From: Deltaproteobacteria bacterium
GTDB taxonomy: Bacteria > Desulfobacterota > Syntrophorhabdia > Syntrophorhabdales > Syntrophorhabdaceae
Direction: 5' to 3'
DNA length: 50,274 nucleotides
NCBI GenBank assembly: GCA_029777945.1
Contig: JAKORG010000039.1
Span: 25,814 to 76,087, forward strand
Positions 1 to 50,274 of this stretch are shown here, piece by piece. The position numbers and the translations under genes were made by a program. The first letter of the stretch is position 1; each line of letters opens with the position of its first letter. The notes below the pieces were generated by a model. It was given only the letters and a program-made list of their open reading frames with translations. It had not been told where the DNA came from and did not search any database.

Positions 1-769
1 GGATGATGTTGTTTAGTATACTTCTCGTTTTTCTTAAATCCTTTTCACCGTCTTTTGGCACACTATCAAGAACACTCTGTGAATTTGTTACTGCATGAAC
101 CGTGGACATGGATGCAGTAAGAATTTTACTGGTTGACTCATTGTTAAGAAGGGGTTTTACCATGTGTGCAAGCCCTGTGGTTGTACATGAAGCAGCAGAC
201 ACCAAAGGATGTTTGTTTTTGTCAAATGCATGGTGGTTGATACCATATATCAGAGTTACACAATCATCGGGCATGGAAAGTGCCTTATTTTTTATCTTAA
301 AGGCCGAAGAATTTATTACAACCTTTGCTCCCCTTGCCAGATGACCTCTTATGGAGCCTTTTTTATCGTCCATCGGCACCGTAGGGTCCCTGAACTTTCC
401 TGTACACTCTACAACTATATCTACTCCGTAGTCTCTCCAGGGTATCTCTGCAGGATTTCTCGACTCTCTGAGAACCGTCACAGGGATCCCGTCTATCAAT
501 AGTTTTCCCTTTTTTTCATCCACTATCTGTATTATCCTTGAAGAGTTAACCCCATATAAAAATCTATGTATGCTGCCGTATGTTGAATCCTTTTCTATTA
601 GCTGGGCCACGGCATCCATACCTTTGCCTATCCCTCTACCCTGATTGATATAAATTTCTTTGAAATACTTACGACCTATATGATGCCAAAGGGTAAGCTT
701 ACCAATTCTTCCCATACCATTTATGCCAAGGATTGGCGGCCTATTTTCCAGTATCTCTACCTTAGCCAT
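1..769 (-). CDS. glyceraldehyde-3-phosphate dehydrogenase-like protein, C-terminus beyond the window
   Basis: The first 256 residues of a GAPDH-family enzyme, which oxidises glyceraldehyde-3-phosphate with NAD(P)+ and phosphate in the cytoplasm. Seen: a Rossmann motif GINGMGRIGK at residues 15-24, the active-site segment SAASCTTTGL with nucleophile Cys195, and TVHAVTNSQSVLD with the likely catalytic base His225. The frame runs off the left edge, so the last third is missing. The ATG at 767-769 is preceded by AGGAGG (reverse complement of 775-780). Oddities: the usual SCTTN reads SCTTT, and the N-terminus has a long insert-like stretch after GRIGK, so this is a divergent GAPDH rather than a textbook GapA. 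It is transcribed divergently from the cupin gene. Family assignment is firm; the precise substrate is inferred. Confidence 0.88.
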   Translation of the reverse strand, partial: MAKVEILENRPPILGINGMGRIGKLTLWHHIGRKYFKEIYINQGRGIGKGMDAVAQLIEKDSTYGSIHRFLYGVNSSRIIQIVDEKKGKLLIDGIPVTVLRESRNPAEIPWRDYGVDIVVECTGKFRDPTVPMDDKKGSIRGHLARGAKVVINSSAFKIKNKALSMPDDCVTLIYGINHHAFDKNKHPLVSAASCTTTGLAHMVKPLLNNESTSKILTASMSTVHAVTNSQSVLDSVPKDGEKDLRKTRSILNNII

Positions 770-991
770 CTTGACCTCCTGTGTTGTTTTTTATATATAA
801 ATATTAGTGAAAAAAAACACAAATTACAAGATAAAACGAGCTTATTTTTTTTAAACAATTTAAACAAGTTATAAGGCAAAGTATAAAAATTTTGTGCCTT
901 TAACATATGATTCAAAGACCAACAAATTTTGAAAGTCCTATACTAATTTTAATTTTTTTGTTAAAATTTAAAAATTTCTTTAAAGGAGGGT

Positions 992-1345
992 ATGGTGAAA
1001 ATCACAAATCTTGAAAAAACAGAAAAAAAGTTGATGGATATGGATGGTGCAAAAGACACATACAAACAGATACCTATATCTGCAAAAGACGGAACCCCTG
1101 CCTATTCTTTCCGTGTTTTTACCATAATGCCCGGTGGCCACACACCCTATCATACCCATGAATTTGAACATATCAACTATATTATAGACGGAGTTGGTGC
1201 TGTTGTAAGACCAGATGGCACAGAGCAACCTGTCTCTAAGGGAGATTTTGTCTTGATCCTACCAGGAGAAAAACACCAGTATAAAAATAAAGCCAATGAC
1301 AAACCGTTTATTATTATATGCGCAGTTCCTAAAGAGTATGAATAA
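992..1345 (+). CDS. small single-domain cupin protein
   Basis: A 117-residue single cupin barrel. Cupin motif 1 is visible around residues 49-67 as GGHTPYHTHEFEH, with two metal-ligand histidines plus Glu. Motif 2 is GDFVLILPGEKHQYKN, with the last metal-ligand His in EKHQYKN. Such proteins bind a divalent metal and serve as isomerases, dioxygenases, lyases or ligand sensors, so the chemistry cannot be told from sequence. The ATG at 992 follows AAAGGAGGG closely. It ends 8 bases before the convergent gene at 1354 with no clear terminator. No operon partner on its strand; function unknown beyond the fold. Confidence 0.85.
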   Translation: MVKITNLEKTEKKLMDMDGAKDTYKQIPISAKDGTPAYSFRVFTIMPGGHTPYHTHEFEHINYIIDGVGAVVRPDGTEQPVSKGDFVLILPGEKHQYKNKANDKPFIIICAVPKEYE

Positions 1346-1353
1346 TTAGAATT

Positions 1354-1668
1354 TTATTTTTTCACGATCTTTTTTACATATACATCTTCGTCTTTAATTG
1401 TCATAAACAATGTAACCTTGTCTTTAACTTTTATATCCTCCAATGTGCCTTTTTTGCCGGATACTAAAACCTCTGTATTCTCGTCTATTATTCCACCATT
1501 TATGTATTCATTCTTTCCTATGACTTTTTTTACAAGTATTGACCCTTCGGCTAAATCAATAACCACCACTTCACCGTTGATTGTCTTAACCCTATCAGAG
1601 GCAATTAAGGTAAAAGAGAAACACATAGCAAATAAAATTAACATCATAATTAAAATTATCCTTTTCAT
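1354..1668 (-). CDS. small exported protein of unknown function
   Basis: A 104-residue protein with a signal peptide: MKR followed by a hydrophobic core of about 17 residues and a probable cleavage near LIASDRV. The mature part (about 80 residues) is beta-rich and lysine-rich, with a repeating pattern (GEVVVIDLAEGSILVKK, then DENTEVLVSGKKGTLEDIKVKDKVTL) that resembles the small OB-like or DUF5666-type exported domains found in anaerobes. That resemblance is an inference from pattern only. It has no cysteine, catalytic motif or lipobox. The ATG at 1666-1668 follows GAGGAGG-like sequence (reverse complement of about 1672-1678). It faces the cupin gene. Likely periplasmic; role unknown. Confidence 0.75.
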   Translation of the reverse strand: MKRIILIMMLILFAMCFSFTLIASDRVKTINGEVVVIDLAEGSILVKKVIGKNEYINGGIIDENTEVLVSGKKGTLEDIKVKDKVTLFMTIKDEDVYVKKIVKK

Positions 1669-1755
1669 TCAACCTCCTCTTTGATTTTAATATAAAATAT
1701 AGGTTATATTAGTCAAAAGAAATCTTAAGCTAAAGGTTTTATAAGGGGTTGTTAA

Positions 1756-2433
1756 ATGAAACCAGTTGAAATTATTAAAAACATTTTCATGATAGGCAAT
1801 TCGGACATGACAGATTCTAAAGATTGCTCAATATATTTAATTGACTTAGATGAGCTTATTATGATCGATACAGGGGCTGGAGATAGCGTGAACATGCTTG
1901 TAGAAAATATAGAGAAGTTGGGGCTTGATCCAAAGAGACTATCAAAAATTATTCTTACCCATTGTCATATTGACCACATTGGTGGTGCAGAAAAATTAAG
2001 AAAACAATTTGGTGCCCAGATCATCATGCATGAAAAAGATGCCCAGGTAGTGGAAAGGGGTGATAAAAGGATGACGGCAGCTTACTGGTATGGAGTGAAC
2101 TTTAAACCAATGCCCGTTGATGTAAAATTAAATAAAACAGAGGAGATAATAGAGCTTGGAAATCACAAGATTGTGTGCCTCCACACACCGGGCCATACAC
2201 CAGGTTCAATATCGGTTTATATGGATATACATGATAAAAGGGTGCTTTTCGGTCAGGATATCCATGGCCCTTTTTTACCTGAATTCGGAGCCAATATGTC
2301 TGACTGGAAAAAATCTATGGAAAAACTTTTGGCATTAAAGGCAGATATACTATGCGAAGGACATTTTGGCATATATCAGCCCAATGAAAATGTCACAGAA
2401 TACATAGAGCGTTATGTTGATGAGTACGGATAA
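1756..2433 (+). CDS. MBL-fold metallo-hydrolase
   Basis: A 225-residue metallo-beta-lactamase-fold hydrolase, probably cytoplasmic with a dinuclear metal site. The signature is HCHIDHIGG (HxHxDH) near residue 70, followed by HTPGHTPGS near residue 138, the Asp of FGQDIHGPF near residue 168, and CEGHFG near residue 203, which together give a complete set of metal ligands. Length is that of the glyoxalase II-like branch, but no substrate can be assigned. The ATG follows AAGGGG with proper spacing. A candidate promoter (TTGATT 1681-1686, TATATT 1705-1710) lies upstream. It ends 3 bases before the convergent dynamin gene. Confidence 0.9.
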   Translation: MKPVEIIKNIFMIGNSDMTDSKDCSIYLIDLDELIMIDTGAGDSVNMLVENIEKLGLDPKRLSKIILTHCHIDHIGGAEKLRKQFGAQIIMHEKDAQVVERGDKRMTAAYWYGVNFKPMPVDVKLNKTEEIIELGNHKIVCLHTPGHTPGSISVYMDIHDKRVLFGQDIHGPFLPEFGANMSDWKKSMEKLLALKADILCEGHFGIYQPNENVTEYIERYVDEYG

Positions 2434-2436
2434 TCT

Positions 2437-4119
2437 TTAGGGGCTTGTCTTTTGTAAAAGCGCTAAAAGCTCTTCCCTTTTTTCCATAATCTTCCCTGTA
2501 TTCCCGCTTACCTGTGTAAGGAGGGCCTCGATGGTGGCAAGCTCGTTTTTAATAAAATCAAGTGCCTGATTTTTTATCTCATCAATGGTTTTGTTAATCC
2601 TCACCTCCCATTGATAGGCAAGCCTTGACAGATGTATATCTACAACACTTGGTATCTGTTTTATAAAATGTCTTTCAAAAATTTTACGAAATATAAACAT
2701 GGGGAAAAGAAACCACAGAAGGTCGAAATGGAAATCAAAGGTCTTTGTAAACGCCACATCAGGATGTTCAGGCTCTGACACCTCTACAACCCAATTTACG
2801 CTATTTGGCTTTATACCAAGCACCTTTTCTATGTTCCTGTCCAGTAAATTTCTAAAAAGTTCAACGGAACGGGCAATAGAACTATGTGCCTTTTTCAAGG
2901 TGCCGAAAAACTGTTTATATTCTGTTCTCGATATATGGTCCATCTCTGTTGTCAAATTTTCCATTAACCAGTTTTCATATTGTCTTGTGATTTTCCATAA
3001 ATTGCCTTTCCATTGAGACATGTCTTCTATGAGTTTCTTTGTCAGTCTCTGAATAAGCTTTGACCTATGATGTTCATTAAGATAAGTGGAGATGAGCTCC
3101 CTTGTCATAAGCTTACTCTCCCTTGCAATGAGCGAAAGCTCTGACTGAATAAGTTCATAGTTTACCTTTTCATCAAAGATAATCTTTTTCAGCTGTTCCC
3201 TTTCCGAATCTGCAGCAACAGAAGTCTTTAACGCAATATCCAGATAACTTACGCATTGTCTTGTAACTGAACGGAGTTTATGATTTAAGATGCCTCTAAA
3301 TTCTGAATCCCGATTTATGGAAAGGCTCGTCAAAAGCTTATCGATCCATCTCTTATAAAGCTCGGTGTCTTTAACAATGGAATACATTAATATCTGAAAC
3401 TCTATATTGAACTCCTTTTTAAGAGAATCCTTAAAAAACTTAACAACTTCTTTCTGTTGTTCTTCTGAAAGAAGATCCACCTTTGTAAGGAGTATCACGA
3501 CCCTTGGTGTAAATTCCATGAGTTCCTTGATAAGATTTAAATCATTCTCCGAGAGGGGTCTATCAGAGCTTACGGCAATTATGGCAGCACCAACCTCTGG
3601 AAGCCATTCTTCTGAAAGTTCGGTATTATATTTGAAAATACTGCCCAGACCCGGGGTATCTACAATCCTTAACCCTGGATAATCGATGAGGTTGGGCAAT
3701 TCAATATCCACAACCTCCACGTTTTTCTTATTTGCAGTGTTTTTTGATTCTGAAATATACTCTTCTATTTCATCTAAACGTACGTTTATCTTTTTTTTAT
3801 CAAAAAATGTAACTGTTGCCAATTCCTGTGGCCCGTATTGAATACGGGTTATAACAGTTGTAACCGGGATAGCACCTACAGGTAAAACCTTTTTTCCTAT
3901 AATGCTGTTTATAAAGGAACTTTTTCCTGCCTTGAACTGTCCGAGTATTGCCACATCGATTATGGGACTTTCTTTAGATAGGCTTTCGCAGACCTCGATC
4001 TGGCGATTCAGGGAAACTATCTGAAATTCCTTTGTTATGTCTTTTATTCTTTTTAGGATCAGTAAAGGTATGTTGGCATCTGTTTTTGATTCAATATTTA
4101 AGAGGCCCTTCTCTTCCAT
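2437..4119 (-). CDS. bacterial dynamin-like GTPase
   Basis: A 560-residue dynamin-superfamily protein. The GTPase domain occupies about residues 45-270. Its G1 P-loop is GQFKAGKSSF near residue 62, G2 Thr lies in the AIPVTTVITR stretch, G3 is DTPGLGS near residue 153, and G4 is TKVD near residue 212. A long helical region follows (coiled-coil-rich, residues 300-430). Near residues 470-495 there is a hydrophobic patch, DLLWFLFPMFIF, that could insert in the membrane like the paddle of bacterial dynamins. The C-terminus returns to amphipathic helix. Bacterial relatives remodel or protect membranes, but no specific role can be read here. The start ATG follows GGAGGAGC. The upstream gap holds two inverted repeats (see 4136-4237). 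Confidence 0.85.
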   Translation of the reverse strand: MEEKGLLNIESKTDANIPLLILKRIKDITKEFQIVSLNRQIEVCESLSKESPIIDVAILGQFKAGKSSFINSIIGKKVLPVGAIPVTTVITRIQYGPQELATVTFFDKKKINVRLDEIEEYISESKNTANKKNVEVVDIELPNLIDYPGLRIVDTPGLGSIFKYNTELSEEWLPEVGAAIIAVSSDRPLSENDLNLIKELMEFTPRVVILLTKVDLLSEEQQKEVVKFFKDSLKKEFNIEFQILMYSIVKDTELYKRWIDKLLTSLSINRDSEFRGILNHKLRSVTRQCVSYLDIALKTSVAADSEREQLKKIIFDEKVNYELIQSELSLIARESKLMTRELISTYLNEHHRSKLIQRLTKKLIEDMSQWKGNLWKITRQYENWLMENLTTEMDHISRTEYKQFFGTLKKAHSSIARSVELFRNLLDRNIEKVLGIKPNSVNWVVEVSEPEHPDVAFTKTFDFHFDLLWFLFPMFIFRKIFERHFIKQIPSVVDIHLSRLAYQWEVRINKTIDEIKNQALDFIKNELATIEALLTQVSGNTGKIMEKREELLALLQKTSP

Positions 4120-4135
4120 GTGCTCCTCCCGTTTT

Positions 4136-4170
4136 CATTTCACAAACAAATATATATGACTTGTGAAATG
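4136..4170. repeat. 10-bp inverted repeat upstream of the dynamin gene
   Basis: Perfect arms CATTTCACAA (4136-4145) and TTGTGAAATG (4161-4170) are separated by 15 AT-rich bases. It lies 17 bases upstream of the dynamin start codon, within its leader or promoter. The half-sites look like those of Rex or Fnr-type regulators, but the spacing is wider than the usual Rex operator, so it may be a hairpin or an unrelated operator. Confidence 0.6.
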
Positions 4171-4180
4171 ATTTTTATTT

Positions 4181-4237
4181 CGGTAGGAGTTATCAGCCGA
4201 ATAAGGCAATTATATGGTGAACTCCATCACCGTTTTT
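4181..4237 (+). terminator. terminator-like structured element with no plus-strand gene before it
   Basis: CGGT (4181-4184) and GGAGTT (4186-4191) pair with AACTCC (4220-4225) and ACCG (4229-4232), with a 28-base loop that itself contains GCC/GGC. TTTTT follows at 4233-4237. That is the shape of an intrinsic terminator on the plus strand, yet the neighbouring upstream gene is on the other strand. It could end a short leader or attenuate transcription toward the gene at 4378. I do not recognise a known riboswitch. Confidence 0.4.
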
Positions 4238-4377
4238 AAATTAACATAATTTTTTTTTAAAATCAACAACACTGTAAAATTACAGCTGCGCTTGATTTCC
4301 CGTTTTTGATTTTTTTCTTTTTAAAGAAAATATAACATGATAAAATAAAAAAAACATTAATATAGAAAGGAGAAGCC

Positions 4378-4635
4378 ATGGAGGAGATAGAGATCGGGAA
4401 GGTCATAAAATATTTTTCAAAAATTGGGGTAGCTGCTATTAGAATAACAGAAAATGAGCTTAAAGTCGGTGACAGGGTAAAATTCAAGGGCATTTCCACA
4501 GATTTCGAGCAAGAAATTGAATCTATGCAGGTAGAACATGAATTTGTGGAGAGGGTAGAAAAAGGTAAAGATGTTGGGGTAAAGGTTAAAGAAAAGGTAA
4601 AAGAAAATGACAAGGTCTACCTTTTGAAGGGATAA
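4378..4635 (+). CDS. translation elongation factor-like protein (EF-Tu domain 2 fold)
   Basis: An 85-residue protein that looks like a free-standing beta-barrel of the EF-Tu domain 2 type. The pattern IGKVIKYFSKIGVAAIRI, ELKVGDRVKFKG, then VGVKVKEKVKENDKVYLL matches the strands and the GDxVxxxG turn of that barrel. There is no GTPase domain. Such short proteins are widespread in anaerobes, often near U32 peptidases, but their role is not established and no such partner is nearby. The ATG sits behind GAAAGGAG with ideal spacing. It stands alone on the plus strand between the dynamin gene and the FKBP gene. Confidence 0.75.
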   Translation: MEEIEIGKVIKYFSKIGVAAIRITENELKVGDRVKFKGISTDFEQEIESMQVEHEFVERVEKGKDVGVKVKEKVKENDKVYLLKG

Positions 4636-4915
4636 TGAATCTACATAGAATAAAAATGCCCTAAAAATAATAAATTGCTTTTTTTAAATACAATTTAATT
4701 TTTATTTTGTAAAGCATACTGCAAGATTTCCTTATTGAATTTATTATTTTCTTTCAATTCACATTTTTTTCATCTATAATACAAAGTGGCACATGTTAAG
4801 ACTAATACCTTCCCTTTATCATCAAAAAATCTCTACATCCCGTATTCATCCATAATAGATGCTGATTTGGAGACTTAAAGGAGATGGTATTAATATAATA
4901 CGATTAGGAGGAAGT

Positions 4916-5344
4916 ATGACACTTGCAAAGTTAAATGACACTGTAAAGGTGCATTACACGGGGATGTTAAAAGACGGCACAGTCTTTGACTCATCTCTTG
5001 AAAGGGAACCCCTCGAGTTTACAATAGGAGAAGGGATGGTTATACCTGGTTTTGAAAAAGGCATTATAGGAATGGACATTGGGGAAACAAAAGACATATT
5101 TGTGTCTCCTGAAGAGGCATATGGTGAATACAGAGAGGACATGATAATCTCTGTGGAAAGAAAACACATTCCCCCTCATATTGTCCCTGAGCCTGGAATG
5201 GTTCTTCAGTTACATGACCCTCATGGCGGTGTAACCTTTGTAAGGGTGTTGGATATGGACGAACATATTGTAAGACTTGATGCCAATCATCCACTGGCAG
5301 GAAAGGAACTACATTTTAAAGTAAAGCTTATGGAAATCCTGTAA
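4916..5344 (+). CDS. FKBP-type peptidyl-prolyl cis-trans isomerase, SlyD-like
   Basis: A 142-residue cytoplasmic PPIase that helps fold proteins by isomerising X-Pro bonds. The FKBP core is clear: VKVHYTGMLKDGTVFDSS at the N-terminus, then EFTIGEGMVIPGFEKGIIGM. An IF-type insert follows (GEYREDMIISVERKHIP), then DANHPLAGKELHFKVKLM, the typical SlyD ending. It lacks the His/Cys-rich metal-binding tail of E. coli SlyD. I chose the ATG at 4916 because AGGAGG lies at 4906-4911; the frame is open to 4859 but has no such site there. A perfect TATAAT at 4775-4780 could be its -10 box, which would give a leader of about 130 bases. No operon partner. Confidence 0.9.
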   Translation: MTLAKLNDTVKVHYTGMLKDGTVFDSSLEREPLEFTIGEGMVIPGFEKGIIGMDIGETKDIFVSPEEAYGEYREDMIISVERKHIPPHIVPEPGMVLQLHDPHGGVTFVRVLDMDEHIVRLDANHPLAGKELHFKVKLMEIL

Positions 5345-5521
5345 AAAACACTAACACAAAAAGGAAAAAGGGTTAATTCAACAAAAAAATACAGCATAGC
5401 CCTTGTAAGGTTATTTTACATGATAAAGTAGCATTTACTATTTAGAAATATCTTTATGCCTTTTTTGCATCTATTTCATATTTGAAGGAAGTTCTATTAA
5501 GAGAAATATATAAATAAGGCC

Positions 5522-5550
5522 TTTTCAATATTTTTTAGAGTCCTTATAAT
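5522..5550 (+). promoter_or_regulatory. candidate promoter immediately before hydE
   Basis: TATAAT at 5545-5550 with TTTTCA 17 bases upstream (5522-5527). Transcription would start within a few bases of the GTG/ATG start at 5557-5562, and no Shine-Dalgarno sequence is visible, so the mRNA may be leaderless. Box match only; not proven. Confidence 0.35.
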
Positions 5551-5556
5551 ATACTT

Positions 5557-6579
5557 GTGATGGATAACCTCTATACAAAAGATTATGCCTTGACACTATT
5601 AAATACAAAGAAAGGTGCCTTAAATGAACTATACGCTAAAGCAGATAGGATAAGAAAACAATACATGGGAGATGAGGTTTTTATAAGGGGTATTGTGGAA
5701 TTTTCAAACATCTGTTCAAATAACTGCCTTTATTGCGGCATAAGGGCATCAAACAGTAATGTAAAAAGATACAAAATGAAAATGGACGAAATCTTAAGTA
5801 TCGCAAAAAAAATGGAAAAATCCCATCAAACAACAATAGTTTTGCAATCAGGGGAAATTAAAGGGACATACGATGAAGAGATTGGGGAATTGATAAAAAG
5901 GATAAAAAGAGAAACATCCCTCGCTGTTACGCTTTCTGTTGGTAATAGACCATATGAGACTTATAAATACTGGAAGGAATGCGGCATGGATAGATATTTT
6001 TTGAGGTTTGAGACAAGTAACAGAGAACTGTTCAGTAGATTACACCCTGACTCTTCCTTTGATGAGAGAATAGAATGTCTTATGAACCTAAAATCTCTTG
6101 GTGTTCAAACAGGAAGTGGTTTTATGATCGGGCTACCTGGAGAAACAATAGAAACCCTTGCAGAAAATATTCTTTTGTGCAGAGCATTAGACCTCGATAT
6201 GATAGGCATTGGACCTTTTATTCCACATCCTGATACACCCCTTGGCAATGAAAAAAACGCCTATGAAGATGATAAGGATATGTTTTTTAAAGCCGTTGCT
6301 GTATTAAGGATATTCAATCCAGATTGCCACATACCAGCCACAACTGCCTTTGATGCCGTTTTTCCCGGGAATGGGAGGAACCTTGTACTCCAGAGAGGAG
6401 CAAATATCTTTATGCCCAATAATACGCCAAAAAAATATAGAGAGGAATACCTACTTTATCCAGGAAAGCCAGGTGTAGATGAAACACCAGAAGAAAGTCT
6501 TGATTCTGCCATTAAAAGAATCCTATCTATTAACAGGACTGTTGGGACAGGTCCTGGCCACTCAATAAAAAAACATTAA
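5557..6579 (+). CDS. hydE: [FeFe]-hydrogenase H-cluster radical SAM maturase HydE
   Basis: A 340-residue radical SAM enzyme that helps build the dithiolate-bridged diiron subcluster of [FeFe]-hydrogenases, together with HydF and HydG (neither is in this window). The SAM-cluster motif is NICSNNCLYCGIRASN near residue 51, i.e. CxxxCxxC with the Tyr typical of HydE. SAM-binding features include LQSGE near residue 96 and LSVGNRPYE; the C-terminal half keeps GIGPFIPHPDTPL and FMPNNTPKKYREEYLLYPGKP-type segments diagnostic for HydE versus BioB or PylB. The start is GTG 5557 or ATG 5560, neither with a ribosome-binding site. It is convergent with the hydrogenase operon it serves and is followed by a strong terminator. 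Confidence 0.93.
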   Translation: MMDNLYTKDYALTLLNTKKGALNELYAKADRIRKQYMGDEVFIRGIVEFSNICSNNCLYCGIRASNSNVKRYKMKMDEILSIAKKMEKSHQTTIVLQSGEIKGTYDEEIGELIKRIKRETSLAVTLSVGNRPYETYKYWKECGMDRYFLRFETSNRELFSRLHPDSSFDERIECLMNLKSLGVQTGSGFMIGLPGETIETLAENILLCRALDLDMIGIGPFIPHPDTPLGNEKNAYEDDKDMFFKAVAVLRIFNPDCHIPATTAFDAVFPGNGRNLVLQRGANIFMPNNTPKKYREEYLLYPGKPGVDETPEESLDSAIKRILSINRTVGTGPGHSIKKH

Positions 6580-6607
6580 AAATTTTATTCAAATATCCCC
6601 CGATTTT

Positions 6608-6640
6608 GGGACCTCCTTTTCTCCCAGGAGGTCCCTTTTT
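6608..6640 (+). terminator. intrinsic terminator after hydE
   Basis: A perfect 9-bp stem GGGACCTCC (6608-6616) / GGAGGTCCC (6627-6635), a 10-base loop and TTTTT at 6636-6640. The U-run is on the plus strand only, so it terminates hydE. Read on the minus strand it could only pause transcripts leaving hydA1. Confidence 0.9.
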
Positions 6641-6685
6641 ACATAATCTTTATAGAATTTAGCATTTTTTAAGTCATCTTAAACA

Positions 6686-8407
6686 TTAATATCTATTTCT
6701 CGGTGTATACTTTGTATGGAGCAGTTTGTGAGATTTTTCTCCCAATGGCTCTTTCAAAAATTCTTCATAGAGCTTTTTAATGGATGGGTTTTCATGGGAT
6801 TTTCTATATTTCAATGACTTATCTTCACTATATAGTGCCTGAGCCCTTAATTTTCTTATCTCTGCATTTGTTGGTATAGGTTGACCACCACCACCTACAC
6901 ATCCACCAGGACAAGCCATAATTTCAATAAAGTGATAGTCAGCCTCTTTTGATTTTATCTTTTCCATGAGTATTCTTGCATTTCCAAGACCGTGAGCTAC
7001 AGCAATCTTAACATCTCCTATGCCTTCTATAGGAATGGCTGCCTCTTTTATACCGTTTAGTCCCCTCACAGCAACAAAATCTATATCTTCGAGTGTCTTT
7101 CCTGTAGCCAATTCATAGGCGGTTCTTAATGCTGCCTCCATGACACCGCCTGTTGCCCCAAAAATGGTGGCTGCACCTGTATATTCTCCCATTGGGTCAT
7201 CATATGTGCCATCTTCAAGGCCTTGAAAATCTATACCAGCCTCTTTTATCATCTTTGCAAATTCCCTTGTGGTCAGTACATAATCCACATCTTTATAACC
7301 GCTATCTGTCATCTCAGGCCTTGTGCATTCGAATTTTTTTGCAGTACAGGGCATGACTGATACAACTACCATGTCCTTTGGATTAATGCCTGCCTTTTCT
7401 GCAAAATAGGTCTTGCAAAGTGCACCGAGCATCTGGTGAGGTGATTTACATGTGGATAGATGGGGTAAAAGCTCAGGGTAGAAGTGTTCAATGAATTTTA
7501 TCCATCCAGGGCTACAGCTTGTAATTAACGGGAGTTTTCCGCCTTCTTTTACCCTTTTTAATAGCTCGCTCCCCTCTTCAATTATCGTCAAATCTGCTGC
7601 AAAGTTCGTATCAAAGACCCTATCAAAGCTAAGTTTTTTTGCTGCAGCAAGCATCTTACCTGTTACAAGGGTGCCTGGAGGATATCCAAATTCTTCACCA
7701 AGGGCAGCCCTCACTGCCGGTGCATCCTGGATTATTACGAATTTTGTTGGGTCTGATAAGGCATCCCACACTGCCTGGGTATCATCCTTTTCTGTAATTG
7801 CTCCAACAGGGCACACAAGGGAGCACTGACCGCAATTAGTGCAGGCCACTTCACCCAAACCATTTCCAAATGCCGGCATAACCTGGGTCTCAAAGCCCCT
7901 GCCCTGTAATGAAAGGGCACTCACAGTTTGAATGGCCTCACAAACTGTCACACACCTGCGACATAATATACACTTATTGTTATCCCTTCTAATGGAAGGA
8001 GACGATTCATCGATTATACCTTTACTCATCTCCCCCTTAAACCTTATTTCATTTACACCAAGTTCATGGGCAACCTTTTGAAGCTCACAATTTAAATTCC
8101 TTGGACAGGTAAGACAATCCATTGGGTGGTTCGATAGGATCATCTCCACAGAAAATCTTCGTGCCTGTCTTACCCTTTCTGTATTTGTATAGACTTTCAT
8201 CCCATCCATTACAGGATGGACACATGCAGCCTGAAGATTTCCTACACCTTCTATTTCCACAAGACATACCCTACAGGCACCTATTGCCTGCACCTCAGGG
8301 AGGTAGCAAAGGGTTGGAATATGTATCTTTGCCTTTTTTGCTGCCTCCAATATGGTGGTGCCGTTCTCTACTTCTACTTCTATTCCGTTTATAGTAAGGC
8401 GGGCCAT
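6686..8407 (-). CDS. hydA: [FeFe]-hydrogenase catalytic subunit, copy 1
   Basis: A 573-residue catalytic subunit of a multimeric, bifurcating-type [FeFe]-hydrogenase. In order: an N-terminal [2Fe-2S] plant-type domain (Cys34, 45, 48, 62); a His-Cys3 [4Fe-4S] site (His94, Cys98, 101, 107); and two [4Fe-4S] motifs (Cys146, 149, 152, 156 and Cys189, 192, 195, 199). The H-cluster domain follows with L1 TSCSPGW (about 296-302), L2 MPCTAKKFE (352-360) and L3 MACPGGCVGGGGQP near residue 500. L1 has Ser where TSCCPGW is commoner. It lacks the extra C-terminal [2Fe-2S] domain of the Thermotoga enzyme. The gene starts 1 base after hydB1 ends and closes the long hyd operon. It would reduce protons with electrons from ferredoxin and NAD(P)H, or the reverse. 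Confidence 0.95.
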   Translation of the reverse strand: MARLTINGIEVEVENGTTILEAAKKAKIHIPTLCYLPEVQAIGACRVCLVEIEGVGNLQAACVHPVMDGMKVYTNTERVRQARRFSVEMILSNHPMDCLTCPRNLNCELQKVAHELGVNEIRFKGEMSKGIIDESSPSIRRDNNKCILCRRCVTVCEAIQTVSALSLQGRGFETQVMPAFGNGLGEVACTNCGQCSLVCPVGAITEKDDTQAVWDALSDPTKFVIIQDAPAVRAALGEEFGYPPGTLVTGKMLAAAKKLSFDRVFDTNFAADLTIIEEGSELLKRVKEGGKLPLITSCSPGWIKFIEHFYPELLPHLSTCKSPHQMLGALCKTYFAEKAGINPKDMVVVSVMPCTAKKFECTRPEMTDSGYKDVDYVLTTREFAKMIKEAGIDFQGLEDGTYDDPMGEYTGAATIFGATGGVMEAALRTAYELATGKTLEDIDFVAVRGLNGIKEAAIPIEGIGDVKIAVAHGLGNARILMEKIKSKEADYHFIEIMACPGGCVGGGGQPIPTNAEIRKLRAQALYSEDKSLKYRKSHENPSIKKLYEEFLKEPLGEKSHKLLHTKYTPRNRY

Positions 8408-8408
8408 T

Positions 8409-11400
8409 TTACTCTTCCTCCCTTATATAACAATGTAGGCATCTTTTTGCCTCTTCAACGGCTTTTTTTAAAGGATATCCAAGCACAACCTCTTTAAAGT
8501 TTTTATATCTTTCAGAAAGCGACAAATGGGACATCTCTTCCCTGGGCATTTCTTTCTGATATTCTTCTTCGTTGTATGAGACCCTAAGAGTGAGAAGCTC
8601 TTCCCTATAAGATTTTGTTATTACACCATCACCACCGAGATACATATCAATTGCCTGGGCAGATTTTTTGCCATCTGCAATGGCCTCAACAACACTTGCA
8701 GGGCCCCGCACAGTATCACCTGCTGCAAAGATACCAGGTTTTGATGTGCCAAGACTCTTTATATCCACCTCAATTGTTCCATTCTTTGCTACTTTTATAC
8801 CATCTCCATTGATAAATGATGTATCTGGAACCTGACCGATGGCGGCTATCACTGTATCTGCAGGAATTATAAACTCCGAGCCTTCAATGGGAACAGGTTT
8901 TCTTCTTCCCCCTGCATCGAACTCACCTAATGACATTCGAGTACATTCTATTGCAGTAACCTTTCCATCTTTTTCTATAATCCTTTTCGGGGCAACGAGG
9001 GTATAAATTTTAACACCCTCCTGTTCTGCCTCTTCTATCTCTTCCTTATATGCAGGCATGTCTTCTTTTTCACGGCGATATATTATAAATACCTCTTTCG
9101 CGCCAAGCCTTAATGCCGATCTCGCTGCATCTATTGCCACATTCCCACCCCCAATTACTGCCACATTGCCGTCCACCTTAACAGGTTTACCCAGATTTAG
9201 ATTTCTTAAAAATGTCACACCGTCTAAAACACCTTCTACATCTTCTCCAGGAATATTTAGTTTCTGTCCCTTATGGGCACCTGTTGCGAGAAGTATGGCA
9301 TTGTAACCGTCTTTTAAAAGTCCTTCTATGGTTATGTCCTTTCCTAAAACGGTATTGTATTTTATCTCCACCCCGAGATCTGTTATGGCCTTTATTTCAT
9401 AGTCAAGGACATCCCTGGGCAGTCTATAATCTGGTATGCCCACGGCAAGCATACCTCCTGCAACAGGTAGTGCCTCAAATACAGTCACCTTGTAACCTTT
9501 GCATGCAAGATAATACGCTGCTGTAAGACCTGCAGGACCTGCACCTATTATGGCAACCTTTTTATTATTAAAAGGTGTAACATCGGGTTTAAAAGGTTCA
9601 AAGGTATTTCTGTCATAATCTGCCACAAACCTTTTTAATGCACATATGGCAACAGGTTCATCGATTTGACGCCTCCTGCATTTACTCTCACATGGATGGA
9701 AACACACCCTGCCGCAGACGCCAGGAAATGGATTATCTGCCTTTATAACCTCAATTGCCTCTCTGAATCTGCCTTCACTTATGAGCGTTACATAACCCCA
9801 TGCATTCTGGTCTGTTGGACATGCATTCTGACACGGTGCATCAAAAAGGGAACTGCACACACCGGCACGGCACTTTTTATCCCTTATGTGCTCTTCGTAT
9901 TCATCTCTGAAAAACCTCAAGGTGGAAAGCACAGGATTTGGTGCAGTCTGTCCTAACCCACATAATGCCGATTGTTTTATCCTCGTCGCAAGCTCTATTA
10001 GTCTGTCTATGTCACCCTCTTCACCTTCACCGTGGGTGATACGGGTTAATATCTCAAGCATCCTCTTGGTCCCTATTCGGCATGGCGGGCATTTACCGCA
10101 TGATTCATCTTGAGTGAAATCGAGGAAAAATCTTGCAAAGTCCACCATGCATGTATCTTCATCTGCCACAATAAGGCCACCTGAACCTACAATGGCACCC
10201 AGTTGGGTTACTGATTCGTAATCTATGGGTGTATTTAAATACTGAATGGGGATACAACCACCTGAAGGTCCTCCTAACTGGGCTGCCTTAAATTTTTTAT
10301 TGTTCTTTATGCCCCCACCGATATTGAATATGAGGTCACCTAACTTTGTGCCCATGGGTACTTCTACAAGACCTGTATTATTTACGGCACCGGCAAGGGC
10401 AAATACCTTTGTACCCTTACTCCTTTCTGTACCGAACTGGGCATACCAATCGGCACCTTTTAAGATTATTACAGGAATATTTGCATAGGTTTCTACATTA
10501 TTCAAAAGTGTGGGCGAATCAAAGAGTCCCTTCACAACTGGATAAGGCGGTCTCGGTCTCGGTTCACCTCTTTTCCCTTCTATGGATATCATAAGTGCCG
10601 TCTCTTCACCACAAACAAAGGCACCTGCACCTATCCTTATATCAACATCAAAGTCAAAACCTGTTTCGAATATGTTCTTGCCAAGAAATTGATATTCCCT
10701 TGCCTGTTTTATTGCCCATGTGAGACGTTCAATGGCAAGGGGATACTCTGCCCTTACATATATATAGCCCTGGTTTGCACCTATGGCATAGCCAGCAATC
10801 GCCATTGCCTCTATCACACTATGGGGGTCACCCTCTAATACGCTTCTATCCATAAATGCCCCTGGGTCCCCTTCATCGGCATTACATACCACATACTTTA
10901 TCTTTCCTTCTGCCTGACGGGCAAATTTCCATTTTAAGCCTGTGGGAAACCCTCCCCCACCTCTTCCTCTTAAACCAGACCTCATAACCTCATCTATAAC
11001 CTCATCCTGGGTCATAGATGTCAACACCTTAGCCAGTGCCATATATCCATCCCTTGCAATATACTCTTCAATATTAAGGGGATTTATTATTCCGCAGTTC
11101 CTCAAGACGATCTTTTCCTGATATTTGAAAAAATCTATGCTCTTTAGGGATGGCAGGGCTTTTGCGGTTATAGGTTCTCTGTAAAGAAGTCTCTCCACAA
11201 TCCTGCCTTTTAAAAGATGCTCTGTAACTATCTCTTCCACATCTACTGGTTTTAGTTTTTGATAAAATACGCCTTCAGGATATACCAGGGCAAGGGGTCC
11301 TAAATCACAAGAACCTACGCATCCTGTCTCTATGATCTTTATCTCATCTTGAAGCCCTAACTCCCTGATCTTTATTACAAAGGCATCTCTTATCTCACGA

Positions 11401-11468
11401 CATCCTGAGGAAACACATGCGGCGCCTGCGCAAACTAACACGTGTGCACGAAACAGTTCTGTAGCCAT
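8409..11468 (-). CDS. hydB: HydB/NuoF-type diaphorase subunit fused to a GltD/NfnB-like flavoprotein, copy 1
   Basis: A 1019-residue fusion. Residues 1-90 form a thioredoxin-fold [2Fe-2S] domain (Cys13, 18, 50, 54). Residues 115-440 are the NuoF-like FMN/NADH domain (GRGGGGFPTGLKW at about 168-180). Residues 450-510 form the [4Fe-4S] site (Cys457, 460, 463, 503). Residues 533-600 carry two Fer4_20-type clusters (Cys546, 550, 585, 589, 593, 597 in the visible pattern). Residues 636-1000 are a GltD/NfnB/DPYD-like oxidoreductase with an FAD motif IGAGPAGLTAA near 641 and a second nucleotide motif VIGGGNVAIDAA near 784. Ordinary HydB subunits stop at or soon after the NuoF part. The addition suggests an NADPH site besides NADH. 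It sits between hydC1 and hydA1 in the operon. Confidence 0.92.
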   Translation of the reverse strand: MATELFRAHVLVCAGAACVSSGCREIRDAFVIKIRELGLQDEIKIIETGCVGSCDLGPLALVYPEGVFYQKLKPVDVEEIVTEHLLKGRIVERLLYREPITAKALPSLKSIDFFKYQEKIVLRNCGIINPLNIEEYIARDGYMALAKVLTSMTQDEVIDEVMRSGLRGRGGGGFPTGLKWKFARQAEGKIKYVVCNADEGDPGAFMDRSVLEGDPHSVIEAMAIAGYAIGANQGYIYVRAEYPLAIERLTWAIKQAREYQFLGKNIFETGFDFDVDIRIGAGAFVCGEETALMISIEGKRGEPRPRPPYPVVKGLFDSPTLLNNVETYANIPVIILKGADWYAQFGTERSKGTKVFALAGAVNNTGLVEVPMGTKLGDLIFNIGGGIKNNKKFKAAQLGGPSGGCIPIQYLNTPIDYESVTQLGAIVGSGGLIVADEDTCMVDFARFFLDFTQDESCGKCPPCRIGTKRMLEILTRITHGEGEEGDIDRLIELATRIKQSALCGLGQTAPNPVLSTLRFFRDEYEEHIRDKKCRAGVCSSLFDAPCQNACPTDQNAWGYVTLISEGRFREAIEVIKADNPFPGVCGRVCFHPCESKCRRRQIDEPVAICALKRFVADYDRNTFEPFKPDVTPFNNKKVAIIGAGPAGLTAAYYLACKGYKVTVFEALPVAGGMLAVGIPDYRLPRDVLDYEIKAITDLGVEIKYNTVLGKDITIEGLLKDGYNAILLATGAHKGQKLNIPGEDVEGVLDGVTFLRNLNLGKPVKVDGNVAVIGGGNVAIDAARSALRLGAKEVFIIYRREKEDMPAYKEEIEEAEQEGVKIYTLVAPKRIIEKDGKVTAIECTRMSLGEFDAGGRRKPVPIEGSEFIIPADTVIAAIGQVPDTSFINGDGIKVAKNGTIEVDIKSLGTSKPGIFAAGDTVRGPASVVEAIADGKKSAQAIDMYLGGDGVITKSYREELLTLRVSYNEEEYQKEMPREEMSHLSLSERYKNFKEVVLGYPLKKAVEEAKRCLHCYIREEE

Positions 11469-11477
11469 TTTTCCTCT

Positions 11478-11975
11478 TTACTCGTATTTTTTCAGTATGT
11501 CCATTATCTTAGTGGATTTAACCCTGCCATATACATCATTATCCACAAGCATGGCAGGGGCCAAACCACAGGCACCAATGCAGCGAACCACATCAAGAGA
11601 AAATCGTCTATCCTCTGTTGTGCCTCCCACTTTTATATCGAGTTCCTTTTCAATACGTTCAAGGGTCTGTTGACTTCCACGGACATAGCAGGCTGTGCCA
11701 AGACACACCTTTATGCTGTGCCTACCCTTGGGGACAGTTGAAAAAAAACTATAAAAGGATATGACCCCACAGACAGTGCTTATGGGCACATTAAGTCTTT
11801 CTGAAATAATCTCCTGGGCTTTTTTAGGTAGATAGCCGAAAAGATTCTGGGCCTTATGGAGTGCCATAATCAGTTCTGTAGGTTTTCCTTTGTGTTGTTC
11901 AATCATCTCTATAAGCTTTGGATAAAGTTCTTCTTCGTCTATTTGGGCACATTGGCATTGATGTTCTAATTCCAT
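11478..11975 (-). CDS. hydC: HydC/NuoE-type [2Fe-2S] subunit, copy 1
   Basis: A 165-residue NuoE-like thioredoxin-fold protein that carries one [2Fe-2S] cluster in the diaphorase part of the hydrogenase. Cluster ligands are Cys91 and Cys96 (VCLGTACYVRG) and Cys132 and Cys136 (RCIGACGLAPA). The N-terminal helical bundle (residues 14-85, ending in ISFYSFF) is the usual NuoE extension. Two extra cysteines at 7 and 9 are not part of the family motif. It starts the second half of the hyd operon, 27 bases after hydA2 and 9 bases before hydB1. Confidence 0.93.
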   Translation of the reverse strand: MELEHQCQCAQIDEEELYPKLIEMIEQHKGKPTELIMALHKAQNLFGYLPKKAQEIISERLNVPISTVCGVISFYSFFSTVPKGRHSIKVCLGTACYVRGSQQTLERIEKELDIKVGGTTEDRRFSLDVVRCIGACGLAPAMLVDNDVYGRVKSTKIMDILKKYE

Positions 11976-12002
11976 TTTTCCTCCTTAAAACTCAAAAAAT
12001 AT

Positions 12003-13763
12003 TTAATGCTCATTTATCACCTTACCGTCTATTATACTTCTTTTGAAATAATGGGTGTGCAATAGATGATGTGCCTTTTTAGAATTGGGTTTTTCGAGAT
12101 ATCTTTCATATATCAGTTTAATAGACGGGTTCTCATGGGAACGGCGATATGGTAGAGATTTATCTTCTTTATATAATGTCTCTCCTCTTCTTGCCCTTCT
12201 TGCCATATCGCTTCCCCAGGGCTGACCTCCACCTCCTACACATCCACCGGGACATGCCATAATTTCTATGGCATGATATTCGCTTTTACCTTCATTTTTA
12301 AGTTGCTCTGTTACCTTGTTTAAAAGCCTTCTTGCATTTCCAAGGCCATGGGCAACGGCAACCTTCAATTTTAGACCATCTATATCGATCTGTGCCTCTT
12401 TTATCCCTTCCATACCTCTTACTGCTGTTATATCTACATCCTGTAATTCTCTATTGGTTAAAAGAAAATAAGCTGAACGCAAGGCTGCCTCCATAACACC
12501 ACCGGTGGCACCGAAAATCGTGCCTGCACCAGTATATTGACCCATTGGTTCGTCAGCAGGTTCATCTGGCATATCTTTTAAATCAATCCCTGCCTCTCTC
12601 ATCATCCGTGCAATCTCCCTTGTGGTTAATACATAATCCACATCTTTATAACCGCTATCTGTCATCTCAGGCCTTTGGCATTCAAATTTTTTTGCAGTAC
12701 AGGGCATAATGGAGACAGATACGATCTTTTCCGGTGGAATATCTTTTAATTCTGCATAATAGGTTTTTGAAAGGGCACCGAACATCTGTTGAGGTGACTT
12801 AGCGGTAGATAGGTATTCACCAAGATGAGGAAAAAACGTTTCCATAAACTTTACCCAGCCAGGGCTGCAAGAAGTAATAACAGGTAGCTTTCCTCCTTCT
12901 TTGATTCTCGTCACTATCTCTGTACCCTCTTCGAGTATTGTTAAGTCTGCTGTAAAGTTTGTATCGAATACTGCATCAAACCCCAGTCTCCTTAATGCTG
13001 CATACATCTTACCAACAACAAGGGAACCAGGTTCCATGCCGAATTCCTCACCGAGCATTGCCCTTACTGCTGGTGCCTCTTGAACTACTACGTGTTTATC
13101 CTTGTCATTTATGGCATCCCAGACCTTATCAATATCACTTTTCTCATAAAGGGCACCTACAGGACAAAAAACAGTGCATTGACCACAGTTGACGCAGACG
13201 CTATTTCCAAGCCCTACATCAAAGGCGTCTGTTATTATGGTTTCTGATCCTCTCTGGCTTAAGGCAAGGGCATTGACGGTCTGAATATCTGAACATACCT
13301 GAAGGCATCTCTCACAGAGGATGCATTTATTCGGATTTCTTACAATTGATACGCTTGAATCGTCTATCCTTTTCTTCTTTTTTTCATTATTTTTAAATTT
13401 TATATCTTTTATGTCAAGCATTGTGGCAAGATTTTGAAGTTCACAACGGCCGTTTTTTATGCATGTGGGACAGTCCATATCATGCTCTGAAAGTATCAAT
13501 TCCACTATGGTTTTTCTTGTAGTTCTAACAAGGGGTGTATTCGTATAGATTTTCCAGCCGTTTACAACCTCGGTCATACACGCCCTTTTGAGTGAAGGCA
13601 TGCCTTCTACCTCTACAACGCATATCCCGCATGAACCCTTTGGCTTTAAATCAGGATGATGACAAAGGGTAGGTATTGTAAAGCCTGCTTTTTTAGCAGC
13701 CTCAAGGATTGTTGTTCCTTCTTTTACCTCTACTTCTATATTATTTATCGTAGCCCTTATCAT
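12003..13763 (-). CDS. hydA: [FeFe]-hydrogenase catalytic subunit, copy 2
   Basis: A 586-residue paralogue of the copy at 6686-8407 with the same domain order: [2Fe-2S] (Cys34, 45, 48, 62), His94/Cys98/101/107, [4Fe-4S] at Cys147/150/153/157 and Cys190/193/196/200. The H-cluster domain has TSCSPGW, MPCTAKKFE and MACPGGCVGGGGQP. All cofactor ligands look intact, unlike the degenerate N-terminal domain of its partner HydB2. It differs from copy 1 by a lysine-rich linker (EKKKKRIDD) before the first ferredoxin motif and a longer C-terminal tail (IIDGKVINEH). A 46-base run is identical to copy 1 (12630-12675 versus 7277-7322), so the pair arose by duplication or has undergone conversion. Confidence 0.95.
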   Translation of the reverse strand: MIRATINNIEVEVKEGTTILEAAKKAGFTIPTLCHHPDLKPKGSCGICVVEVEGMPSLKRACMTEVVNGWKIYTNTPLVRTTRKTIVELILSEHDMDCPTCIKNGRCELQNLATMLDIKDIKFKNNEKKKKRIDDSSVSIVRNPNKCILCERCLQVCSDIQTVNALALSQRGSETIITDAFDVGLGNSVCVNCGQCTVFCPVGALYEKSDIDKVWDAINDKDKHVVVQEAPAVRAMLGEEFGMEPGSLVVGKMYAALRRLGFDAVFDTNFTADLTILEEGTEIVTRIKEGGKLPVITSCSPGWVKFMETFFPHLGEYLSTAKSPQQMFGALSKTYYAELKDIPPEKIVSVSIMPCTAKKFECQRPEMTDSGYKDVDYVLTTREIARMMREAGIDLKDMPDEPADEPMGQYTGAGTIFGATGGVMEAALRSAYFLLTNRELQDVDITAVRGMEGIKEAQIDIDGLKLKVAVAHGLGNARRLLNKVTEQLKNEGKSEYHAIEIMACPGGCVGGGGQPWGSDMARRARRGETLYKEDKSLPYRRSHENPSIKLIYERYLEKPNSKKAHHLLHTHYFKRSIIDGKVINEH

Positions 13764-13786
13764 AGTCTTACCTCATTATTTTAATT

Positions 13787-15367
13787 TTAAAAAACCCTTG
13801 CCATGAATTCATCCCTGAAATATTTCAGGGCACTTGAAACAGGTAGTGATACTGACTGTCCTAATGGGCAAAAAGATGCAGCTTTCATGGCATTGGTGAT
13901 ATCAAAAAGATTATCTATATCTTCCTTTTTCCCTCTTGAAAGAGCTATGTTATCTATAATTTCAACGAGTCTGGCAGTGCCCAGTCTACACGGCACGCAA
14001 TGACCACACGATTCATGCTTGAAGAAATGAAGGACACTTTTTAACATATCCACCATGTCTGTGTCTTCATTCATAACAAGTATTGCGCCTGAACCTAATG
14101 CTGCGGCATATTCTCTTAGATTCACAAAATCCATCTTTACATCCAGCATTTCTGGACCTATAAAGGCACCTGCTGCACCGCCTATAAGGGCTCCTTTAAA
14201 TGCCTTTCCATCCTTTATACCGCCACCATATTCGAAGATGATCTCTTTTAAGGTTGTCCCCATCTCTGCCTCAATAAGACCAGGGGTCTGAACATGTCCG
14301 AGGATTGTATATACCTTTGTTCCAGGACATTTGTCCGTTCCATATCCCCTATACCAATCGGCACCGTTTCTAATTATTTCAGGGATATTTGCAAGGGTCT
14401 CAACATTATTTACAAGGGTGGGTTTACCCCATAGTCCTGCATTTATTGGAAAAGGTGGTTTGTTTCTCGGATGGCCTCTTTTCCCTTCCAAGGATTCGAT
14501 AAGTGCAGTCTCTTCACCGCACACATAGGCACCTGCACCCTTCTTTACAAATATGTCAAAACTAAAATTGCTGTCCAGTATATTTTTTCCTAAAAGACCA
14601 TATGCCCTTGCATCGGCAATGGCCTTTTCAATCCTCTCAATAGATAAACCATATTCGCCTCTAATATAAACAAAACCTGTATTTGCCTTTATTGCATAAC
14701 CTGCTATGAGCATGCCCTCTATGAGTTTATGAGGGTCACCTTCAAGGATAAGTCTGTCCTTAAAAGTCCCTGGCTCGCCTTCATCGGCATTACATATGAC
14801 AAACTTTTCATCTCCTGGCGTCTTTATGGCAAATTCCCATTTTAGCCCTGTAGGGAATCCGGCACCTCCTCTTCCCATAAGTCCAGATGCCTTAACCTCA
14901 TTTACCACATCTTCCGGCGACATATTGTGTAATACCTTTGCAATCGCCTCATAACCACCAGCGGCAATATATTCGTCTATATTTTCTGGATTGATAAAAC
15001 CACAATTTTTCAACACTATCCTGGGTTGTTCCTTTAAAAGGCCTGTCTTTTCTTTTGTAATTACTGTTCTTTTCGGGGCTTCAGTTAAAATCAATCTTTT
15101 TAATGGTCTGCCTTTAAGCAGGTGCTCCTCCACAAGTTCCGGCACATCTTTTACAATCACATTGGCATAATAGATACCTTCAGGGTATACCACAAGGACA
15201 ACACCCCTACCTGTAATACCAAGGCTACCTGTTTCAAGCACAGATACTTCTTTATCAAGACCGTATTTTATAAGTTCCTTTACAAGGGCATCTTCAACCG
15301 CCCTGGCACCTGCCATTATTGTGCCTGCATCAATGCTTATTAATATATGATTTCTGACAATATTCAT
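13787..15367 (-). CDS. hydB: HydB/NuoF-type diaphorase subunit, copy 2, with degenerate N-terminal cluster
   Basis: A 526-residue NuoF-like subunit that would bind FMN and NAD(H) (GRGGAGFPTGLKW near residue 168, NADEGEPGTF, YVCGEETALIESLEG). It has the [4Fe-4S] site CGHCVPCRLGTARL plus a later Cys in FCPLGQ. The first 90 residues keep the thioredoxin-like fold pattern, but all four cluster cysteines are replaced: the positions equal to Cys13, 18, 50 and 54 of copy 1 are Ser11, Thr16, Ser48 and Thr52. So this domain cannot hold a [2Fe-2S] cluster. It also lacks the C-terminal ferredoxin domain of Thermotoga HydB and the flavoprotein fused to copy 1. Its start codon overlaps the hydC2 stop (ATGA, 15364-15367), which implies translational coupling. 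Confidence 0.93.
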   Translation of the reverse strand: MNIVRNHILISIDAGTIMAGARAVEDALVKELIKYGLDKEVSVLETGSLGITGRGVVLVVYPEGIYYANVIVKDVPELVEEHLLKGRPLKRLILTEAPKRTVITKEKTGLLKEQPRIVLKNCGFINPENIDEYIAAGGYEAIAKVLHNMSPEDVVNEVKASGLMGRGGAGFPTGLKWEFAIKTPGDEKFVICNADEGEPGTFKDRLILEGDPHKLIEGMLIAGYAIKANTGFVYIRGEYGLSIERIEKAIADARAYGLLGKNILDSNFSFDIFVKKGAGAYVCGEETALIESLEGKRGHPRNKPPFPINAGLWGKPTLVNNVETLANIPEIIRNGADWYRGYGTDKCPGTKVYTILGHVQTPGLIEAEMGTTLKEIIFEYGGGIKDGKAFKGALIGGAAGAFIGPEMLDVKMDFVNLREYAAALGSGAILVMNEDTDMVDMLKSVLHFFKHESCGHCVPCRLGTARLVEIIDNIALSRGKKEDIDNLFDITNAMKAASFCPLGQSVSLPVSSALKYFRDEFMARVF

Positions 15368-15822
15368 GATATACTTCTCCTTTCATCAAGGATGGCGTCA
15401 ATCTTTTCAGGTGTCAGATTACCCACCATCTCATCGTTTATCATCATTGCAGGGGCCACACCGCATATGCCCAGACAGCTCGTAAGCTCAAGGGTAAACA
15501 TACCATCTTTGGTAGTTTCGCCTATATCCACTTTTAATTTTTTCTTTAAATATTCAAGTAGCGATTCTGACCCCATAAGATGACAGGGAGGGGATTCGCA
15601 TAACCTTATTATATAACGACCCCTTGGTTCCAAGCTGAACATGGAATAGAATGTTACTACACCGTGCACATAGCTATAAGGCACATTTAAGAAATTTGCA
15701 CACGCCTCTATATCCTCTTTTGAAATATAGTGTTGCGGATTACTATCCTGCAAGTCATGGAGGATATAGAGTATATTGTCAAGGCTCGGCTCGTATTTTT
15801 TTAATATCTCTTCTCTATACAA
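15364..15822 (-). CDS. hydC: HydC/NuoE-type [2Fe-2S] subunit, copy 2
   Basis: A 152-residue NuoE-like subunit with an intact cluster site: Cys75 and Cys80 (LCESPPCHLMG), Cys116 and Cys120 (SCLGICGVAPA). The N-terminal helical part is shorter than in copy 1. It probably passes electrons between HydB2 and HydA2. Because the HydB2 and 15840-16199 thioredoxin-like domains lack cysteines, this may be the only [2Fe-2S] cluster of that type in complex 2. It overlaps hydB2 by 4 bases. Confidence 0.93.
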   Translation of the reverse strand: MYREEILKKYEPSLDNILYILHDLQDSNPQHYISKEDIEACANFLNVPYSYVHGVVTFYSMFSLEPRGRYIIRLCESPPCHLMGSESLLEYLKKKLKVDIGETTKDGMFTLELTSCLGICGVAPAMMINDEMVGNLTPEKIDAILDERRSIS

Positions 15823-15839
15823 GATAAATCACCCCCGTT

Positions 15840-16199
15840 TTATTTAACCTCTATCACGTACTCAGTGACAGGGTTATGGTTTACTATGTGTTCTGCAACT
15901 ATCCTTCTTGCCTTTTCTGCATCGATATTGCCGTAAATAACTACATCTTTACCCTCTTCATGAACTTCAATCATGGGCTCATGGGATGCAAGTCCCTTTT
16001 CCCCAGTTTGGGTTACCATAACATCGGTAAGATTACGGGCTGCTATCTCATCGAGCAATGCCTTTAATACTTCCCTTGCGCCAGCTGCTATTCCGCTTGT
16101 CCCCATACCGACCACAATCTTGATGCGTGCGTTTTTCTGTCTTAATTCAATATCCTTTGCTGCCTTTTCCCTTATCTTTTTTAAATCTTCTAATTTCAT
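15840..16199 (-). CDS. cysteine-free ferredoxin-like (thioredoxin-fold) protein of the hydrogenase operon
   Basis: A 119-residue protein whose sequence follows the (2Fe-2S) ferredoxin-domain proteins found beside hydABC in anaerobes: a charged N-terminal helix, then KIVVGMGTSGIAAGAREV, VMVTQTGEKGLASHEP and a C-terminal AEHIVNHNPVTEYVIEV. In the family as I know it, cysteines sit at the first loop and in a TGCxGxC motif; here the loop reads GTSG and the motif reads TGEKGLA. The whole protein contains no cysteine, so it cannot bind the cluster. It lies between the ATPase-domain gene and hydC2. It may be structural or regulatory. The same loss in HydB2 suggests the two changed together. Confidence 0.8.
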   Translation of the reverse strand: MKLEDLKKIREKAAKDIELRQKNARIKIVVGMGTSGIAAGAREVLKALLDEIAARNLTDVMVTQTGEKGLASHEPMIEVHEEGKDVVIYGNIDAEKARRIVAEHIVNHNPVTEYVIEVK

Positions 16200-16226
16200 A
16201 GTGCCTCCCCTTCTTCCTTTAAAGGT

Positions 16227-16769
16227 TTAGTTAAAAAAATCTAAATGTTCATCAAGATAATTTTTTAAAAACTTTATTACTTCTGGACTGTTTATTGGTA
16301 AACCATCAAGCAATGTTTTTATTTCCTTTGTGTTAAAGGTAAAGCTCATTATGTCGTTTTTTATATCAAAGAAAAAATCCACTTCTGGATTACTAATTGA
16401 AAGGACAAGTATTGTATCTTTAACATTGCCTAAGGGTGGTAAATCTGGATGACTTAACTGAAAAGATGCCATAATATCTGTTCCCTTACCCTGTATACTT
16501 TTAATATTAAATGACCCTCCACATGTTTCTGCAGTGCCTTTTAAAAGGGGTATGCCCAAGCCAACCTTTCTGCCTGTCTTTGTTGAAAAAAAGGGGTCGA
16601 TAACATGTTTAAGGGTAGACTCATCCATCCCCTTCCCATCGTCAGATACTTTTACAAAAAGTTCATTTTTAACATTACTCTTTTCAATAGAAACCTTTAT
16701 ATGCTTTGCGCCGGCTGAAATGGAATTTACAACAAGGTCTGCAATGTGGGCACATATCTCATCCATCAT
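16227..16769 (-). CDS. histidine-kinase-type ATPase domain protein of the hydrogenase operon
   Basis: A 180-residue GHKL-type ATP-binding domain without a sensor or phosphoacceptor domain. The N box is IADLVVNSISAGAKHI at residues 9-24, with Asn16 expected to ligand Mg2+. The G1 box is VSDDGKGMDE near 42-51, with FFSTKTGRKVGLGIPLLKG (F box and G2) near 64-82 and GKGTDIMASF at 98-107. Such domains at the head of hydABC operons are known from other anaerobes, and their role (anti-sigma-like, regulatory or assembly) is not settled. The final 70 residues are not recognised. First gene of the operon after the promoter at about 16865-16893; two ATGs in tandem, no strong ribosome-binding site. Confidence 0.8.
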   Translation of the reverse strand: MMDEICAHIADLVVNSISAGAKHIKVSIEKSNVKNELFVKVSDDGKGMDESTLKHVIDPFFSTKTGRKVGLGIPLLKGTAETCGGSFNIKSIQGKGTDIMASFQLSHPDLPPLGNVKDTILVLSISNPEVDFFFDIKNDIMSFTFNTKEIKTLLDGLPINSPEVIKFLKNYLDEHLDFFN

Positions 16770-16856
16770 GTTTTATAACCAGGTAAATTAAAAAAAAGTG
16801 CCTTAGAAAACAATTGTTGAATATTTTTGAACCCCTTTATCTTTTGACCGTAGGAT

Positions 16857-16893
16857 TTGTGAAAATTTTATCAAAGTATAAAACTCTATTCAA
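16857..16893 (-). promoter_or_regulatory. candidate promoter and Rex-like operator of the hyd operon
   Basis: On the minus strand TTGAAT (complement of 16888-16893), a 17-base spacer and TAAAAT (complement of 16865-16870) fit a sigma-70 promoter. The -10 box lies inside an imperfect palindrome at 16857-16874, TTGTGAAAATTTTATCAA on the plus strand. Its TTGTGA half matches the usual NADH-sensing Rex half-site and the other half matches at 4 of 6. The remaining 16770-17080 gap is AT-rich and holds no gene. Rex itself is not in the window; inference from motif only. Confidence 0.45.
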
Positions 16894-17080
16894 GAAAAAA
16901 TTTAAAAAAATAAAATTTTTTCATTTAAAAATTAAAAACAAAACATGCAATGCCTTTCTGGTGAGATTTAGATATTAAAAAAACAGGCCTTTAACGTTAA
17001 AAAAACTTTTACCTTTGCTTTTTCTTACCCCAACAATTTAATTTTTAGCTTAAAAACTAAAAAAACACCTTTTATTTAAT

Positions 17081-17524
17081 TTATGTTACGTAACCGCCCA
17101 TTATATAGTTGCTCAAGTGCTCAATCATTATACCCTGCTCTTCAATTATTGCCTTGAGCACATCTCCTATTGAAATGATACCTATAAGCTTGTCTTTGTC
17201 CATAACAGGTAGATGCCTTATCCTCTTTTCTGTCATTAAGCCCATACATTCTTCAACAGTGGTGGAGGGGCTAACCACAAACAGCTCTTTTGACATGATT
17301 TCTTTTACGTAAGTTTCTTTTGAAGATTTTCCCTGGAGTATAACCTTTCTTGCATAATCACGCTCAGTAATAATGCCCACGACCTTTTCTTCATCGTTTA
17401 CGACAACAAGTGCACCTACGCCTTTGTCGCTCATCATTTCAAGGGCACGGTAAACTATTGCATCCGGTTTTATAGTCCAGACATTTGAACCTTTTTTTTG
17501 TAAGATTGTTTCTACCTTTACCAT
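17081..17524 (-). CDS. protein with a pair of CBS domains
   Basis: A 147-residue protein made of two CBS domains (about residues 14-70 and 78-135) and nothing else. CBS motifs are visible as ALVVVNDEEKVVGIITERDYARK and HLPVMDKDKLIGIISIGDVLKAII, each with the GII(S/T)xxD signature. Such pairs form a Bateman module that binds adenine nucleotides and senses energy state; the output partner is unknown. It lies 82 bases after fhs on the same strand and 311 bases before the hyd operon, so it may report energy charge to either pathway. No DNA-binding or enzymatic domain. Confidence 0.92.
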   Translation of the reverse strand: MVKVETILQKKGSNVWTIKPDAIVYRALEMMSDKGVGALVVVNDEEKVVGIITERDYARKVILQGKSSKETYVKEIMSKELFVVSPSTTVEECMGLMTEKRIRHLPVMDKDKLIGIISIGDVLKAIIEEQGIMIEHLSNYIMGGYVT

Positions 17525-17606
17525 TACACCACTCCTTTTACACTCGTATTATTGTTCACTTCAATAACATATAAAAAATCATCTTTCTATTCAAGTATTT
17601 TTTAAT

Positions 17607-19367
17607 TTAAAATAATCCTCTCACCTTACCATTATCTGTATCTATATCAATGCGCCTGAATGCCGGATCTGAGCTTGTTCCTGGCATAAGGCTTATGGAG
17701 CCTGTCACAGGGCATAAAAATTGTGCACCAGTAAATACAAGGACATCCCTGACAGGCAATGTCCAGCCTTTAGGAACCCCTTTCCATTCAGGTTCATGGG
17801 ATAGGCTCAGATGCGTCTTTACCATTACTGTATGGTAGTGTCTTTTTTCTTCATCTGCCTCAAGCCTCTTTGCCTTTTCTTCTGCTTCTGGTATCCATAA
17901 TACTTTATCGGCATTGTAGATCTTTTTTGCAATCATATCTACCTTGTCCCTAAGGGCTAAGTCTTCGGGCAGTATATAATTAAAATGATTTTCATGGTTG
18001 CATGCATCTATTACTGCATCTGCAAGCTCTAATGCACCTTCACCACCTTTTAACCAATGGTCTGAAACTGCCACAATCGCACCTTCTGCCTCAGCATATT
18101 TTTTTACAAGTTTTAACTCGTTCTTTGAATCTGTGCTAAATCTGTTGATACATACTACAGGTTTTATGCCTGACATCTTTACAATATTAATATGGTGAAT
18201 AAGGTTGGGTATACCCTTTTCGAGTAGGTTCAAATCCTCTTTTGCATATTCCACAGGAATTCTTATACCAGGGGCTACCCTTGGTCCACCACCGTGCATC
18301 TTTAATGCCCTAACCGTTGTGGTGATGATGGCTATATCTGGTTTTAACCCGCTGATTCTGGATTTTACATTACAGAACTTTTCAAACCCTATATCTGCTG
18401 CGAATCCACTTTCTGTTATGTGATAATCAAAGAGTTTAAGTCCGATTTTATCTGCAATGATGGAAGATTGCCCTAAGGCGATATTTGCAAAAGGGCCTGC
18501 ATGAACGAGCACAGGCTGTCCTTCTATTGTTTGGAGTAGACTGGGATTAATGCTTTCCCTTAAAAATGCACACATGGCCCCAGCTACTTCGAGGTCTTCT
18601 GTGGTAATAGGTCTACCCTGTCTATCAAAGGCTACAGTAATCTTCCCTATCCTTTGCCTTAAATCCTTTAGGTCTTTTGCAATGGAAAGTATAGCCATAA
18701 TTTCTGAGCTTACGGCTATATCGAATCGGGACTGCATGGTAATACCGTCCATCTTTCCGCCGAGTCCTATTATGATATTTCGGAGTGATTGGGCACAGAA
18801 GTCCATGACCCATCCCATCTGGACATTTTTTGAATCAATGTTAAGCCTTTTTAAGCCTCTTTTTTGAAGTTCAATGTCATTATAATTTCTCTCGTGTTGC
18901 ATCCTTGCCGTTAAAGCTACCATGGCAAGGTTATGGGCATTCATTATATTGTAAATATCTCCTGTAAGTCCCAATGAGAATTCAGCCAGCGGTATTACCT
19001 GGGCATTTCCTCCTCCAGCTGCACTACCTTTGATGTTCATTGTGGGGCCAATTGAGGGCTGTCTTATGGCGCCACCTGCATTTTTTTTCCTTTTGCCGAG
19101 ACCTTCAAGTACCCCCATAGTGGTTGTTGTCTTTCCCTCGCCAAAAGGTGTCGGTGTTATGGCAGTTACAACAATATATTTACCATTTGGTCTTGATGAA
19201 AGCCTATCTAAGATCTTTTTATAATCGAGCCTTGCAATCCTTCCATATGGTATTACCTCATCTTTGTTCAACCCCATTTCATCGCTTAACTGCCAGATAC
19301 TCTTCATCTTTTCTTCTGCTGCTTCTGCTATCTGCCAATCGGCCATTTTAGTTGCATCGTATGGCAT
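17607..19367 (-). CDS. fhs: formate--tetrahydrofolate ligase
   Basis: A 586-residue enzyme that joins formate to tetrahydrofolate with ATP, giving 10-formyl-THF. It is the entry step of the Wood-Ljungdahl methyl branch, or the ATP-yielding reverse step in formate-producing metabolism. The P-loop [15 protein letters not shown] lies near residues 71-85. Family segments such as [19 protein letters not shown] and [16 protein letters not shown] are intact. Length is somewhat above the 555-560 typical of acetogens, mainly at the N-terminus. It follows acsE by 71 bases on the same strand, consistent with an acsC-acsE-fhs operon. Confidence 0.96.
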
Positions 19368-19438
19368 ATGCTCTCCTCTTATTTTCTATTTAAAATGATT
19401 ATTTTATTAAAATGCTTAAGGTATTTAAAAGGATTCAT

Positions 19439-20317
19439 TTATATATCAAGCCATGAGTCTGAATAAAGGGTTTTTCCCATAAGCACATGCACTGTTTTAA
19501 CATAGTGAACTTCTTCTTTTGAAAGAGAAAAATAGTCAATCCCTTCGTTGTCTATTGCTCTGTAAATAAGCCTTTCAATTTCAGGTCTTCTTTCTCTTGC
19601 AATTGCCCTTAATTCTTCGTCAAAGGCATCTACAATGGCAGAATATATACCGTATCTTTTTAGCATAACAAGATATGTTCTGTTTAATATCCCCCTTAAT
19701 TGTGTTGGCACACCGCTTGAGACATTCGATAAACCGCATGTAGATTTTGCATTAGGGGCAATATCTTTGAGCATCATGGCAAATTCAGTGCATCCCTGAA
19801 CCTGTAACTGTTGAGAATTTACAGGAAGGACAATAGGATCAAGCCATATATCCTCTTCAGGTATACCATACAAGGATGCTTCGGCCAGAATTTGGGCTGC
19901 AAGCAAACCCCGCTCGTTTGCATCTCTGGGGATACCTTCAACGCCTATTGTCAAACCTATAAACCCTGCATTGTATTTTTTTGCAAGGGGCATTAAGGCA
20001 TTCATCCTTTCTGGTCTGGCAGAAATGGAGTTTATGAGTGCCTTTCCTCTATGGACCCTAAGACCTGCCTCCATGGCCTCAATGTTTGTTGTATCAAGAC
20101 TCAAAGGTAATTCAACCACTTCCTGAACTGTTTTTACGATCCACTCCATGACAAGAGGTCCGTCTTTCCTTGCAGGCCCGAGATTTATATCAAGCATATC
20201 CATACCTGACTCTGCCTGGGCAATAGCAAGCCTTTTTATAGGTTCAGGGTCCTTTTTGTCGATCGCCTCTTTAACCCTTTTAGACATAATATTTATATTT
20301 TCACCTATTAAGACCAT
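19439..20317 (-). CDS. acsE: methyltetrahydrofolate:corrinoid/iron-sulfur protein methyltransferase
   Basis: A 292-residue pterin-binding TIM barrel of the AcsE/MetH type. It moves the methyl group of methyl-THF to the cob(I)amide of the corrinoid iron-sulfur protein. Visible: IGENINIMSKRVKEAI, the pterin-binding MLDINLGPARKDG with Asp and Asn in the expected places, PLSLDTTNIEAMEAGL, and GLSNVSSG with the Asn that activates the methyl-pterin. It is about 30 residues longer than the Moorella enzyme, at the C-terminus (SKEEVHYVKTVHVLMGKTLY). It lies 15 bases after acsC, so the methyl donor enzyme and its acceptor subunit are made together. Confidence 0.92.
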   Translation of the reverse strand: MVLIGENINIMSKRVKEAIDKKDPEPIKRLAIAQAESGMDMLDINLGPARKDGPLVMEWIVKTVQEVVELPLSLDTTNIEAMEAGLRVHRGKALINSISARPERMNALMPLAKKYNAGFIGLTIGVEGIPRDANERGLLAAQILAEASLYGIPEEDIWLDPIVLPVNSQQLQVQGCTEFAMMLKDIAPNAKSTCGLSNVSSGVPTQLRGILNRTYLVMLKRYGIYSAIVDAFDEELRAIARERRPEIERLIYRAIDNEGIDYFSLSKEEVHYVKTVHVLMGKTLYSDSWLDI

Positions 20318-20332
20318 ATCTACCCCATAGTT

Positions 20333-21673
20333 TTAATTTTTCCATGTTTTTAAAAAAGACGGGATCTGAGAGGCCTCCCTTGGCCCAACTATTATCTCCC
20401 AGCCTGGAAGCACCTCTTCCATGTCCCCTGCAATAGAGGCAGTATAACCGGGTATAATTACCTTCCTGTGTGAGATGTTATTTTCTATACCACATCTTTT
20501 TATAAAGGCACCTACAAGATCACCGACAAACTTACCAGCAGCCCATGCAGTAAGAACAGATAAACCCTCTGTGTCCATTACGCAGAGCCAGCTTGGAACC
20601 CTTGAATTTTCAATCTCTCCGCTTACAATAAAATATGTAAGGGAAAAATTACACGTCACAAGGACAGGTGAGTTCTCATCGGGATTGTTTATCGGATATA
20701 TACCTTCTTGGGTTGTCATGGGTCTCTGAGGGTCTGTATAGATATTCAACCTCAAAAGAAGTAATGGGAAGATGCTTTCACCCATAAAGTCGCTTAACAC
20801 AATGATACCTGCATATTTAGCTATCATGGCAGAGGCGATTAGAGTTTCCTTCATTAGATTATTGGCCATAGTATATGGAAATACGATTGTTGGGAATCCG
20901 AGGGGCTTATATCTTTTTAAGATTGCAGACCTTCTCACAATAATCTGGTCTTGAAGTGCCTGTTTTATAGTTTTCGCACCTGTGTCTATGACAATGTCTT
21001 TAATACCCATAGAAATCAATTTTTCAGTGACAGAACACACCTCTTCAATGTCATTGCCTTTGGCTATTATGGGAGATTCGTACTCCTTTGATAATGCCCC
21101 AAAGTGTGTGAAATTTTCTGTAGTTGCAGCATAGATAAGGGGTCTTCTTCCCTTTAAGATTTCAAGGGCTTCCTTCACAATAGATGCCTTTTCACACATA
21201 ATGATTATCCCATAAGGCCTTTCCTTTGCCTTTCTCACTATATTTAAAAATCGTTCATCCTCTCCTTTGTGTTTTAGAGCAATGAGTTCTGGTCTGAGGG
21301 TCGTTCCAATCCTCTCGTATTGATAAAAAGATGGCAATGACATTCTTCTGTCTATCTCATCATCGCCAAACTCATCAGAAATTAATAAGGCAAACCCAGG
21401 CTTGTTGAAAAAGGTCTTTTCGTGTCTGAAAAGAACTGTCTCACCGCCTATTTTTATTTCATATTCGCCTGTTCCGATGGATACTTGCCTGATGGGCGGT
21501 GCGCTTGCATCTTTCAACTGTGCCTTTGCCTCATCACTTACATGGGGACAGGTATCTAATTCTGCCTTACCTGCTGCAAGGGCCATTGCAAAGGCAAGGC
21601 ATGTAGGAAACTTGCAATCTTTGCAATTTGTCTTGGGAAGGAGTTTAAAAATCTCAATGCCTGTAAGTGCCAT
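20333..21673 (-). CDS. acsC: corrinoid iron-sulfur protein large (gamma) subunit
   Basis: A 446-residue protein of the AcsC/CdhE family, which carries cobalamin and a [4Fe-4S] cluster and accepts the methyl group from AcsE. The N-terminal cluster motif is NCKDCKFPTCLAFA, followed by a fourth Cys in LDTCPHVS (residues 16-45). The middle is a TIM barrel, and the C-terminus keeps the cobalamin-binding pattern with KVIIPGYTASIAGDMEEVLPGWEIIVGP. The usual partner AcsD and the catalytic CODH/ACS genes acsA/acsB are not in the window. It heads the minus-strand operon and is divergent from the AOR gene, 161 bases apart. Confidence 0.92.
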   Translation of the reverse strand: MALTGIEIFKLLPKTNCKDCKFPTCLAFAMALAAGKAELDTCPHVSDEAKAQLKDASAPPIRQVSIGTGEYEIKIGGETVLFRHEKTFFNKPGFALLISDEFGDDEIDRRMSLPSFYQYERIGTTLRPELIALKHKGEDERFLNIVRKAKERPYGIIIMCEKASIVKEALEILKGRRPLIYAATTENFTHFGALSKEYESPIIAKGNDIEEVCSVTEKLISMGIKDIVIDTGAKTIKQALQDQIIVRRSAILKRYKPLGFPTIVFPYTMANNLMKETLIASAMIAKYAGIIVLSDFMGESIFPLLLLRLNIYTDPQRPMTTQEGIYPINNPDENSPVLVTCNFSLTYFIVSGEIENSRVPSWLCVMDTEGLSVLTAWAAGKFVGDLVGAFIKRCGIENNISHRKVIIPGYTASIAGDMEEVLPGWEIIVGPREASQIPSFLKTWKN

Positions 21674-21768
21674 TCTAATCTCCCTTTTTTATTTTTAATA
21701 ACTTTCCAAAAATTTATTAAGGATTATAAAAAATTCACAATTATAAAGCAAGAAAGACTATTTTTTTG

Positions 21769-21796
21769 TTGAAAAAATGTTTTAATAATTTAGAAT
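21769..21796 (+). promoter_or_regulatory. candidate promoter for the AOR operon
   Basis: TTGAAA (21769-21774), a 16-base spacer and TAGAAT (21791-21796). The start codon at 21835 follows a strong AGGAGGGAGG site. A short TAGAAA/TTTCTA palindrome lies in the leader. Box match only. Confidence 0.45.
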
Positions 21797-21834
21797 TGAA
21801 CTTATAGAAAAATTTCTAAAAAGGAGGGAGGGAC

Positions 21835-23571
21835 ATGGATAAGATTATAAGAATAAATATGTCTAAAGAGCCTGCACCTGAGATTAAAATCACAGATATG
21901 AAAGGCTATGAAGGTCTGGGAGGAAGAGGTCTTACCTCTGCCATTGTATTCAAAGAGGTGCCTCCTTTATGCCATCCCCTATCATCTGAAAATAAACTCG
22001 TAATTGCACCAGGACTATTGAGTGGCACCATGGCGGCTATGTCTGGTCGCATCTCTGTAGGATATAAAAGTCCTCTTACAGGTGGTATAAAAGAGGCCAA
22101 CGCAGGGGGCCAGCCGTCCCAGATGCTTGCCAGACTCGGTTATGCGGCAATTGTCATAGAAGGAAAACTAAAGGGAGAGGATCTGTATAGGGTCTTTATA
22201 AATAAAGATGGCGTAAAGATAGAAAAAGACAATAGTTTAAAAATGCTCGGTAATTATGAGACAGTGGAGAGGATGAAAAGGGAATACGGACAAAAAATCT
22301 CTTGCATATCCATAGGCCCTGCAGGAGAGATGAGACTTGCTGGCTCCTCCATTGCCTGCACAAACACTGAATTAAGACCCACAAGGCATGCAGGCCGTGG
22401 TGGTGTCGGTGCTGTTATGGGTTCTAAAGGTGTAAAGGTTATAGTAATTGACGATGAAGGAACGAATATGAGAGAGCCAAAAGATAGAGAAAGGTTTAGG
22501 CAGGCAAATGCAAAATTCATAGAAGGCTTAAGAAGGCATCCTGTTACAGGAGAGGCCCTCCCTGCATATGGGACAAATGTCTTAACAAACATTTTAAATG
22601 AGGCAGGAGGTTATCCAACATATAATTTCAGGGAAGGTAGATTCACAGGTGCGGCAAAGATTAGCGGTGAGACAGAGGCAGCCCTTGAGACAGAAAGGGG
22701 AGGTGTAGCAACCCACGGTTGTCATCGCGGTTGCGTAATTAGATGTTCTGGCATATTTCACGATAAAGATGGCCGCTATCTCACAAAACAACCTGAATAC
22801 GAAACAGTCTGGGCCCATGGTGGTAATTGCGGTATAGATGATATAGACAAGATTGCAATGCTTGATTTCTTAGATGATGATATTGGGCTTGATACAATCG
22901 AGATGGGTGTGACGGTCGGGGTGGCAATGGAGGCAGGTCTAATAAAATTCGGGGATGCTGATGGCGCAATTGAACTAATCAAAGAGGTGAAAAAAGGCAC
23001 ACCGCTGGGAAGAATTATAGGTAGTGGTGCTTTGGTTACAGGAAGGATATTCGGTGTTGATAAAGTCCCTGTTGTAAAAGGTCAGGCGCTACCTGCCTAT
23101 GACCCAAGGGCGGTCCACGGTATTGGAGTAACTTACGCCACAAGCCCAATGGGGGCTGACCACACAGCAGGTTATGCAGTGGCCACAAATATCCTCAAGG
23201 TTGGAGGATTTGTAGATCCCTTAAAACCTGAAGGTCAGATTGAGCTTTCAAGAAATCTACAGATTGCAACTGCGGCTATAGATTCTACTGGTATGTGTTT
23301 ATTTATAGCCTTTGCAGTCCTTGACCAGCCTGAAACCTTTGAGGCGCTCCTCGAAATGTTAAATGCATTTTACGGACTTAAACTTACAGGGGATGATGTG
23401 GTCAATCTTGGCAAAAATATACTAACCATGGAAAGGACATTTAACAGGCTTGCAGGTTTTACAAAAGAACAAGATAGGCTTCCGAACTTTTTCAAAAAAG
23501 AGCCACTACCACCCCATAATGTTACATTCAATGTAACTAATGAGGAGTTAGACCAGGTGTTTAACTGGTAG
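21835..23571 (+). CDS. aor: tungsten-type aldehyde:ferredoxin oxidoreductase
   Basis: A 578-residue AOR-family enzyme that oxidises aldehydes to acids with ferredoxin, or reduces acids, using a W- (or Mo-) bis-pterin and a [4Fe-4S] cluster. Pterin-binding segments include RHAGRGGVGAVMGSKGVK near residue 185 and the DPRAVHGIGVTYATSPMG block near residue 423. Cluster cysteines are in HGCHRGCVIRCSG near residue 299 and a later Cys in GMCLFIAF near 486. The proton-relay region DTIEMG is present. Length is close to that of the archaeal enzymes (about 605). The start ATG follows AGGAGGGAGGGAC. It is followed at 3 bases by an unknown gene and then a MoaD-like gene, so cofactor supply may be co-regulated. 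Confidence 0.95.
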   Translation: MDKIIRINMSKEPAPEIKITDMKGYEGLGGRGLTSAIVFKEVPPLCHPLSSENKLVIAPGLLSGTMAAMSGRISVGYKSPLTGGIKEANAGGQPSQMLARLGYAAIVIEGKLKGEDLYRVFINKDGVKIEKDNSLKMLGNYETVERMKREYGQKISCISIGPAGEMRLAGSSIACTNTELRPTRHAGRGGVGAVMGSKGVKVIVIDDEGTNMREPKDRERFRQANAKFIEGLRRHPVTGEALPAYGTNVLTNILNEAGGYPTYNFREGRFTGAAKISGETEAALETERGGVATHGCHRGCVIRCSGIFHDKDGRYLTKQPEYETVWAHGGNCGIDDIDKIAMLDFLDDDIGLDTIEMGVTVGVAMEAGLIKFGDADGAIELIKEVKKGTPLGRIIGSGALVTGRIFGVDKVPVVKGQALPAYDPRAVHGIGVTYATSPMGADHTAGYAVATNILKVGGFVDPLKPEGQIELSRNLQIATAAIDSTGMCLFIAFAVLDQPETFEALLEMLNAFYGLKLTGDDVVNLGKNILTMERTFNRLAGFTKEQDRLPNFFKKEPLPPHNVTFNVTNEELDQVFNW

Positions 23572-23574
23572 CAT

Positions 23575-24231
23575 ATGAATATCCAGGAGGATTGTGCTGA
23601 AAAAAGGATTATAAAGATTAAACTGTGCACAAAAAAAGATATTACCCCATTGTTTTTTATAGTCCTTCAGGAAGGGGTTTTTGTTAAAACTCAAGTGGGT
23701 CAGAGTGTAAGGACAGTTTTAAAAGATATATTCAATATAAACGATGAACTCATTGAAAAAAGGATTAGCACAATCCTCCTTGATGGGAAGGTGGTAGATG
23801 ACATTGACAGTGTAATAATAAAAGAAAACTCTTCCCTTTCCATATCTGGTGCCATGCCGGGTTTAGCAGGTGCAACGATGAGAAGGCATAGCAAATATGA
23901 AACATTTAGGACTGCAATTACATATATTGAAAAAAAAGATCCCTATCCTGTTAAAACATGTTGTTTCGCCATAAAAATATTTAATATACTCCTCGTTGAG
24001 CTGGCAAAAAAGTTATTAAAACAAGGGATAATCTTACATGCCTACCAGTTAAGACAGTTATTTTCAGAAAAAAAAGACAGATTAAAGGATTATATAAACT
24101 ATGCGTATATAAACGAAACAAAAGTAAAGCCATCTGACTCATGGGGTTTTATGGAAAAATACATAAACGACGATAGATATCTAATTTATTTAAATATCAA
24201 AACATCCGGTGAGGAAGAAGATGACTGTTAA
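23575..24231 (+). CDS. unknown protein of the AOR operon with a possible beta-grasp N-terminal half
   Basis: A 218-residue protein I cannot name. Residues 15-105 read like a beta-grasp (MoaD/ubiquitin-like) domain: VGQSVRTVLKDIF, then ISTILLDGKVVDDIDSVIIKENSSLSISGAMPGLAGATMRR. The GK-VDD-D...L-I-GA pattern parallels the end of MoaD-like proteins, but the tail is GAMPGLAGA instead of a terminal Gly-Gly and the chain continues. Residues 110-218 are helical and basic with several Cys and Lys. No signal peptide. It lies 3 bases after the AOR stop and overlaps the next gene by 11 bases, so it is surely co-translated. Possible roles are cofactor insertion or an AOR accessory subunit; both are guesses. 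Confidence 0.7.
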   Translation: MNIQEDCAEKRIIKIKLCTKKDITPLFFIVLQEGVFVKTQVGQSVRTVLKDIFNINDELIEKRISTILLDGKVVDDIDSVIIKENSSLSISGAMPGLAGATMRRHSKYETFRTAITYIEKKDPYPVKTCCFAIKIFNILLVELAKKLLKQGIILHAYQLRQLFSEKKDRLKDYINYAYINETKVKPSDSWGFMEKYINDDRYLIYLNIKTSGEEEDDC

Positions 24232-24445
24232 TGTAAAGCTTTTTGCCACACTCAGGATAAATAGATTTTCTGAGAAAAAGATAGAGGTTATGCCAAAAAC
24301 AACAATAAAAGAACTTATTAAAGAGCTCGGGCTGCCTTTTGAAGAGGTAAGTATTATTTTTGTAAACGGCAGGCATGCAAAACCTGAAACAGAATTAAAG
24401 GATAATGACGAAGTCGCCATATTTCCACCCATAGGAGGTGGATAA
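24221..24445 (+). CDS. MoaD/ThiS family sulfur-carrier protein
   Basis: A 74-residue ubiquitin-like protein ending in PPIGGG, the C-terminal Gly-Gly that is thiocarboxylated when MoaD donates sulfur for the dithiolene of molybdopterin. The pattern VNVKLFATLR, TIKELIKELGLP, VNGRHAKPETELKDNDEVAIFPP is complete. I prefer the ATG at 24221, which is preceded by GAGGAAG; a GTG at 24209 is also possible. The start overlaps the preceding gene by 11 bases. Beside an AOR gene it probably serves synthesis of the tungsten-pterin cofactor. The operon ends at the terminator downstream. Confidence 0.88.
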   Translation: MTVNVKLFATLRINRFSEKKIEVMPKTTIKELIKELGLPFEEVSIIFVNGRHAKPETELKDNDEVAIFPPIGGG

Positions 24446-24473
24446 ACTATTTTTATAAGGTTTTTATTTTAAG

Positions 24474-24534
24474 CTGAAAAATGCACAAGCTTAGTGATTG
24501 AATAAAATTTTCTGTGCATTTTATCAGTGTTTTT
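24474..24534 (+). terminator. intrinsic terminator of the AOR operon
   Basis: CTGAAAAATGCACA (24474-24487) pairs with TGTGCATTTTATCAG (24513-24527) with a one-base bulge, 25-base loop, followed by TGTTTTT to 24534. It lies 29 bases after the MoaD-like stop. Confidence 0.75.
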
Positions 24535-24666
24535 AATGCAAAACAAACTGTATGGTCTTATTATAAATTATTGCATTTAAAACCATCATTTAATAAAATA
24601 GAAAATTAGCACAAATTACAGGAAGGCCAGTTTCACAAAAATAAATTTATTTTATGGGAGCAAGGT

Positions 24667-26031
24667 ATGGGTAAACTTTTTGGAACAGATGGGATAAGGG
24701 GGGAGGCTAACCGTTATCCTATGAATGCACAGATTGCATTTTCAGTAGGTCAGGCAGTTACATATCTTTTAAAAAAGGCCCGCAGTAAACCAAGGATAAT
24801 AATTGGAAAAGATACGAGGATCTCAGGATACATGCTTGAAAGTTCTCTTGAGGCAGGTATAACCTCTATGGGAGGTATATCCTATCTTGTAGGTGTACTG
24901 CCAACACCGGGCATTGCCTTTATAACTCAGAGTATGCGTGCTGATGCTGGCGTTGTCATATCTGCATCCCATAATCCTTACCAGGACAATGGTATTAAGA
25001 TATTTTCCGGTAATGGTTTCAAACTTTCTGACGAACAGGAAGAACTCATAGAAGAACTTATTTTAAACAGTGATTTACCAGAAAAGGTCCCGCCTGCCCA
25101 TGATATGGGTAGGGCGTATCGCTTAGATGATGTTCATGGTAGATATATAGTTTTTCTAAAAAACACATTTCCAAGAAATCTTACTATGGAGGATTTAAAG
25201 ATAGTTATTGATACCGCAAACGGTGCCACATATAAGGTAGCACCTATTGCATTCTTTGAATTAGGTGCAGATGTTCATGTAATTCATAATAATCCTAATG
25301 GACTAAACATAAACGAAAACTGTGGTTCTCAACATACGTATGATTTAAGAAGAAAGGTTGTAGAAACAGGGGCAAGCATTGGACTTGCCTTTGATGGCGA
25401 TGGTGATAGGCTCATTGCTGTTGATGAAAAGGGAGATGAGCTTACAGGGGATCAGATATTAATTATATGTGCAAAGGCACTAAAGGATGAAGGCAGATTA
25501 AAAAATGATCTTATAGTTACTACAGTCATGGGTAACCTTGGCCTTACTGTAGCATGCAAAAGATATGGTTTAAAATACCATGCCTCAAAGGTAGGAGATA
25601 GATATGTCCTTGAAGATATGCTTAAGCTTGGGGCAGTAATTGGTGGAGAACAATCGGGTCATATGATTTTTTTAGACCATCATACCACAGGGGACGGCAT
25701 AATAACAGCTATGCAGCTCATATCAGTAATGCTAAAGACAGGTAAGCCCCTTTCAGAACTTGCAAAACTGATGGAGATTTACCCCCAAAAGGTTATAAAT
25801 GTGCCTGTTAAAAATAAGCCTGATATTAACACATTACCTGCTGTTGTAGATGTTATAAAACTTGTGGAGGATGAGCTAAAGGACAGTGGCAGGGTCCTTG
25901 TTCGTTATTCGGGCACACAGAACATGTGCCGTGTTATGGTTGAAGGTCCAAGCGATGAGATAACAGAAAAATACTGCAGACAAATAGCTGAGGTTATCCA
26001 GCGAGAAATAGGTGAAACCTCCTTAATATGA
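24667..26031 (+). CDS. glmM: phosphoglucosamine mutase
   Basis: A 454-residue alpha-D-phosphohexomutase of the GlmM branch. It converts glucosamine-6-phosphate to glucosamine-1-phosphate for UDP-GlcNAc and cell-wall synthesis. Diagnostic segments: MGKLFGTDGIRGEAN at the N-terminus, the phosphoserine loop ISASHNPYQDNGIK near residue 98, the Mg2+-binding DGDGDRLIAVDE near residue 238, the sugar loop GGEQSGHMIF near residue 320, and the phosphate-binding RYSGTQNMCRVMVEG near residue 417. Length is typical (about 445). Single gene, preceded by GGGAGCAAGGT at its start. It is followed by an AATTCAAA/TTTGAATT hairpin (26031-26057) without a T-run. Confidence 0.95.
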   Translation: MGKLFGTDGIRGEANRYPMNAQIAFSVGQAVTYLLKKARSKPRIIIGKDTRISGYMLESSLEAGITSMGGISYLVGVLPTPGIAFITQSMRADAGVVISASHNPYQDNGIKIFSGNGFKLSDEQEELIEELILNSDLPEKVPPAHDMGRAYRLDDVHGRYIVFLKNTFPRNLTMEDLKIVIDTANGATYKVAPIAFFELGADVHVIHNNPNGLNINENCGSQHTYDLRRKVVETGASIGLAFDGDGDRLIAVDEKGDELTGDQILIICAKALKDEGRLKNDLIVTTVMGNLGLTVACKRYGLKYHASKVGDRYVLEDMLKLGAVIGGEQSGHMIFLDHHTTGDGIITAMQLISVMLKTGKPLSELAKLMEIYPQKVINVPVKNKPDINTLPAVVDVIKLVEDELKDSGRVLVRYSGTQNMCRVMVEGPSDEITEKYCRQIAEVIQREIGETSLI

Positions 26032-26074
26032 ATTCAAAGATAAACCGTTTTTGAATTTAATTCTCCCTTTCATA

Positions 26075-26113
26075 TTTTTCGACAATTATGTCGAAAAAAA
26101 GAACCGTTCGACA
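26075..26113. repeat. 10-bp palindrome plus a third half-site upstream of the Spy-like gene
   Basis: Arms TTTTTCGACA (26075-26084) and TGTCGAAAAA (26089-26098) flank a 4-base centre; a third TTCGACA lies at 26107-26113. There is no T-run beyond it that would make a normal terminator for glmM. It sits about 150 bases before the Spy-like gene, so it may be an operator or a hairpin. A related CGACAAA/TTTGTCG repeat is at 30361-30379. Confidence 0.55.
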
Positions 26114-26259
26114 ATTTTTTCCTGTTATAGGTTTTCAATTTTTTATCTCTATTTAAATTATTCAATGATTTCATAAAGTTATAAGATGTAGTCTATTGGC
26201 ATAGTTATTGCTTTCAACTATAAATGCAAACAAAAATAAATAAAACCAAGGAGGTTAAT

Positions 26260-26760
26260 ATGAAACGTTTGTATGTGGTTGGTTTGTTGGTGGCATTTTT
26301 CCTGATGCTTGTGGGTAGTGTATATGCCTTCGGGCCTAAAAGGGCAGGTTTTGGCCCTGATGGTGTATATGTGTCTGGATCTGGTCATGGTCATGCTTAT
26401 GGGTTTTTAAACCTTAACCTATCCAAAGAACAGCAGGATAAAATGTGGCAGCTAAAGGAGAGGTTTCGCAGTGAAACAGAAAGATTAAGGTATGAGACAT
26501 TTCAAAAAAGGCAGGAGCTAAAAAGACTGTATGCAGATCCCACAGTAGATAAGGCTACCCTTCTTTCAAAGGAAAAGGAGCTCAATGCGTTGAATCAGGC
26601 ATTACAGGACAAAAAGGTTCAATTAAGGTTAGAGCAAAGGGCTATACTGACACCTGAGCAACTAAAAAAGCTCGGCGAAACTGGTTTTGGTCGTGGTATG
26701 GGATTTGGAGTTGCAGGTTTTAAAGGAAGAGGGTTTGCTCCAGCCCCTTGCTGGCATTAG
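26260..26760 (+). CDS. Spy/CpxP-like periplasmic protein (LTxxQ family)
   Basis: A 166-residue exported protein. The signal peptide MKRLYVVGLLVAFFLMLVG is followed by an Ala-rich cleavage region near YAFG. A Gly/His-rich stretch (SGSGHGHAYGF) comes next, which could bind metal. The helical core has LNLSKEQQDKMWQLKERF and ILTPEQLKKLGE, the paired L(T/S)xEQ motifs of the Spy/CpxP/ZraP family of periplasmic chaperones and metal-stress sensors. I chose the ATG at 26260 because AAGGAGG precedes it; the frame is open back to 26224 without a site. The end is again Gly-rich with CWH. The lipoprotein gene downstream, across a strong hairpin, suggests a shared envelope-stress transcript. Confidence 0.85.
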   Translation: MKRLYVVGLLVAFFLMLVGSVYAFGPKRAGFGPDGVYVSGSGHGHAYGFLNLNLSKEQQDKMWQLKERFRSETERLRYETFQKRQELKRLYADPTVDKATLLSKEKELNALNQALQDKKVQLRLEQRAILTPEQLKKLGETGFGRGMGFGVAGFKGRGFAPAPCWH

Positions 26761-26774
26761 AGGATTTAACTTAA

Positions 26775-26840
26775 AAGCGTATCAGGCAGGTTTTGGATAC
26801 CCTATCTACCCCCCACAACCCCTTTCCTGCCTGATTGCTT
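26775..26840 (+). other. long-stem hairpin between the Spy-like gene and the lipoprotein gene
   Basis: AAGC (26775-26778) and ATCAGGCAGG (26781-26790) pair with CCTGCCTGAT (26826-26835) and GCTT (26837-26840); loop 35 bases. No T-run follows, so it is not a usual terminator. It may stabilise the upstream mRNA or set the ratio of the two products. Confidence 0.6.
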
Positions 26841-26858
26841 AAAGAGGAGGTGGATATT

Positions 26859-27239
26859 ATGAAGAATTTTTTATGGATAGTATCTTTATTGATGACCGTT
26901 CTTTTCCTTCAATCATGTGCCTCAACCGGTTATAATACACAAAAAGGTGCAGCCATAGGTGCAGGCCTTGGTGCCATTGCAGGTCAGGTTATAGGAAGCA
27001 ATACGGCAAGCACCCTGATAGGGACTGCAGTGGGCGCCCTGGCAGGAACCATTGCAGGTAATGCCCTGGATCAACAGGTAATGAACGAGAAGATGGTGGC
27101 TGCAAAAGATTATAAACCAGCTTATGCCTGCCCTGATGGCACAAAAAATCCCCCTGGTAAGTGGGTGGAGGTGCCGGGTCAGTGGGTTAATGGTCGGTGG
27201 GTGCCTGCCCACAAGGTATGGATGCCTGTTAATCCCTAA
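26859..27239 (+). CDS. glycine-zipper outer-membrane lipoprotein
   Basis: A 126-residue lipoprotein. The signal peptide ends in the lipobox LQSC, so Cys20 would be lipidated. Residues 30-75 form a glycine zipper (GAAIGAGLGAIAGQVIG, then GTAVGALAGTIAGNAL), the two-helix membrane hairpin of the Rick_17kDa/SlyB-like family. The C-terminus has the repeated WV motif (GKWVEVPGQWVNGRWVPAH) typical of YXWV-type domains. The ATG at 26859 is preceded by AGGAGGTGG; the earlier in-frame ATG at 26835 lies in the hairpin arm and has no site. Probably envelope integrity; specific role unknown. Followed by a terminator. Confidence 0.85.
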   Translation: MKNFLWIVSLLMTVLFLQSCASTGYNTQKGAAIGAGLGAIAGQVIGSNTASTLIGTAVGALAGTIAGNALDQQVMNEKMVAAKDYKPAYACPDGTKNPPGKWVEVPGQWVNGRWVPAHKVWMPVNP

Positions 27240-27243
27240 AAAA

Positions 27244-27288
27244 GGAGCATGTCGATAGTATCTTTCATTATCATGCCCCCTCTTTTTT
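27244..27288 (+). terminator. terminator after the lipoprotein gene
   Basis: GGAGCATG at 27244-27251 pairs imperfectly with CATGCCCCC (27273-27280; a GCATG/CATGC core and an outer A.C mismatch), then TTTTTT at 27283-27288. GCCCCCTCT (27275-27283) is also a perfect complement of AGAGGGGGC (27312-27320), so two alternative structures exist. Confidence 0.6.
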
Positions 27289-27359
27289 AGACAGAACTTT
27301 ATCTCCCTTCCAGAGGGGGCTAAAATTTAAAAAACTGCATAACAAGGCATAAAAAGCAT

Positions 27360-27875
27360 CTACTTTTTGACTTTTATGACCTTTGTAGTATTCTTATCAA
27401 GGATATCTGTTATAGTCTTTAAAAAGAGAAAAAGAAAGCCTTTGTCATCTGCCTTCAGTGAAATCTCGTCATATTCATCATCTTCTTCCATCAAGGCTTC
27501 GGTGATGTATTTCATAACATAAGGTTGTTTAACCATTTCTTTTTCAGCAAAATCCATAAGGGCATTTTCATCCCCATGTTCTATTGTATCTAATATCTTA
27601 AGGTTATAATCGTATGTTTCATCTATATCGTCAAAGGTTACCCTGTTTATCTTTTTATATGCCTTTTTGAACATCATATAAACAACGAAAAATAAATATA
27701 TGCCTAAATCACGGACATCCTCATCCATTTCCTCTAAAGATGTTAAAACAAAATAAAACAGATCTGGCTGATCTTTATTTAACTTTTCCATTTCCCTTTG
27801 TATTTTATGGGGTGCAAAACCTGCTACATCCATGTATGTTTTTACTACAATTTCTTCACTGATTGATGTTATCAT
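27360..27875 (-). CDS. unknown helical acidic protein next to the Trk genes
   Basis: A 171-residue cytoplasmic protein I do not recognise. It is helical and acidic (EEMDEDVRDLGIY, DIDETYDYNLKILDTIEHGDENALMDF, MEEDDEYDEISL) with a basic C-terminus (TTKVIKVKK). A hydrophobic run IYLFFVVYMMF at about residues 60-70 might be buried helix rather than a membrane segment. The ATG at 27873-27875 is chosen because GAGGTG lies just upstream; the frame opens further to 27911 without a site. It follows trkA by 66 bases on the same strand and may be transcribed with it. Confidence 0.6.
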   Translation of the reverse strand: MITSISEEIVVKTYMDVAGFAPHKIQREMEKLNKDQPDLFYFVLTSLEEMDEDVRDLGIYLFFVVYMMFKKAYKKINRVTFDDIDETYDYNLKILDTIEHGDENALMDFAEKEMVKQPYVMKYITEALMEEDDEYDEISLKADDKGFLFLFLKTITDILDKNTTKVIKVKK

Positions 27876-27941
27876 GTTATGTTCACCTCTTATAAAAAGA
27901 TTAAAGTGCAATTTTGCCTTTTTTTATAAATAAAGTCAAGG

Positions 27942-28586
27942 TTATTTCAGCTTTTCTATATTCTCTGTCTGACCTATTACAATGAGCACATCGCTATCTT
28001 TCATCTTATAATCGAGGTTTACCATAAAAACCTTGTCTGTTAAAATATCTTTTATGGCAATAACATAAACACCATAAGTGCTTCTCAAATGCACCTCCCT
28101 TAATGTCTTTCCTATAAACTGTTTTGGCGGTGCCACCTCACATATCATATAATCTTCAGATATAGGTATATAATCGATAAGATTCGGGACCACAATGCTC
28201 CTTGCTATTTTAGCTGCCATCTCTTTCTCAGGGATTATAACCTCTGTTGCACCTACCTTTTCAAGGACGAGTTTGTGTTCTTCGTTTGGTGCCTTAACAA
28301 GGATATTTTTTATCTTCATATTTTTGAGGTGCAGTGTCAAAAGGGTGCTTGAGGCTAAATCTTCACCAAAAGAAACTATCACCATGTCATCTTCCCTTAT
28401 GCCTATCGATTCTAAAACATCTTTATCTGTGGCGTCGGCATGTATTGCCTTGGTGCAAAAGTCCCTCACAGACTGAACTGCATCTTTGTTTTTGTCTATG
28501 GCAATTACATCGACACCAGCATCGAAAAGGTCCTTTACAATATTATAGCCGAATATTCCTAACCCTATAACGATTACCCTTGGCAC
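27942..28586 (-). CDS. trkA: Trk/Ktr potassium uptake regulatory subunit (RCK domains)
   Basis: A 214-residue cytoplasmic gating subunit of a K+ transporter. RCK-N with a Rossmann motif VIGLGIFGYNIVKDL (GxGxxG) and an acidic Asp after beta-2 (VIAIDKN) that binds NAD(H) or ATP ribose. RCK-C covers about residues 130-214 (EDYMICEVAPPKQFIGKTLREV). One RCK pair only, so the protein is KtrA-like in size rather than the double TrkA of E. coli. I chose GTG at 28586, 5 bases after AAGGAGG; a TTG at 28604 is in frame but overlaps the end of trkH without a site. The gene follows trkH directly. Confidence 0.92.
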   Translation of the reverse strand: MPRVIVIGLGIFGYNIVKDLFDAGVDVIAIDKNKDAVQSVRDFCTKAIHADATDKDVLESIGIREDDMVIVSFGEDLASSTLLTLHLKNMKIKNILVKAPNEEHKLVLEKVGATEVIIPEKEMAAKIARSIVVPNLIDYIPISEDYMICEVAPPKQFIGKTLREVHLRSTYGVYVIAIKDILTDKVFMVNLDYKMKDSDVLIVIGQTENIEKLK

Positions 28587-28596
28587 TGGCACCTCC

Positions 28597-29967
28597 TTAA
28601 CCAACCATTATTTCTTCTTCTGCATACTTAATTAAGGTCTTTTTTGGCTTTACACTCAATGAAAAGGCAAGGGTTAAAAGCCCAACCCTACCGGCAAACA
28701 TCATTATTGATATTATTACCTTCTGAACATTATTTAAATGGGGTGTTATACCCATGGAAAGGCCTACGGTTCCAAAGGCAGATATGGTATCAAAGAGATA
28801 CTCTATAAAAAGGTTACGACTAAGAAAATCCACGCTTTTGTTGCTCATAAACAATACAAGGGATATGACAATTCCTATAGAGAGCACAGATGCAAATATT
28901 ATAGATACGCTTTTTGATATAAGCTCTTTTGGTATGGTCCTGTTCATTACATTTACTTCTTCATTGCCCTTCAACCTATTCCACAGCATAATAATAAGCA
29001 AAGCAAAACTCGTTGTCTTTATGCCTCCACCTGTAGACCCTGGTGAAGCACCGACGAACATTAGCATCATCAACAGTAAAATCGTATCGTTTGTCAATCT
29101 TCCTATTTCTACAGTGTTAAAACCCGCAGTCCTTGCGGTCACGGATTGAAAAAAAGAAACAAGTATCTTTGTTTTAAATGGTAAATCCTTTATCGTATAA
29201 TTTTTTTCAAACAAATAAAAAAATAATGCACCCAGGCATATTAGTGTTATTGTTGTGATGAGAACTATCTTTGTATGCAAAGATAATCGTTTCCTTTTTT
29301 TACGGGATCTCCAATAGGATAGCATCTCAAATTGAACAAAAAAGCCTATCCCACCCAGTATAATTAATGCCATTATGATTAAATTTATAAATGTATCTCC
29401 CTTGTAATCCATAAGGTTGTTTGAAAAAAGGGAGTAGCCGCAATTGTTGAAGGCTGATACAGCATGATATATACCGTAGTATACAGCCTTGCCAAAAGAA
29501 AAATCTTCCAAGAATCTAACAGACAATGCCATGGAACCTAAAAGTTCTATTGTAAAGGTTGACAAAAGCACATATTTCAATATTAACTGAAAATCATGCC
29601 TTTTTGATGGGGAAAAAGAAGATTGGATAATTTCTCTTTCCTTGAAAGGGATGCTTATACCCATAAGGTGAAAGAAAAACACAGAAAAAGTAATAATACC
29701 TATTCCGCCTAACTGAAAAAGTATTAGTGTAACAAACTGTCCAAAATAAGAAAGGTCTGAAGATATATCTATTACAGTAAGACCGGTCACGCATACTGCA
29801 GATGTTGAAGTAAAAAGGGCATCAATAAAGGTTAAGGGTCTTTTTGATGATGAAATGGGCAACCATAATAAAAATGTTCCTATTGTTACTATAGTCAAAA
29901 AACTGAGAACAAATACCCTCGGTGGCGTTAAGTGCCGTATTAAAAATTTTTTCAGCAAGATTAACAT
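28597..29967 (-). CDS. trkH: TrkH/KtrB-type potassium transporter membrane subunit
   Basis: A 456-residue integral membrane protein of the SKT superfamily, with about ten hydrophobic segments in four membrane-pore-membrane repeats. The four pore loops, each with the filter Gly, are visible as TSAVCVTGLTV, HAVSAFNNCGYSLF, QSVTARTAGFNTV and DTISAFGTVGLSMG. The filter Gly is conserved in all four, so K+ (or Na+) passage is likely. It would form a complex with the TrkA subunit encoded downstream. An early ATG at 29967 has only a weak AGG upstream. The HesB-like selenoprotein gene lies 53 bases upstream on the same strand. Confidence 0.93.
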   Translation of the reverse strand: MLILLKKFLIRHLTPPRVFVLSFLTIVTIGTFLLWLPISSSKRPLTFIDALFTSTSAVCVTGLTVIDISSDLSYFGQFVTLILFQLGGIGIITFSVFFFHLMGISIPFKEREIIQSSFSPSKRHDFQLILKYVLLSTFTIELLGSMALSVRFLEDFSFGKAVYYGIYHAVSAFNNCGYSLFSNNLMDYKGDTFINLIIMALIILGGIGFFVQFEMLSYWRSRKKRKRLSLHTKIVLITTITLICLGALFFYLFEKNYTIKDLPFKTKILVSFFQSVTARTAGFNTVEIGRLTNDTILLLMMLMFVGASPGSTGGGIKTTSFALLIIMLWNRLKGNEEVNVMNRTIPKELISKSVSIIFASVLSIGIVISLVLFMSNKSVDFLSRNLFIEYLFDTISAFGTVGLSMGITPHLNNVQKVIISIMMFAGRVGLLTLAFSLSVKPKKTLIKYAEEEIMVG

Positions 29968-30020
29968 GTTAGCCTAGAGCTAAATCGGTTGCCCTTTCTA
30001 TATTTTATATTATTAACAAT

Positions 30021-30335
30021 TTAACAACTACATGAACTGCCGCATCCACCCTTTTTTGAAAGTTCAGATTGCACCATAAAACCACTGCCCATTGGAGAAT
30101 GAACAAAATCAATAAATATCGGTTTTACCTGGTTAAAAAGCTCTTTTTCTATTAAAAAACTCACTCCTTTCTCATTAAATACCTCATCGTTTTCCCCTGG
30201 CTCATCCAGAGCCATTCCAAGCGTTGGGCCAGATCAGCCACCCTCCATCAACATAACCCTCACTGAATGGGGTCCCTCTTTTCCTTCGAGAAACTACTTA
30301 ATTACCTCTGCTGTAGCATCTGATACGGTAAACAT
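30021..30335 (-). CDS. HesB-like selenoprotein (A-type Fe-S carrier family) with in-frame TGA and TAG
   Basis: Read through both stops, this is a 104-residue HesB/IscA-related protein. It begins MFTVSDATAEVIK, then TAG (30294-30296), FLEGKEGPHSVRVMLMEGG, then TGA (30234-30236), SGPTLGMALDEPGENDEVF, and ends GGCGSSCSC. The TGA falls exactly at the conserved first Cys of the A-type carrier motif, where the described HesB-like selenoprotein family has Sec. A SECIS-like hairpin lies at the right distance (30198-30214). The TAG at codon 14 is not explained by Sec and may be a nonsense mutation or a sequence error. The ATG follows GGAGGAT. The family is thought to act in Fe-S cluster assembly. If TAG is real the gene is broken unless translation restarts downstream. 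Confidence 0.72.
30198..30214 (-). promoter_or_regulatory. bacterial SECIS-like hairpin for the HesB-like selenoprotein
   Basis: In the mRNA, TGGCTC (20-25 bases after the TGA) pairs perfectly with GAGCCA, with apical loop TGGAT. The loop guanines lie 27-28 bases after the TGA, inside the window known for bacterial SECIS elements (SelB binds a stem-loop with a G near the top of the loop). It is within the coding region, as expected in bacteria. Confidence 0.6.
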
Positions 30336-30360
30336 AAATCCTCCTAATTTATTTTTGGTC

Positions 30361-30379
30361 CGACAAATCGAGTTTGTCG
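30361..30379. repeat. 7-bp inverted repeat in the leader of the HesB-like gene
   Basis: CGACAAA (30361-30367) and TTTGTCG (30373-30379) flank five bases, about 26 bases upstream of the HesB-like start codon. It could be an operator or a leader hairpin. The core CGACA resembles the palindrome at 26075-26098. Confidence 0.5.
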
Positions 30380-30454
30380 TAATGTTAGTTAATCTAATAC
30401 ATAATTTGTATTTTTAAAAGTCATAAATAAAAAACTTCTGCAAAATATTTTTTC

Positions 30455-31189
30455 TCAATATACGATTTTTTTTAAAAACAATCCCTTTGCAGGCGCTGTC
30501 TGACCCGCCATATCCCTGTTTTTTGATTCCAGTATGTCTTTCATGGCATTTGCATTTATCTTACCTTTACCTATCAAGATTAGAGTGCCTGTAATGTTCC
30601 TGACCATATACCTTAAAAAACCCGTTGCCTCTATTAATATATAGATAAAGTCCTTTCTTCTTTTTACCCCTGCCCTTAATACCTCTCTAATATTGCTCTT
30701 GTATATCTCGTTTTTTTTCTTAAAAGCTGAAAAATCATGAACACCTACGATTTCCTTTATCGCTTTGTGCATAATTTCAGTATCTAAGTAATAAGGCACA
30801 TGCCATGTGTAATAATGAAAAAAAGGGGAATCAAAGGGTGTATTTAATATTATATAAACATAGGTTTTGCTCTTTGCCGAATATCGGGCATGAAAATCAT
30901 TATCTACGTCTTTTGCATCCAATACCCTTATGTCTTTTGGGAGCAGGCTATTTAGTCCTTTTTTAAGGCTTAAAAGGTCTATGGTTTTTTCTGTAAAAAA
31001 GTTTGCCACCTGACCCATTGCGTGGACTCCACTGTCTGTTCTAGCACCACCAAAGACTTTGACCTCGTGGTTTACTATCCTTTCAATGGCCTTTTTTATT
31101 GTTTCCTGGATGGTTTTTCTATCGGGCTGGCATTGCCAGCCGTGATAGTTTGTGCCGTCGTATGATATGGTAAGTTTGATGTTTCTCAT
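30455..31189 (-). CDS. truA: tRNA pseudouridine(38-40) synthase
   Basis: A 244-residue TruA-family enzyme that isomerises U38, U39 and U40 in the anticodon arm of many tRNAs. The catalytic Asp is in GGARTDSGVHAMGQVANF near residue 52. N-terminal RNIKLTISYDGTNYHGWQ and the later GFLRYMVRNITGTLI are family hallmarks. Length is typical (about 245-270). It lies 119 bases upstream of the HesB-like gene and 33 bases after the small lipoprotein gene. Housekeeping; no oddity seen. Confidence 0.95.
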   Translation of the reverse strand: MRNIKLTISYDGTNYHGWQCQPDRKTIQETIKKAIERIVNHEVKVFGGARTDSGVHAMGQVANFFTEKTIDLLSLKKGLNSLLPKDIRVLDAKDVDNDFHARYSAKSKTYVYIILNTPFDSPFFHYYTWHVPYYLDTEIMHKAIKEIVGVHDFSAFKKKNEIYKSNIREVLRAGVKRRKDFIYILIEATGFLRYMVRNITGTLILIGKGKINANAMKDILESKNRDMAGQTAPAKGLFLKKIVY

Positions 31190-31222
31190 AAAATGTTGTG
31201 AAAGATTATTTTTTGAATGGGT

Positions 31223-31492
31223 TTATCTTGTCTTCTTCGGGGATTCCTTTATCTGTGAAGCCTCTTTTGTTGCTCCCTCTATTTGAGACTTTTTTTCTTC
31301 TTTCATCTTCTCTTCCAGTTTTTTATATAATTCCTCAATCTCCTTTTTAAGACTTATATTTTCAGCCTTTAAAAAGTTATTTTCCTCTTTTAGTAGCCGC
31401 ACCTCTTCTTTCAGATTCTTAACCTCTTTGCTGCATGAAGATAAAAACGGGAAAAACAAAAAAAAGATTATCAAAAACCTTACAATGCTCAT
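31223..31492 (-). CDS. small coiled-coil lipoprotein
   Basis: An 89-residue predicted lipoprotein. From the ATG at 31492 the signal peptide MSIVRFLIIFFLFFPFLSSC ends in a lipobox LSSC, so the Cys would be lipidated. The rest is a leucine-zipper-like coiled coil (LKEEVRLLKEENNFLKAEN) followed by a Lys/Glu-rich tail. It recalls small periplasmic spacers, but I cannot name a family. The frame continues to a TTG at 31531, which lies inside a candidate -35 box and would prefix 13 residues to the signal peptide, so I reject that start. The gene begins 5 bases from the end of the degT-type gene; a promoter may lie inside that gene's 3' end. Confidence 0.65.
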   Translation of the reverse strand: MSIVRFLIIFFLFFPFLSSCSKEVKNLKEEVRLLKEENNFLKAENISLKKEIEELYKKLEEKMKEEKKSQIEGATKEASQIKESPKKTR

Positions 31493-31496
31493 AAGT

Positions 31497-32663
31497 CTAA
31501 CTATTGTGTAATATACTTCTTGATTTGTCAATAAATTCTTGTCTTGTTGCCTTTGTTTGAGATGTAAAAAACTCTCTGATCTTCTTAATTATGTATTCTT
31601 TCTCCTTTTTTTTCAGTTCTGGATATATAGGCAATGCAAGACTTGTTTTAGCAGCGTCTTCCGATATAGGAAAAGAGCCTTCGCTATAGCCTAAATATTT
31701 AAAACACTCCTGGAGATGAAGGGGCACAGGATAGTATATGCCTGTTTGTATGCCGTTTTCTTTTAAAAACGCCTGTAGGTCATCCCTTTGTTGTGTTTTT
31801 ATTACATAGTGATGAAATATGTGGGTGCCATCATCAGGCACAGGAGGTAAGGTAATGGGTAGGTCCTTTAATTTTTCACTATAAAATCTTGCGTTTGCCT
31901 GCCTTTTTCTGTTCCATTCTTCGAGATATGGAAATTTTACAAAAAGTGCTGCAGCCTTTATCTCGTCGAGCCTGCTGTTTATCCCTATCATTTCATGGTG
32001 ATAGGTATTCATGCCCATGCCGTGCACCCTCAATTTTTTAACCTTTTCGCCTAAATCATCCCTGTCTGTTATAACCATACCCCCTTCGCCTATGCCACCT
32101 AAATTTTTTGTGGGATAAAAACTTAAGGCTGCAATATCACCAAAACTGCCTGCCTTTTTACCTGCATATTGGGCACCAAGGGATTGGGCCATATCTTCAA
32201 TGATATATATACCATTTTTTTTTCCAATCTTTACTATCTCATCCATATCGCATAGCTTTCCAAAGAGATGAACCACTATTATTGCCTTTGTTCTACTGGT
32301 AATCCCATTTATTATCAATTTTGGGTCAATATTCAGGTCGTCTTTTTTTACATCAACAAATACAGGCCTTGCACCTACAAGGGCGATTGAACTTGCCGTT
32401 GCAAAAAATGTATAAGGCGTTGTTATAACCTCGTCCCCTTCTTTTATTCCCAATGCCATTAGAGAAAGAATGAGCGCATCTGTTCCGTTTGCACAGGTAA
32501 TGGCATGCCTCACGCCTACATAATCGGCAATAGTCTTTTCAAGAAGACTACAATATTTGCCTAAAATGAGCTTCTGTTCTGACAAAATCTCATATATGTT
32601 TTTCAGTATATCCTTTTTTACAAGCCTGAATTGTTCTTTTAGATTTATCATGGGTATGTTCAT
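31497..32663 (-). CDS. DegT/DnrJ/EryC1/StrS-family PLP aminotransferase
   Basis: A 388-residue PLP enzyme of the sugar aminotransferase family, which adds amino groups to nucleotide-linked keto sugars for LPS O-antigen, capsule or glycan. The PLP-lysine region is LSFYPTKNLGGIGEGGMV near residue 187. Other landmarks are TCANGTDALILSLMALGI near residue 57 and HHYVIKTQQRDDLQAFLKENGI near residue 291. Length is typical. The start ATG follows AAGGAACG; an upstream TTGAGA/TAAAAC promoter is possible. No other sugar-nucleotide genes are nearby except the glycosyltransferase at 34731, so the exact sugar is unknown. Confidence 0.92.
   Translation of the reverse strand: MNIPMINLKEQFRLVKKDILKNIYEILSEQKLILGKYCSLLEKTIADYVGVRHAITCANGTDALILSLMALGIKEGDEVITTPYTFFATASSIALVGARPVFVDVKKDDLNIDPKLIINGITSRTKAIIVVHLFGKLCDMDEIVKIGKKNGIYIIEDMAQSLGAQYAGKKAGSFGDIAALSFYPTKNLGGIGEGGMVITDRDDLGEKVKKLRVHGMGMNTYHHEMIGINSRLDEIKAAALFVKFPYLEEWNRKRQANARFYSEKLKDLPITLPPVPDDGTHIFHHYVIKTQQRDDLQAFLKENGIQTGIYYPVPLHLQECFKYLGYSEGSFPISEDAAKTSLALPIYPELKKKEKEYIIKKIREFFTSQTKATRQEFIDKSRSILHNS
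31503..31531 (-). promoter_or_regulatory. candidate promoter inside the 3' end of the DegT-type gene
   Basis: On the minus strand a perfect TTGACA (complement of 31526-31531), 17-base spacer, CACAAT (complement of 31503-31508). It would give an mRNA for the small lipoprotein with only a few leader bases. Confidence 0.4.
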
Positions 32664-32707
32664 GTTTCGTTCCTTTTTCTTTTTTTATGTTTTTTAAAAT
32701 GTCCATA

Positions 32708-32736
32708 GTTTTAACATATAACGAAAGCTATCTCAA
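32708..32736 (-). promoter_or_regulatory. candidate promoter for the DegT-type aminotransferase
   Basis: Minus strand TTGAGA (complement of 32731-32736), 17-base spacer, TAAAAC (complement of 32708-32713), 44 bases before the start codon. Confidence 0.35.
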
Positions 32737-32798
32737 CACTACCGAATTTTATAGACCTTAATTTCTGCATTTTATTAAAGCTGGAGTAGACCAAAGAA

Positions 32799-34400
32799 TT
32801 AGATTTGGAAATCCTCTATGTCTATTTGTTCCAGTGATAGTTCATTTTTTGCGTATTCAAGATATATCTTTTCTTTTATAAAAAATTCGAAAAGCTGTGA
32901 ATCTATGGATTTATTTTTTGCCATCAAAGACATTATCTTTAATGATTCGGAAAGATTTTTAGCCTTTTTATATGGCCTATCCTTTGATGTTAATGCCTCA
33001 AATATATCTGCAAGGGCAATGATCCTTGACTGAAGGGGAAGTTCATTTTCTTTAAGCCCAAAGGGATAGCCAGAACCGTTTAGACATTCGTGATGGGTGG
33101 CTGCAAATTGAGGCACCCTATGCAATTTTTTTGGAAAAGGAAGTTTGGATAGTATCCTATATGTTAAGGTAGCATGATTCTGAATAATCATTCTTTCTTC
33201 TTTATTTATAGTGCCTCTTTTTATACTGAGATTATAGAGTTCGTCCTCTGTTATTAATGGTATTTCAGTTTCGTCCAGAATAAGCCTTTTCTTACTAATT
33301 GCATTGAGGCGTTCAATAGCACTATCATCTAAAAACTCTGAACCCTGATTTATTTTAATAAGAAAATCAAGGTCATCTTTCAATGAACTATAGTAATCTT
33401 CATGCTCTTTATCTGTTAAGGCAAGAGATTTTTGGCATTGAGTTAAGACATTCTCTTTTAAAAGCTTTATCTCATAATCCCTTTTCAAGATCTCAAAACG
33501 TGTCTTTAATAGGGCAATCCTATCGTAGATTGTCTCGAGTTTTGTTGCTTTATCCACGATGTGTTCCGGCGTTGTTATCTTTCCAATATCGTGTAACCAC
33601 GCAGAAATCCTGAGTTCTTTCATTTCATCAGGTGTAAAAAATACATCTTTGTAATAACCATCCTTACATTGATTTATTTTTTCTGCTAAAGTCATGACAA
33701 GCCACACCACCTTTTTTACATGACCACCAGTATAAGGTGATTTTTCGTCAATGGCAGTTGCAATGGCTTCTATAAAAGAATCAAAAAGGTTTGCAAGATC
33801 ATGGATGAGCCTGTTATTTGTGAGGGCAACAGCGGCCTGGGATGCAAGGGATGAGGCAATTTCCTCACTTTTTTTTGAAAATTTCACAACTTTCCCTTTT
33901 TTTTCATCAATGGCATTTAATAACTGCAGTACCCCTATTATATCGTTCTCGTGATTTCTAAGGGGCACTACAAGCATTGACTTAGAACGGTATCCTGTGC
34001 CTGCATCAAATCTTTTTGTGCCTTCAAAATTAAAGCCCCTTGCATTATAAACATCAGGTATGTTTACTATTTCTCCTGATAGGGCAGAATATGAGGAGAC
34101 ATTGGCATAGTTAGGTTTTCCATCTTCATTGTAAAGCCTTACAGGTTCCCATTTTATAGGTCTATTAGAGCCGCCCATGTATATATTCAATGAAGCATTC
34201 TGCACAATGGCAAATTTAAGGGCAGTAAAATCATCTGTTGCAATATACAGTGTACCACCGTCAGCATTTGTTAATCTTCTTGACTGCTCCACAATCATAT
34301 TTAAAAGCTTATCTATATTATGCTCTGCTGATAGGGCAATACCGATTTTTAAAAGCTCGGAAAGGGGATTGATTTTTTTTGTTTCTTTTTTTTCTACCAT
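32799..34400 (-). CDS. GAF-HD-GYP signalling protein
   Basis: A 533-residue cytoplasmic sensor-effector. The N-terminal GAF domain (about 15-200) begins LLKIGIALSAEHNIDKLLNMI, and MLVVPLRNHENDIIGVLQLLNA is its last strand pair. The C-terminal HD-GYP domain (about 215-510) has AWLHDIGKITTPEHIVDK (HDxGK) and a late HHECLNGSGYPFGLKENELP with the GYP signature, then DIFEALTSKDRPYKKA. Family enzymes hydrolyse cyclic di-GMP (or related dinucleotides). An insert of about 110 residues separates the HDxGK and GYP parts, longer than usual. It contains coiled-coil-like helices and a second E-rich stretch. Divergent from dodecin. Signal unknown. Confidence 0.9.
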   Translation of the reverse strand: MVEKKETKKINPLSELLKIGIALSAEHNIDKLLNMIVEQSRRLTNADGGTLYIATDDFTALKFAIVQNASLNIYMGGSNRPIKWEPVRLYNEDGKPNYANVSSYSALSGEIVNIPDVYNARGFNFEGTKRFDAGTGYRSKSMLVVPLRNHENDIIGVLQLLNAIDEKKGKVVKFSKKSEEIASSLASQAAVALTNNRLIHDLANLFDSFIEAIATAIDEKSPYTGGHVKKVVWLVMTLAEKINQCKDGYYKDVFFTPDEMKELRISAWLHDIGKITTPEHIVDKATKLETIYDRIALLKTRFEILKRDYEIKLLKENVLTQCQKSLALTDKEHEDYYSSLKDDLDFLIKINQGSEFLDDSAIERLNAISKKRLILDETEIPLITEDELYNLSIKRGTINKEERMIIQNHATLTYRILSKLPFPKKLHRVPQFAATHHECLNGSGYPFGLKENELPLQSRIIALADIFEALTSKDRPYKKAKNLSESLKIMSLMAKNKSIDSQLFEFFIKEKIYLEYAKNELSLEQIDIEDFQI

Positions 34401-34465
34401 TGTGACAGCTTAATAAATAAAATATATAATAAATGAGGGATTGGCAATGAATAAATAAAAAATTA

Positions 34466-34494
34466 TTGACATAAATTTATCTTGCTGATAGGTT
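34466..34494 (+). promoter_or_regulatory. candidate promoter for the dodecin gene
   Basis: Perfect TTGACA at 34466-34471, 17-base spacer, extended -10 TGATAGGTT (hexamer TAGGTT at 34489-34494), 24 bases before the start codon. Confidence 0.5.
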
Positions 34495-34518
34495 TTAAAA
34501 AAATAAAGAGGAGGGTCT

Positions 34519-34734
34519 ATGAGGTCAGAAGGAAGAGTTGCAAGGATAACAGAGATCGTTGCAGGTTCTCCAAAAAGTTTTGACGATGCTATTCTTGTGG
34601 GTTTCAAGAGGGCTTCGAAAACCTTGAGGGGCATCACTGGGGTGCGCGTTAAAGACATGAGGGCAAAAGTTGAAGATGGCAAAATTGTGGAATACAGGGT
34701 TACCCTTGATGTGATATTCGTCCTTGAGACTTAA
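34519..34734 (+). CDS. dodecin family protein
   Basis: A 71-residue dodecin, a small protein that assembles into a hollow dodecamer and binds flavins or related ligands. The family pattern is present: GRVARITEIVAGSPKSFDDAI, then RASKTLRGITGVRVKDMRAKVEDG and YRVTLDVIFVLE. The Trp that stacks on flavin in archaeal dodecin is replaced (RGITGV), so ligand preference may differ. The ATG is placed behind GAGGAGGG. The stop codon overlaps that of the convergent glycosyltransferase by two bases (34731-34734). The only plus-strand gene between 27.4 and 40 kb. Confidence 0.93.
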   Translation: MRSEGRVARITEIVAGSPKSFDDAILVGFKRASKTLRGITGVRVKDMRAKVEDGKIVEYRVTLDVIFVLET

Positions 34735-35675
34735 CTCTTTATGCCTTCGCTATCCTGACATCCCTTCAGGTGCCAGGTAAAAAGACTGGAATAATATCTT
34801 AAACTTCTCCTTATACGCCTGTTTGTGAGCAATAAAGGAAATACAGCTAATAACACTATTATAATGAAAGATTTGATAAATCTAATGATTACAAAAATAT
34901 AGAAGTAAAATAAACTATGGTGCTTTTTTATGAATTTATATAGGGAAATGTTGTATTCCATTCTCCCTTTTATCCATGTCTTTGATATTGTTTTACCCTG
35001 AAGGTGCACTATTTTAGCTTCAGGAAAAAAAACTACCCTGAACCCTCTCTTTCTTGCCCTTACACAAAGATCTGTCTCTTCGAGAAAAAAGAAGAACCTC
35101 TCGTCAAACCCCCCTAAATCTTCAAAAACCTTTCTTCTGACCATAAATGCCGCACCTATTAAGGATTCTACATCCTGGGGTGTTTCAAATCTACTTCTTT
35201 TGCCTTTATATCTTTTTGGAAGTATGAACTCGAGAAAGGATTTAGGAATTACCTCAAACATAAGATTAGGAACATAAGCAAAAGAACGTTGAAGACCCAT
35301 GTCTTCGTATACAAGTTGAGGCGCACAGACCCCTACACTTTTATCCGCTTCCATAAAATTAACCATTTTTACTATTTCATCAGGTAAAACAAGGGTATCA
35401 GAATTAAGAAACAGTACATAATCCCCTTTTGAGATAAAAAAACCTTTGTTGGCAGAGGCGGCAAAACCAAGATTTTTCTCATTTTTGATGTAGATTATTC
35501 CAGAAAAAAATACTTTCACCATCTCCTCTGTGCCGTCGCAAGAATTGTTGTCTAAAATTATGATTTCTGTAGGCAATTCTTTTAAGCTGTAGTCCTTATT
35601 AATAGAGTCAAGAAGATTTTTAAGGAGGTCTTTTGTGTCTTTTGTGATAATGATTATGGATAATTTTGGCTTCAC
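34731..35675 (-). CDS. family 2 glycosyltransferase with C-terminal membrane segment
   Basis: A 314-residue GT-A fold transferase, rhamnosyltransferase-like. N-terminal LSIIIITKDTKDLLKNLLDS, then IILDNNSCDGTEEMV for nucleotide-sugar binding, the metal-binding LFLNSDTLVLPDE, and the late LGGFDERFFFFLEETDLCVRARKRGF with the catalytic E-D pair. Residues 260-290 are strongly hydrophobic (FYFYIFVIIRFIKSFIIIVL), so the enzyme probably sits on the inner face of the cytoplasmic membrane. It begins 7 bases after iorA stops and may be co-transcribed with the ior genes, though functionally it belongs with surface polysaccharide synthesis. Confidence 0.92.
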   Translation of the reverse strand: MKPKLSIIIITKDTKDLLKNLLDSINKDYSLKELPTEIIILDNNSCDGTEEMVKVFFSGIIYIKNEKNLGFAASANKGFFISKGDYVLFLNSDTLVLPDEIVKMVNFMEADKSVGVCAPQLVYEDMGLQRSFAYVPNLMFEVIPKSFLEFILPKRYKGKRSRFETPQDVESLIGAAFMVRRKVFEDLGGFDERFFFFLEETDLCVRARKRGFRVVFFPEAKIVHLQGKTISKTWIKGRMEYNISLYKFIKKHHSLFYFYIFVIIRFIKSFIIIVLLAVFPLLLTNRRIRRSLRYYSSLFTWHLKGCQDSEGIKS

Positions 35676-35682
35676 AAATCTT

Positions 35683-37461
35683 TTAAATCATAGGGCAAAC
35701 GAAAAGACATACGCCGCATTTTGTGCATAACCCTTCATCAATGATAACCTGGTTCTTATCATCATCAAACTGAATTGCAGGACAACCAAAATAGTCGATA
35801 CATGTTCTGCAGCCTATGCATGTTTTTTCAAGGGGTATCTCTTCGTATTTAGGTTTTTCCTTTCCTCTTGAAGACAAAACACACTCCCTTCTTGCTATGA
35901 TTACAGCAGGGGCAGCCTTTTTTATTTCAAGAGACAAAAAATTATAGGCATCTTTTATGGTGTTTATCATTAATGGCACATCATATGGGTCTACGACTTT
36001 TAAAAAATCTATCCCCAACGAACTAACCATATCTTCAATCAAAATAGGCTTATTCAATTCACCCTGGGCTGTTATACCTGTTTGCGGTGTTGGCTGCATA
36101 CCCGTCATTGCCGTTGTTCCATTATCCATAATTATGAGCATAAACCTCTTGTTTTTTTTCACTGCATCGTAAAGGGGGGTTATGCCAGCATGAAAAAACG
36201 TTGAATCACCTATCGTTGCTATAATGGGTATTAATGCACCATCCTGATTATATGCATCATAAAACCCTGAAGCAATGTTTATTCCACCACCCATATCTAT
36301 ACAGGTATCCACTGCACCAAGTGATGTGCCGAGGGTATAACAACCAATGTCTCCTGGAAACACAGCTTCGGGGAAGGCTTCTTTCATTGCATAAAATGTT
36401 GCCCTATGAGGACATCCTGCACATAATTTAGGCGGTCTCTGAACAATGTGTATTTCCTTTGTGGCATCTTCAATCTCATAATCATAAAAGAACTTCTTTT
36501 TTGTAATCTTTAATGATTCCAATACATCCCCTAATATATCCCTTATAACATTGTATGTGAGTTCTCCGGCAGATGGCACATGACCGGTATTTCTACCGAG
36601 CACTTTTCCGTTTTTACCTATTAAAAGTTCTAAAACTGCATCTGTTTCTTCAAGGACAAGCACATGTTCTACTTTATCTACAAATTCTATAATGCCTTTA
36701 TTCTTATCCCCGCTTATTTTGCCTTTCATTATCGAGGTGACCTTAAACACTGGTATGATGTTATCCAAACCCATTTCTTTTAACACATCCAATGTGGTTG
36801 AATAGGTCATTCCAGAGGAAACAATACCCAATTTTGAACCTTCAAGATTACCATTAGTTTTATTCAATACCCCTTCTTTTAAATCAACAATTCTCTTTCC
36901 CTTAGGAAAGATTGAAACTGCCTGCCTTGCATGACTCACCCGATGCGTTGAGCGGATGATAACAGGTAATTTGTGCTCATAAGAATAGTTCATGGCATAA
37001 TAGGCAATATCTGCTGCCTCGTCAGGCGATGAAGGCTCAAAATAGGCAATATCCATCAGAACCGAAATGAGCCTCGTATCCTGTTCTGTCTGAGACGACT
37101 GAGGTCCAGGGTCATCGCAGACAACCATCACGAGTCCACCTCTAATCTTTAACTCGTCAAATGAAGGCAATGGAGGAAAGGCAACATTCAATCCCACCTG
37201 TTTCATCATACACGCTGACTTTTTACCTATCATTGCTGCACCTATGGCAACCTCAAGGGCGCATCTTTCGTTCACAGACCATTCAGCATATGTGCTACCC
37301 TTCTCCCTTTTATTAAACTCTATTATGCCGGGAAGTATCTCAGAGCTCGGTGTACCAGGATATGCTGCTGCCAAATCAATTCCTGCCTCAACAAGCCCCC
37401 TTGCAATAGCATAGTTTCCTATCATAACCTCTTTTTTTCGTTCCAAAACAAAAACCTCCAT
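35683..37461 (-). CDS. iorA: indolepyruvate:ferredoxin oxidoreductase alpha subunit
   Basis: A 592-residue IorA. It oxidatively decarboxylates aryl-2-oxoacids with CoA, reducing ferredoxin and giving aryl-acetyl-CoA. The N-terminal pyrimidine-binding domain has GLVEAGIDLAAAYPGTPSSE and EWSVNERCALEVAIGAA. The TPP domain has RPPKLCAGCPHR, GDIGCYTLG and GDSTFFHAGI...MDNGTTAMTG. The C-terminal ferredoxin domain has CIGCRTCIDYFGCPAIQF and CTKCGVCLFVCP, the two-cluster pattern of IorA. Length is normal. It follows iorB by 7 bases, with the cognate aminotransferase at the head of the operon. Confidence 0.95.
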   Translation of the reverse strand: MEVFVLERKKEVMIGNYAIARGLVEAGIDLAAAYPGTPSSEILPGIIEFNKREKGSTYAEWSVNERCALEVAIGAAMIGKKSACMMKQVGLNVAFPPLPSFDELKIRGGLVMVVCDDPGPQSSQTEQDTRLISVLMDIAYFEPSSPDEAADIAYYAMNYSYEHKLPVIIRSTHRVSHARQAVSIFPKGKRIVDLKEGVLNKTNGNLEGSKLGIVSSGMTYSTTLDVLKEMGLDNIIPVFKVTSIMKGKISGDKNKGIIEFVDKVEHVLVLEETDAVLELLIGKNGKVLGRNTGHVPSAGELTYNVIRDILGDVLESLKITKKKFFYDYEIEDATKEIHIVQRPPKLCAGCPHRATFYAMKEAFPEAVFPGDIGCYTLGTSLGAVDTCIDMGGGINIASGFYDAYNQDGALIPIIATIGDSTFFHAGITPLYDAVKKNKRFMLIIMDNGTTAMTGMQPTPQTGITAQGELNKPILIEDMVSSLGIDFLKVVDPYDVPLMINTIKDAYNFLSLEIKKAAPAVIIARRECVLSSRGKEKPKYEEIPLEKTCIGCRTCIDYFGCPAIQFDDDKNQVIIDEGLCTKCGVCLFVCPMI

Positions 37462-37468
37462 GTATATT

Positions 37469-38071
37469 TCAAAGATTCTTACTCAAAGATACTGCCTTTA
37501 AAAAACCTTCTTCAAACACCTCTATGTTTTTTAATACTAAACTTTCCTTAACCTTTTTCTCTATTGTATGCCTTAATGCATCGTGATTATATGGACCAAT
37601 AGAGAATGCTGAAAAAAAACCCAGTATAGCCATATTAGATGCCTGTATCATGCCCTTTTCTTTTGCAATTTTGTCTCCATCTATTAAAAAATATGCTATA
37701 TTTCTTTTTTTTAAAACCTTATCCACAGATTCAAAAATACTTGTGTTTCTACTGTTTATTATGGCAAGACCACCTCTTCTTATAAACGTTAGATTTCTGT
37801 AAAATTCACTTTCTTCAAAGGCCAGTAACACATGGGCATTTTCTCTACCAACCACCGGACTTTTTGCATCCCCAATTTTTACATGGGAAACAACTGAGCC
37901 ACCTCTCTGGCTCATACCGTATTCATCTGATGCAATAGCAGATAAATCTGCATCTACAGCACATTCTATTAGAAGTGTAGATGCAAGAAGCACACCCCTG
38001 CCTCCAATCCCAGCACATATAATCTCCATTGTTTCAGGCGTTTGTTCAAATATCCTTTTAGTCTTATTCAT
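37469..38071 (-). CDS. iorB: indolepyruvate:ferredoxin oxidoreductase beta subunit
   Basis: A 200-residue IorB, the gamma-type (pyruvate:ferredoxin oxidoreductase gamma-like) subunit. Key segments: EIICAGIGGRGVLLASTLLIECAV, DEYGMSQRGGSVVSHVKIG and LLAFEESEFYRNL. It supplies the CoA-binding part of the IorAB enzyme. Its ATG overlaps the stop of the IorA-like gene (ATGA, 38068-38071), so it is translationally coupled to that gene as well as to iorA downstream. Length is typical (about 195-200). Confidence 0.95.
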   Translation of the reverse strand: MNKTKRIFEQTPETMEIICAGIGGRGVLLASTLLIECAVDADLSAIASDEYGMSQRGGSVVSHVKIGDAKSPVVGRENAHVLLAFEESEFYRNLTFIRRGGLAIINSRNTSIFESVDKVLKKRNIAYFLIDGDKIAKEKGMIQASNMAILGFFSAFSIGPYNHDALRHTIEKKVKESLVLKNIEVFEEGFLKAVSLSKNL

Positions 38072-39297
38072 ATCATTCCCCTATAAAAATAGACAGTAAG
38101 CCCGCCTTTATCTTTATAATCCTTTAAATCTTCTATTTCTTTAATGGTTAAAGTGTCCTTAAATCCACAACCTTCCATAAATCTTCTTATCTCCTCTTCC
38201 ATCTCGTTTACAATTATAAGCAACGCAAATGAAGAATTGTTGTATAGCACATTTATAAAACTGGGCATGCCGGAATGCAAAAAATGGTTTTCATATGTTA
38301 TGGCCACTACCTTTCTTTCAGGCTCTGACTTTTTGATACCATGGGCAATGTTGATGGAAGAGGCAGGGCCAAACCAATCCCTTATGATTTCGAAACTAAA
38401 CAACTGCTCGCCTTTATTCTGTATCCTCGAAGGTGTTTTTAAAACCTCTGAATTTATTTTACTTCTTTCTTTTATCTGCAATTCTACTGCAGGGTATTCC
38501 CCCTCAATGAGAAATACCTCATCCATCTGTTTTATAAAGTCATCTACAAGCCTTTTAGGTAAAGGGAATATTGTTGATATTTTAAGTATGCTTGTATCTT
38601 CATCATAAAAATCCAAATCAATATTCTTTGTTATAATAATGCCTGTCTTCCCCTTTATTTTGGCCTTATTACCTTTATAGGTCTCAAACTCTTCCCTGAT
38701 ATTTTCTATCTTTTCATTTAACACCTGATGAAGCTTATACCTGAAACTCGGGGTTGCTGCCCAGCGACCAGGGTCTTTTATAAATTGTGCCTTGTTGTTA
38801 TTACTAAATGATAAGGCCTTACCTCTGTATAATATTTCTTTATCAAAGCCTTCGTCAGGTGTAATCTGTAATATAACAGGTATCTCATACTTTTTAGATA
38901 TGTTATAAGAAAAGTCAATCACATAAGGAAGTTCTTGAAGTTCATCGGAAAAAATTACAGGGAGTTTTGAAAAAGGGCCTATAAAAGATACCTCATGGGG
39001 TGTATCTTTAATACAGACTATTAAAAATCCATATTTAACGCCTGTATATGCCGAGGTCATAATGGGATCCATTGCCTCAAAGAGTTGTTCTGTGGAAAAC
39101 ATACAGGCAGTTTTCTTAGATGCAATGGCACCAGCAAAACCCAATTCAAAGACTATCTTCTCATCCAATGCCATTTCGTGATGAAAAGAATTGGAGTCTT
39201 TTTTTATTGATTCGAGATATTTTGAAAATAACGGGGTTATATAATAAATGAGTCTTGTTCCTGCTTCTAAAAGTAACCTGCATAAATAGTTATACAT
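38068..39297 (-). CDS. degenerate IorA-like protein lacking TPP and Fe-S motifs
   Basis: A 409-residue protein that matches IorA in outline but has lost its active-site elements. EKIVFELGFAGAIASKKTACMF parallels ERCALEVAIGAAMIGKKSACMM of IorA, and ENHFLHSGM near residue 335 parallels the GDSTFFHAGI TPP motif but without GDG. The CAGCPHR and GDIGCYTLG blocks and the whole C-terminal ferredoxin domain are absent. So it can hardly bind TPP or carry clusters. It may be a structural or regulatory third subunit, or modify substrate choice. It is held in the operon, overlapping iorB by 4 bases, so it is probably not a pseudogene. I do not know a named family for it. Confidence 0.75.
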   Translation of the reverse strand: MYNYLCRLLLEAGTRLIYYITPLFSKYLESIKKDSNSFHHEMALDEKIVFELGFAGAIASKKTACMFSTEQLFEAMDPIMTSAYTGVKYGFLIVCIKDTPHEVSFIGPFSKLPVIFSDELQELPYVIDFSYNISKKYEIPVILQITPDEGFDKEILYRGKALSFSNNNKAQFIKDPGRWAATPSFRYKLHQVLNEKIENIREEFETYKGNKAKIKGKTGIIITKNIDLDFYDEDTSILKISTIFPLPKRLVDDFIKQMDEVFLIEGEYPAVELQIKERSKINSEVLKTPSRIQNKGEQLFSFEIIRDWFGPASSINIAHGIKKSEPERKVVAITYENHFLHSGMPSFINVLYNNSSFALLIIVNEMEEEIRRFMEGCGFKDTLTIKEIEDLKDYKDKGGLTVYFYRGMI

Positions 39298-39350
39298 TTT
39301 TACGCCTCGAATTTATTTGATTTTTTATGTTATCATAATATCATAAACTT

Positions 39351-40451
39351 TCACACAAGGCTTCTTAGAATTTCAATGCCCCTTAATATATTTTCCTCTG
39401 TGGCTGCAAAGGATATTCTAAAATTTGTCCTTTTACCTGAAAATACACTTCCAGGGATTATAAACAGGTTTTTCTGTAATGCCTTTTCAACAAATGAATC
39501 ACCGTCTCCTCCCGGGGCCTCTGGAAAAATAAAATATGCACCTTCAGGCCTTACAACCCTGTATTTATCCTTTAGCCCCTCGTATATGAGGTCCCTTTTT
39601 TTTCTATAATTCTCAATTATATGCCCCATATCATAATCAAGGGCAATCAACGCTGCCTTCTGGGCAAAGGAGTTAACACTACTAAAAATATACTGCTGCA
39701 TTGTTACCATACACTCAATTATTTTTCGAGGCCCTGCACAGTAACCAAGACGCCACCCTGTCATACCCCATGTTTTTGAAAACCCTCCAAAGGTAAGAAC
39801 ATTCTCATATAAAGAACCCAAATATACCCTTTCTTTGTCTTTATCATAAACAAATCTATCGTAAATATCATCTGAAAAGATAAGAATACCTTTTTCCCTT
39901 GCCACTTTTGCCACCATTTCCAGTTCTTGCCGTGAGGCAACCATGCCTGTTGGATTATTTGGGCTATTGATAAGGATAACCTTTGTTTTATCAGTGACAG
40001 CTGCCCTTAATCTGTCTTCTTTTAATTGAAAGTCAGGATATGTGTCTACAAAAACAGGTTTACCACCTAAAAGGAGCACCTGATATTCATAAAGCACAAA
40101 ATATGGATCCGGAATTATCACCTCATCATCTGGATTTAAAGTCACCATCAACGCAAGCAATAACCCACCTGTTACCCCAGGCGTTATTATGACATCCTCG
40201 CACTTTATCCCCTTATTCTTCAAATAATGGAAAACCTTTTCCCTTAATTCAGGGATGCCACCTGATGGCGTATACTTATTGAATCCTGCCTTAATCCATA
40301 GAATGCCTTCTTCTTTTACAGGCTCCGGTATATCAAAATCAGGTTCTCCTATGCTCAAATCTATTGGGTCTTTTACCTTTTTTGCAAGGTCAAATATCTT
40401 TCTTACCCCAGATGGTTTTATATTGTTTACCCTTTCAGAAATCCACATCAT
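39351..40451 (-). CDS. class I/II PLP aminotransferase
   Basis: A 366-residue fold-type I aminotransferase of the AspC/aromatic class. The PLP lysine lies in GGFSKTWGMTGWRLGYC near residue 227. Other landmarks are INSPNNPTGMVASRQ near residue 164 and IFSDDIYDRFVYDKD for the cofactor Asp and Tyr. The C-terminal NFRISFAAT carries the substrate-carboxylate Arg. It is the first gene of the ior operon, so it probably makes the aryl- or branched 2-oxoacids that IorAB then oxidises. Substrate cannot be fixed from sequence. Start at 40451 (ATG ATG, following AAGGAGG-like sequence). Confidence 0.92.
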   Translation of the reverse strand: MMWISERVNNIKPSGVRKIFDLAKKVKDPIDLSIGEPDFDIPEPVKEEGILWIKAGFNKYTPSGGIPELREKVFHYLKNKGIKCEDVIITPGVTGGLLLALMVTLNPDDEVIIPDPYFVLYEYQVLLLGGKPVFVDTYPDFQLKEDRLRAAVTDKTKVILINSPNNPTGMVASRQELEMVAKVAREKGILIFSDDIYDRFVYDKDKERVYLGSLYENVLTFGGFSKTWGMTGWRLGYCAGPRKIIECMVTMQQYIFSSVNSFAQKAALIALDYDMGHIIENYRKKRDLIYEGLKDKYRVVRPEGAYFIFPEAPGGDGDSFVEKALQKNLFIIPGSVFSGKRTNFRISFAATEENILRGIEILRSLV

Positions 40452-40873
40452 TAGCCTCCTTACAAACCAAGTTTAAAACCCTACTTAGCCTTTCAAGATA
40501 TTAAATAAGCCTTTCTATCTTGTTTCTTGGGGTATCGCCAAGAATCTTTTTGATATTATGCTTTTAAAGCAGGAAAATTTTATTACATAACCTAACTGTA
40601 TGCAATATAATTTCAAAATTATCGACCAAAACTGTTTATTTTTTCTGGGAATTCTTTTTCATACAACCTACTAAATTTTTAAAATAAAAAAGAGGCCATA
40701 ACCTTTTAGTTTCAAGGCATCTGTGCCACCAAAAGCTCAAAGTCCTAAAAAAACCACTCTAAGATATGAAGATGGATTAAATTATAAACCATATAGAGCT
40801 CCCGAGAAAGTAAGATTTTCAAAAGGAATTCATGAAGGCCCTTTCTATTCCATATAATGAAGGATGTTAAATC
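40452..40873. other. 422-base gap between dctM and the ior operon
   Basis: No confident gene. On the plus strand a short frame 40723-40857 (GTG start, 44 codons) reads MPPKAQSPKKTTLRYEDG... to SI and two stops; it has no good ribosome-binding site and matches nothing I recognise. A hairpin TTCTTGG (40524-40530) / CCAAGAA (40538-40544) followed by TCTTTTT looks like a plus-strand terminator and also lies in the leader of the aminotransferase gene. The rest is AT-rich and presumably holds the ior promoter; a minus-strand TAAAAT-like -10 is possible but no convincing -35. Confidence 0.4.
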
Positions 40874-42178
40874 TCAAAAGGATACGAGATCTGGAAGAAG
40901 AAGGGCAACCCCTGGGAAAAATACGAGAAAAATGGCAACCAGAATAAGTGCCCACAGAAAAGGGAATATGCCCTTAAAGATGGTCTCCAGCGCTACATCC
41001 TTGGCTATCCCCTTTATAACATACACGTTTATACCAACCGGTGGTGTTATAGCACCCATCTCCACAATAAGGGTTATGATGATCCCGAACCAGATAGGGT
41101 TATAACCAAGGGAAACCACCGTTGGCAGTAAAATAGGCACAGTCAGCATTATCATGGCAAGGCCATCCATGAAGCAACCACCAATCAGATGTATGAAGAT
41201 TATGAGTATCATTATCAATGCTTTTGGCAGCGGAAGCCCGCCAACCCATCCTGAAAGGATGAAGGGTATCTTTGTAACTGCCATAAAACGGCTGAAAAGG
41301 ATTGCGCCGAACAGCACAAACATGACCATGCATGTGATAAGAAGCGTATCCTTGGATGCCTCTATCATTGCCTTCCACGTTATATCCCTTCTAATTAAAC
41401 CTATCAGGACCACAGCCAATGCCCCTGCCCCTCCTGCCTGGGTTGCACTGAACCACCCTGTCATAAGCCCGCCCAGTACAAGGAGGAAGAGTATCAGAAC
41501 CTCTATCATGGCAGGCAATGCCTTAATCTTTTCAATGAAAGAGGTGGGTTGTCCAGGAGGCCCAAGCACAGGGTTTCTCCAGCATATGATAAAGACCGTT
41601 ACGGCAAAGGCAAAGGCAAGTATGATTCCTGGTATTACGCCAGCAAGAAACAGTTTGCCAATGGACTGTTCTGAGATTATGCCATATATAATAAGAAGGG
41701 CACTGGGCGGAATAAGGATCCCGAGGGTTCCTGCAGAGGCAACACAGCCAGTAGCAAGGGAGTCACTGTAATTGTATCTTTTCATCTGGGGTAGGGCTAC
41801 AGTGCCCATGGCAGCGGCAGTGGCATTAGTTGAACCACATATGGCAGCAAAGGCAGCGCTGCCAATTATCGATGCAATGGCAAGCCCTCCCTTTAAGCTA
41901 CCGAGAATCACATAACTCGCATCGAAAATGCGTTTGCTCATGCCTATTCTGAAGGCAATGCTACCCATGAGCACGAACATGGGCACCACTGTCAGATTAT
42001 AGGACGAGAAGATATCAAAGAGGTCAACTGCCACCATCTCAAAGGCTGCATTTAAAGATACGAGGTAGGTAAACCCGACAAACCCCATAATCCCCATGGC
42101 AAAGGCCACAGGAACCCTTATTGCAAAGAGTATGAGAAGTATGATTATACCGATTATACCCGTTGTGACAGGATCCAT
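40874..42178 (-). CDS. dctM: TRAP transporter large permease
   Basis: A 434-residue DctM-type membrane protein with about 12 hydrophobic segments, the transport-catalysing subunit of a tripartite ATP-independent periplasmic transporter driven by Na+ or H+. Family segments: RVPVAFAMGIMGFVGF, MFVLMGSIAFRIGMSKRIFD, AFAAICGSTNATAAAMGTVALPQMKRY, CVASAGTLGILIPPSALLI and GAITPPVGINVYVIKGIAKD. Length is typical. It starts 1 base after dctQ ends, with GGGAGG for its own translation. The last gene of the AcnX cluster; more G+C-rich by eye than the surrounding genes. Confidence 0.95.
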   Translation of the reverse strand: MDPVTTGIIGIIILLILFAIRVPVAFAMGIMGFVGFTYLVSLNAAFEMVAVDLFDIFSSYNLTVVPMFVLMGSIAFRIGMSKRIFDASYVILGSLKGGLAIASIIGSAAFAAICGSTNATAAAMGTVALPQMKRYNYSDSLATGCVASAGTLGILIPPSALLIIYGIISEQSIGKLFLAGVIPGIILAFAFAVTVFIICWRNPVLGPPGQPTSFIEKIKALPAMIEVLILFLLVLGGLMTGWFSATQAGGAGALAVVLIGLIRRDITWKAMIEASKDTLLITCMVMFVLFGAILFSRFMAVTKIPFILSGWVGGLPLPKALIMILIIFIHLIGGCFMDGLAMIMLTVPILLPTVVSLGYNPIWFGIIITLIVEMGAITPPVGINVYVIKGIAKDVALETIFKGIFPFLWALILVAIFLVFFPGVALLLPDLVSF

Positions 42179-42179
42179 A

Positions 42180-42653
42180 TTATTTTACCTCCCTGATGCT
42201 GCGATATGCGTCAACGAGATAGATAAATATGGCCGGTATGCAAGCGACGGCTATACCATAAACAAAAGGGGCAACGGGTATATGCTGGGTAAGGGTGGCC
42301 TCTTTCAGAACCTGTAGATTACGAGCATAGACGAGGCTCCTCCACACTATAAGCATAAAGAAACCCATGGAAAGTAGCCTGCTGACCACATTTAATATCT
42401 TCCTTATTTTAAAGGGCATTCTTGAAATTATGAAATCCACTTCTATATGACGGCCTGCCTTTATAGTCTCGGCAAGGGAGAAGGAGGCCACACAGGTGGC
42501 AAGGAGGGACATAATATCAACTGTTGCTGTTATGGGCCTGTTTATAATCTTGGATGATAGGATATCGAGTGTGATGGTAGCAAACATCAAAAGAAGTGCT
42601 ATAACGGCAATCCAGTTGAAAAATCCTGTGATTTTATTGAAAAGCCTTTCCAT
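42180..42653 (-). CDS. dctQ: TRAP transporter small permease
   Basis: A 157-residue DctQ with four hydrophobic segments (near residues 12-32, 42-60, 85-105 and 125-147). Family features include the N-terminal FFNWIAVIALLLMFATITLDIL and EVDFIISRMPFKIRKIL between helices 2 and 3. It stabilises DctM and connects it to the binding protein. Preceded by AGGAGGGAT. It follows dctP by 31 bases. Confidence 0.93.
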   Translation of the reverse strand: MERLFNKITGFFNWIAVIALLLMFATITLDILSSKIINRPITATVDIMSLLATCVASFSLAETIKAGRHIEVDFIISRMPFKIRKILNVVSRLLSMGFFMLIVWRSLVYARNLQVLKEATLTQHIPVAPFVYGIAVACIPAIFIYLVDAYRSIREVK

Positions 42654-42684
42654 TTATATCCCTCCTGCTCTACTATACTCATTA

Positions 42685-43773
42685 TTACTTTTTAATGAGG
42701 TTGGTCTCCACCCATTTTACAGCCTGTTCCTCAGAAGGTTGCCTTTCTATATGATAAGCAACCCTCTCTACAAAGTACTTTGCATATTCTTTCATAGGCA
42801 GACCCATGGCCTGTTTGTCAGCAATATATTTATCAAAGACAACCTTTGCTGGCTTTTCCCATTCCCCCTTCTTTTCCTTGGGTATCACAATAACCTGCCT
42901 ACCAGGTAGACTTTTAAAATAATCGAGTCCTACCTTATCGTAGTACATCCACACATAGGCCTGTCTTTCAGCATAAACCTTGCTAAGTTCTGTAAAAACC
43001 TTCTTCACATCATCAGGTAAAGAATCCCACTTTTTCTTATTCATCGCAACAAACTGACAGCTCGATGTGGATACAGGTGGTATGGTAAGGTATTTGACTG
43101 GTTCTGCAAGTTTAAAACCCTTTAATGTCTCAGGCACTGCAAAATTACCGTCCACCACTCCCTTTGACAAGGCCTCGTATGCCTCAGACATGGCCATTGC
43201 CCTCGGTACACCACCCCATGCCTTTACAAGTTCCACTGTTGCTCCACTCGTTCTGAACTTGAGTCCCTTTAAGTCATCAGGTTTATTTATAGGGGTATTC
43301 TTAGTGGTTATCACATTCCTTCCTGGACCATGGAGATAAAGGATGTGAACATCCTCATACTCCTTAAAGGTGAATTTATCGAAGAGATCCTTATATGTCT
43401 TTGTTGTGACCCATGAACTTGGGATGTCAGAGGGCATCTCGAATATCTCGCTTAAAGGAAAACGACCTGCCACCCACAGAGGACAGGACATGCCAATATC
43501 GGCTATACCCTTTACCACAGCGTCATATACCTTGGCAGGTGCTGTGAGGGTACCCACTGGATAGATGGTGATCTCCACCTTCCCATTGGTCCTCTTCTTA
43601 ATCTCGTCAGCAAACATCTGGTTCAGGACTGTATGGAGATGGGTCTGTGGAAAGACAGTGGTAAAACTCAGCTGTATCTTTTCTGCGGCATAAGATACAT
43701 TTGAAAAAAAGAAGCCCCCAAGAAAAAAAACCAGTAAAAAGGCAAGTGTAACTGACAATTTTCTAAAATTCAT
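42685..43773 (-). CDS. dctP: TRAP transporter substrate-binding protein
   Basis: A 362-residue periplasmic DctP-type solute receptor. The signal peptide (residues 1-30, hydrophobic core LAFLLVFFLGGFFFSNV, cleavage about AYA/SYAAE) is followed by the DctP fold. GLKFRTSGATVELVKAWGG near residue 170 contains the Arg that clamps the carboxylate of TRAP ligands (RTSG). GVVDGNFAVPETLKGFKLAEPVKYLT and the C-terminal DKQAMGLPMKEYAKYFVERV are typical. The ligand is probably a carboxylic acid, in line with the adjacent aconitase X. It is translated from AGGAGG. Confidence 0.94.
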   Translation of the reverse strand: MNFRKLSVTLAFLLVFFLGGFFFSNVSYAAEKIQLSFTTVFPQTHLHTVLNQMFADEIKKRTNGKVEITIYPVGTLTAPAKVYDAVVKGIADIGMSCPLWVAGRFPLSEIFEMPSDIPSSWVTTKTYKDLFDKFTFKEYEDVHILYLHGPGRNVITTKNTPINKPDDLKGLKFRTSGATVELVKAWGGVPRAMAMSEAYEALSKGVVDGNFAVPETLKGFKLAEPVKYLTIPPVSTSSCQFVAMNKKKWDSLPDDVKKVFTELSKVYAERQAYVWMYYDKVGLDYFKSLPGRQVIVIPKEKKGEWEKPAKVVFDKYIADKQAMGLPMKEYAKYFVERVAYHIERQPSEEQAVKWVETNLIKK

Positions 43774-43810
43774 AAAAAAACCTCCTCATTTTATATTTTT
43801 TTTAAGTCCC

Positions 43811-44233
43811 TCATGACTGAATACCTTGAGATCTTTTTTCCACTTCTACAAAACCCTCGTCTGCGTTTATTACAACCATATCGCCTGTAGATATAACCTC
43901 AAATGGGTCTACCTCCAGAAGATGGATCATAGGGGTACCTGTAATTAGGGCACTGACTGCTATCACACCCTCTGCCTTTACATTTATTATGCCAGAAGGT
44001 GCATTCCCCCTCTTATATAAGGCATAATATTGCCAGGAGCCGGTGGTAGAGCCCTTCCCATGTGGAAATACGAGTATCTTTCCAGCAATACTCTTGCCTT
44101 CCAGTTCATGACCCTTCTCTCTCACCTTCCCTGTGTCAGGGTCTACACCACCAGTAATGGAAATGGGCATCCTTGTAACAAGGGCCTCACCCATCGCTAT
44201 ACCCCCTGAAACCTTCTTACCCTTTATTTTCAT
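43811..44233 (-). CDS. aconitase X swivel (small) subunit, DUF126
   Basis: A 140-residue swivel-domain subunit of a two-subunit aconitase X (AcnX). The active-site loop is FPHGKGSTTGSWQYYAL, where the Ser of GKGS sits next to the substrate in related enzymes; HLLEVDPFEVISTGDMVVINAD is a conserved later block. Family members dehydrate hydroxy acids (cis-3-hydroxy-L-proline in some bacteria, mevalonate 5-phosphate in archaea). I chose the ATG at 44233, which overlaps the stop of the large subunit (44230-44233, ATGA); the extra MGGQK in the upstream frame lies in the ribosome-binding site. Cognate with the large subunit. Confidence 0.93.
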   Translation of the reverse strand: MKIKGKKVSGGIAMGEALVTRMPISITGGVDPDTGKVREKGHELEGKSIAGKILVFPHGKGSTTGSWQYYALYKRGNAPSGIINVKAEGVIAVSALITGTPMIHLLEVDPFEVISTGDMVVINADEGFVEVEKRSQGIQS

Positions 44234-45486
44234 CTTTTGCCCTCCCACCTGCCAGTTATGGCAGAATTAACGCACTCCTCTATTGAGCCGAACCATGTAT
44301 GCATACCAAAGAGATTGTGGGCATAATAGCTTCCCCTGGCAGAATTTATGGCAATGGTCCTTATACCCCTTTCCCTGAGATATAGATGCGGTCCATCAGC
44401 AGCGCCTACATCTGCCACTATCTTGCCTCCCGCTGAGGTTATGATGTCGAAAAATCCCATACGTTTTGAAAGTTCCTTGCACCACCTGGAGGTACAAATC
44501 CATAACTCTGTCTCTGGATGTAGTCTTCTTCCCTCCAGCAGTTCGGCGACCCTGCCTATATCCTGGATGGTGCACTGGGGACATCCAAATATGACAAGAT
44601 CCACTTTCTCGTCCTTTGCAGAGGAGATCTCTGAATAGGCCTTTTTAACCTCATCTTCTGTAATCTTTATAGATTCTGAAGGAATGGACATGCCGCCGAA
44701 TGCAGCCTCAATCGTCGGCGCTTCCGGTGTTATGCCAACAAGATGGACCATACCCACTGCACCGGTAATGGTAATAGTGTAAAGTATACCTTTTATCTTT
44801 TCTATGTCCAAATCCTCTGGCAATCCTGTAAGTACTGGTGTCCTTTCACCTACTCTTTTTCCCAATTGCCACCCCAGGGCCTGGCAGTCAGCACGGTTTA
44901 AACGATTAAAATCCATATTATGGAGATCTACAAGCACCTGCCCTTTTCTATTCTCTGTAATATGTAACCCCCATTCGGGTACCACGCCTGTCAGGGCAGC
45001 AAAAAGACCTATATGGTCTCCATCTCTATTTGACCTGGCGCCTATTATGGAGTTGACATATACCTGGCTGCCTGATGATGCCCAGACTATGTGATCTCCA
45101 AATCTCGGGGCATTACCCAGAAGATAATGATGACACGAGTAAAAAAGCGTCACACCTAGTGCCCTTAATGCACTATCTATCCTCCTCTGTTTCTCTATAT
45201 ATCTGTCCGGTACACCCAGTGCTAATGCATCCTCAAAATCGAACATCTCAGGATTCTTTGTTGTAAAGACCTTTACCTTAGCGCCTGACCCTGCAAGTTC
45301 CTCAAGCCACTCCACCCCTTCATCCATTAGCACAGGATAATTGCCTGCTATATGCACACTGCTTATGGGAACCATCTTTTCTGCCTCGTAGCACTCACCA
45401 TATGCCACAAGCATTTCCATGCACCTTTTCATTACTGGACCGTATCTTCCACTAAGTACGTCCTCTTCATACCTGTTAAGTTTCAT
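44230..45486 (-). CDS. aconitase X catalytic (large) subunit, DUF521
   Basis: A 418-residue AcnX catalytic subunit that would hold an Fe-S cluster. Candidate Cys ligands are in YSCHHYLLGN near residue 116, FGCPQCTIQDIG near residue 300 and ICTSRWCKEL near residue 329. Family blocks include VPISSVHIAGNY, SSGSQVYVNSIIGARSNRDGDH and a C-terminal SARGSYYAHNLFG. With the small subunit it forms a type II (two-chain) AcnX dehydratase. The TRAP transporter beside it suggests it acts on an imported carboxylate or hydroxy-proline-like compound, but the substrate is open. GntR-type control is likely from the upstream regulator. Confidence 0.93.
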   Translation of the reverse strand: MKLNRYEEDVLSGRYGPVMKRCMEMLVAYGECYEAEKMVPISSVHIAGNYPVLMDEGVEWLEELAGSGAKVKVFTTKNPEMFDFEDALALGVPDRYIEKQRRIDSALRALGVTLFYSCHHYLLGNAPRFGDHIVWASSGSQVYVNSIIGARSNRDGDHIGLFAALTGVVPEWGLHITENRKGQVLVDLHNMDFNRLNRADCQALGWQLGKRVGERTPVLTGLPEDLDIEKIKGILYTITITGAVGMVHLVGITPEAPTIEAAFGGMSIPSESIKITEDEVKKAYSEISSAKDEKVDLVIFGCPQCTIQDIGRVAELLEGRRLHPETELWICTSRWCKELSKRMGFFDIITSAGGKIVADVGAADGPHLYLRERGIRTIAINSARGSYYAHNLFGMHTWFGSIEECVNSAITGRWEGKR

Positions 45487-45516
45487 ATAAACCTCTCATT
45501 TTATGTCTTGTTTAGC

Positions 45517-46173
45517 TCATAAAAGTATACCAGGGAGAAATTTAATCCTGCCTTTTGCCTCCCTCAGATGTGCCTTCATCAGCCTTTTAAGCCCTTTAAG
45601 ATCCTTCTTTTCTATAAGTTCCAGCATCTTTTTGTGCTGGGCAAGGGAATTGGAAGCAGCGCCGGGCATACTTAAGGCAAGCCCCCTGAACCACTGAAAT
45701 TTATCTATTAGAGGCGAGATGGTCTCGAGCAACACATCGGATTTTGTTGCTCTATACATTATTTCGTGAAATTCGGTTTCGCATCTGATGATCTCCCTTA
45801 TATTGCCTCCCTTAACTATGGCCTCACCTGAGGCTATGTTTCTTCTGAGTTCCTCCATATCTTCTTCTGTAATATTCTTTACTGTTAGAGAAAGCACAAA
45901 ATCCTCAATCACCTCCCTTACAGCAAAATATTCTTCTACGTCTTTTATATTTAATCGCCTCACCATAAACCCCATACTATCATCACAGATGAGCAATTTT
46001 TCGTGCTCCAGCATCAAAAGCGCTTCCCTCACAGGGGTTCTACTTGTATTTAGCGATTTTGCAAGTTCTGCCTCTGATATCTTATCACCAGGCTTTATAT
46101 CAAGATATATAATCTTATCCTTTATAAGCCTGTATGCCTCATAACGTAGAGCACCCTGTTTTCCCTTCTCCAT
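45517..46173 (-). CDS. GntR-family transcriptional regulator (FadR/FCD subfamily)
   Basis: A 218-residue regulator. The N-terminal winged helix has YEAYRLIKDKIIYLDIKPGDKISEAELAKSLNTSRTPVREALLMLE near residues 10-55, the GntR signature. The C-terminal FCD domain is all helical, with metal-ligand-like positions (E-x3-H in CETEFHEIMYRAT and H in LAQHKKMLELI), and binds small carboxylates in other members. The frame is open to 46341, but the ATG at 46171-46173 is the proper start (no homology before it and a promoter with an inverted repeat lies there). First gene of the AcnX-TRAP cluster; probably self-regulating and induced by the imported compound. Confidence 0.93.
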   Translation of the reverse strand: MEKGKQGALRYEAYRLIKDKIIYLDIKPGDKISEAELAKSLNTSRTPVREALLMLEHEKLLICDDSMGFMVRRLNIKDVEEYFAVREVIEDFVLSLTVKNITEEDMEELRRNIASGEAIVKGGNIREIIRCETEFHEIMYRATKSDVLLETISPLIDKFQWFRGLALSMPGAASNSLAQHKKMLELIEKKDLKGLKRLMKAHLREAKGRIKFLPGILL

Positions 46174-46210
46174 TATGATATACCAACCTGTATACTTAAA
46201 TGCATATTTA

Positions 46211-46239
46211 ATAATATAGTAACAGACATAATCTGTCAA
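46211..46239 (-). promoter_or_regulatory. promoter with embedded operator for the GntR-AcnX-TRAP operon
   Basis: Minus strand TTGACA (complement of 46234-46239), exactly 17-base spacer, TATTAT (complement of 46211-46216). The -35 and spacer contain a perfect inverted repeat ACAGA-5-TCTGT (46222-46236 on the plus strand), well placed for a repressor such as the GntR protein itself. The leader to the start codon is about 30-35 bases. A GTATAC palindrome lies between promoter and start. No second gene in the 46174-46494 gap. Confidence 0.6.
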
Positions 46240-46365
46240 GTAAAATAAGAAATGAAAAAAGTGGCGACACTCCATATTTAAGGACAAAACCATCGGCGTA
46301 AGTCGGTAGTGGGATATCAAGATATGAAGCTCACACCTCACTTTTAGAAAATCTCCTGAGACTAT

Positions 46366-46429
46366 AAAGCATATCCTGAAACCTCCTGCTATGAAATCCC
46401 TTAATTCTACTAAATATAGGATATGCTTT
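46366..46429. repeat. 12-bp inverted repeat between the M48 and GntR genes
   Basis: AAAGCATATCCT (46366-46377) and AGGATATGCTTT (46418-46429), perfect, 40 bases apart. It is followed by a further T and GAATAAT, so it is a weak terminator at best in either direction. It may be the end of a small mobile or palindromic element at the border of the AT-rich signalling operon. Confidence 0.5.
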
Positions 46430-46494
46430 TGAATAATGATCCATTAATCCTTAATGTCGCATATGTGTCTTAACTTTTTCAGAAATGAGGTTTT

Positions 46495-47355
46495 TTAACG
46501 AGCAGAGATAAAAGATTTAAATCTCTGGGCACGATAATGAATAATATTTGAATCTATCTGAGCTGGCGGGATTTTATTTTTAAGATTCTCTATTCTATCA
46601 ATAGTCTCTGGATGTGTTTTTATGATACCTCCTCCCCCTTTCTTGCCAAACTGATTCAATCTCTCAAGAACGCTAATCAAAGCGTAAGGGTCATATCCTG
46701 CTTTTGAAAGATATAAAACAGCAGTTTCATCTGCTGAATATTCCTGAGTTCTTCCATAACCATTAACAACAAGTGTCTTAAAAACATCATCTATTGAGCC
46801 CTCAAAAATACTTACAAGATTTGATAACTCAGCTGGTCCATATTCTTTTAAGGCTTTAGTTCCTATAATTGTAAGTGCTTCTGTCCATCTTGCCTGCTTA
46901 ATTGAGTTAATTCCGTCACGATGATTTATATGAGCTATTTCGTGGGCAAGAATTGATGCAAGTTCTTCCTCATTCTGAGCTAACTCTATCATACCACGTG
47001 TTATAAGTATTGTTCCACCCGGGCATGCAAAAGCATTGATTTCGTTCGTATTAAGTATGGCAAAATGATAACCGCCATAAGTAAAAGGTTTTTCAGAATG
47101 CAATGCTATAACTCTTCCAATTGTATTAATATATTTTGTCAAATTTTGATTTTTTAAAAGTGGATAAGAAACAAAAATACGTGCTGCTACAGCCCTGCCA
47201 ATATAATATTCTTCCTCATCTGATATAGGCCTTGAAGCCTGAGATGTTGCCTGTACAGTTGTAAAGCCCATATCTAAAGCTTTACTGATGTCAATACTTT
47301 TACAAGAACATAGCAATAAACATAAAAAAACAAACAATAAAGCTCTTTTTATCAT
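46495..47355 (-). CDS. M48-family metallopeptidase lipoprotein
   Basis: A 286-residue exported zinc protease. The signal peptide ends LLLCSCKS, a plausible lipobox (Cys at about 18). The zinc site is HEIAHINHRDGI near residue 140 (HExxH), with the third ligand likely in the ADETAVLYL region near residue 210. Related BepA/LoiP proteins repair or degrade outer-membrane assembly intermediates. Length is short compared with BepA because there is no C-terminal TPR domain. It overlaps the preceding SH3 gene by 4 bases (47352-47355), so it is co-translated. Part of a CHASE2-cyclase/SH3/M48 operon. Confidence 0.92.
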   Translation of the reverse strand: MIKRALLFVFLCLLLCSCKSIDISKALDMGFTTVQATSQASRPISDEEEYYIGRAVAARIFVSYPLLKNQNLTKYINTIGRVIALHSEKPFTYGGYHFAILNTNEINAFACPGGTILITRGMIELAQNEEELASILAHEIAHINHRDGINSIKQARWTEALTIIGTKALKEYGPAELSNLVSIFEGSIDDVFKTLVVNGYGRTQEYSADETAVLYLSKAGYDPYALISVLERLNQFGKKGGGGIIKTHPETIDRIENLKNKIPPAQIDSNIIHYRAQRFKSFISAR

Positions 47356-47822
47356 CTTGGTTCTAACAATCCCCCATTTCTGATAAAAAATAATACCTCA
47401 TTGTCTGAAACATAATATGTTTCTACCGTGTCAACGAGATAAAACTTCATTTCTGGATGCTTATTTTTATATGCATTTTCAACCTGTGGATTGAAACCCT
47501 TACCAGCAAGGGTTATTTCAGCATCTGATGTACTGTATCTTTGCGTTCCAGATAAACTTGTAGATTGAATATTCCTTTTTTCTATAGCAGTTTTATGGAT
47601 GTAACCTATAATATTCTTGAATTTTACCTTATACCAGTCTTCTTCTAAATTAAGAATATCAAGAATATCACCATATCTTACCATTGCTTTCACAGGAGCA
47701 AAAAATTTAGGTGACTCCCTGATTGCATTTTTTTTTGTAAAAACCATTGCTGTTTCAGCATATGAAATCGTGGCTATAAAAAATATAAAAAAGATAAGAT
47801 TTATTAAAATTTTCCGTTTCAT
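47352..47822 (-). CDS. exported bacterial SH3-domain protein
   Basis: A 156-residue protein. The signal peptide (hydrophobic IFFIFFIATISYA, cleavage before ETAMV) is followed by an SH3b domain at about residues 28-80: AMVFTKKNAIRESPKFFAPV, GDILDILNLEEDWYKVKFKNIIGYIHKTAI. The C-terminal 70 residues resemble no family I know and end in FYLVDTVETYYVSDNEVLFF. Such domains bind peptidoglycan or partner proteins in the periplasm. It overlaps both its neighbours by 4 bases (ATGA), so it works with the cyclase and M48 protein; the chain suggests an envelope-sensing module. Confidence 0.8.
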   Translation of the reverse strand: MKRKILINLIFFIFFIATISYAETAMVFTKKNAIRESPKFFAPVKAMVRYGDILDILNLEEDWYKVKFKNIIGYIHKTAIEKRNIQSTSLSGTQRYSTSDAEITLAGKGFNPQVENAYKNKHPEMKFYLVDTVETYYVSDNEVLFFIRNGGLLEPR

Positions 47823-49924
47823 TTTTCTTCCATTTTAATAATATGCCAATCTTTTGTCAATCCTGAACCTGATATAAAATCTTCACATTTTTTCATATAA
47901 AACTTAGATGGTTCATCTTCTGGAAAATCTTTTAAAATAGAGCTAAAAACATCCCTTGCTTCAAACCACTTTTTTTCATTGTAAAGTTTAAATCCCGAAT
48001 TATATTTCTGAAGTAATATCTCTTGTTTATCAGAAATTGTATTCTTCTTACCTATAAGCTCAAATATTCGGATAGGCTTGGTTTTACCCTTAACAGTTAT
48101 AAGCCCTAATTCTCTTGCAATAAAATTATCACTTATTTTTGACATTGTATCTTCACTAACTATAATAGATGTTTTAAAATATTTATTAACTGATTCAAGT
48201 CTGGAAGCAATGTTAACGGTATCACCTACTACGGTATAATTGAAAAGCCTATCACTTCCAATGTTCCCAACAATTGCATCACCCGTATGAATTCCTATTC
48301 TAATCTTAATACCTTGAATTCCCTTTGCAGTTAATTCTTTATTAATTTCTTTAAGTTTCTCTATACATTTAATAGCAGTATTGCATGCATTAGTTTCATC
48401 TTCTGGTGTCTGTACAGGGGCACCCCAGAAAGCCATAATGCAATCACCAATATATTTATCAACAATGCCATAGTGTTCAATAATAACTTTTGAAAGACAA
48501 TCAAGCACTTGATGGAGCATAAATGCAGTCTTTTCAGGTGAAAGACTTTCTGATATCGTTGTAAAATCAGCAATATCTGCAAAAAAAACTGTAACTGTTT
48601 TCTTTTGTCCGCCGGGTTTTATATATTCAGGATTTTTAAGTAAATAATCAACAATTCTACTGTCCATATACTGTGTAAAAGTTCTTTTTATAAAACTTCT
48701 CTCTCTTCCCTCAACTGCGTAGCTATACAGTGAAGAAGTTATAGAAGTAAAAACAAGAGAAACAAACATCGGTGTTAATTGCAAATATATTGATATTCTG
48801 AATAAAAATATACCTAATAAAACTATTGTCAACAATAAAATAATAAATGCAAGTATGTTTATTTTTAAAGAGTGTTGTTTTAAAACAATATAAGGGATAA
48901 GGTAGGATATAAATAAAATAAATATAAAAATATAAACCGCCGGAGCAGTAGTGATGGAATTTTTATTCATTATATTTTCAAATGCAGTTGCATGGATAAA
49001 TAATCCCGGTGTAGTAGAAGAAACTGGCATGGGTTTTAGGTCAAAAAGACCTGCTGCTGTAAGACCTATAAAAACCACCTTATCTTTAAAAAAATTTTTT
49101 TTAATATGTGTATCTTGATTTTTGGATGCCTTTACTGATGCATCAAAAATTTCTATAAAAGGTAATACTGTAAAAGGTTGTTTATGTGTTGAATATTTTA
49201 AAAGCACACTTCCATCTTTAAGAGCAATCTGTGCATTATTTATAAAAAGTTTATCATTTTTAAATTTCACAGCATTTTTATTAACAAAATAACTCATTAT
49301 AAAATTAGGAATTGTATATTCACGAACTTTAAAAAAAAGAGGTATCCTACGATAAACACCATCTTCATCTGGAAGAATACTTACACTACCCAATCCTTTA
49401 GCATTTTCTCTTACCTCGTCAACAGGGAAACCTATAGAATTATATTGAAATCTTGGTGGGATAGAAATTTTTAAGGGAATATTTTTTAAATATTTTTCTT
49501 CTGAATTTATAAAAATTTTTTCCTCCTTTGAAAGAACCAAGGGAAGATATACATTCTTTGTTTTCTTTATCGCATCCCCAAGAATTTTATCATCTTCAAC
49601 ACCGTAAGAAGAATTTTCAGTAAATAAAATATCAAGAAAAATTGCATCTGCCTCTGAAAGATATTCAATAACAGGTGCATAAATTTGTCGTGGCCAGGGC
49701 CATGTTATACCCTGTTTACTTAATTCAGTAATGCTGTTCTGATCTACATAAATAAGACAAACACGGTCAGAAATATTGGGGGGATTAATATATATTGAGA
49801 GTAAATCATAAACCTTAAATTCAAAAAGCTTAAGTATTCCTGATAGAAAAATAATTACTGAAACAATAAAAGAAGTGCTTCCTAAAATAAAAATCCTTTT
49901 TAAAAATTTCTTTTGAAGTTGCAT
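47819..49924 (-). CDS. CHASE2-domain adenylate/guanylate cyclase
   Basis: A 701-residue class III cyclase. An N-terminal membrane helix (about 10-31) leads to a periplasmic CHASE2 sensor domain (about 38-325; YDLLSIYINPPNISDRVCLIYVD and KDKVVFIGLTAAGLFDLKPMP). Three membrane helices span about 330-400, then the cyclase catalytic domain (about 440-610). Metal-binding Asp residues are in VFFADIADFTTISESL and YIGDCIMAFWGAP; IRIGIHTGDAIVGNIG and YTVVGDTVNIASRLE are also conserved. A C-terminal TPR-like helix pair (YNSGFKLYNEKKWFEARDVF) follows. It would make cAMP (or cGMP) in response to an outer signal. It leads an AT-rich operon with SH3 and M48 genes. Confidence 0.93.
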   Translation of the reverse strand: MQLQKKFLKRIFILGSTSFIVSVIIFLSGILKLFEFKVYDLLSIYINPPNISDRVCLIYVDQNSITELSKQGITWPWPRQIYAPVIEYLSEADAIFLDILFTENSSYGVEDDKILGDAIKKTKNVYLPLVLSKEEKIFINSEEKYLKNIPLKISIPPRFQYNSIGFPVDEVRENAKGLGSVSILPDEDGVYRRIPLFFKVREYTIPNFIMSYFVNKNAVKFKNDKLFINNAQIALKDGSVLLKYSTHKQPFTVLPFIEIFDASVKASKNQDTHIKKNFFKDKVVFIGLTAAGLFDLKPMPVSSTTPGLFIHATAFENIMNKNSITTAPAVYIFIFILFISYLIPYIVLKQHSLKINILAFIILLLTIVLLGIFLFRISIYLQLTPMFVSLVFTSITSSLYSYAVEGRERSFIKRTFTQYMDSRIVDYLLKNPEYIKPGGQKKTVTVFFADIADFTTISESLSPEKTAFMLHQVLDCLSKVIIEHYGIVDKYIGDCIMAFWGAPVQTPEDETNACNTAIKCIEKLKEINKELTAKGIQGIKIRIGIHTGDAIVGNIGSDRLFNYTVVGDTVNIASRLESVNKYFKTSIIVSEDTMSKISDNFIARELGLITVKGKTKPIRIFELIGKKNTISDKQEILLQKYNSGFKLYNEKKWFEARDVFSSILKDFPEDEPSKFYMKKCEDFISGSGLTKDWHIIKMEEK

Positions 49925-49942
49925 ATCCCAGAATCTTTATTA

Positions 49943-50152
49943 TTACAATCCCTTTGCTTCTCTCACAGTTTTATAGGCTTTTTGGATCATTGTGTCAAGT
50001 GTATCATCTTTTTCAAATTCAATTACTGCAAAAGTAACTGATACAGTAATTGAACCTTTAAATAAGTTTTTATTTATGCTTTTTTTCATCTTATCAGCAT
50101 AAACTGTTCCACCTCCAATCGCTGTGTTTGGTAATAAAAAAGCAAATTCTGA
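49943..50152 (-). pseudogene. 3' fragment of a GGDEF-domain (diguanylate cyclase) gene
   Basis: The last 67-70 codons of a GGDEF domain: EFAFLLPNTAIGGGTVYADK (the end of the GGDEF motif and its following helix), then ITVSVTFAVIEFEKDDTLDTMI and QKAYKTVREAKGL before TAA at 49943-49945. In full-length cyclases the GG(D/E)EF signature would lie just before it, but the sequence upstream switches at about 50148-50152 to an IS2-like transposase frame. So the gene has lost everything before the motif. It lies 18 bases after the CHASE2 gene's start on the same strand and may once have preceded it in an operon. Confidence 0.75.
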
Positions 50153-50274
50153 GGAACAAGGGATTCCTCACTTTGGGCAGCCAGAAGGGCGCCCTCATGG
50201 ATAAGGCGCCTCCATCTGAAGAGTTGATTGGGATGGACCTCATACTTTCTTGCTACCGATGAGATGCTGTTTCC
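50086..50274 (-). mobile_element. fragment of an IS3-family (IS2-like) transposase OrfA, joined to the GGDEF remnant
   Basis: The frame entering from the right edge reads NSISSVARKYEVHPNQLFRW, RRLIHEGALLAAQSEESLVP and then leaves the family. This matches the helix-turn-helix end of IS2-type OrfA (VARxxGxxxxQLFxWRxxxxEGxL). After the ValPro the homology stops at about position 50152 and the frame runs into the GGDEF remnant, ending at TGA (50086-50088). OrfB is absent, so this is a truncated insertion sequence, or a join made in assembly near a contig end. Confidence 0.7.

Follow-up and report, generated by a model that had tools for sequence, protein, structure and literature searches.

A probable HesB/IscA-like selenoprotein gene of a known family, with a covarying SECIS-type hairpin and an in-frame TAG ahead of its selenocysteine codon

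The stretch of DNA analysed here (hereafter the window, 50,274 nucleotides) contains a HesB/IscA-like selenoprotein frame of 104 codons, read on the minus strand and preceded by a Shine-Dalgarno sequence (Table 1). Two in-frame stop codons interrupt it, a TAG and, further 3', a TGA that falls on a position where related proteins have a cysteine. A preliminary description had located this TGA correctly and given its context as MEGG-stop-SGPTLGMALDEP, leaving the strand unstated. With selenocysteine (Sec) in place of the stop, the residues read MEGG-U-SGPTLGMALDEP, and sequence typical of the family lies on both sides of the TGA. The open reading frame that remains 3' of the TGA runs from ATG41 to TAA and encodes 64 residues, the fragment that had been anticipated. 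Conservation of the gene neighbourhood ends with the nearest genera, so the neighbouring genes offer no functional clue.

Table 1. Coordinates of the features of the frame in the window and of the two further HesB-like frames of the same genome.
Feature	Contig	Position	Strand	Remarks
HesB/IscA-like selenoprotein frame	window	30021..30335	minus	ATG to TAA; TAG is codon 14, TGA is codon 34
Shine-Dalgarno AGGAGG	window	30340..30345	minus	4 nt 5' of the ATG; duplex energy with the anti-SD -9.9 kcal/mol
In-frame TAG, codon 14	window	30294..30296	minus	Sense codon in every relative examined, CAG in the same-genus one
TGA predicted to be read as selenocysteine, codon 34	window	30234..30236	minus	First conserved Cys of IscA/HesB proteins
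Bacterial SECIS-type hairpin TGGCTC-TGGAT-GAGCCA	window	30198..30214	minus	20-36 nt 3' of the TGA
C-terminal CGSSCSC	window	30024..30044	minus	Aligns to the Cys motif at the C-terminus of IscA-type proteins
HesB-like TGA frame, intact	C81	28199-27915	minus	SECIS-type hairpin kept
HesB-like TGA frame, broken	C81	32999-32718	minus	Single frameshift at an A run near the start; hairpin kept

We compared the frame, with both the TAG and the TGA read through in the query, to protein family profiles. It matched the NCBIfam family NF038090 (IscA_HesB_Se) over profile positions 1-101 of 101, at 110.8 bits against a cut-off of 85. TIGR01911, the family that had been proposed for it, gave 42.6 bits and did not reach its curated cut-off of 66.35, and Pfam PF01521 scored slightly below its cut-off. 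The claim of full family similarity on both sides of the TGA holds for the 3' side, but for the 5' side only when the TAG is read through as well. The Sec codon replaces the first conserved Cys, and the residues U34-S-G-P match UxGP, the motif under which, together with TIGR01911, HesB-like selenoproteins have been entered (PMC13188914). Such proteins were already catalogued in 2006, Deltaproteobacteria included (PMC1794560), and the gene is a further member of this known family. In a sequence comparison with solved structures, for which the query was the intact same-genus protein with Cys substituted for Sec, 1nwb was matched with an E value of 2.7e-9 and IscA (1r94, 1s98) with E values of 6e-7 to 8e-7, almost over the full length. 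Sec34 was aligned to the first Cys of 1nwb and CGSSCSC to its C-terminal Cys motif. The fold of the protein can be deduced from this similarity to IscA.

The TGA is conserved among relatives. We searched 99 genomes (the source genome and 98 relatives) and found a HesB-like match in 66 of them; a copy with exactly one internal TGA was present in 35 of the 38 relatives of the same bacterial family, probably Syntrophorhabdaceae, at an identical position in those whose copies were translated. The preliminary description had named relatives with a plain stop at this site as the outcome at odds with its reading; what the relatives carry there is TGA. Among the matches listed, stops other than TGA were absent, except in one paralogue on contig C81 of the source genome and apart from the TAG of the studied copy. 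Homologues with Cys at the Sec site were considered as additional proof and rejected: the four translated family matches that have no TGA carry Trp or Tyr at the site and belong to a different paralogue, and therefore do not form Sec/Cys pairs. This HesB-like paralogue occurs in several relatives and is also devoid of the C-terminal CGSSCSC, and it has probably ceased to be a conventional metal carrier. The hairpin of the TGA-less paralogue is weaker, with 2-5 of the 6 pairs, and is not the predicted fold.

The hairpin downstream of the TGA had been described as a perfect 6-bp stem with the loop TGGAT, and it proved to be conserved and to covary beyond chance. In 30 TGA-containing sequences (the studied copy and 29 relatives), 176 of the 180 stem cells were paired, compared with 124 ± 5 when synonymous codons were shuffled (maximum 138 in 2000 trials). 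The covariation score, calculated over 22 distinct sequences, was 0.231 vs 0.162 in the shuffled controls and at most 0.085 in slid controls. The shuffles exaggerate the significance because the sequences are related; the slid controls preserve this kinship. Compensatory changes exchange T-A for C-G (GCT..GAG to GCC..GGG) and C-G for T-A, such that codons covary across the loop: GCT (Ala) occurs with GAG (Glu), GCC (Ala) with GGG (Gly) and GTT (Val) with GAA (Glu). Altogether, these patterns are good evidence that the RNA hairpin itself is selected for.

The source genome (2.40 Mb in 102 contigs, 97.45% complete) contains the full set of selenocysteine genes, as had been expected of it. Profile searches detected selA (589 bits), selB (359 bits) and two selD genes (376 and 353 bits), and a tRNA-Sec with the anticodon TCA was found at 69.9 bits; SelA was also present in all 10 relatives tested. 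The two selD genes lie on contigs C60 and C81; one has an in-frame TGA and likely encodes a selenoprotein itself, while the other has no such stop. Because the TGA is conserved, the hairpin covaries and the sel genes are present, SelB-dependent insertion of Sec at codon 34 is well supported for the intact relatives. The identity of the gene as a HesB-like selenoprotein, which the preliminary description had advanced, is likewise supported by the NF038090 score above cut-off, the conserved TGA, the covarying SECIS and the sel gene set.

The assembled sequence of the studied copy does not, however, support an intact, expressible gene. The preliminary description had overlooked the TAG at codon 14, because of which the frame is not open from the start to the Sec codon. 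This failure concerns the intactness of the copy and leaves the family assignment unaffected. Where the studied copy has TAG, the codons of relatives other than the same-genus one specify Q, R, K, E, G, A, T or D. TAG most likely acts as a stop in the source genome, because PylB and PylS matched only below their curated cut-offs, no CUA anticodon was present among the tRNAs found in this 97% complete assembly, RF1 (prfA) is present, and TAG terminates 5 of the 47 mechanically called ORFs of the window. Pyrrolysine and a suppressor tRNA were rejected as explanations of the TAG on the first two of these observations. The assembled gene is therefore truncated ahead of the Sec codon.

Apart from the TAG, the gene is under strong purifying selection. 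Between the studied and the same-genus copies, dN is 0.079 and dS 1.09 (dN/dS ~0.07), and the nonsynonymous differences from the outgroup G012 amount to 30.8 and 31.5, respectively, with no acceleration in the lineage of the studied copy. Given this ratio and the equal outgroup distances, which a long-dead gene would not display, the TAG is a very recent lesion, a strain variant or polymorphism, or an assembly error. When genome contigs were searched for conspecific genomes, the matches were limited to the same-genus MAG (84%) and to distant ones. Two more HesB-like TGA frames lie ~4.5 kb apart on contig C81 (Table 1), and thus two of the three copies in the source genome have one lesion each, in both cases 5' of the TGA.

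Close to an even chance goes to the TAG being an error of sequencing or assembly, or else the base of a minority strain, in a selenoprotein gene that is intact. A single transition separates it from CAG, the codon of the same-genus copy, purifying selection is strong and shows no acceleration, and the frameshift at an A run that breaks the second C81 copy is a typical assembly error. Consensus substitution errors are, however, rarer than indels, and the conserved genes that we searched (selA, selB, one selD and prfA) had no unexpected stops. Nearly half of our belief rests instead on a real, recent nonsense mutation, with which the gene of this strain would be dead or on its way to loss, a state that the intact C81 paralogue may make tolerable. 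That paralogue has its own TGA and hairpin, and the recurrence of lesions among the HesB-like copies of this genome points the same way; but it is only 46% identical and may be no substitute, and the rest of the studied gene is free of decay, its Shine-Dalgarno sequence, start and SECIS all being intact. Decoding or bypass of the TAG, whether by pyrrolysine, a suppressor tRNA or a restart at GTG25/ATG28-30, seems improbable: the gene has apparently been constrained until the present and an SD-like sequence precedes GTG25/ATG28-30 (-6.3 to -6.7 kcal/mol), but a restart product would be deprived of the first helix, the relatives examined have no stop at codon 14, and the evidence on TAG decoding given above argues against the other two routes. 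Double read-through, of TAG 14 by a putative suppressor and of TGA 34 by the Sec machinery, is very improbable.

We thus conclude that the locus very probably holds a HesB/IscA-like selenoprotein gene of the known family, with hairpin-directed Sec at position 34 and with translation stopped at codon 14 in this copy. In the intact form, SelB and Sec-tRNA would recognise the hairpin after the UGA, and Sec34 would be inserted where A-type Fe-S carriers have their first metal-binding Cys. By analogy with IscA, C98, C102 and C104 would provide the remaining thiol ligands, and Sec34 together with these C-terminal thiols may coordinate either a metal or an Fe-S cluster. In the copy studied here, the one base that differs at codon 14 (TAG here, CAG in the same-genus copy) would halt translation before the Sec codon is reached, whether it arose as a very recent nonsense mutation, a strain variant or an assembly error.

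A known selenoprotein family of still unsettled function thereby gains a group whose SECIS covaries and is well supported. Gene callers would split the studied copy twice, and the TAG is a caution to check a frame for further stops before a TGA read-through is claimed. The frame matches the NF038090 family over its full length, and the extra in-frame TAG is peculiar to the studied copy. With the TIGR01911 HesB-like (selenoprotein) family it has the superfamily in common, but its score is below the threshold of that profile. Relative to IscA and the A-type Fe-S carriers, the difference lies at the first metal-binding position, which is Cys there and would be Sec here, next to a C-terminus that reads CGSSCSC.
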